Source: Verrucomicrobiota bacterium (GTDB lineage: Bacteria; Verrucomicrobiota; Verrucomicrobiia; Limisphaerales; J093). Taken from it: a stretch of DNA of 32,652 bases. The notes under the pieces are model-generated. The model ran no database searches and had not been told where the DNA came from. It saw nothing but the letters and a program-made list of their open reading frames with translations. The stretch lies in assembly GCA_022710935.1 (NCBI GenBank), contig JAKLFY010000070.1, forward strand, positions 1 through 32,652, given 5' to 3'. Within the stretch, counting starts at the first letter, position 1, and every line of letters begins with the position of its first letter. This document shows, in pieces, positions 1 to 32,652 of the stretch. Both the position numbers and the translations under genes were made by a program.

Positions 1-65
1 AACCACGCCAGATCATCGCCCGTGAGCGTGCGGCCCTGGAGGCGGATCGGTTCCACTGCCGCCAC
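1..65 (-). CDS. Possible N-terminus of a DUF4338/DruA-like protein, cut by the window edge
   Basis: Twenty-one codons run off the left edge on the minus strand, starting at a GTG (65-63). A TAA lies two codons upstream in the same frame, so the start cannot be further out. A GGGG run about six bases before the GTG could serve as ribosome binding site. The peptide contains IRLQGRTLTGDDLAW, which resembles the opening of DUF4338 (DruA-like) proteins, whose first residues are typically an xxRGRxxtxxDl motif. DUF4338 proteins occur in Druantia defence loci and as stand-alone transposon-associated genes. Only the first residues are visible, so the family call is a guess from a short motif. Confidence 0.3.
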   Translation of the reverse strand, partial: MAAVEPIRLQGRTLTGDDLAW

Positions 66-112
66 GATTTACCCCAGTGGCCGTCCCGAGTCCAGCGAAA
101 AATGTCCAAACT

Positions 113-137
113 CCAGTGCGGTGCTTCAGCACCGCTT
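113..137. repeat. Short palindromic repeat, copy 1
   Basis: The sequence contains GCGGTGCT-TC-AGCACCGC, an 8-bp perfect stem preceded by CCAGT. A near-identical string starting CCAGTGCGGTGCTTCAGC recurs at 4386-4410, where the second arm is slightly changed. It behaves like a REP-type extragenic palindrome. Confidence 0.55.
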
Positions 138-283
138 TGCGCGGGACGTGATCGAAGACAGGGATCGAAAAGGAGAGAAGTGACTGAACAGGTTCTACAG
201 AGTGAACCGCGCATGCAAAGGAGAGCGAAACGATGAGCACGCCCTCTCAGCCGCCCAATGCCCAGTGGCCGGAATGCCCCGGT

Positions 284-505
284 TCACCCAAGTTGTGCGG
301 CCAACCGGAAATAGTCGTCCCGAGTAAGCCCAACGGGCTTGAGGTTGTTGCGGATGATGAACACCGGCACCTCGGCGTGGGTGGGGATCACAATCGGACG
401 CGCCACACCTTCGCGGGTGTACGACCGGTGGCTGCCTTCCTGTCGAGCGAACCGGAAGCCCGCCGCCAGAAAGACGCGCTCGAGTGTCCGCCAATCGACC
501 GGCGC
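284..505 (-). pseudogene. HicA/YcfA-like mRNA interferase toxin, 5'-truncated
   Basis: On the minus strand one frame reads VDWRTLERVFLAAGF, then RQEGSHRSYTREG, then IVIPTHAEVPVFIIRNNLKP, and stops with TGA at 286-284. The GSHR(x)Y motif with its histidine, the IPTHAE strand and the helix after it are the HicA-family layout (about 60-80 residues, double-stranded-RNA-binding fold, RNA cleavage through the conserved His). The frame meets a TGA upstream with no start codon, so only the first few residues appear lost. The lost end coincides with the place where the propeller gene on the opposite strand becomes recognisable (about 490), suggesting a recombination junction. No HicB antitoxin was found next to it. 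Confidence 0.6.
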
Positions 506-1445
506 GGCTGGTTGTGGGTGACGGGTTCAGAGCTCCCGACGCACAGCAGTGACCGGTTCCTGTGTCGCTTCGAGGTTGCGACGCGGACCTGGGATTGGTT
601 CGAGGAAGACCGGGGCTACGGAGGCGAGCATGTGAATGCGTTTTGCGAGGACAGCCAGGGGCGCATTTGGCTGGGAACACAGCGAGGCTTGAAGCGTTTC
701 GACGGGCACCAGCTCGAGGACTTTGGCGCCGCCACCGGCTTGGGCGACGAAAACGTCTCGACCATCCTGGAAGACCGCGAGGGCCGTTTGTGGATTGGTG
801 TGGTGGGCGGGGGATTGCGCTGTTTGGACCCAACCTGGACAGCGTACACGAAGGTCGAGGGCCTGCCCGCCAATGGGGTCACGCGGTTGCTGGAGACTGG
901 CGGCCACCTGTTGGTCGGGACCAAGGAGGGGTTGAGCCGGTTGCGTCGAGCGATTGGGTCAGCGACATCTTACCGGACCGGGCGGGCGGGCTCTGGTTTG
1001 CGACCTCGAGCGGCCTGTCCCACTTCGACGGCCAGCGGTGGCAGTCCTGGAGACGCGGGGACGGTCTGCCGACCGACGAACTCAGGACGCTGATGGTGGA
1101 TCGCGCGGGCCGCGTCTGGATCGGCTCGGCGGGCGGCGGTGTCGCCATCTACGATCCGACCTTGAACGTGTTCCAGACTCTGTCGTGGCGAGACGGACTG
1201 AGTCACAACACGGTCAACGGGTTGCTCGAGGATGCGGAAGGCAACATCTGGATCGGGACCGAAGGAGGGCTCAGCCGGTATCGCCCGCGCACGAATGCGC
1301 CGGCGATACGGATCACCGGGTTGACCGCCGACGGCCAGAGCTACAACGATGAACGGATCGAGTTGGTTGGGCGCCCGCGCCGGGTGGTCATCGAGTTCGA
1401 GGGTGTGAGCCTCGGGACGCACCCGGATGACATGGTGTATTTGTG
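490..1445 (+). pseudogene. Two-component-regulator propeller (Reg_prop/Y_Y_Y) protein fragment, frameshifted
   Basis: Repeated blades of the Reg_prop type are visible: GRIWLGTQRGLKRF, GRLWIGVVGGGLRCL, GGLWFATSSGLSHF, GRVWIGSAGGGVAIY and GNIWIGTEGGLSRYR. A Y_Y_Y-domain start follows (VVIEFEGVSLGTHPDD). Such blades form the periplasmic sensor of hybrid two-component systems. The blades lie in one frame up to about 940 and in another afterwards, so there is a frameshift near 935-955. The Y_Y_Y domain is cut at about 1445, and no transmembrane, kinase or regulator part follows. An ATG at 233 with a good AAGGAG site opens the first frame, but residues encoded by 233-490 do not look like a propeller and lie over the HicA remnant. 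This is a decayed internal piece. Confidence 0.75.
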
Positions 1446-1455
1446 TGAGATGGTT

Positions 1456-1479
1456 GGGGGACGGGACGAGCCGTCCCCC
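1456..1479. repeat. GC-rich hairpin at the truncated end of the propeller gene
   Basis: GGGGGACGG and CCGTCCCCC form a perfect 9-bp stem around a 6-base loop. It sits exactly where similarity to the Y_Y_Y domain ends, so it may be an inserted extragenic palindrome or the break point itself. Confidence 0.5.
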
Positions 1480-1685
1480 CTCCACCCTTTTCGCCTTCAT
1501 GAATTGGCGCGGCCGCGGCAGAGGCCCTCTTATTCCGGCTTGTCCGGATGGCGAGGTCCCGGCAAGGTCTGACGCCAGTGGACCCTGGCCCTGTTCAATC
1601 CTCGGGCGCCGTCACAACGGCGCGCACCTCGTTCCGTACGGTCTTGTGGGTGACGAACATCATCGAAGTGCTCGAGCGGTTCGTT

Positions 1686-4289
1686 GTGAAGACAGTGCGT
1701 GCCGCAACAATCGCCGCGGCGGGCCTTTGCCTGGCGGCGGGCGCTGAACCGGAGTTGCGCCTGGGCCTGTTTTCGGCCGACGTGACCGTGCCGATGGGGC
1801 ACGGGATGATGGGGGGCGCATGGCTTTCGCGGAGCGTTGCCGATCCTCTCGAAGCGCACGGGTTGGTTCTGCAAGGTCTCGACAAACCGGTGGTGTTTGT
1901 TGCCCTGGACTGGTGCGAGATCCGCAACGACGCGTTCGAGCGGTGGCAGCGGGTGTTGGGGGAGACGGCGGGGACCGAACCGGAGCGGGTCATGGTGTGC
2001 ACGGTGCACCAGCACGACGCGCCTGTGGCGGACCTGGGGGCGGAGCGCATCCTGCGCGAGCGTGGAGCGCAAGGGACCGTATGCGATCCGGCGTTTCACG
2101 AGGTTGCGGTTCAGCGCGTGGCTCAGGCCCTGCGCGAGTCGCTGTCGCGGACGCGGCGCGTGACGCATCTCGGGTTGGGTGCTGCGCAGGTGGAAGGCGT
2201 CGCGTCGAATCGCCGCTACCTGGCGCCCGACGGCTCGGTGCGGTTCGATCGGACGAGCAGCACGCGGGATGCGGCGGCCCGGGCGGCGCCTGAGAACCTG
2301 AGCGATCCCTGGCTCAAGACCCTGAGTTTCTGGGATGGCGAGACGCCGGTTGTTGCCGTGAGCGCCTACGCGGTGCATCCGATGAGTTATTATGGCCAGG
2401 GGGATGTCTCGGCGGATTTTCCGGGACTGGCTCGCCGCCTGCGCCAGCACGAAATGCCGGCGGTCAGGCAGATCTACCTCACCGGGTGCGGCGGCAACCT
2501 GACGGCCGGCAAGTACAACGACGGCGCGGTCACCAACCGCCCCGTGCTGGCCGAACGTTTGAGGCAAGCCATGGCGAAGGCCTGGACCGCCACCCGGCGC
2601 GTTCCGCTCGGGGAAGCCGCCTTCCGCGTCGAGCGGGTCCGGCTCGAACCGCGCGACGGGCCGGGCTTCACGGTGAAGGATCTTGCGGAGAGAATCACGT
2701 CCGAACCCAAGCCCTTTCACCAGTGTCTCGCGGCCATGGGCTGGAGCTGGCGTCAACGCGCGGACGCGGGGCATCGGATCGAGATCCCCTGCCTGGACCT
2801 GGGGGCGGCCCAGTGGCTGGTCTTGCCGGGCGAGACGTATATCGAGTTCCAGCTCGCGGCGCAGCGGATGCGGCCCGAGAGCTTCGTGCTGGTCGCAGGC
2901 TACGGCGAAGGAGCGACCGGGTACATTCCGACCGAGCGTCACATTGCCGAGGGGGACGGGAACCTGATCGACTGGTCGTGGGTGGCGCCCGGCTCGGAGG
3001 GGCGCTTGCTCGATGCGATTCGCCGAGTTCTCCGCGTTTCGGACACCGAGGCGTCGCGCGCGCCGTGGAAAGCCAACATGCCCATCGCGCTCGTGAAGAA
3101 AGAGCTGTACCTCGAATCGCCCGCGCCGCGGGTTGCGCCCTGGGTGAGCGTGCAGTATGTGGGCGCCGGGCACGAGATGCGCGAGGTCCGGGGGATCGAG
3201 CGCGAGTCGGATGTGGGCGAGGAGATCCGGTCCCGGTGGTCCGAGGACAATGGCCGGACATGGTCGGGGTTCGTGCCGGTCCAGCCGTCGAACAAGGTCG
3301 ATTACCGCGGCGTGGGCGTCTGGGAAGGTGAAGGCTCGAGTGTGTATGATCCGGTTTCGGGCCTGTTGGTCCAGTTGTGGCTGCGGCAGATCGAGGTCCG
3401 GGGTGTCTATCACAATGTCACCCACATTCGCACCTCTGCCGATCGCGGCCGCACCTGGAGCGAGCCCACTCCCCTGCGTTACGAGGCGGGCGATGCGTTC
3501 GATCCGGACGAGCCGCTCAAGGCGGGGTTTCTCGGCCGCAACGAAGGGTATCCGGGCAGCAACATCCTGCGCCGGTCGGATGGAACGCTGCTGGTCTGCC
3601 TTGCGCATGCGAATGCGCCGGGCGATCCGCGCAACGATTCGAGGCCCTGGCGGATGGGCTCGATCTGTTTCCTGGGCGCGTGGAATCCGGAATCGAGGAA
3701 GCACGCGTGGACGCCCGGCGGGCGGGCCGAGATTTCGCCTGAAGTCTCCGCGCGCGGGCTCATGGAGCCGGAACTCGCCGAGCTGCGGGACGGGCGGGTC
3801 CTGGTGGTCTGGCGCGGCTCGACGCACGGCTGGGACGGCACGGTGGCGAAGACGCCCGGACGCAAGTTCCACAGCCTGTCGAGTGACGGCGGGCGGACGC
3901 TTGGTGTGCCGGCCGAGTGGAAGTACGACGACGGTTCGGCCTTTTACTCGCCATCGTCGTTTCACCGCATGCTTCGTCACAGCGGCACGGGCAAGTTGTA
4001 CTGGATCGGCAACATCAGCGCCGAGGCGCCCTCGGGCAATTCACCGCGTCACCCACTGGTGATTGCGGAGGTGGACGAGGAGAAGGCCGCCCTGAAGCGG
4101 GCCACGGTGACGGCCATTGACGACCGGCAAGTGGGTCAGGGGGACATCCAGTTTTCCAACTTCCCGCTGATCGAGGACCGTGTCACGCGCGACCTGATCC
4201 TGCACATCACGACGTACGGTCAGGAACCCGACCCCAAAGACTGGGCCACTGCGGTGAATTACCGTTACACGATCGCTTTGCGGCCGTGA
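1686..4289 (+). CDS. Secreted neutral ceramidase-like protein fused to a sialidase-like (BNR) propeller
   Basis: The frame is open from 1548. The GTG at 1686 is preferred because it directly precedes a signal peptide (VKTVRAATIAAAGLCLAAGA), giving about 867 residues; GTG 1650 is an alternative and neither has a strong ribosome site. The first part (about residues 22-460) resembles the neutral/alkaline non-lysosomal ceramidase family: FSADVTVPMG, an early CTVHQHDAP His-rich motif, a YAVHPMSYYG motif, SADFPG and TGCGGNLTAGKYN. These enzymes hydrolyse the amide of ceramides, using zinc. The second part has Asp-boxes S-D-N-G-R-T-W (about 517), S-A-D-R-G-R-T-W (about 583) and S-S-D-G-G-R-T (about 731), typical of exo-sialidase-like six-bladed propellers. 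The gene stands alone, with palindromic repeats downstream. Substrate is unknown; a periplasmic or secreted hydrolase acting on glycolipid-like material is an inference. Confidence 0.75.
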   Translation: MKTVRAATIAAAGLCLAAGAEPELRLGLFSADVTVPMGHGMMGGAWLSRSVADPLEAHGLVLQGLDKPVVFVALDWCEIRNDAFERWQRVLGETAGTEPERVMVCTVHQHDAPVADLGAERILRERGAQGTVCDPAFHEVAVQRVAQALRESLSRTRRVTHLGLGAAQVEGVASNRRYLAPDGSVRFDRTSSTRDAAARAAPENLSDPWLKTLSFWDGETPVVAVSAYAVHPMSYYGQGDVSADFPGLARRLRQHEMPAVRQIYLTGCGGNLTAGKYNDGAVTNRPVLAERLRQAMAKAWTATRRVPLGEAAFRVERVRLEPRDGPGFTVKDLAERITSEPKPFHQCLAAMGWSWRQRADAGHRIEIPCLDLGAAQWLVLPGETYIEFQLAAQRMRPESFVLVAGYGEGATGYIPTERHIAEGDGNLIDWSWVAPGSEGRLLDAIRRVLRVSDTEASRAPWKANMPIALVKKELYLESPAPRVAPWVSVQYVGAGHEMREVRGIERESDVGEEIRSRWSEDNGRTWSGFVPVQPSNKVDYRGVGVWEGEGSSVYDPVSGLLVQLWLRQIEVRGVYHNVTHIRTSADRGRTWSEPTPLRYEAGDAFDPDEPLKAGFLGRNEGYPGSNILRRSDGTLLVCLAHANAPGDPRNDSRPWRMGSICFLGAWNPESRKHAWTPGGRAEISPEVSARGLMEPELAELRDGRVLVVWRGSTHGWDGTVAKTPGRKFHSLSSDGGRTLGVPAEWKYDDGSAFYSPSSFHRMLRHSGTGKLYWIGNISAEAPSGNSPRHPLVIAEVDEEKAALKRATVTAIDDRQVGQGDIQFSNFPLIEDRVTRDLILHITTYGQEPDPKDWATAVNYRYTIALRP

Positions 4290-4316
4290 GGAGCGCGGGG
4301 ACGCGCCTGGCGGACT

Positions 4317-4348
4317 GTTCCTGTTAAGACGGCTCAGTGAGCAGGAAC
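4317..4348 (+). terminator. Weak stem-loop after the ceramidase-like gene
   Basis: GTTCCTG and CAGGAAC form a 7-bp stem with an 18-base loop, 28 bases after the stop. There is no T-run, so a terminator role is only possible. Confidence 0.25.
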
Positions 4349-4370
4349 CCGGATTTCAGACTATTCCTTC

Positions 4371-4410
4371 AGTTGGTGAGAAATCCAGTGCGGTGCTTCA
4401 GCGCCGCCTT
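4371..4410. repeat. Composite extragenic repeat: AGTTGGTGAGAAAT motif followed by the GCGGTGCTTC palindrome
   Basis: The 14 bases AGTTGGTGAGAAAT also occur in inverted orientation at 7758-7771, and with one change at 11949-11961. The adjacent CCAGTGCGGTGCTTCAGC is shared with position 113. Two dispersed repeat types are therefore joined here. Confidence 0.55.
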
Positions 4411-4484
4411 TTCTGTCGAGGTTCATGGAGAGTGTTGACATTCAACAGTTTAATGCGCACGGGGACCATGAACCGGTCTGTAGC

Positions 4485-4502
4485 CGCCGACGTAAGTCGG
4501 CG
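4485..4502. repeat. Perfect 7-bp hairpin CGCCGAC-GTAA-GTCGGCG
   Basis: A small perfect inverted repeat with a 4-base loop lies inside the non-coding stretch 4290-4718. That stretch holds several such palindromes and no plausible gene. Confidence 0.5.
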
Positions 4503-4538
4503 CTGATTCCTGCCTTCGACGGAGCGAGATGGCGCCGT

Positions 4539-4585
4539 CTGATCCCGCACTGCGGGACGGCTACGCAACCACGGTTCATGGAGAG
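4539..4585 (+). repeat. Dispersed repeat, copy A (GCGGGACGGCTACG core)
   Basis: About 46 bases containing CCCGCACTGCGGGACGGCTA and ending GGTTCATGGAGAG match the reverse complement of 12313-12358 with few changes. Its 5' half forms a small hairpin (CCCGCA/TGCGGG). GGTTCATGGAGAG also occurs separately at 4422-4434. Confidence 0.6.
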
Positions 4586-4625
4586 CGAAGCTGTCCTGCG
4601 GGACATGCCCAGGGCACATGAACCC

Positions 4626-4698
4626 GGGAGCGCCGGCATCCCTGCCGGCGTGTCGGTTCTGCACCATTCTTCTCGCTGGCAAGGATGCCGGCGCTCCC
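4626..4698. repeat. Inverted-repeat element bounded by GGGAGCGCCGGCATCC
   Basis: A perfect 16-base inverted repeat (4626-4641 and 4683-4698) encloses 41 bases with further short complementarity (CTGCCGGCG against CGCTGGCAAGG). The unit ends 20 bases before the stop of the galactokinase gene, so it could also work as that gene's transcript end. It looks like a non-coding MITE/REP-type element. Confidence 0.65.
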
Positions 4699-4718
4699 AG
4701 TGCAGGTTCACGGGAAGA

Positions 4719-5912
4719 TCACGCGGCGCCGTCGACCACCTGGCAGACCCACGATTCGAGGGGCCGGTTGTACTGTTTGCGATAGCCGTCGGCAACCTCG
4801 GCGCGGAAGGACTCGACTTGGGCGGTGCGGACAAGGTTGAGGGTGGCGCCGCCGAAGCCGCCGCCGGTGAGGCGTGCGCCCAGGCACCCGGGGTGTTGGC
4901 GCGCCAGCTCGACCAGGGTGTCCAATTCAGGGCAACTGTTCAGAAAGAACTCGCGGGAACTTTGGTGGCTGTCGTAGAGAAACCGTCCGAAGGCTTCGAG
5001 TTTCCCCGCGCGCAGCAGATCGGCTCCTTCGCTGACTCTCTGGTTTTCGCCGACGACATGGCGGGCGCAGCCGTAATCGCGGTCGCCGAGTTTGGCCCGG
5101 CCGGCTTCGAGGGTTTGGGCCGTGGCGAAGCGCAGCGAGGGCACGCCCAGCTTCTGCGCCGCCGCCTCGCAATGCCGGCGCCGGTCGTTGTACTCGCCGC
5201 CGACCAGCGCGTGTTTGACTCCCGAGTGGCACACCACGATCGCGACATCCCCTTCCATGGGCGACCAGTCCACTGTCAGATGCAGGCAATCGATGAGGAT
5301 GACCTGGTGGGCGCGCCCGTAGAGGGAGGAGATATGATCGAGCAGGCCGCAATTGACGCCGACAAACTTGTTTTCGGCAGCCTGGCACGTCTTGGCGAGA
5401 ATCATCTTCTCGGCATGGTTCAGCGGGGGGATCTGGCCTCCGGTCCCGCACGCGGGCGGCGCGCCTGAGCCGCTCTCGGTCAGAGTGTAGGGGTAGAGTT
5501 TGCGCACGGTGAGGGCGGTGGCGACCAGGAGCGCCGCGGAACTGCTGAGGCCGGCGCCCAGAGGGATGGTGCTGTGGAGGGCGGCGTTGAACCCGCCGAG
5601 CCGGACGCCGCGCTGCTGCAACTGGAGGAGCAGGCCTTTGACGTAGTTGGCCCACGGGACGGCGGGGTCCTGCTCGATGCGGTCCAGGGAGAAGCGCGCC
5701 ACTTCGGGGAAGGCGGTGGACACGACCTCGATTCTGTTGTCGGCGCGGGGCGCGGCTGCCATGGCGATGGTCTTGTCGATGGCCAGCGCCATGATGAGGC
5801 CCTGGTTGTAGTCGGTGTGATTGCCCAACAACTCGACGCGGCCGGGGGCGATGACGGTGGTGACGGGGGCGCGGCCGAACGTCTTCTGGAACGACTCGAT
5901 TGCGTGTTGCAT
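4719..5912 (-). CDS. galK: Galactokinase
   Basis: The 397-residue product is a GHMP-family kinase that phosphorylates galactose to galactose 1-phosphate in the Leloir pathway, in the cytoplasm. Visible motifs are the N-terminal galactokinase signature PGRVELLGNHTDYN (about 23-36), which binds the sugar; the ATP-loop PLGAGLSSSAA (about 115-127); the region around GLLDHISSLYG with the expected catalytic Asp; and the C-terminal LTGGGFGG (about 350). Length is normal for the family. A GAGAG sequence lies just before the ATG at 5912. No galT or galE is adjacent. Its upstream neighbour is the divergent MFS transporter, with a repeat element between them, so the two may serve the same uptake route; this is inference. 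Confidence 0.93.
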   Translation of the reverse strand: MQHAIESFQKTFGRAPVTTVIAPGRVELLGNHTDYNQGLIMALAIDKTIAMAAAPRADNRIEVVSTAFPEVARFSLDRIEQDPAVPWANYVKGLLLQLQQRGVRLGGFNAALHSTIPLGAGLSSSAALLVATALTVRKLYPYTLTESGSGAPPACGTGGQIPPLNHAEKMILAKTCQAAENKFVGVNCGLLDHISSLYGRAHQVILIDCLHLTVDWSPMEGDVAIVVCHSGVKHALVGGEYNDRRRHCEAAAQKLGVPSLRFATAQTLEAGRAKLGDRDYGCARHVVGENQRVSEGADLLRAGKLEAFGRFLYDSHQSSREFFLNSCPELDTLVELARQHPGCLGARLTGGGFGGATLNLVRTAQVESFRAEVADGYRKQYNRPLESWVCQVVDGAA

Positions 5913-6051
5913 AGACTCTCAGTTATTGCGTGAGCACTGGCCCAGTGATTGGCACCGCCCGAGCTGTCCCAGCGGCGAACCTGGCCATGCGGGCCTTATG
6001 CCATGCCGGAGGGCACGGGTCACGTGGAAAAACCTCGAACGCGCGCGGGCC

Positions 6052-6168
6052 GGTGCATCTGTTTGTTGTCGGGGTTCTGTCGCCCGGTGAGGGCACCGGG
6101 CCTACACCTGATGTATACTCTCGGGTGTAGGCCGCGTGCCCCCACGCGGCGCAAACTCCATTCCAACC
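6052..6168 (-). repeat. Dispersed intergenic element, copy 1
   Basis: Read on the minus strand, this stretch matches 9194-9349 read on the plus strand: TTTGCGCCGCGTGGGG, then CACGCGGCCT, then GCCCGGTGCCCTCACCGGGC, then ACCCCGACAAC. Hairpins are GCCCGGTG/CACCGGGC (6082-6101) and GCCGCGTG/CACGCGGC (about 6131-6150). No convincing gene lies in 5913-6235; open frames here are translations of the repeat. Confidence 0.7.
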
Positions 6169-6235
6169 GACAAACGACAGATGCACTGCGCGCGGGCTCC
6201 TTGACCTTGAGGCACGGGTTCTTCATAACCGGCGC

Positions 6236-7681
6236 ATGCCGCCAGCCCTGCGCGTCCGACTCTCAGCCATGATGTTCCTCCAGTTCTTCATCTGGAGCGC
6301 GTGGTATGTGACGATGGGGCCCTATCTGCGCGATGTGCTGGCGTTCAGCCCGAGGCAAATCGGCTGGGTGTACAATGCGACCGCTGTGGCGGCCATGATT
6401 TCGCCGTTCGTGATCGGCATGGTCGCCGATCGCTTCTTTGCAGCGGAGCGTGTGATGGCGTGCCTGCACCTGGTCGGGGCTGGCTTCATGTTCGCGGTGT
6501 CGCGGGCTGCGAAGTTCGAGGTCTTTTATCCGCTGTTAATCGGACACACGCTCTGCTTCATGCCCACCGTCGCGCTGGCGAACACGCTGGCCATGAAGCA
6601 GATGAGCAACCCCGGCAAGCAGTTCCCGCACATTGCCCTGCTCGGAACCATCGGCTGGATCGCCGCGGGCCAACTGCTCAATCTGTTCCAGACCAGGGCC
6701 ATGACCACGCCCATCTCGTTCCAGCTCGCCGCCGGGGTGTCTCTGATCATGGCTGCGTATGCCCTGACGCTGCCTCACACCCCGCCCAAGGCGGCCGGGC
6801 GGCGGGCGACGGCACGTGAGGTGCTGGGGTTGGACGCGTTGCGAATGCTGAGGGAACCTTCGTTCGCCGTGTTTGTGATCACGGCCTTCCTTTTCTGCAT
6901 TCCACTGACGCTGTATTGGGGATTCGCCACAATGTTTCTGCAGGACATGGGAGTGGCCAATGTCGTGGGCACGATGACCATCGGGCAGGCCTCGCAAATC
7001 GTTTTCATGCTGCTCATGCCGTTCGTTCTCGGACGCCTCGGAGTGAAGTGGGTCTTCGCCCTGGCTCTGTTAGGTTGGGCGACTCGGTATGGCCTGTTTC
7101 ATCTCGGTTACGAAGGAGCCGGCCCCTGGTCGCTTTACTTGGGCGTGGCACTGCACGGCATCTGTTACGTGTTCTTCTTCGTGCTGGCCTACATTTACGT
7201 CGATCAGGAGGCGCCCGAGGCGATCCGCACCAGGGCGCAAGGGTTCATCTCGCTCGTCACGCTCGGGCTCGGCTTCTTTGTCGGATCGATCATCGCCGGT
7301 TGGACGGTCCAGCAGTTCAGCTTCCCGAACGCGGAGCCGGCCAGGCACAGAGTACTCTCGGACCCCACCCGTTGGACTGAAGGCAGCTTCGCGAAATGGG
7401 AGAGAACGGACGGCCCAGTGTATGGGAGAATCGTCAAGATCCAGCGGCGCGAATCGGATGCGGCCCAGTGGAACGCCGCGGTCGAGATTCTCGATCGGAC
7501 CGCTGGACCCTATGCCGCAAGCGGCAAGACGGAGACGGTTCTGCTGAGTGCGCTCTCGAAACCCGTGACGCTCTGGGGCAAGGTCTGGCTGGCAGGGTCT
7601 TCGAGCTGCCTCATCCTCATGGTGCCGTTCCTTCTCGTCTTTCGCTGTTTCCCGGTTGAAAGCGCCAGCCGGGCGAGGTAA
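6236..7681 (+). CDS. MFS transporter of the nucleoside:H+ symporter (NupG/XapB-like) type
   Basis: The 481-residue product begins RVRLSAMMFLQFFIWSAWYV followed by TMGPYL, the usual first helix of the nucleoside:proton symporter family. About twelve hydrophobic segments follow in two groups around a central loop (HTPPKAAGRRATAREVLGL). Relatives in Verrucomicrobia and Planctomycetes have this N-terminal W-S-A-W-Y-V-T-x-G motif. The protein is an inner-membrane carrier. An odd hydrophilic insert of about 80 residues (residues about 365-445, including DPTRWTEGSFAKWE) separates the last helices. The ATG at 6236 has no clear ribosome site; the M-M pair at residues 12-13 is an alternative start. Substrate could be a nucleoside or a sugar; the neighbouring galactokinase hints at the latter only weakly. 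Confidence 0.8.
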   Translation: MPPALRVRLSAMMFLQFFIWSAWYVTMGPYLRDVLAFSPRQIGWVYNATAVAAMISPFVIGMVADRFFAAERVMACLHLVGAGFMFAVSRAAKFEVFYPLLIGHTLCFMPTVALANTLAMKQMSNPGKQFPHIALLGTIGWIAAGQLLNLFQTRAMTTPISFQLAAGVSLIMAAYALTLPHTPPKAAGRRATAREVLGLDALRMLREPSFAVFVITAFLFCIPLTLYWGFATMFLQDMGVANVVGTMTIGQASQIVFMLLMPFVLGRLGVKWVFALALLGWATRYGLFHLGYEGAGPWSLYLGVALHGICYVFFFVLAYIYVDQEAPEAIRTRAQGFISLVTLGLGFFVGSIIAGWTVQQFSFPNAEPARHRVLSDPTRWTEGSFAKWERTDGPVYGRIVKIQRRESDAAQWNAAVEILDRTAGPYAASGKTETVLLSALSKPVTLWGKVWLAGSSSCLILMVPFLLVFRCFPVESASRAR

Positions 7682-7750
7682 GAGGAAGTCATGGCGCAGG
7701 GTCATTCCAAAGCCGATTTGCGCACTCTGCACCTGCACCGGGTGGCTTTA

Positions 7751-7819
7751 GCCCGCATTTCTCACCAACTTTTGATGTCATCTGACCGGTCACCGTCACA
7801 TTTCGCCTGAAATGCGGGC
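7751..7819. repeat. Inverted repeat GCCCGCATTT...AAATGCGGGC
   Basis: Perfect 10-base arms (7751-7760, 7810-7819) enclose 49 bases. The left arm runs on into the reverse complement of AGTTGGTGAGAAAT, the motif found at 4371 and, slightly changed, at 11949. It lies between the transporter and the aminotransferase and may fold in transcripts from either gene. Confidence 0.6.
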
Positions 7820-7880
7820 TCATATGAAACGCCGCGAAGACTTATGAAGTAGCCGGCTGGGGAAGCTGGAGCGAATACCC

Positions 7881-9167
7881 ATGAAGAATGCCTCAAACCC
7901 TCTCGCGTTGCGCGGCGGAACGCCTGTTTGCGCCGGGTCCTGGCCGCCCTGGCCGGTGTTCGACGACACGGAGCGGCGCCTGCTGAGCGGCGTGCTCGAA
8001 TGCGGGAAATGGTGGTTCGGCGAGCGGGTTCGCCAGTTCGAGTCGGAGTTCGCCGCTTTTCAGGGATCTCGTTATGCGGTGACCTGCACTAATGGTACGA
8101 CGGCCATCGAGATGGGGCTGAAGGCCCTCGGGGTGTTGCCGGGCGACGAGGTGATCGTGCCCCCGTATTCGTTTGTCGCCACCGCGAGCGCGGTCGTCAC
8201 GGTCGGAGCCATCCCTGTGTTCGCCGACATCCGGCCCGACACGCTCTGTCTGGATCCGGCGGATGTCGCTCGCAAGATCACGCCGCGCACACGGGCGATC
8301 ATCCCGGTCCATGTCGGGGGGTGCATTGCCGACATCGAGACGATCAACGCGGTGGCGCGGGCGCAGGGGTTGCGCGTGCTCGAGGACGCGGCGCACGCCT
8401 GGGGCAGCCAGTGGAAGGGGCGCGGCGCCGGGGTGCTTGGCCAGTGCGGCACGTTCAGTTTTCAGGTCTCGAAGAACATCACGGCCGGGGAGGGGGGGAT
8501 TCTGGTCACAGACGACGAGGAGTTGGCGGACTTGTGCCGCAGCTACACCCATTGCGGGAGGCGCAAGGACGCGGCGTGGTACGACCACGATTACCTCGGC
8601 AGCAACTTGCGGCTGACGGAGTTTCAAGCCGCCATTTTGATCGCGCAGTTGACGCGACTCGAGGCGCAGATTCGTCGTCGCCAAGCCGCCGCGTCCATCC
8701 TCGATCGCGAGTTGGCCGGGCTTGCAGGGATCCGGCTGCTGGCCCCGGCGCCCCAGATGACGCGGCGCAGCTATCACATGTACATCCTCCGGCTCGACGA
8801 ATCCGCGCTCGGTGTGAGCCGCGACCTGTTCGTCGAGGCGCTGATCGCGGAGGGCGTGCCGGCCTCCGGCGGCTGGTACCGTCCGCTCTACGCCAACGGC
8901 GTGTTCCGCAACCCCTCCCGAGAACCGCTTCACGGCATACGCGCTCCACTCGCCGACCGCGCGTCCGAGTACGCCCAAACCTGCTGTCCGGTGTGCGAAC
9001 AGGTGTGCCGGGATGCTGTCTGGATACCGCAGAACGTGCTGCTCTCCGGCGCGGATCGGATTGGCGAAGTCGCCCGGGCGATCGGGAAGGTGGTTGCCAA
9101 TGCGGAGGCGTTGCGGGTGGAATCGAAGCGCCGCGGGCGCGACCGACAATCTGCTGCGGGGGCTTGA
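7881..9167 (+). CDS. DegT/DnrJ/EryC1/StrS family PLP-dependent aminotransferase
   Basis: The 428-residue product has the layout of sugar aminotransferases and AHBA-synthase-like enzymes. These include CTNGTTAIEMGLKALG (cofactor phosphate binding, about 71-86), GDEVIVPPYSFVATASAV, FADI(R)PDTLCLDP, IIPVHVGG, EDAAHAWGS with the Asp that pairs with the PLP nitrogen, and FQVSKNITAGEGG. Lys198 in the last motif is the expected Schiff-base lysine. The enzymes transfer an amino group to keto-sugars or cyclitols in the cytoplasm. A GGAG sequence lies 9 bases before the ATG. The gene stands alone with repeats on both sides. No sugar-nucleotide pathway genes accompany it, so the substrate cannot be named. 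Confidence 0.9.
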   Translation: MKNASNPLALRGGTPVCAGSWPPWPVFDDTERRLLSGVLECGKWWFGERVRQFESEFAAFQGSRYAVTCTNGTTAIEMGLKALGVLPGDEVIVPPYSFVATASAVVTVGAIPVFADIRPDTLCLDPADVARKITPRTRAIIPVHVGGCIADIETINAVARAQGLRVLEDAAHAWGSQWKGRGAGVLGQCGTFSFQVSKNITAGEGGILVTDDEELADLCRSYTHCGRRKDAAWYDHDYLGSNLRLTEFQAAILIAQLTRLEAQIRRRQAAASILDRELAGLAGIRLLAPAPQMTRRSYHMYILRLDESALGVSRDLFVEALIAEGVPASGGWYRPLYANGVFRNPSREPLHGIRAPLADRASEYAQTCCPVCEQVCRDAVWIPQNVLLSGADRIGEVARAIGKVVANAEALRVESKRRGRDRQSAAGA

Positions 9168-9193
9168 AGACAGTGTCTCTGGAGGTTGGCGGT

Positions 9194-9349
9194 GGGAATC
9201 GGGTTTGCGCCGCGTGGGGCCTGCCTGCCTGCCGCGCCGCTGCGCTTTGCGGCGCAGGCAGGCCACGCGGCCTGCAGCGGGAGTCTACATCCGTTGTGGG
9301 CCCGGTGCCCTCACCGGGCGAGAGAACACCGACAACGACCCGATCCACC
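9194..9349 (+). repeat. Dispersed intergenic element, copy 2, with an extra internal hairpin
   Basis: This is the inverted partner of 6052-6168. It shares TTTGCGCCGCGTGGGG, CCACGCGGCCT, GCCCGGTGCCCTCACCGGGC (stem 9300-9307/9312-9319) and ACACCGACAAC. Between the two halves it carries about 40 additional bases that fold on themselves (CCTGCCTGC with GCAGGCAGG, enclosing GCCGC/GCGGC). Confidence 0.7.
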
Positions 9350-9417
9350 GTCCTCAAGAGCGCATCGAGTCCAGGCCTTGACCAATCCGGCGGACGTGTC
9401 AGAATGACGCTCGGCCT

Positions 9418-10245
9418 ATGAAGAAATTCCTACACTTGGGGCGTCGTCGTTCGGGATTCACGCTCATCGAGTTGCTGGTTGTCATTGCCATTATCGCCAT
9501 TCTGGCGGGCATGCTTCTGCCGGCCTTGGCCAAGGCCAAATCGAAGAGCCATCAGATCCATTGCCTGAACAACACGAAGACGCTGGTGCTCGCGACGTTC
9601 ATGTACCTGAACGACTTCAATGCGCCTGTGCCCTACAATGGCACGGCCACGGCGACGATGGACAACGCCCTGTGGGTCACAGTCCTGGCCACCAATTACG
9701 GCGGCATCAACGCGGCCCGCATCTGCCCGGCGGCCCCGTCGGCCCCCACGAAGGCCAAGCGCCGCCATCCCAGCAGCGGGTCGCTGAACCAGACCTGGCT
9801 CTGGACGGGCTCCAAGGGCATCGATTACGAGGGGAGCTATGCGTTCAACGGCTGGTTCTATGGGGACGACGATCCGTTTTTCAGCACGGCCGAGTACAAG
9901 CCCAAGAAGTATCGAAATGAAACGGATTGCCCGTCGCCCTCCACCACCCCGGTGATTGCCGACAGCAACTGGATCGACACCTGGCCCCAGCCGAGCGATC
10001 CCCCGGCGCGCAATCTCTACACGGGCGACGATTACGCCGGCGCGATGGTCCGCCTGACCCTGCCCCGGCATGGCGGCGCGCCCCCGTGGCCCAAGAACCA
10101 GCAATTCAACCCCAAGAACGACCTGCCCGGAGCCATCAATCTCTCCTATGTCGACGGCCATGCGGACTCGGTGAGGCTCGAACGGCTCTGGAGCCTCGAT
10201 TGGCACAAGGGCTGGGTCACGCCGGCACGGCGCCCCGGGAAATAG
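9418..10245 (+). CDS. Prepilin-like protein with N-terminal methylation motif (type II secretion/DUF1559-like)
   Basis: The 275-residue product starts with a short basic leader and then G13-FTLIELLVVIAIIAILAGML. The conserved Glu at +5 after the expected prepilin-peptidase cut and a single hydrophobic helix are diagnostic of type IV prepilin-like proteins. The C-terminal half contains LPGAINLSYVDGHADSV, a motif typical of the large DUF1559-like pseudopilin families of Planctomycetes and Verrucomicrobia. After cleavage the protein should sit in the inner membrane or in a pilus-like fibre. Such genes are numerous in these genomes and their individual roles are unknown. It converges with the acyltransferase gene; the two stop codons are 7 bases apart, with no room for a separate terminator. 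Confidence 0.88.
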   Translation: MKKFLHLGRRRSGFTLIELLVVIAIIAILAGMLLPALAKAKSKSHQIHCLNNTKTLVLATFMYLNDFNAPVPYNGTATATMDNALWVTVLATNYGGINAARICPAAPSAPTKAKRRHPSSGSLNQTWLWTGSKGIDYEGSYAFNGWFYGDDDPFFSTAEYKPKKYRNETDCPSPSTTPVIADSNWIDTWPQPSDPPARNLYTGDDYAGAMVRLTLPRHGGAPPWPKNQQFNPKNDLPGAINLSYVDGHADSVRLERLWSLDWHKGWVTPARRPGK

Positions 10246-10252
10246 AAGTCGA

Positions 10253-11422
10253 TCAGAGGCGGAGGTAGATCTTTCTCCGATGCAGAAACCAGCAGAGGAG
10301 AAACGCGAGACCCAATCCCACGATTGAGATCATGAGCTCGCCAAAGCCGGGGGCGACCACCGCATTGAAGAAGTTCTTCACATCGCCTCCCGCCAACCGC
10401 GTTGCGAGCCGGCGGAAGCCGATGATGTTACTGGCGAGGTAGGCCGTGATCGGGTTGAGGCCGATCCAGACAAACGGCTGGGCCCAGCGCTGCCACCGCC
10501 ACACCTCGACCACCTGGTAAAAGACCGCAAGCAGAAGCGCGCTGTAACCCCCCGCCACCAACACAAACGAGGAGGTCCAGATCTTCTTGATGACGGGGAA
10601 TTGCATGCCCCAAAGGAAACCCAACACGACGCTCGACGCCCCCGCCACCAGCAGCAAACCCACTTTGCGCCCCCCAGACACATCGTCGCGCTTCAGCCAG
10701 AGCCCGGCGAACACGCCGAGCAGACAGGTGCCGACGGCCGGCAGCGTGCTCAACAGGCCTTCCGGATCCCAGGCGCCGTCGTACTTCTTGCCGGGGAGCC
10801 ACTGGGAATCGAGGTAGTTGGCGAGGTTGGCCCCTTTGGCAAAGCTCCCGGCCCCCACACCGGGCACGGGCACAAAGGTCATCAGCGCCCAATACCCGAC
10901 CAGAAGACTGGCGCACACCACGACAAGGCCGCGGGTGCGTAGAAAACAGAACGCGAGGCTGGCGAACAGATAGCACAACGCCAACCGCTGCAAGACGCCC
11001 AGCAACCGGATGTCCGGCCATTCGTTGCTGAAGCCGCCCGAATAGAAGATGCCCAGGACGAAGAGCAGCGCGCTGCGGCGCAGGACCCGCCTGAGCGCGG
11101 TCGCTCGCCCCTGCTCGGCGATGGTCCGGCTGAGCGAGAACACCAGGGACATCCCGACGATGAACACGAACAGCGGGAAGATCAGGTCATAGAAGGCGAA
11201 CCCGTCCCAGTCTTTGTGCGTCAGTTGCCTGCCGAGAAAGCCTGTCAGACCGGATTGGCGAATCCCGTCCAGGCCGCGGACGAGGCCGTCGGCCCCGAGG
11301 ATCCAAAACATGTCAAAGCCCCGCAGGGCATCGACAGACATCAACCGCCGCGACGCCGCAGCCCCCGTCCGATCCACCGCCTCTGAGTGAGACATAGAAT
11401 TGGGACGGGAGTCTGCCGTCAT
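10253..11422 (-). CDS. Multi-pass membrane acyltransferase (DUF5009/heparan-alpha-glucosaminide N-acetyltransferase-like)
   Basis: The ATG at 11422 is chosen because GGAGG lies 8 bases before it; the frame is open further upstream but without family similarity. The 389-residue product has the family opening RLMSVDALRGFDMFWILG, then DLIFPLFVFIVGMSLVFS, LLGVLQRLALCYL, DPEGLLSTLPAVGTCLLGVFAG and WIGLNPITAYLASN. The Asp-Ala-x-R-G-F-D-M motif and the His/Asp-containing loop after the first helix (LTHKDWDGFAFYDL) are typical. About ten membrane helices are expected. Eukaryotic relatives acetylate glucosamine ends of heparan sulfate across a membrane; bacterial members probably modify sugars but few are tested. 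Possible partners are the glycosidase genes to its right. Confidence 0.85.
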   Translation of the reverse strand: MTADSRPNSMSHSEAVDRTGAAASRRLMSVDALRGFDMFWILGADGLVRGLDGIRQSGLTGFLGRQLTHKDWDGFAFYDLIFPLFVFIVGMSLVFSLSRTIAEQGRATALRRVLRRSALLFVLGIFYSGGFSNEWPDIRLLGVLQRLALCYLFASLAFCFLRTRGLVVVCASLLVGYWALMTFVPVPGVGAGSFAKGANLANYLDSQWLPGKKYDGAWDPEGLLSTLPAVGTCLLGVFAGLWLKRDDVSGGRKVGLLLVAGASSVVLGFLWGMQFPVIKKIWTSSFVLVAGGYSALLLAVFYQVVEVWRWQRWAQPFVWIGLNPITAYLASNIIGFRRLATRLAGGDVKNFFNAVVAPGFGELMISIVGLGLAFLLCWFLHRRKIYLRL

Positions 11423-11558
11423 CTCCGACCCTCCAACAAGCGCAAACCTCACGATTGCCCGCACCGCATCTGGAGGAAGAAAGAGCTGAAGGCATGGTTC
11501 ACGCAGCGCGGCAAAGTCGCAACCGAGGTTATAGCATCCTCGTGCGCGCCCAGCTCCG

Positions 11559-11907
11559 ACGATCACGCTGGTCGACGAACACAGCAAGATTCGTGACAGC
11601 GTTTGCTTCGCTGAGCTTGCGCGTCACGTCTTCTTCAGCGAGACCGCCAAACCGCTGCCGCTCGAGCGCGTGCCAAACACAGCCTTCCTTGGCGCGTGCC
11701 GCGGGGTCGGCGTTTATCTCCTTTTCAACGGCATCCTCGGCGATAAGAGCGCGAACGGTGCCATCATGGCAGCAACCGCGTTGAACAGTCCCGAAGCCGT
11801 GGCGATGAGCGTGTTTGTGGTGCGAGCCTTTATGCAGATGCGAGAGCAACTGGCGGCCAACGCGGCGATTCTCAAACGGCTGTCGGAAATTGACAAGACG
11901 CTGCCGG
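11559..11907 (+). pseudogene. Fragment ending in an ORF6N-type C-terminal region
   Basis: One plus-strand frame runs through HSKIRDSVCFAELARHVFF and then NGAIMAATALNSPEAVAMSV, VVRAFMQMREQLAANAAILK and RLSEIDKTL. The second part matches the conserved C-terminal half of ORF6N (KilA-N-associated) proteins, which occur in phages and mobile elements. I do not recognise the first part (ERVPNTAFLGACRGVGVYLL and after), which may be a second fragment joined to it. Similarity ends at about 11907. There is no convincing start, and the frame then runs as a long shadow over the opposite glycosidase gene. It is treated as decayed. Confidence 0.5.
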
Positions 11908-11948
11908 CCTGCGCCATCGCCATCGCCACCGTCTTCGCGTTGAGCAAG

Positions 11949-11964
11949 ACTGGTGAGAAATGCG
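11949..11964 (+). repeat. ACTGGTGAGAAATGCG motif, third copy
   Basis: It matches the motif at 4371 and the inverted copy at 7751-7773 (consensus TGGTGAGAAATGCGGGC) with one or two changes. It lies exactly between the ORF6N fragment and the LamG fragment. Confidence 0.45.
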
Positions 11965-11966
11965 CG

Positions 11967-12300
11967 CTACCGCGCGACGATCCGATAGAACGAATGGGTG
12001 TGTACGCCGGCCGTGTCGCCTTCGTTGAAAAGGAGGAGGTCCAGGTCGGGATCGACGTTCGAGTAGAGGGAATGGCCTCCGTCCAGGGCTGCGCTTCCGG
12101 TGAAGACCAGGCGGCCATCGACATACCATCGCGCGGTGCCAAGGGCGAAGTCGGCCACGAAGGCCAGCCGATGCCAGGTGTCCGGGCGGACGGTGCCGGC
12201 GGCGGAATAGCCAAGGACGCCGATGCCGACGCGTCCGGACGGATCGATGCAGAGGTCGGCGTCATTGGGTTCCTGGTCGACGATGGGTGTCCACGTGATC
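11967..12300 (-). pseudogene. LamG/concanavalin A-like domain fragment
   Basis: On the minus strand the frame reads ITWTPIVDQEPNDADLCID, then DTWHRLAFVADFALGTARWY, VDGRLVFTGSAALDG and LYSNVDPDLDLLLFNEGDT. The W-H-R-l-A-f ... R-W-Y-V-D-G-x-L-V pattern is the core of LamG-like jelly-roll domains found in large secreted proteins of these phyla. The piece has no proper start: the apparent start region is the dispersed repeat at 12313-12358. It ends at the TGGTGAGAAAT repeat. It is an internal fragment of a lost gene. Confidence 0.65.
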
Positions 12301-12312
12301 CCGGCATCCCGC

Positions 12313-12358
12313 TCCCCATGAACCGCCGTTCCGTAGCCGTCCCGCATCGCGGGATGAG
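12313..12358 (-). repeat. Dispersed repeat, copy B (inverted relative to 4539-4585)
   Basis: Its reverse complement contains CCCGCGATGCGGGACGGCTA followed by CGGAAC and GGTTCATGGGGA, matching copy A with few differences. It borders the LamG fragment on one side and is 10 bases from the stop codon of the glycosidase gene on the other. Confidence 0.6.
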
Positions 12359-12368
12359 TCCACACAGG

Positions 12369-14990
12369 TCACAGAGCGGTGCGGAACGTGAGGTTCCCTC
12401 CCTGGGTTGGCTCGAGTCGCCGCGTGGAGCCGTCGGGCAGGTGCACGACCACGGCCCGGCAGTTGGCGGCAAGGGGCTTGACCGTGACCGTGGCGGTCTG
12501 GCCCTGGGTGTCCGCCTGAACCGTGAGATCGAGTGGACCGAACGGCGTCGCGATGCCCTCGAGCCGGGTGGTCATGCCGGGCCCGGTCCAGGCGCGCGGA
12601 AGGCCTTCGAGGAGGTGGAGTTCGTCGCCGCGATCCAAAGCCAACAGGTGAATGACCAACCGGATGAATTCCGCGCTCGCCCAATTGTGCGGCATGTCGC
12701 CCACCTTCCGGAACGTCTCGCCGCGCAGCGACTGCTCCTCACGCCAAACGCCGGTGGGCGCCGCGTGGTTCGCGAAGGCGTGCAGGACCTCGGCTGCCTT
12801 GGGTCCGTTGCCCTGCCACAACCACGCATGGCCATAGAACGACGCAAAGTAGTTCCAGATGCCGGTCGGGTCCCAACCGGTGCCGTACACCATCCCTTGA
12901 CGCTCCGTCGCCTCGAGCATGGCCAGCGTGCTTGCCACCAGCGGATCGTCCGGCGCAAAGACCTGCCCCGGGCAGACCGCGTGGCAGAAGGTCCACTGGC
13001 CGCGCTGGGGCAGTTCCGGACCGGCATTGGCCATGAAGATCGGCACGTAGGCGTTGCCCTGGCTGTCCCGAATCAGGTCCCGCCCGGACGCCTTCCGGAA
13101 GGTGGCGTGGAAATCGTCGTACTCTCGTTGCCAACGGGCGGCGTCGTCGGTTTTGCCCAACCAGTGGGCCGCCCGGATGAAGGCTCGCAGGCCGAGCAGG
13201 TTCCAGTGCGCATTCGAGAACTCGGGCCGCTTGAACCCGGTCGCGGCACCCGACAGACCGCCGTCGATTTCGCCGGGCGGATTGAGGCCGTCGTCCAGGG
13301 GGGTGTCGTTCTCGCGGCTGCGCCGCCGCAGTTCCTGGATATAGCGTGCCGCCCCTTCGAGCTTGGGCCAGACCGACTCGAGCCAGGCCTTGTCCTGGGT
13401 CAACGCGGCGTGCCGAGCGCAGGTCCAGAGCACGATCCCGTTCTCCTTGAAATAGTGCGGGCTGAGGACTTCGAACGCGCCGGAGGGCTTTTGCTGGCTG
13501 AGTGTGTAGGCGATGCCGCTGCGGGCTTCGCGGCCGGCCCCCAGCATCGTGACGGCTTCGAGCAGGAATGCGCCGTCCACCAGCCACAAACCCCGGTAGC
13601 ACGTCGGGCCGACCTGGAACACCGGCAGCCCCTGCTTGATCTCCCGGGCCTGCCAAATGTTGCGGATCGAGGCATCCACCAGGTCCTGGATCGCCGGGGA
13701 CGGCACCTGCACCCGCCCGAACGGCACAGGCGCTTTCTCCCAGTAGGCGGTCGACTCCTCGAGGCAGCGCCTGGCCTGGGCAACCGTGCGCGGCTCGATT
13801 ACGATCGTGCCGCCCCCACTGCACAGCACAAAGAACATCGCTTCCCCGCCGGCGGGAACCGCGAGCGGTTCGAGCTGGATCTCGCGCCGCACCGCCTTGT
13901 CCGAGGCCAGACCGGTCATGGACAGCGAGGACGTCACGGTTTCGTGATCGTTGATCCGGATCCGTTGCGCGTCGGGCTGGAAAGAGAATGGCAACGTGGT
14001 CTCGACGACCAGACGCGGTTCGAGTGTGCGCGCCTCGACGCCGAGGTTCCGCACCTGCACCAGGATCAGGTCGTTCCGCGGCGGTCCGCCGGGACTGGCG
14101 AGGTTCATCCGGGTCAGCGCCGCACCGTTGAGCGCGCCTGCGAGAAGCGCGGCGGTGTCGACCTTGGCCTGGGCTGGAAAGACCCAAAGGCCATTCAGAA
14201 TCGTGTTCTTGTCCCCGGCCTCCGAGGCGGCGTCGATCGCGATGTCGATGCGGCTGTCGGCGTTCGCATCGCGCGCATCGAACCAGTAAGCACGCGCCTG
14301 GTTCTTGCCAATGTCCGCCACGGTGTCCACCGTCCGGTCGGCGGCCCCTTCGACCCGCAAGACCTGCACGCGTTTTCCGGGTTCACTCCACCAGCCTTCG
14401 CACAGGGCCAGGGCAACGCGTCTCGAGGCGCCCGGCGGCACCGCCAACTCGTACCGGATGCTGCCTGCCATATGCACTGCGATGTCCGCAAGCGAGGCGT
14501 CCGCGCCCTCGGGCAGGTCGGCCCAGTTGCGGTTCACGCCGCCGCCGGCATCGACGCGCCGGAGGTCGTTCGTGGGGGCTTCCGGCGCCGCAAGTCGGGC
14601 GGTAACGGCAAAGGCCTCTTCGACGATCTTCAGCCCGTCCACCCCGCGATGGGTTCGGACCCGCGGGACGCGTGCCGAAGCCAGTTCCTGCTTTTCCCAC
14701 GCTGCGCCGACACCGAGATCCACACCGATCCGGGTGGCGAATTCGCGTCCGCCCTGGCCGTAGTGGTACAGCAGCTCGCCGCTGCGATCGACGAGCGTCT
14801 TGCACGGATCGTCCGGCAGACAGATCGCCGTCTGCCATTCGGGCGGCGCGTACCGGAAGTCGACAATGCCGGCGCCACTATCCGGATTCGCCGCCGCGGC
14901 GGTCGCGGCAAGGGCCAGCGACACCAGCCTGGAAACCTCGCGGCCGAACGAGTGGCGCCCGCTTGAGAGTCTGGGCATGCGTGTGGACAT
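12369..14990 (-). CDS. Secreted six-hairpin glycosidase-like protein
   Basis: The ATG at 14990 (or 14978) gives about 873 residues with an N-terminal signal region (SRLVSLALAATAAAANP). The first half is beta-rich (about 35-400). The second half, from about VQVPSPAIQDLVDASIRNIW (residue 430), has an (alpha/alpha)6 toroid pattern with CYRGLWLVDGAFLLEAVTML, KENGIVLWTCARHA, FSNAHWNLLGLRAF and YGHAWLWQGNG. The C-terminal ~90 residues (GIATPFGPLDLTVQADTQG) form the small beta-sandwich usual in alpha-L-rhamnosidase, GH63 and GH95-like enzymes. It likely hydrolyses a glycan in the periplasm, but family and substrate cannot be fixed by eye. It is divergent from the next glycosidase-like gene at 15157, and the 166 bases between them would hold both promoters. 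Confidence 0.75.
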   Translation of the reverse strand: MSTRMPRLSSGRHSFGREVSRLVSLALAATAAAANPDSGAGIVDFRYAPPEWQTAICLPDDPCKTLVDRSGELLYHYGQGGREFATRIGVDLGVGAAWEKQELASARVPRVRTHRGVDGLKIVEEAFAVTARLAAPEAPTNDLRRVDAGGGVNRNWADLPEGADASLADIAVHMAGSIRYELAVPPGASRRVALALCEGWWSEPGKRVQVLRVEGAADRTVDTVADIGKNQARAYWFDARDANADSRIDIAIDAASEAGDKNTILNGLWVFPAQAKVDTAALLAGALNGAALTRMNLASPGGPPRNDLILVQVRNLGVEARTLEPRLVVETTLPFSFQPDAQRIRINDHETVTSSLSMTGLASDKAVRREIQLEPLAVPAGGEAMFFVLCSGGGTIVIEPRTVAQARRCLEESTAYWEKAPVPFGRVQVPSPAIQDLVDASIRNIWQAREIKQGLPVFQVGPTCYRGLWLVDGAFLLEAVTMLGAGREARSGIAYTLSQQKPSGAFEVLSPHYFKENGIVLWTCARHAALTQDKAWLESVWPKLEGAARYIQELRRRSRENDTPLDDGLNPPGEIDGGLSGAATGFKRPEFSNAHWNLLGLRAFIRAAHWLGKTDDAARWQREYDDFHATFRKASGRDLIRDSQGNAYVPIFMANAGPELPQRGQWTFCHAVCPGQVFAPDDPLVASTLAMLEATERQGMVYGTGWDPTGIWNYFASFYGHAWLWQGNGPKAAEVLHAFANHAAPTGVWREEQSLRGETFRKVGDMPHNWASAEFIRLVIHLLALDRGDELHLLEGLPRAWTGPGMTTRLEGIATPFGPLDLTVQADTQGQTATVTVKPLAANCRAVVVHLPDGSTRRLEPTQGGNLTFRTAL

Positions 14991-15156
14991 GGCGCAAAGT
15001 CTGACCACCCGCGCCCGATGCCGGCAAGGCGCAACTTGCTGAGCGAGACTCCGCCTCCAGACGGTAGGAGGTGCCGGCCGGGTTGAGGCCGCGTGGAAAA
15101 GCTCTGAAAAGGCGTGAAAAGATCCGGCAACGGGTCATTCTGCCGGTCATCAAATC

Positions 15157-17295
15157 ATGCGTACAAGGCTACTCTCGAATCTGGGGTTGGGGATGGCGTT
15201 CCTGCTGGCAGTTGCCATCCCGCGCGCGTTTGCAGGTGAACCGCCGGCCCATCGGACAACTCCCGCCACGGCGGTTTATGACGGCCGGTTCTGCGCCGGG
15301 GAAGGCGATGTCGATTTCCTGCGGCTGATCGACGAGTCATTCGCCTTCTTCCATCCCAACCCGATTGTTCCGAACCTGACGATGCTGTACCAGCCCGAGT
15401 GGGATACGTTCGTCGAGGCGGGCGGCTGGCGTGGCTGGTGGATTCAGAACAGTTACGGACTTTCCTACGCGGCCACGCCGTTCCTCCCGGAACCGTGGTT
15501 CTCGACCCTGCAGCGGTCCTGGGACCTGTTCTGGGGCAGCCAGGGTGACGGCAAGCGCCAGGGCGGCTGGAGCACTCCCGACTATCCGGGCCATACGCTG
15601 GTGGCTCCGGATGGCTGCCTGGGCGACTGTGCTGCGCCCGGCATCATCATGTACAAATAGGGGGACGGCGACGTGAGCCGGCACGACTGGTTCCACGAAG
15701 CGACGGCGGCCGGCGTGGTGATGCAGGCCGAGATCCTGCTGGCCAGCCGGAACCGCCAGGCGCTCGCACACTACCTCCCGAAGATGGTGCGGGCCTGCGA
15801 CTCGATCGAACGAACCCGCGATCCCCAGAACAACTTGTTCCTGGTCGGCCCGGCCTCGAACCTCCTCGCGCCCAGCTACGGCGGCGTCAAACAGCCGGAC
15901 GGATCGTTCGGCAAGGGCTATTTGGCGGGGCTTTCGATCACCTACCTGGCCGCCCTGGACCGCATGGTCGAGCTGCTCCGATTGGCGGGTGAAACCGAGA
16001 AGCTCGGGGAGTACGAGCGGCGCCAGACGATCACGCGAAGGTCCCTGCCCCTCCTGCTCGCTCCCGCCGGCTACTTCGTCAAGTCGGTCGAACCCGGTGG
16101 CATCCTGCACGGCGTCCTGGGCCAGAAGCAATTCAACTATCTCGAAGGCACGGTCAACGCCGATGCCGTGGGACTGCGCGTGGCCGACGACCAGACCGCC
16201 GCGAGCATCTACCGGCAGATCGCCGCCTTCCCCGATATCCGCCCGTTCGATTTCCTGCTCGTCAACGCCCCGGGCCTCGACGATACGTACTGGAATTGGG
16301 GCCACAGGACCGGACCGGGCCTCGACGGCATTCTTGCCTTCGGCGAATGGGTCAACGGCGGCGTGTGGGCCACAGTCGAGGGGCGCGCCATCCTCATGTA
16401 CTACCGGCTCGGCAGGTTCGAAGATGTCCGCCGCTCCGCCGTCCGCGCGATGAAATGGGCCAAGGACTACCGGATGGACTCTCCATGGTCGCAGCGCGGC
16501 GAGAACAGCGACAACTCGTGGTACGACGAGGGGAAATGGCTGCATGGAAACGGCATCAAGGTCACGGCCGACAACTACGCCATTCCCGCCGCAACGATCC
16601 GGGGGTTGTTCGACTACGACTATCGCAGTGACCGCCTCATTCTGCGGCCGCGTGTGCCTGGCGGCATCACCCGTTACACCCAGAAGGAGCCCATCCGTTT
16701 CGGCGACAGGCGGCTCTTCCTCACCTGCCGCAACGGGGGGCCGCGCGTTAGCTCGGTTCGCCTCAACGGACAACCCGTCGAGGTCGCGTCGCCCGAGGCG
16801 GTGGTGCTCGGCTATGACGCGCTGCCGACAGAAGCCCATCTCGAAATCACGACCACGGGCGGCTGGCTGCACGAGCCGTCGACAGTGGTGTATCCGGCCA
16901 TCCCTCCTCTCGTCCCGCCGCCGGGTTCACCGACGCCGGCCCGCGCGGAACTGCCGGCATCGCTCCAGCGACCTTTCGCGCTGCTTTCCGCGATGGCGAA
17001 GTCCCTGGCTTCCGCATCCGGCGCGGACTACGAGCGCGCGTTTGTGGCCGCGGCGCTTGGCGCCTTCGAGGATTACCGGCTCCGGGCGGCACTCGAACCC
17101 GGGCCGGGCTACTACCGTCCGATCACGCCCAAGCGGCGCACGGCCCTCAGTGAGTTTTACGAGCAAACCGCGCTGATGATGTACGACGGTTGGGTCCGCC
17201 GGATGAAGGTCTACGCGGAGAAAGGCGACGCGCGACAGAAAGGCGTGGCGGGGCTGTTTGCCGAGGCGCAGAAGGCGTCGGCGAGCCAGCCTTGA
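15157..17295 (+). pseudogene. Glycosidase-like (alpha/alpha toroid) gene interrupted by one in-frame TAG
   Basis: The frame starts at ATG 15157 with a signal peptide (GLGMAFLLAVAIPRAFAG). It continues for 711 sense codons to 17295 except for a TAG at 15658-15660, between IIMYK and GDGDVSRHDWFHEA. Both halves are conserved in character and in the same frame. They show an aromatic-rich toroid pattern: GWRGWWIQNSYGLSYAATPF, DDTYWNWGHRTGPG, GGVWATVEGRAILMYYRLG, DNSWYDEGKWLHGNGIKVTA. A beta domain follows (RLILRPRVPGG), then a helical tail. CAG to TAG is a single transition, consistent with a nonsense mutation, a sequencing error or suppression. GTG 15673 could restart the second part. Enzyme class is uncertain; a six-hairpin or GH36-like glycosidase is likely from the neighbourhood. 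Confidence 0.7.
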
Positions 17296-17299
17296 GCGC

Positions 17300-17461
17300 T
17301 CAGCGCGCGCTCTCGAACACAGCCCGACCACCCCGCCAATCGACCTCGATCGTCGCATCCCGAATCCCGGGATGGGCGAGAAGGTGCCGGGCCAGGGGCG
17401 CCACCACGAGGTGATCGATGGTCCGCGGAAGCGGGCGCGCCCCATAACGCCGGTCGAAACC
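17300..17461 (-). pseudogene. C-terminal remnant of a ClpB/ClpA-type AAA+ chaperone
   Basis: On the minus strand the frame reads GFDRRYGARPLPRTIDHLVV, APLARHLLAHPGIRDATIEV and DWRGGRAVFESAR, then TGA at 17302-17300. The GFDxRYGARPLxR motif is the sensor-2 region of the second AAA+ module of Clp unfoldases, followed by their last helices. Just upstream, ARVRLNVSD in another frame resembles the preceding helix, so a small deletion with frameshift lies near 17462. The rest of the gene is absent. Confidence 0.75.
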
Positions 17462-17473
17462 GGTCCGAGACGT

Positions 17474-18838
17474 TCAGGCGCACGCGGGCATGGGCGAGGC
17501 TCTTCCCAGGGAGCCAATGGGGTCGCATCTAAATAGTTGACACTTCACTTCTCCCCATTGGCTTTCGCGAACGCTGATGTCGAGATCGATGAAGACGATG
17601 ATCGAAGGATTGCCGACAGGTGTGTAGTGGCCGGTGAACGCCAGCCGTCCAGACCTCCGATGCACATGAAACGCGGTCAGGTTGTCGGCCCGTTGATTGC
17701 ACGAATAGAGGTAGCTTCCGGTCGGATCGAAATTGAAGCTGCGCGGATAGTTCCCGCGCGTCCATTCCTCACCGATGAACGTCAACTCTCCCGTCTTGCC
17801 GACCGCGAAGATCGCGATGCTGTCGTGGAGGCGGTTGCCCGCATACACAAACCGCCCGTCGCGGGAGCCCAGGATTTCGGATCCGAAACTGCTGCCGGCG
17901 TATCCGGGCGGCAGGCTCGAAATGGTCTGTCGCTCGGTCAGGCGCCCTCGAGCCGCATCGTAGTCGAAGAGGACGATGGTTGAGCCTTCCTCCTGCAGGG
18001 AGTAGAGCCAGCGCCCGTTGGCATGGAAGTGGAAATGCCGCGGTCCGTCGCCCGGCGGCAGCGCGACCGCGGGCGGGTCGTTCGGGGTCAGTAGGCCCGT
18101 GCGGTCGTCGAACTTCCACACAAAGATGAGATCCAGCCCCAGGTCGGCGTGCAACACGAAACGCCCCGCCGCGTCCGCCTGGATCATGTGCGCATGCGGG
18201 TGGTCGTGTCCGCTGAATGCAAAGCTCCCGAGCGGGGAGTTGGTGGCCCGCGCAGGCCCCACCTTTCCAACATCCTGTTTGATGTCCGTTGCCGGCCCCA
18301 GGCTTCCATCGGGCCGAATCGGCAACACCGCCACCGAACCGCCAAAATAGTTGGCCACCAGAACGAACCTCCCCGAAGGATGCACGCTCACATAGGTGGG
18401 GCCGGCCCCGCCGGAGCCGACCGCGCCGAGCAGGTTCAGTTGGCCATCGGTCTGGTTGACGGCGAATGCGCTCACCGTGCCTTCCTTCCGCTCACCCTGC
18501 CGGTCCGTCTCGTTTGCCGAATAGAGGCGGGTTCCGGCGGCATTCAGGACCAGACAACTCGGACTGGTCCCCATCTCCTGCACGCCGATCGGCCTCAGGG
18601 CCCCCGTGGCGCGGTCCACTCGAAACAAGTGGATCCCCTTGCCGTTGCCGGGCGGCAAATCCACCTGCGTCGCCGGCACATCGCGCAGCGGCGAACTGAA
18701 AGTCCCCACATACGCGATGAGCGGTCTCTTAGCTCCGGCTCTCGACGACGCCCCGGATGCCGTCAGCAGTGGCGCGCCGATGGAGAATACGGTGGCGGTC
18801 TTGAGAAACGAACGACGCGTGACGACGGGCGAGATCAT
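17474..18838 (-). CDS. 6-phosphogluconolactonase-like seven-bladed propeller (lactonase family), with an altered C-terminal end
   Basis: The ATG at 18838 gives 454 residues beginning VVTRRSFLKTATVFSIG, a twin-arginine signal, so the protein is likely exported folded. Lactonase-family motifs follow: AYVGTFSS, GIHLFRVDRATGAL, PSCLVLNAAGTRLYSANE, PTYVSVHPSGRFVLVANYFG, HDHPHAHMIQADAAGRFVLH, DLGLDLIFVWKFD, GDGPRHFHFHANGRWLYSLQ, PRSFNFDPTGSYLYSCNQ and NPSIIVFIDLD. Cytosolic relatives hydrolyse 6-phosphogluconolactone; exported ones probably act on other sugar lactones. Family members end just after the last motif (about residue 424). Here the frame continues about 30 residues into the ClpB remnant before stopping, so the native stop was lost at a recombination point. 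Confidence 0.82.
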   Translation of the reverse strand: MISPVVTRRSFLKTATVFSIGAPLLTASGASSRAGAKRPLIAYVGTFSSPLRDVPATQVDLPPGNGKGIHLFRVDRATGALRPIGVQEMGTSPSCLVLNAAGTRLYSANETDRQGERKEGTVSAFAVNQTDGQLNLLGAVGSGGAGPTYVSVHPSGRFVLVANYFGGSVAVLPIRPDGSLGPATDIKQDVGKVGPARATNSPLGSFAFSGHDHPHAHMIQADAAGRFVLHADLGLDLIFVWKFDDRTGLLTPNDPPAVALPPGDGPRHFHFHANGRWLYSLQEEGSTIVLFDYDAARGRLTERQTISSLPPGYAGSSFGSEILGSRDGRFVYAGNRLHDSIAIFAVGKTGELTFIGEEWTRGNYPRSFNFDPTGSYLYSCNQRADNLTAFHVHRRSGRLAFTGHYTPVGNPSIIVFIDLDISVRESQWGEVKCQLFRCDPIGSLGRASPMPACA

Positions 18839-19015
18839 GATCGGCGGATGCTGACCGCTCCCGTTGCATTCGGACAACACTTTTCTAGCGATCCGCCCAC
18901 CCGGAAGGACTTGAGTCAACACGCCTGGCGCCAATGATTGCGCCACGCGTTTTGCACTTATCGGGTCGCTGCCGCCCAGGACGTGCCACGCACGGCATTG
19001 GAAGCCGGCAATTCC

Positions 19016-19045
19016 GCGGCTAATGTGGAGCTCCACATTAGCCGC
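19016..19045. repeat. Perfect 30-bp palindrome with no loop
   Basis: GCGGCTAATGTGGAG is followed immediately by its reverse complement CTCCACATTAGCCGC. The flanking bases do not extend it. The palindrome lies in 18839-19213, a stretch without a gene between the lactonase start and the DinB remnant. It could be a REP-type element, a regulator site or a strong hairpin. Confidence 0.7.
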
Positions 19046-19213
19046 CGAACGCTCCGGCTCAGGCACGCCGGGCCAATGATGTCCGATTGTCAACCGAGAC
19101 GCGATCGCGGCGTTCGGTGCAGCCGGCTGGTTGGGCGATTTCATTCCGGTAATAAGGGGACAATCCAAAAGATGCCTGCGGCCGCGAAGCATAGACCCAC
19201 CAACACCACAGCG

Positions 19214-19582
19214 GATGCCGGCTCCCAGGAGGACCTGCTCGGTGACGCGGCCAACCCCGAACAGGGCGCGCGCCGGCAGCGGACGCAGGAACTGGACCTT
19301 GTCCCGTTCGGAAACCACCGTCAGCCCGTCCGGCTTCTCGAAGTCGCTGGCGATCTTGGCCAGCAGCTTGTTTGAGGCGATGCCAATGGTCGCTGTCAAA
19401 CCACGTTCCGACCGGATGCGCCCCTTCAACTGGCGGGCCATGGGCGCGCACAGGAGCAGTGAGGCGTCGGCGTCCTCGGCTTGGCAGCGAGCGGACAGGT
19501 CCAGGTACGCCTCGTCGATGGACATCGGCTCTATGACGGCGCCCGTTTCGGCCGTGAGCCGTGTGGAAGAGGCTCGGAAGTC
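19214..19582 (-). pseudogene. dinB: Internal fragment of DNA polymerase IV (Y-family, DinB)
   Basis: The minus strand encodes VIEPMSIDEAYLDLSARC, then GLTATIGIASNKLLAKIASD, FEKPDGLTVV and RPLPARALFGVGRVTEQVLL. These are the palm catalytic motif SxDEAYLD, the conserved GIAxNKxLAKIASDxxKPDG segment and the helix-hairpin-helix thumb of Y-family translesion polymerases. The N-terminal catalytic Asp region and the whole C-terminal little-finger domain are missing. The frame runs open on both sides into unrelated sequence. It is a clear remnant, next to the GH99-like gene stop. Confidence 0.85.
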
Positions 19583-19647
19583 AGCGACTCCGCCATGGGC
19601 AGCTCTTGGTTTTTGGAGGATCTGATGCGCCCGATCCCCGCCAGCTT

Positions 19648-21990
19648 CTACTTCACCCCAAACACGCTCCGGACCGCCTCCAGGTACTTGAAACCGTGAA
19701 CGGTGTCGGGCTCCAGGTAGCTGCCTTCCGTCCATTCGTTCCAGCAATTGATGTTGAGGATCCGCGGCGCACCCGGCCGGGCGAGCAGCCGTTCTTTCGT
19801 CTTCTCCAACGCCGTGCAGAAGTTCTCCGGCGTGTTGTTCCCGATCGTGTTCGTGAACGGATAGCCGAAGTCGCCAAACTCGTCCTCCTGCGCCGCGCGC
19901 GGACTGGAGTCCCAGCCCATGCTCACGTTCGGGAAATAGGGCACGCCAAACAGCTTCACAGCCTGATCCCAGTACTTGAAATACTCGTCGCGCACCAGGT
20001 TGTAGTCCGTTACCTGCGTGGGCAGCGGCACATGGTGAATCCAGACGTAGGAGGTGACGGAGTCAAAGCCCAGATCCCGCACCAACTGGGCGGCATCGGC
20101 CGGCTTCTTCTCTTGCGGCAGGATTGGCTGGCCCCAGACGACCGCGTTAAGATGCAGCCCTGCCAACCCGGACGTCCGCGCACGGGCACGAAACTGATCT
20201 AAGGCCTCACGGGTGGCCTCGACGCTCCCGAAGCTGTCCAGGAGCTTGGTCAGGTCGTAGAACGAGAAGTACGGGCGTCCGTCAATTCGCCAATAGGACG
20301 GGTGCGGGAAGTAGTTCTTGATGAGGTGATCGCCAATCCGCGCGAACGTTGCCGGCGTCACCTTGCCGGGAAACAGGAGCTTCTGCGGGGTGCCCCGTTT
20401 GTAGGGCTGGATTTCCAGCCAATCGTGGTTGGCCCACATGAAGGCGAATTTGAGGCGGTGGTTGTTGGTCGCCTGCAGAAAGCCGATGTCGATGGGCCGA
20501 TCCAGGAACGGGCCGTCGTCGTAGTAGTACCAGTCGAAGATGAAGGCATCGATCCCGTGGTCCGCCGCGGCCGCGATCTTCTGCGCCATGACCTTGGGAT
20601 CGGATTCGTCGAGGTACCCCCATAGCGGCACCTTGGGTTGCTGGTGTCCGGGGAACCGCGGCTTGGCCGCTTTGACCAGTTCCCACTCCGACCACGCAGC
20701 CCCCTTCATCTTGCTGTTGCGCCGATCACCGGGGTGGTAATTGCCAAAGTAGTAGGTGGCGACGGTGATGGGCTCGACCGCATCCCTTGCCCAGATGGCT
20801 TTGATGGTTTCCTCCTGATTGAAGCCCTCAGGCGTGGCCGCGCTCGGCGTGTTGGCCCAATACCACCATTGGCCTTTGACGGGCGCATGCAGCGTGCGGC
20901 TGCCGGGCATTTGCAGCCACCCGTTGGTGTCGTAATCGCGCAGCCAACTCCACGCGTAACGCAGCCATTCGTTGCGATACGGCTCCGGCTGACGCGCAAA
21001 CCAACTGATCTCGTCGTATCCCCACGTGAAATACGGCGTGCCTGATTGGCCCGGCTTGGCGCTGACGCCATAGTTGTCCAGCTCGACGAGGTAAGGCAGG
21101 TGCGCGCAACTCCAGCCGCTGGGCGTCAAACCGCCCGCGCTCCGGCCGTAGATCGTGTCCAAATGCCCCACTCTCAGCACGCCTTCCTGCGGCTTGCCCG
21201 GCACCTCGACAATCCGCAGTGGAAACGAATGAAAGTCCAGGAGCAGCCGGCCCTCGTGGACAATACCGCCCCCCGGCACATGGGCGTCGCACAGGACGAA
21301 ATGCCGCCGGGCGTGGCGGGCAGCGTAGGCACGCACCCGCCCCAGCAGATCGCGCCAGTGCACGTGGTCCTTGTCGCGCTCATCCATGATCTCGACCTGA
21401 CCGAAATGGATGGCCTCCACGCCGATGTCCATGTACGCCCCCGCCAGAAACAGGAACCATAGCCGGGTCTCGATCTGGCTGATGTCGGGCACCGAACCGC
21501 CCTTGCTCCACTGATCCACGCGGCGACCGTTGGGGTAGAGCATCGCCTCGTAGCGGAAGTTGCGCTGCTCAACCGGCAGTTCGAACTCGCGGAAAACCCA
21601 CTCCGGCACCGGCACCTGACCGACGGCGGTGGTGACGATCTCGAAACAGGCGGCCTGCAGGATCAAGTCCGGATCGGCGCGGTGCGCCTGCTCGGCGATC
21701 GGCGCGGCGGTCTCCAGCAGCCCCGGCAGCTTGTCCTCGCCGCCCCAGCGATAGATGGCGCGTCCGACGAATTTGGCGCCGGTATTGGTCAGGAAGCGGA
21801 GGTTATCCGCCACGTCCCCCTTACCGTGGAGGAACTCGGAGAATGTCACGGCTCGGGATAGGTAGTTGTCGAGGACCGCGCGCGACACCTGGCCGTCGAA
21901 ACGATAATCGCGCTCCGCCGCCCCCGCGCTCTTCGCCAGCGCCAAGATCGCGATCAGGAGGGTGATGGGACTCATTTGCATGCCCTGCAT
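19648..21990 (-). CDS. Secreted two-domain protein with a C-terminal GH99-like (WbsX) domain
   Basis: The ATG at 21990 is chosen for the AAGGAG site 5 bases upstream and the signal peptide after it (MSPITLLIAILALAKSAGAA); it gives 780 residues. The first part (about 25-400) has many aromatic residues and motifs such as GAKFVGRAIYRWGGE and HFVLCDAHVPGGGIVHEGRL, suggesting a glycoside-hydrolase-like barrel that I cannot place. From about 408 the sequence ITVATYYFGNYHPGD, KVPLWGYLDESDPKVMAQKI, GIDAFIFDWYYYDDGPFLDR, FAFMWANHDW, RPYFSFYD and LNINCWNEWTEGSYLEPD follows the WbsX/GH99-like family. That family includes endo-mannosidase-like barrels and proteins of O-antigen loci. The protein probably acts on mannose-type or mixed glycans outside the cytoplasm. 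The truncated GH16 gene lies just upstream on the same strand. Confidence 0.8.
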   Translation of the reverse strand: MQGMQMSPITLLIAILALAKSAGAAERDYRFDGQVSRAVLDNYLSRAVTFSEFLHGKGDVADNLRFLTNTGAKFVGRAIYRWGGEDKLPGLLETAAPIAEQAHRADPDLILQAACFEIVTTAVGQVPVPEWVFREFELPVEQRNFRYEAMLYPNGRRVDQWSKGGSVPDISQIETRLWFLFLAGAYMDIGVEAIHFGQVEIMDERDKDHVHWRDLLGRVRAYAARHARRHFVLCDAHVPGGGIVHEGRLLLDFHSFPLRIVEVPGKPQEGVLRVGHLDTIYGRSAGGLTPSGWSCAHLPYLVELDNYGVSAKPGQSGTPYFTWGYDEISWFARQPEPYRNEWLRYAWSWLRDYDTNGWLQMPGSRTLHAPVKGQWWYWANTPSAATPEGFNQEETIKAIWARDAVEPITVATYYFGNYHPGDRRNSKMKGAAWSEWELVKAAKPRFPGHQQPKVPLWGYLDESDPKVMAQKIAAAADHGIDAFIFDWYYYDDGPFLDRPIDIGFLQATNNHRLKFAFMWANHDWLEIQPYKRGTPQKLLFPGKVTPATFARIGDHLIKNYFPHPSYWRIDGRPYFSFYDLTKLLDSFGSVEATREALDQFRARARTSGLAGLHLNAVVWGQPILPQEKKPADAAQLVRDLGFDSVTSYVWIHHVPLPTQVTDYNLVRDEYFKYWDQAVKLFGVPYFPNVSMGWDSSPRAAQEDEFGDFGYPFTNTIGNNTPENFCTALEKTKERLLARPGAPRILNINCWNEWTEGSYLEPDTVHGFKYLEAVRSVFGVK

Positions 21991-22042
21991 GGTTTCTCCT
22001 TGGTTACGGCTGCTTCGGCAGCATGACACTCTTGAACTTGTT

Positions 22043-22513
22043 TCAGTGTCGAACCGTGACTCGGACGGGCGAGCCACCCTCCGACGGCAATTCCCAGACC
22101 TGGACCGTGCCCCGCGGCTTGGCCGCGAGGGGACGCACGTCCACACCCACCGCGTGGTAGCCGTTGGTCGGTGGACTCGCAGAACCGGGGGCTTCTCCGG
22201 CGCGCTCTCGCCCTTCCCGTTTCCAGGTGCGCATGTAGTCGATGCTGAACGTGGCCGGCAGCGCGTCGTCCTTGGGCAGGCCAAACCAGCCGGCGAAGGT
22301 CTCGCTGTCAAAGCACAGTGCCAGCGGCTGGTGCCAATGCGTGTTGCGCTCCTCGCGGACGACCGCGCCATCGACCGTGAATCGCAGGACTCCCGGGTCC
22401 CATTCGAGGCCGCAAACGTGAAACTCCTGGGCCAGGTTGTAGGGCGCCTTCCAGATGCGGCTCTTGTGCCAGTGCACGGTCTCGACCAGCGTGTGGAACA
22501 GATGCGTGTTCAT
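22043..22513 (-). pseudogene. GH16 glycosidase, C-terminal half only
   Basis: The minus strand encodes NTHLFHTLVETVHWHKSRIW, APYNLAQEFHVCGLEWDPGV, LRFTVDGAVVREERNTHWHQ, PLALCFDSETFAGWFGLPKD and TFSIDYMRTWKR. The order (VHxH, FHVyGlEWd, i-x-y-vDG, THWHQPL, DSETxxxWFGxP) is the second half of agarase/carrageenase-type GH16 beta-jelly rolls. The catalytic ExDxxE segment, which should come before this, is absent. A tail of about 50 residues (GVDVRPLAAKPRG) may be a linker. The 5' break lies near 22520, next to unrelated DNA and the TfoX stub. It is inactive as it stands. Confidence 0.8.
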
Positions 22514-22638
22514 TGAGGGGGCAATCAACGTCGTCCGCGACCATGGACCAGACGGCGCAGGCGAGCCAAGGGCACATTAAACCAAGTCGGGCGGTTCGTT
22601 GAAATGGCTTGAGAGTTCTCATGCTGGGGTTGGCAATT

Positions 22639-22731
22639 TCATTCCCCACCGAACATGGGCTTGGACGTAACCGGGGCGATCGGCTCCAGTTGCTCAACGA
22701 CGAAATCCCGGTAGCGCTTGGAGAACGCCAT
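22639..22731 (-). pseudogene. N-terminal stub of a TfoX/Sxy-like protein
   Basis: From an ATG at 22731 the minus strand reads MAFSKRYRDFVVEQLEPI followed by APVTSKPMFGG, then a stop. This is the first helix and the MFGG turn of the TfoX N-terminal domain, a small protein family that includes the competence regulator of gamma-proteobacteria. Family members continue for about 70 more residues after MFGG. The stub is therefore a 3'-deleted gene. No other part of it is visible. Confidence 0.65.
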
Positions 22732-22990
22732 GCAGTGGGAGATTGCGCCAGAGCCTCGACCTGTGCAATCTTCCAGGCGATGAGTAGCAACGCTCCGCCC
22801 CAGACCAACCAGGGACGCCATTGGCTCGTCTGCGATGGGCCTCGCCCGCGGTTTGGGGCGTTGGACGCCTCGTCAAGAGCCGCCGCGGCGCGGCGCGGTG
22901 CCAAGGCTGAATTCGGGAGCAGAGAGGAGGCCCGTGCCGTCGTCTGGAAGGACCGCGCGCTGACCAGAGACTCGCTGATCGAGGACTGCG

Positions 22991-23227
22991 ATGAGTGCTG
23001 AAATCGAACGTAACCTGGGCGAACAACCGATCGCCCGCATCATGCGGGAGCACAACCTCAAACCGCACCACCTCGTGGCGACGTCGCCCGTGGAGATGAC
23101 GCACAAGATGGTCTCCCGGGCGTGTAAAGGCAGGCGGCTCACGTCGAACACGCAGTCGAAAGTCCTCCAGGCACTGAACCGCGCCACCGGAAAGAACTAC
23201 TCCCTCGCGGGTCTGTTCAATTATTGA
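22991..23227 (+). CDS. Small helix-turn-helix-like protein preceding the radical SAM gene
   Basis: The 78-residue product has the core REHNLKPHHLVATSPVEMTH, then KMVSRACKGRRLTSNTQSKV and LQALNRATGKNYSLAGLFNY. The helical pattern, the basic KGRRLT turn and the closing ALNxAtGkxYxLxxLFxY resemble short Cro/XRE-like helix-turn-helix proteins, and similar small proteins are known to me as conserved hypotheticals in Planctomycetes and Verrucomicrobia. A GAGG lies 6 bases before the ATG. It ends 24 bases before the ATG of the pseudo-ATPase/radical SAM gene, so the two are probably co-transcribed. It may repress or sense the operon, or act as its partner protein; no function is established. Confidence 0.75.
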   Translation: MSAEIERNLGEQPIARIMREHNLKPHHLVATSPVEMTHKMVSRACKGRRLTSNTQSKVLQALNRATGKNYSLAGLFNY

Positions 23228-23251
23228 GCTCACGCCTCTTCGGTGTTCGGT

Positions 23252-25372
23252 ATGCACATCGAGTTCCTCCGCGCGGAGAACGTGCGCCATGTGGCGCCAT
23301 CCGACTACGATTTCAGCAATGGACGGGGCGCCATCCGCCGGTGGACGGTGTTGCCGGCGAGTGAAGCGTCGGACGCGCTCTTGCGTTGCTTGACCCTGGC
23401 AAGTCTGGGGCAGCGGCAAACGCCCGTGTTGGCGGCCAAACTCAGCACAACGTTGGGCGTGCGTTCCGAGCGTCCGGCGCGACTGGAATACACGCTCATC
23501 TACCACGCCCCGCAAGAGCGGGCGCCCCACCGCCCCGTGCGCCGGCAGTCGGGATGGCAGCTCGGGGCAGACGGTGATGTTGCCCCCCTGGCACGGGCCG
23601 CCATGCGATCAACCAGATCTGGAGCGGCGTACAGCCGTCCGGAACTCGGCAGGTCGCACATCGGGCGGCTGTTGATCGGCTATGGTCGTCGGGTCACGCC
23701 CCACGCTGGCACAGACCAGTTCGGCATTTACCCGGACCAGCGGGTGAGGCGTTGTGCCGGATTGTTCGATGTCCGGGCGCGCGTCACGGATCCGCTGGCC
23801 TTTCTTCAGCGCCTTCGCCAGAAGAGCCGTTATCGGGCGGGACGCGCGCGCGCCTTGCTCGTCCGGCTGACTGTGGACCTGTCAGAGTGGCTCGGCTGGG
23901 ACGTCGCCGACAGCCTGACTCGACCCGGCGAGTTGGAAGAGCGCTGGAAAGCCACGCCTGCAGCGCGGCGGACGCCGGCGGTCGTGCTTCTCGACATCGC
24001 CCGGCACGCTTACGACGCCACGGAACGCTCGTTCGACCCGAACCCGCTCCTGCAGCCCGGAGTGGTGTTGCTGGCCGCGGCGGATACCTGGTGCGAAGCC
24101 CGCGGGCTGGCGCGTTTTCTCGGGATGCTGGGCGCGCGGTTTCCCAACCTGCAATTTGTCGTCACCCTTTCGGCATCGGCTCGCCGCAGTTTCCCGGCGC
24201 GTTTGGTCCGGCAACGCCTCCCGATTCCCGAGGCCCAACCACGCCCAAGGCCGGTCCCTGTTCGCCGGCTGGCCCCCTCGACCGTGTTGCTGGTGGACGC
24301 GGACAGCACTCTGCCGAACCTGGCGTTGATGAAGCTCAGCCGGCATTTCAAGTCCCAAGGCCGGAGGGTGGTTCTGGCGCGTGGCGTGCGTTCGCTTCCC
24401 CTGGCCGGGACGGTGCTGGCCAGTTGTGTGTTCAGCACGACGGCGTCGGCGAAGCGAGTCGGGGTGCTGCGGGATCGGTTCGGGGACACTCTCCAACTGG
24501 GCGGTTCGGGCGTCGATCTCCACCGGCGCCTGGCGCCGGAGATCGAGGCTCTGGCCTCAGACTACGCGCTGTACCCGGAGCTCGGTGACCGCGCCATCGG
24601 TTTCCTGACACGCGGGTGTCCCATGCATTGTCCCTTCTGCATCGTGCCCAAGAAGGAGGGACTGCCGCGCCGGGTCAGCGATCTGGACAGTTTGCTGCAA
24701 GGGCGCAAGAAGCTGATCCTGCTCGACGACAACCTGCTGGCTCACCCCGACGGCCTCGAATTGCTCGAGGAAATGGCCCGCCGCAGTTTGCAGGTCAACT
24801 TCAACCAGACCCTCGATCTGCGGCGGCTCACGCCCGAGGCGGCCGGTTTGCTCCGCCGGATTCCCTGCACCAACGCGGCGTTCACTCGCCGCACATACTA
24901 TTTCAGTCTCAATGACGCGCGTCGCCTCGATCTGGTGCGCCGACGGTACGCTCTGCTGCAACCGTGCCACTCGGATAACGTCGAGTTCGTCTGCATGTAC
25001 GGGTTCAACACCACGTTGGCGGAAGATGTCGAACGGTTTCGCTTTCTGCGCTCGCTGCCGGGGGCGTATGTGTTCGTTCAGCGTTACCAGCCCATCCCCG
25101 GCGGTCCGCCGGCGAACCTCAACCGATTCTTCGACAACCGGGCTGACGCCCTGATCAGCGAGTTGGTGCGAATCATCTATCGCCAGAACATGAAGAGCAT
25201 GGAGACGTACTATCGCTGGCTGGCTCTCCAATACGCCGCACAGTGTGGGTGCATCCATCACGTCCTGGTCGAGACGCTGTTCCGATACAACGGCCGCTCG
25301 CGTATGGCGGGATTCCTGCACCGACTGGAGAGACTTTCTGCCGCCCACGGCGACCCCGCCACTGGTCCGTGA
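23252..25372 (+). CDS. Fusion of a degenerate ABC/AAA-type ATPase domain with a radical SAM enzyme
   Basis: The ATG at 23252 is preferred over GTG 23243; neither has a strong ribosome site. Of 706 residues, about 1-330 follow the plan of SMC/ABC-like ATPases (EFLRAENVRHV, FSNGRGAIRRWTVL, LLIGYGRRVTPHAG, ARFPNLQFVVTLSAS). However, the Walker A position reads PASEASDA (35-42), the Walker B position LLAAAD (about 274-279), and the usual THS switch reads TLS. Nucleotide hydrolysis is therefore unlikely. Residues about 343-440 (TVLLVDADSTLPNLALMKLS, VFSTTASAKRV, QLGGSGVDL) look like a cobalamin-binding-type Rossmann domain without its His motif. The radical SAM core has C456-PMH-C460-PF-C463, LILLDDNLLAH and FNQTLDLRRL. 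A conserved tail follows (CMYGFNTTLAEDVERFRFLR, YQPIPGGPP, RQNMKSMETYYRWLALQYA). The substrate is unknown. Confidence 0.8.
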   Translation: MHIEFLRAENVRHVAPSDYDFSNGRGAIRRWTVLPASEASDALLRCLTLASLGQRQTPVLAAKLSTTLGVRSERPARLEYTLIYHAPQERAPHRPVRRQSGWQLGADGDVAPLARAAMRSTRSGAAYSRPELGRSHIGRLLIGYGRRVTPHAGTDQFGIYPDQRVRRCAGLFDVRARVTDPLAFLQRLRQKSRYRAGRARALLVRLTVDLSEWLGWDVADSLTRPGELEERWKATPAARRTPAVVLLDIARHAYDATERSFDPNPLLQPGVVLLAAADTWCEARGLARFLGMLGARFPNLQFVVTLSASARRSFPARLVRQRLPIPEAQPRPRPVPVRRLAPSTVLLVDADSTLPNLALMKLSRHFKSQGRRVVLARGVRSLPLAGTVLASCVFSTTASAKRVGVLRDRFGDTLQLGGSGVDLHRRLAPEIEALASDYALYPELGDRAIGFLTRGCPMHCPFCIVPKKEGLPRRVSDLDSLLQGRKKLILLDDNLLAHPDGLELLEEMARRSLQVNFNQTLDLRRLTPEAAGLLRRIPCTNAAFTRRTYYFSLNDARRLDLVRRRYALLQPCHSDNVEFVCMYGFNTTLAEDVERFRFLRSLPGAYVFVQRYQPIPGGPPANLNRFFDNRADALISELVRIIYRQNMKSMETYYRWLALQYAAQCGCIHHVLVETLFRYNGRSRMAGFLHRLERLSAAHGDPATGP

Positions 25373-25635
25373 CCCTTGACCACCTCCGGGCCCTGCTTCC
25401 TTCCACTTCCACCATGCATGATTATGGCGAGCAGGCGGTCGTGATTTGATACTTCGATTTGATACTCGGGGGCTGGAGATGAGTCCTCGTGGGTCCTTGA
25501 GGATTCCGCGCGGCTTCACCAGCATCATTACGGAGATAAACTCCTGTCCGCGTGAATCCGCTTCGTACGGAGCAGCGTCCTCCTCACCCACCTAATATGA
25601 GATCGCCTGCCCTGACCGCTCGATCCTGGTGACTG
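25373..25635. other. Non-coding stretch with a short tandem repeat
   Basis: No gene is supported between the radical SAM stop and the hydrolase remnant. GATTTGATACT occurs twice in tandem (25443-25453 and 25456-25466, period 13). Nothing else stands out. Confidence 0.4.
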
Positions 25636-25755
25636 GATGTCGTTGTGGCCCGCGTCGGCCACGTGCAAGAAAGCCTTGGCCGGACGCCGACACGCCGCGA
25701 ACACCATCTGCGCGTCCTCGATCGGGATGATCGTCTCCGCGTGGAGGGTAACATC
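25636..25755 (-). pseudogene. C-terminal remnant of an alpha/beta hydrolase
   Basis: The minus strand reads VTLHAETIIPIEDAQMVFAA, CRRPAKAFLHVADAGHNDI. This matches the stretch of serine hydrolases that carries the catalytic Asp region (HGxxDxixPxxxaxxlfxa) and the catalytic His in AGHND. The Asp position reads Glu-Thr here and is probably lost. Neither the nucleophile elbow nor a start is present, and the sequence after HNDI is unrelated. It is a remnant of about 40 codons. Confidence 0.65.
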
Positions 25756-25802
25756 TGGTTCGACTATGAAACCGCGGAGCCCCAGGGTACGGTTCCGCGG
25801 AG

Positions 25803-26882
25803 ATGAAACGGTCTTTTCGTTACTTCGTCGCGTTGGCCGCAGCAATCAGCGCCGACGTGGGGACCGCCGCTGATCCCCCTCACATCGCCCCGGAGGCCAT
25901 CGAGTGGTGCAACATCTGGATTCCCGACGCCAACGAAACCAGACTGCCGCGAGTCCTCTTGATCGGCGATTCGATCACGGGCGGTTACGGGCCGAAAGTC
26001 GAGGAGGCGTTGAAAGGCAAGGCCTCGGTGGCCCGGTTGATGACCTCGAAGTCCATCGGTGACCCGGTGTTGCTGGCCGAGGTGGCGCTCGTGCTCGGTC
26101 AGTGCCGCTTCGACGTGGTCCATGTCAACAACGGCCTGCACGGCTGGGGCTACAGCGAAGAGGAATACCGGCAGCATTTCCCTGAACTCGTGGCCACAAT
26201 CCGCAAGCACGCCGCACAGGCCAAGCTGATCTGGGCGACGACCACCCCCGTGCGGCAGGCTGGCAACCTGAACGTGATGGCGGAAGATGCGAAGCGCGTT
26301 GAGGCCAGGAACAAGATCGCCGACGGGATCGTGGGCCGGGAGAAGATTGCGGTGAATGATCTCCTTGGCTTGGTGAAGGACCATCCTGAATGGTGGTCGG
26401 CGGATGGGGTGCACTTCAACGCCCAGGGCATCTCTGCCCAAGCTGCTCAGGTGGCAGTGGCGCAGAGGCGCGCCTGGCTGGCCCGCGGGAGCGGGGGACT
26501 AGCCGTACTCGGCGTGAACGACCCCACAAAACCGACCTGCCTGACCGGCGCATGGACGACCCCCGCCGAAGACGTGGCGCTGATGGGAAAGCACGCTTTG
26601 GTGGCTGGCGGCGACAAGGGCTTGCTCGTGTATGAACTTCAGCAGCATCTCTACGCACCGCTCGCACCGCCGGTCATGGCTGGCGGAAGGATGACCCTCT
26701 CCTGGCCGGCAATGGACGAAGTGCGTTTGCAGAAGACGACACGCCTGAGCCCCGCCGATTGGCAAGAAGGACCACAATCGGAGGGGACGAATGGGGTGTT
26801 CCTGCCGATGACCGATCCGATGGCGTTCTTCCGGTTGGTTCAAGGTGATGAGTTCATACCCCCGGATATACCCCCGGACTGA
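25803..26882 (+). CDS. Secreted SGNH/GDSL hydrolase continuing into the tail of an LVIVD-type protein
   Basis: The 359-residue product has a signal peptide ([18 protein letters not shown]). An SGNH hydrolase domain follows (about 35-225): [12 protein letters not shown] with the Ser nucleophile, [10 protein letters not shown] with the block III Asn, WATTTPVR, and DGVHFNAQG with the catalytic Asp and His. Such enzymes remove acyl or acetyl groups from glycans or lipids. From about 230 the sequence changes to [33 protein letters not shown] and [16 protein letters not shown], ending [18 protein letters not shown]. That is one LVIVD-repeat blade and the linker that in related proteins leads into a formylglycine-generating-enzyme-type domain. 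The hydrolase is complete; the second part looks like a foreign tail joined in frame. Confidence 0.75.
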
Positions 26883-27061
26883 CGGAGCGGGATCGGGCAA
26901 TCGGGCTGATCCCAGCCGATTATGTGTGCCGTCTGTCGAACGAAGCCGAGTGGGAGTATGCCTGTCGCGCTGGGACGTCAACCCGATTCAGTTATGGAGA
27001 CGATTCGGATGCCGTAGCGCCTAACAGTACCGGCCTCTCCTGTCAACGCTTTTGCCCTTGA
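26879..27061 (+). pseudogene. Formylglycine-generating enzyme (FGE-sulfatase/SUMF1) domain remnant
   Basis: In the frame shifted by two from the gene before it, the sequence reads [20 protein letters not shown] and then [27 protein letters not shown]. The RL(P/S)[12 protein letters not shown] string is the hallmark of FGE-sulfatase domains. The upstream linker (GDEFIPPD) and this piece would be parts of one original gene with the middle deleted and a frameshift at the CCCCCGGA repeats near 26860-26880. Similarity ends at about 27030, and the frame stops at 27059-27061. Confidence 0.85.
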
Positions 27062-27207
27062 GTTGGCGGGTTGGACAGCGCCAATTCATGAAGGCGCTTT
27101 GAGGCTTAGACCGTTGCTTTTTGCGAGTCGGAAGGCTGCGCGACAGTGTTCCTCGCCGAGGAAAGCCTGCAAGTCGGTCGTGGTGATATGGTCGGGGCGC
27201 CGCAAAT

Positions 27208-27444
27208 GGCGATCGCCCCAACAAGCTCCCCGGCCGGCACCGGCGACTCCGCAGATTACAGGTCACGCTGAAACCAGAAGGCCTGCCGTAGAAGCGTGGG
27301 TTGCGGTTTGACCGGGCCTTCGCCGATGCCGCGCAGCAACAGACACTGGTTTGGCGGTTGGGTGCCGGTGGCGAACGGGCCGCAAAGGCGATCACGGATT
27401 TGATTCGGGCGCTGGACTTGCACGGAGCACAGGGTGCGTCGTGA
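27208..27444 (+). pseudogene. C-terminal remnant of a second parA gene
   Basis: The frame reads GDRPNKLPGRHRRLRRLQ, then GLP-stop-KR, then GLRFDRAFADAAQQQTLVWR, LGAGGERAAKAITDLIRALD, ending TGA at 27442-27444. It aligns with the C-terminus of the intact ParA at 30081-30740 (VPNKLQVQYRLSQELL ... GLRLRQAYADAAGQGTVVWR, LGPRGEAAATELKSLFQELT). The spacing between PNKL and GLR is identical, 23 positions, counting the TAG at 27289-27291 as a residue. The N-terminal Walker region is not present. Confidence 0.75.
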
Positions 27445-27497
27445 ATGCCTGCTCGCCGGCGGGAGCTTCCTCGTGGAGGGCCGGATCAGAGAAGGGT

Positions 27498-27523
27498 GAG
27501 GATTGATTAAGGGCTCAATCCTC
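27498..27523. terminator. Stem-loop between convergent transcripts
   Basis: GAGGATTGA and TCAATCCTC form a perfect 9-bp stem with an 8-base loop. It lies between the end of the parA remnant (plus) and the end of the 89-residue gene (minus), where a bidirectional transcript end would be expected. There is no clear T-run. Confidence 0.5.
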
Positions 27524-27561
27524 GAAGGCCGTGAACCTGCGTGCAAACCGCGGAAGCATCA

Positions 27562-27831
27562 CTACGCTGCCGGTTCTTCCCGCTCCTGGCCCTGCTGCAC
27601 GATCCAGGTGTGGGTCAGGTCGGCGACTTTGGCGAGCACCAGCAGATCATCGCGTCCGAACGATTCGGTCGATTTCCACTGGTTGTCTTCGCGGTCCTTG
27701 TAGATGCGGCTCAAGGTGGCGTTGTAGCGCACGCCGTTGGCCGTGTCGTTCCTCCAGATGGCGGCTTTGACGCTGCCGATCCGGACCTCGTGTACGGGTC
27801 TGTCGTTTTGTTTAGGCATGGTGTCTTCCAT
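27562..27831 (-). CDS. Small conserved protein of the plasmid-like module, function unknown
   Basis: The ATG at 27831 is chosen because AGGGAGG lies 8 bases before it; ATG 27819 is a weaker alternative. The 89-residue product has the core HEVRIGSVKAAIWRNDTANG, VRYNATLSRIYKDREDNQWK and STESFGRDDLLVLAKVADLT, HTWI. This pattern (RIGxVkAaIWxN...YNxTlxRiYkd...W...sFxrDDLxxxakxadxaxxwi) belongs to a family of short hypothetical proteins common in Planctomycetes and Verrucomicrobia. It is probably a single mixed beta-alpha domain. It is on the same strand as repA and downstream of it, in the same module as the parA remnant. No function is known to me. Confidence 0.8.
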   Translation of the reverse strand: MEDTMPKQNDRPVHEVRIGSVKAAIWRNDTANGVRYNATLSRIYKDREDNQWKSTESFGRDDLLVLAKVADLTHTWIVQQGQEREEPAA

Positions 27832-28184
27832 TGGTTGAACCTCCCTGAATGGACCTTCAGCCTGCGTCATACCACGTTTGGAATCGCTAACCAAGGGGTG
27901 CAGCCGGGAAATTCCAGGCGCTGGTTTCACGCGGCCCTGTGGCGACAATCTGGCATCGGGCATTCAAGTTCTGGTTCGGCCCTCGGGGGCGGCGAGGCGC
28001 ATCTGCGCTCGAACAACCGCTTGCCCGTCGCCTCTCCAGTCGCGGCAGACCGCGCAAAGCGAACATCCGCAGGTCCGGGGGCCTGCGGCTCACGGCCAAT
28101 TCCTTCCGTCAATTCGGTGGCCTGGGCGGAGGAGTTCGCCCGGACAGGTGCATCCGCAGCCGCGCGAAACGAGCCGCCCCTCAC
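27832..28184 (-). other. About 350 bases between repA and the small gene, no certain gene
   Basis: A minus-strand frame from GTG 28184 immediately after the repA stop could encode 85 residues (RGGSFRAAADAPVRANSS...), but it has no recognisable motif or ribosome site. Another frame shows a cysteine-containing string CGCSLCAVCRDW that could be a decayed zinc ribbon. Neither is claimed as a gene. Confidence 0.3.
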
Positions 28185-29582
28185 TCAATTGCCCTCGCCC
28201 ATCGACTTCAACGCGAAGGCATCGAGCAACGTCTTGCGCGTGGCCGCCGCCAGCGTGCCGCCTTGGGCCAGCATCTTGTGCTGCGCCGACGTGGCTTGGC
28301 TTAACGCCGCCTGCTCCAGTCGTTCCCGCTCGGTGACCGAGAGCGAGCGCCAGAATTGGGCGATGGCTCGATCCCGGGCCTCCTCCTTCGCCTGGGCCGC
28401 CGCTTGTTGTTGTTCCTTACGCCGGGCTTCACGCGCGCGCCGCTCCTCGGTTTCGCGCCGACGTTGTTCCTGCGCGGCGTGATCCAGGAAATCTTTCGGT
28501 GGCGCGTATTCGCCGCGGATCGCACTCAAAAGGAAGCCCGGCGGATTGCGCGACACCTTCGGGTCCTTCTGGGCCACCAGGTAATCGAACACTTCAAGCT
28601 GCGGTTGGATGCGCGTCGCCGGATACTGCTTCACCGTGATTCGCGCCGTGGACGGGGAGACCCCGCGCGCGACAAGCGCCGCCACGAGTGCGTCCGCCGG
28701 TTCGCCCGGTTGAGCCGCCTCACCGTGCGCCTCCCCTTTCGCCTTCTCGAACACCACCCGCCACTCCCCGCTGCGCACTTTCAGGAAACGTTCCTGCTCC
28801 GACAACGCCCGCAGGTAGCCGCGCTCTTCCAGTTCGCTGATGCCGCCCCGCAGTTTACGTTTGAGATTCGCGCTGTCGTAGGCCCGGGACAGCCCCGCGT
28901 GCTCGCATGCGAATTCCTTCAGATCGAATTCCCAGCGGTCACGCCGGAAGAATCGCTTGTCCAGAAACCGGTAGAGCCGCCGCGCAATCGCGCTCTGCAG
29001 CTCGCGGAAGAAATCGAAATCGAGCCCTTTGAGGTTGCCAGCCTGGAAGCTGCGAAAGATCACCTCGTTCCAGACGAACACCGAACTGCCGGCCTCGTCG
29101 TCCGCGGCCATGCCGCCATTCTCGCGCTGAAACAGGCGCACGTTGTCCAGGACGTGGAACTTTTCGTCCACCCAGCATTGCTTGGCCTTGTTCCACCACG
29201 CCCGCTGGTAGTAGAGCGTGACCCCCGTCCACCGATTGAGCGACGCCTCGATCCGCTCGTAGCTCTTGCTCTCGTTGCGCCAGCCCAACAACTGGATCAA
29301 CTGGTAGCGCGTGAAGCGGACCGTGCGCTCGGCGAACTGGTTGAGGCGGGAAAGCTGGATCAGCCCGAGCAGAACCTCATCATCGAGCGCGGTGGGCAGA
29401 CCGTAAGCGTCCGATCCGGTGATGGTGAGCTGACGCGTGATGGTCTCGCCCCGGTGATCGTCCCAGACGCGGTCCTCGAACTGGAGGGTCTTCTGGTCCG
29501 GCCTCAGACGGTGCGCCAGGGCGCAGAGCGGAAACTCCGCCAGGTTCAGTTCGTCACGTCCATCGCTGGTCTTCTGTGGCAT
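28185..29582 (-). CDS. repA: Replication initiator protein A (RepA/RPA family)
   Basis: The ATG at 29582 is chosen over TTG 29615 because GAGGA lies just upstream; it gives 465 residues. The first 290 residues have the features of the replication initiator protein A family: DELNLAEFPLCALAHRL, DAYGLPTALDDEVLLGLIQL, TRYQLIQLLGW with a helix-turn-helix-like region, SYERIEASLNRWTGVTLYY, FRELQSAIARRLYRFLDKRF and FACEHAGLSRAYDSANLKRK. These proteins bind iterons and open a plasmid origin. About 380-430 is a highly charged coiled-coil-like stretch rich in Arg, Glu and Gln. The iteron array starts about 170 bases upstream of the start codon, and parA is divergent on its far side, the standard arrangement of a plasmid replicon. 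Confidence 0.85.
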   Translation of the reverse strand: MPQKTSDGRDELNLAEFPLCALAHRLRPDQKTLQFEDRVWDDHRGETITRQLTITGSDAYGLPTALDDEVLLGLIQLSRLNQFAERTVRFTRYQLIQLLGWRNESKSYERIEASLNRWTGVTLYYQRAWWNKAKQCWVDEKFHVLDNVRLFQRENGGMAADDEAGSSVFVWNEVIFRSFQAGNLKGLDFDFFRELQSAIARRLYRFLDKRFFRRDRWEFDLKEFACEHAGLSRAYDSANLKRKLRGGISELEERGYLRALSEQERFLKVRSGEWRVVFEKAKGEAHGEAAQPGEPADALVAALVARGVSPSTARITVKQYPATRIQPQLEVFDYLVAQKDPKVSRNPPGFLLSAIRGEYAPPKDFLDHAAQEQRRRETEERRAREARRKEQQQAAAQAKEEARDRAIAQFWRSLSVTERERLEQAALSQATSAQHKMLAQGGTLAAATRKTLLDAFALKSMGEGN

Positions 29583-29667
29583 CGAATCCTCTTCGATGCG
29601 CTCCTTCGCTTCCAAGATTCCTGGGCCTCCCTGGCCATCAACAACACCCCCCGCCCTGTTGCTGTTC

Positions 29668-29697
29668 GTTTAAGGTTTGAGAACACTGTTTAAGGTT
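29668..29697. promoter_or_regulatory. Direct repeat GTTTAAGGTT upstream of repA
   Basis: GTTTAAGGTT occurs at 29668-29677 and 29688-29697, exactly 20 bases apart (two helical turns). The stretch is the most AT-rich near the start of repA. It could be an autoregulatory site for RepA or part of the DNA-unwinding element. Confidence 0.5.
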
Positions 29698-29750
29698 ATG
29701 GTCGGAAATCGCGAGGCGGCGGGCGGACTTACGCCGATTTTTATGCCTCG

Positions 29751-29870
29751 AATCCCGGTAAAACCTGTCTCGGTTCCCAGTAGGCGGCTGCCCCGGTTCC
29801 CGGTAAAACATGTCTCAAATCCCGGTAGGCGCCTGTCTCGGTTCCCGGTAAAACCTGTCTCAAATCCCAC
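29751..29870. other. Iteron array, candidate origin of replication (oriV)
   Basis: Five units begin TCCCGGTA or TCCCAGTA at 29753, 29775, 29798, 29820 and 29843, with a partial sixth (TCCCAC) at 29865. Spacings alternate 22, 23, 22, 23, 22. Two unit types alternate: TCCCGGTAAAACCTGTCTC and TCCCGGTAGGCGCCTGTCTC, so the true period may be a 45-base pair of units. Regular direct repeats of one to two helical turns beside a RepA gene are the usual binding sites of plasmid initiators. Confidence 0.85.
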
Positions 29871-29926
29871 TCCCCAACTTTTAGCACGTCCCGCCGGCTG
29901 CGGGTAGCCCCCGAATCCGCATACTT

Positions 29927-30020
29927 GTCCGCATACATGCTGGCTTGTCAGCAAACGTGCAAGCCAGCAGGACCGCATGCCCGCACACAAGCCCGGTTGC
30001 ATACATGTCCGCTTTCATGC
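29927..30020 (+). promoter_or_regulatory. Candidate partition centromere (parS/parC) upstream of parA
   Basis: GTCCGCATACATGC (29927-29940) and GTCCGCTTTCATGC (30007-30020) are near-identical direct repeats. GCATACATG recurs at 29999-30007. Between them TGCTGGCTTG (29938-29947) and CAAGCCAGCA (29960-29969) form a perfect 10-bp inverted repeat. In type Ib partition systems the centromere lies upstream of a short parA and is bound by a ribbon-helix-helix partner; both are present here. Confidence 0.55.
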
Positions 30021-30080
30021 TACGAAGTCATCATGCCCGCGAATCGAGACCGCGGGCGTTTTCATCCAAGGAGGGAGGTG

Positions 30081-30740
30081 ATGGTTATCGCGCTGAGCAA
30101 CTCGAAAGGAGGGGTGGGCAAGTCCACGCTGGCCGTCCACTTGGCCGTGTCGTGGCACGAAGAGGGGAGGCGCGTCGCATTGGTGGACGCCGACGTTCAG
30201 GGCTCGTCGTCGTTGTGGCTGCATGAAGCCGAGCCGCAACTGCCGGTCTTCCGCCTGCAAACGCCCGACGACGTCCTGGAGCAGGCGCCGCCGATCGCGG
30301 CCAAGTTCGAGCGGGTCGTCATCGACGGGCCGGCAGGTTTGTCGGAAGTCACGCGGGCCATCCTCTTGGTCGCCGACACCGCGTTGCTGCCGTGCGGGCC
30401 GTCGGTGCTGGACCTGCGCGCGGTCCACGAAGCCCTGCGCGTGGTCCGACAGGCGCAGCAGATACGGCAGGGCCCGCCCGTCCCGCTGCTGGTGCCCAAC
30501 AAGCTCCAGGTGCAGTACCGGCTGAGCCAGGAGTTGCTCGAAACGGCGAAGTCGCTGGGCATCCCTTCGCTGCCGGGCCTGCGGTTGCGCCAGGCGTACG
30601 CCGACGCCGCCGGCCAGGGGACTGTGGTGTGGAGATTGGGGCCGCGCGGTGAAGCGGCGGCAACGGAGTTGAAGAGCCTTTTCCAGGAGCTAACGGCTTA
30701 TGAATCGCCGAACACTCAGCGTCGCGCTGCAAACGGGTAG
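30081..30740 (+). CDS. parA: ParA-type partition ATPase (short, type Ib-like)
   Basis: The start ATG 30081 follows a strong AAGGAGGGAGG site; the frame upstream is open but covers the repeat region. The 219-residue product has the deviant Walker A K9-GGVGKST16, the A' motif VALVDADVQGSS and the switch motif VIDGPAGLSEV. It also shows the conserved PCGPSVLDLRAVHEAL and LVPNKLQVQYRLSQELLETA, ending GLRLRQAYADAAGQGTVVWR. There is no N-terminal DNA-binding domain, as in type Ib ParA proteins. It should use ATP-dependent, nonspecific DNA binding to move plasmid copies apart. It overlaps the next gene by 41 bases, which suggests translational coupling. Confidence 0.92.
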   Translation: MVIALSNSKGGVGKSTLAVHLAVSWHEEGRRVALVDADVQGSSSLWLHEAEPQLPVFRLQTPDDVLEQAPPIAAKFERVVIDGPAGLSEVTRAILLVADTALLPCGPSVLDLRAVHEALRVVRQAQQIRQGPPVPLLVPNKLQVQYRLSQELLETAKSLGIPSLPGLRLRQAYADAAGQGTVVWRLGPRGEAAATELKSLFQELTAYESPNTQRRAANG

Positions 30741-31080
30741 CCTCACCGACGCAGCATTGGACTTCGTCAAAGCCGGCAGTCCCAAGCCGCCCGCGGATGC
30801 CGTCCTCAGCACCGTCGTGCCAGCCAAGCCAGCGGCCGTCGAGGAACCGCGCCGTGTGGCCCGGAGTGTGAAGCAGCGGTTGCGCATCAGCGATGATGAC
30901 GAGAAGGAGGCTGAAGCCGGTCTGGTCTCGCTCACCGTCCGCGTGCCACGGATCGTGCCGCCGGGCCTTTTGCTCGCCTCGGTGGACCGCAAGCTCAAGC
31001 GCCAGCGGCCCTGGACCCAGCAGGAAATCGTCGCCGAGGCCCTGACGCACTGGCTCCAGCAACACGGCTACCTGTCTTGA
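30700..31080 (+). CDS. Putative ribbon-helix-helix centromere-binding partner of ParA
   Basis: The 126-residue product begins inside the end of parA (AGGAG about 11 bases before the ATG). The first 70 residues are polar and probably flexible (SPKPPADAVLSTVVPAKPAA, then many charges). The C-terminal part reads LVSLTVRVPRIVPPGLLLAS, VDRKLKRQRPWTQQEIVAEA, LTHWLQQ: a short strand followed by two helices with the conserved turn before the second. This is the ribbon-helix-helix plan of small ParB/ParG-type proteins. Position, size and fold prediction all point to the DNA-binding partner of ParA, acting on the repeats upstream of parA and perhaps repressing the operon. No database support is available. 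Confidence 0.65.
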   Translation: MNRRTLSVALQTGSLTDAALDFVKAGSPKPPADAVLSTVVPAKPAAVEEPRRVARSVKQRLRISDDDEKEAEAGLVSLTVRVPRIVPPGLLLASVDRKLKRQRPWTQQEIVAEALTHWLQQHGYLS

Positions 31081-31096
31081 ATGTGAAGGAGGACGT

Positions 31097-31459
31097 ATGG
31101 AAGACCTGAACAACCTGATCGACGCCACGACCTTCGGGACCGTGCGCCGTTACCTGAAAGCAGCCCGCTCGCCCATCACGACCGTCATGCTCGTGCAGCA
31201 CCGCAACACCCTGGTGCGAGCCGGCACCGCGTTGATCGAGGACGATGGCAGCAGCCGGGTCTTCCGTCGCCGGCAGTGGGCTGACTGGTTCAACACCGGC
31301 GAGGTTCGGGTGGGCGGGGCTTCGAGCGCCGCCGGCCAGGGCGCTGACCTCGACGCCATACCGGACTCGGCCATCTGCGATGTGCTCTACGTGCCCCCGG
31401 TCTACCTGGTCTGCCTCCGGGGCTGCAAGGTGCCCGCCGCCCGCATGGCGCACGCCTGA
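31097..31459 (+). CDS. Small hypothetical protein downstream of the partition genes
   Basis: A good AAGGAGG site stands 4 bases before the ATG, and the gene follows the ribbon-helix-helix gene by 16 bases, so it is probably the third gene of the par operon. The 120 residues include DATTFGTVRRYLKAARSPIT, TVMLVQHRNTLVRAG, WADWFNTGEVRVG and AICDVLYVPPVYLVCLRGCK. I do not recognise the family. It is likely a small globular mixed alpha/beta protein without signal peptide or membrane helix. Confidence 0.65.
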   Translation: MEDLNNLIDATTFGTVRRYLKAARSPITTVMLVQHRNTLVRAGTALIEDDGSSRVFRRRQWADWFNTGEVRVGGASSAAGQGADLDAIPDSAICDVLYVPPVYLVCLRGCKVPAARMAHA

Positions 31460-31811
31460 GCTTCGTTCGCCCCGAAATCAAACCTCGTCTCCACTTTCCC
31501 GCTACCGGCATCGGCCCGGACGTGCTACGCATCCCACCAGAGGGAGGTTTTGTTCTCCCGCAAACGTCAGGATGCCAAACGCAGTCCTGGACGTCGTTGT
31601 GATCGGCGCTGACACCCGCCAATCCGGCCTCACCAGCCGGCTCGAGGGGACGGTCTTACCACCCGTCGCGTCAGTGTCCCGTAGAGCGTGGTGCACCGAG
31701 AGGTGCCCGCCACGTTCGAGGGAGGCTTTCGGAAGTAATCCCGCCTTACCCGCGGAGTAATCTCCGAATTCTATCCCATGCAAAGCAGAGAATGCGGGCG
31801 AGCGGGACACG
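31460..31811. other. Non-coding stretch between the plasmid-like module and the structured RNA region
   Basis: Open frames here are short, lack ribosome sites and show no family motifs. A weak inverted repeat GGGAG/CTCCC lies near 31540-31560. I see nothing else that can be supported. Confidence 0.4.
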
Positions 31812-31833
31812 CCGGTGGCTGCAATGCCACCGG
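31812..31833. terminator. Strong hairpin just before the putative intron
   Basis: CCGGTGGC and GCCACCGG form a perfect 8-bp stem around TGCAAT. It lies 19 bases before the GTGCGCC that may start a group II intron. Class C group II introns are known to insert after terminator-like hairpins. Confidence 0.5.
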
Positions 31834-31852
31834 TCGGTCTTGTCCAAAGCGG

Positions 31853-32652
31853 GTGCGCCGTGCCCAAGGAGCACGGCAAATCCCCCGGCGGGAACCGGAC
31901 CACAGCTCCGCACAGACGGAGCCAATCGGGTGCAAGGCCCGTCAGGTTCGATTAACGCGCGCTGGCGTCGGGAGTCTGGCGGTGGCGACACCGATCAGCC
32001 GGAGGCCGACAACCTCCGGGGTTCTGCCGAGAAAAGCAGACCGCGAACAGCTCAACGACGAGAGGGGCATCAAGCCCTTGCCAGTGAACGACAGCAGAGA
32101 CGTAAGCCGAGTCGGTAATAGCTCGACCAGGGTGGGTAAGGGGGCGCTTCTGTATTCTGCCCCCTGAAATCGGTCCCACGGTGGGACTGGAAACCATGCC
32201 GGGGCGGGAGCCTTGGACATGCCTGGCCAGTGTGGACGCCCCTGTGCGTCCAGCCAACGTGACTGCTGCCGTGAAGGACAGGAATAACCGCGCAAGGAGT
32301 GTGGCGGCCGGAGTGGTATCCGGTGCCGGCTTCGCGTCAAGCCGGTGCTTCAAAAGCCGCACTCTGACGAGAGTGCCCCAAGTAGGACGAGGCGAAGCCT
32401 CGACCCCATTGCGCCTGCGGCGCATAGCCGTGGGACGGTGGGGTGTCGTTCCAGCAAGGCAGTTGGAACGACGCGTGCGCGCTACGGGTGGTGCCGGGCG
32501 CCTGTCTGCCGACTGGCAGGCAAGAGCACACACGAAAGGGGTGACGGGATTAACCGGTCACAACGATGTGGTGGGCAGGTGGAGGGAAACTCCACCTGCC
32601 CGCTGCTTGATTGACCAAGGACTGTGTTTCGCGGAGCGGGCCTGGGGACAGG
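31853..32652 (+). ncRNA. Highly structured region, candidate 5' part of a group II intron (window ends inside it)
   Basis: The stretch begins GTGCGCC, the usual 5' consensus of bacterial group II introns. Stems follow at once: GCCGTGC/GCACGGC, CCGG/CCGG, CTCCG/CGGAG and CGGG-TGCAAGG-CCCG; the last resembles the GGGTGCAAGTCCC element of domain I. Further down are GACGTAAGCCGAGTCGGTAA and many short hairpins: CGAGGC/GCCTCG near 32390, CGTTCCA/TGGAACG near 32450-32473, and GGTGGAG/CTCCACC near 32577-32597. No domain V-like hairpin and no reverse transcriptase frame is visible before the end. All open frames here are arginine/proline-rich and look non-coding. Another large structured RNA is possible. 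Confidence 0.5.

What the first reader, a model, noticed from the sequence alone, without database searches (positions are those of the whole stretch)
22991..25372. Two-gene system: HTH-like small protein plus a pseudo-ATPase/radical SAM fusion
The large protein keeps the overall pattern of an ABC/SMC-like ATPase (ENVRH opening, RRWTVL strand, IGYGRR loop, FPNLQFVVT strand), but all three catalytic motifs are replaced: P-loop by PASEASDA, Walker B by LLAAAD, and the THS switch by TLS. It is fused to an intact radical SAM core (CPMHCPFC). Loss of every catalytic residue while the frame stays open suggests selection for a binding or scaffold role, for example presenting a nucleic acid, protein or nucleotide to the radical SAM site. 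The preceding small DNA-binding-like gene is likely co-transcribed. Radical SAM enzymes take part in RNA and peptide modification and in antiviral nucleotide synthesis, but none of these can be assigned here.
Basis: partly seen in the sequence, partly recalled or inferred. Interest (0 to 1): 0.82.

Follow-up and report, generated by a model that had tools for sequence, protein, structure and literature searches.

The report
Dead-ATPase / radical-SAM fusion protein
The large gene makes an uncharacterised enzyme in which a defence-type ATPase module, with its ATP-burning machinery lost throughout the family, is permanently joined to a radical-SAM enzyme; the small gene in front of it is only a chance neighbour.

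Summary
The large protein (ATG 23252-25372, 706 aa) is real and is one of a conserved family. Full-length relatives occur in Verrucomicrobiota and Desulfobacterota. AlphaFold2 plus structure search shows residues 1-322 have the fold of PtuA, the Septu/retron ABC ATPase (Z 21), and residues 342-680 a cobalamin/MTTase-type radical SAM fold (Z 15-17). None of 25 aligned N-termini has a P-loop lysine, a Walker B glutamate or an H-loop histidine. Yet the domain is under purifying selection (dN/dS 0.16-0.34) and has its own invariant residues (W232, D248-x-x-R251-H252, G270, Q301). The 'two-gene system' is wrong: the small gene is absent beside every other copy, including a 93% identical second copy in the same genome, and homology breaks between the two genes at 23233/23237. 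The partner that does recur, in Desulfobacterota only, is an HTH plus DruA (DUF4338) protein. Flanks are not defence islands. Best guess: a non-hydrolysing PtuA-like platform that docks substrate or partner for a radical SAM modification of a nucleic acid. The substrate is not shown.

The parts
22991..23227 (+). Small 78-aa protein, possibly HTH-like; not part of the system
   Evidence: Only sub-threshold matches (phrog_9103 E 0.041, LysM_OapA E 0.047). Found in 5 of 58 related genomes; absent beside all other copies of the large gene.
23233..23237 (.). Junction of two unrelated paralogous blocks
   Evidence: Homology to contig C6, which carries the small gene, ends at 23233. Homology to C235 and to the same-genus genome G001, which carry the large gene, begins at 23237.
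23252..25372 (+). Pseudo-PtuA / radical SAM fusion protein, 706 aa (annotated frame opens with GTG 23243)
   Evidence: Conserved full length in relatives; AlphaFold2 mean pLDDT 86.
23252..24217 (+). Residues 1-322: PtuA-type ABC ATPase head, catalytic motifs lost
   Evidence: Domain model pLDDT 88.4, pTM 0.89; VIA Z 21.1 to retron PtuA 9vhe_C and 20.0 to Septu PtuA 8eea_D, against 12.7-14 for SMC/Rad50/RecF; profile match to PtuA chains E 1e-8.
23354..23377 (+). Residues 35-42, PASEASDA, at the P-loop position
   Evidence: No GK[ST] in the first 90 residues of any of 25 relatives.
23993..24007 (+). Residues 248-252, invariant D-x-x-R-H in the helix that carries the ABC signature in PtuA
   Evidence: Columns 248, 251 and 252 invariant in 25 of 25.
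24062..24085 (+). Residues 271-278, VVLLAAAD, degenerate Walker B
   Evidence: Aligned by HMMER to PtuA 'GIVLIDEIELH'; the Glu position is never E in 25 sequences.
24164..24172 (+). Residues 305-307, TLS, in place of the THS H-switch
   Evidence: The His position is never H in 25 sequences.
24275..25291 (+). Residues 342-680: Rossmann-like domain plus radical SAM barrel and C-terminal helices
   Evidence: VIA Z 17.1 MgmA, 15.9 TsrM, 15.8 MiaB, 15.4 RimO; phrog_9298 E 1.7e-44.
24617..24640 (+). CPMHCPFC, CX3CX2C iron-sulphur cluster motif
   Evidence: C456, C460 and C463 invariant in 27 of 27.

Best explanation
The large gene encodes a single-protein accessory enzyme. Shown by computation: (1) the N-terminal part is a PtuA-type ABC ATPase head (Septu and type I-A retrons) that lacks the residues for ATP hydrolysis in every family member but is kept under selection; (2) the C-terminal half is a radical SAM catalytic unit with an N-terminal Rossmann-like domain, of the cobalamin/MTTase fold type, and belongs to a radical SAM family that also exists alone in phages and plasmids (phrog_9298); (3) the two halves travel together across phyla as an accessory gene that is often gained, lost or decayed; (4) in part of the Desulfobacterota branch it sits beside an HTH plus DruA (GNAT-like) protein. 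Inferred: the dead PtuA head works as a docking and probably dimerising platform, with D-x-x-R-H and neighbouring residues in place of the nucleotide site, and presents a substrate, most likely a nucleic acid (tRNA or DNA, the targets of active PtuAB), to the radical SAM site, which alters it by 5'-deoxyadenosyl-radical chemistry. Where DruA is present it could add a second, GNAT-type step, as the two catalytic halves of Elp3 do in tRNA. The small upstream gene takes no part.
For: Fold. Sequence link to PtuA. Family-wide loss of catalytic residues with new invariant residues. Purifying selection in both halves. Radical SAM identity and invariant CX3CX2C. Full-length co-conservation. HTH-DruA partner: with an N-terminal HTH module not seen in the unlinked DruA frames compared. 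PtuAB acts on tRNA-Tyr (PMC11555353, PMC13096335) or nicked DNA (cited in PMC11555353). DUF4338 read as GNAT-like (PMC10853773). MiaB, a structural match, modifies tRNA (own knowledge).
Against: Nothing here identifies the substrate. MgmA, the best single radical SAM match, modifies a protein (Gln methylation of methyl-CoM reductase). Verrucomicrobial copies have no conserved neighbour at all, so partner-based inference does not carry over to the window. No conserved auxiliary-cluster cysteines or DxHxxG cobalamin motif were seen in the alignments. Dimerisation and nucleic-acid binding were not tested. The Elp3 analogy rests on a published fold assignment of DUF4338 and on own knowledge.
Confidence: 0.4

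Rival explanations
1. The fusion is a protein- or peptide-modifying radical SAM enzyme: the dead PtuA head recognises a protein partner, and the radical SAM domain methylates or cross-links it, as MgmA does.
For: MgmA is the best single radical SAM structural match (Z 17.1), and class B radical SAM enzymes often modify peptides or proteins.
Against: No precursor peptide or other recurrent small gene next to the family in the cluster search of ORFs of 70 aa or more. MiaB and RimO score within about 2 Z units, so the fold does not discriminate.
Confidence: 0.25
2. It is an anti-phage defence effector rebuilt from Septu and Druantia parts.
For: PtuA fold, a DruA-domain neighbour in Desulfobacterota, patchy distribution and pseudogenes.
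Against: No PtuB, DruE or other recurrent defence gene among 89 flanking ORFs, which are ordinary metabolic and regulatory genes. DruA is common and multicopy in these genomes regardless. The catalytic residues required for Septu defence (PMC13096335) are missing.
Confidence: 0.25
3. It is a passenger or a working part of a mobile element (with DruA as a recombinase-like partner).
For: Homology between copies stops within tens of bases of the gene or of the DruA pair; two copies in this genome lie on different contigs; very similar DruA + rSAM units sit in two differently binned MAGs.
Against: No terminal inverted repeats or target duplications found. DruA is read as GNAT-like, not as a DDE/HUH transposase (PMC10853773). 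Low copy number.
Confidence: 0.12
4. The two window genes form a conserved HTH/radical-SAM operon.
For: Same strand, 24 bp between the small gene's stop and ATG 23252.
Against: The small gene is absent beside the 93% copy in the same genome, the 90% copy in the same genus and all other relatives. It occurs without the large gene elsewhere, and homology breaks between them.
Confidence: 0.03
5. The N-terminus is a decaying remnant and only the radical SAM half functions.
For: All ATPase motifs lost; N-terminal identity is lower than C-terminal identity.
Against: dN/dS 0.16-0.34 in eleven pairs; 11 invariant columns; same length and confident fold across phyla.
Confidence: 0.05

Closest known systems
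PtuA of Septu and type I-A retrons (Ec78/Eco7, Ec83)
   Same: Fold of residues 1-322 (Z 19-21); sequence profile match in the signature to H-loop region (E 1e-8).
   Different: No Walker A lysine, Walker B glutamate or H-loop histidine in any member; no PtuB HNH nuclease neighbour found; fused to radical SAM.
phrog_9298 standalone phage/plasmid radical SAM proteins
   Same: Residues 348-617 match the family (E 1.7e-44); shared N-terminal 'D-x-D-x-x-x-PNLALMK' strand and helix and CX3CX2C.
   Different: The standalone proteins lack the PtuA-like domain and most of the C-terminal helical region.
Cobalamin/MTTase-fold radical SAM enzymes (MgmA, TsrM, MiaB, RimO)
   Same: Overall fold of residues 342-680 (Z 15-17).
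   Different: Short Rossmann domain (about 100 residues); no conserved auxiliary-cluster cysteines or DxHxxG motif seen.
DruA (DUF4338) of Druantia
   Same: Neighbouring gene in nine loci of the Desulfobacterota branch; PF14236 domain at E 1e-35 to 1e-37 in the three tested.
   Different: Has an extra N-terminal HTH_29-like module; no DruE helicase found nearby; absent next to the window copy.
Elp3 (own knowledge)
   Same: Pairs radical SAM with a GNAT domain; tRNA substrate.
   Different: Analogy only: no sequence relation shown; here GNAT-like and radical SAM parts are separate genes, and only in one branch.

Membership tests
Septu PtuA | PtuA-type ABC head fold | tested here: met
   VIA Z 21.1 / 20.0 over about 280 residues; hmmsearch E 1.3e-8
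Septu PtuA | Catalytic Walker A and B motifs (both required for Septu defence, PMC13096335) | tested here: not met
   0 of 25 with GK[ST]; no Walker B Glu; no H-loop His
Septu PtuA | Adjacent PtuB HNH nuclease | tested here: not met
   Recurrent-neighbour search found none; no PtuB among 89 flanking ORFs of 180 aa or more; smaller or divergent ORFs not excluded
Radical SAM superfamily | CX3CX2C motif | tested here: met
   Invariant C456, C460, C463
Radical SAM superfamily | Partial TIM-barrel radical SAM fold | tested here: met
   Z 15-17 to MgmA, TsrM, MiaB, RimO; PF04055 matched only below its gathering score
Cobalamin-dependent (class B) radical SAM | Cobalamin-binding Rossmann domain | tested here: inconclusive
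   Fold match includes this domain, but it is short and has no DxHxxG motif
Cobalamin-dependent (class B) radical SAM | Cobalamin bound and methyl transferred | not testable with these tools
   Needs purified protein
MiaB/RimO methylthiotransferases | Three conserved Cys for an auxiliary cluster in the N-terminal domain | tested here: not met
   Besides C456/C460/C463 the only invariant Cys is C581
phrog_9298 radical SAM | Profile match over most of the family model | tested here: met
   E 1.7e-44, model 3-259 of 305
Druantia | DruA protein at the locus | tested here: not met
   Not met for the window: no DruA by the large gene. A DruA-type neighbour is present in the relatives L013, L014, L016, L017, L020, L021, L025, L027, L029
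Druantia | DruE helicase at the locus | tested here: not met
   No DruE among 89 flanking ORFs at E <= 1e-15

The most novel reading that the evidence does not exclude
A new class of nucleic-acid-modifying machine in which the substrate-sensing ATPase of an anti-phage system (PtuA) was stripped of ATP turnover and fused to a radical SAM catalyst, so that instead of cutting tRNA or DNA the complex chemically alters it, with an HTH-DruA (GNAT-like) partner as a second enzyme in Desulfobacterota.
Probability: 0.25. Interest if true: 0.85.

Novelty: new variant of a known kind. Interest (0 to 1): 0.6.

Why it matters
Active PtuA needs its ATPase to drive immunity. A conserved, selected, ATPase-dead PtuA fused to a radical SAM enzyme gives a natural test of what the PtuA head does apart from ATP turnover (target recognition, assembly). 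It also adds a cross-phylum radical SAM family with no assigned function, and no such fusion turned up in the libraries or open papers searched here.

Tried and rejected
Small gene as partner: rejected. Defence-island context: PADLOC scan of 89 flanking ORFs showed nothing recurrent; RtcR/PspF hits are likely ordinary sigma-54 regulators, and mad2/mad3 and reverse-transcriptase hits occur once or twice. DruA presence anywhere in the genome as evidence: uninformative, it is multicopy in nearly all of these genomes. Transposon ends around the gene: no terminal repeats. Functional hint from phage neighbours of the standalone radical SAM family: DNA methyltransferase, SSB and terminase genes recur nearby, but few MTases are adjacent by a crude motif test, so no substrate can be inferred. 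The weak match of residues 119-190 to RisS sensor domains in phmmer is not borne out by the structure. The viral structure library gave no confident match for the N-terminal domain. Literature: no paper in the library joins DruA with radical SAM; one query on fusions of this kind returned none.

Full report
What is in the window. The two ORFs are as described: 22991-23227 (78 aa) and 23243-25372 (709 aa from GTG; homologues begin at ATG 23252, 706 aa). The window is a whole contig (C228) of a 7.5 Mb genome assembly whose close relatives are Verrucomicrobia MAGs.

The small gene. A 729-bp block, carrying the 78-aa gene and its upstream DNA, is 83% identical to a block on contig C6 of the same genome, and that homology ends at 23233. 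A 2.4-kb block on contig C235 is 94.5% identical to the large-gene region and begins at 23237; the same-genus genome G001 also begins at 23237. No other copy of the large gene has the small gene beside it. The small gene is found in 5 of 58 relatives and not in G001, which has the large gene. It is a genuine gene (dN/dS about 0.25), but the pair is a junction of two separate blocks. Because this is a draft assembly, a chimeric join cannot be fully excluded, though the conclusion is the same either way.

The large protein as a family. A scan of 84,980 species genomes gave 31 loci, most of them full length, at 41-90% identity in Verrucomicrobiota, Desulfobacterota and a few others (some possibly misbinned). 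It is accessory: among 97 relatives, few carry it intact (G000, G001, G010, G066); G013 has pieces and G005 an 80-residue remnant. In a 395-genome sample of the phylum of G105, seven genomes matched, one of them to the radical SAM part only. L028 is a pseudogene with many stops. The own genome has a second copy at 93%.

The N-terminal domain. The full-length model has mean pLDDT 86 and the domain alone 88.4 with pTM 0.89. Structure comparison puts it with PtuA: Z 21.1, rmsd 3.6, 280 aligned residues to retron PtuA; Z 20.0 to Septu PtuA; with SMC, cohesin, Rad50, RecF and AriA behind at 12.7-15. A profile of the family finds PtuA chains in the PDB by sequence (E 1e-8), aligned through the signature region, Walker B and H-loop; PADLOC PtuA models match several members. 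At the active site, 0 of 25 sequences have GK[ST], the Walker B glutamate position is never E (commonly LLDRPD; LLAAAD in the window) and the switch position is never H. New invariant residues appear instead: Y144, L171, L188, W232, D248, R251, H252, G270, P298, Q301. dN/dS is 0.16-0.34 in this domain in eleven pairs, against 0.11-0.27 in the radical SAM half. This is a selected pseudo-ATPase.

The radical SAM half. C456, C460 and C463 are invariant. Residues 342-680 match MgmA (Z 17.1), TsrM (15.9), MiaB (15.8), RimO (15.4), AprD4 and OxsB, and phrog_9298 at E 1.7e-44. Standalone relatives are common on viral contigs (at least 586 matches) and occur on plasmids. L056 (genome G071) carries a 407-aa standalone version, 41% identical, without the PtuA-like part.

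Neighbours. In Verrucomicrobiota no neighbour is conserved. In nine loci of the other branch (L013, L014, L016, L017, L020, L021, L025, L027, L029) an HTH plus DruA gene lies next to the fusion, overlapping or just downstream in most, upstream in two, truncated or broken in three (L013, L016, L027). Pfam gives DruA E 1e-35 to 1e-37 in the three tested. The tree fits an old association with later losses (4 changes against 6.9 in shuffles) but does not prove one origin. Unlinked DruA frames compared lack the N-terminal 'GIWRIKRAK' module. DUF4338 has been described as a GNAT-like domain (PMC10853773). Flanks show no recurrent defence genes.

Mechanism. PtuAB of retron-Eco7 depletes tRNA-Tyr (PMC11555353), Septu of E. 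coli B88 cleaves the tRNA-Tyr variable loop and needs Walker A/B (PMC13096335), and another Septu is reported to act on nicked DNA (cited in PMC11555353). A PtuA head that keeps its fold but not its chemistry, joined to a radical SAM enzyme, is most simply a recognition and assembly platform for a radical modification. Nucleic acid is the favoured substrate by analogy only; a protein substrate (as for MgmA) is the main rival. Steps shown: fold, loss of motifs, selection, fusion, partner in one branch. Steps inferred: scaffolding, dimerisation, substrate, DruA cooperation.

Noticed in passing
window 28185-29615 (-) and 29925-30740 (+): Plasmid-type replication initiator (RPA, E 9.5e-19) next to a ParA/AAA_31 protein: the contig may be or contain a plasmid or integrated replicon.
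   Followed up: partly
L056 7570-10452 (-): 960-aa AEP-TOTE primase plus SF2 helicase plus DUF559 protein in the neighbourhood of a standalone radical SAM gene closely related to the window's radical SAM half.
   Followed up: no
L013 and L017: About 95% identical HTH-DruA + fusion units in MAGs labelled Desulfobacteria and Chloroflexi; recent transfer or misbinning; the DruA gene of L013 has an internal deletion.
   Followed up: partly
L058 (G013 C18) and L028: Broken copies of the fusion gene (frameshifts, fragments), showing repeated decay.
   Followed up: partly
window 22041-23233, 21534-21657, 25757-25810: Patchwork of short blocks 83-96% identical to contigs C6 and C235 of the same genome, suggesting recent recombination around this locus.
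   Followed up: partly
window 11670-14966 (+) and 15673-17295 (+): Long ORFs (1098 and 540 aa) without any Pfam match at E 1e-3; whether they are genes was not checked.
   Followed up: no
G099 (genome of L027, delta proteobacterium NaphS2): Nine DruA-domain hits, several of the same length (292 or 297 aa frames), suggesting that solo DruA genes multiply within genomes.
   Followed up: no
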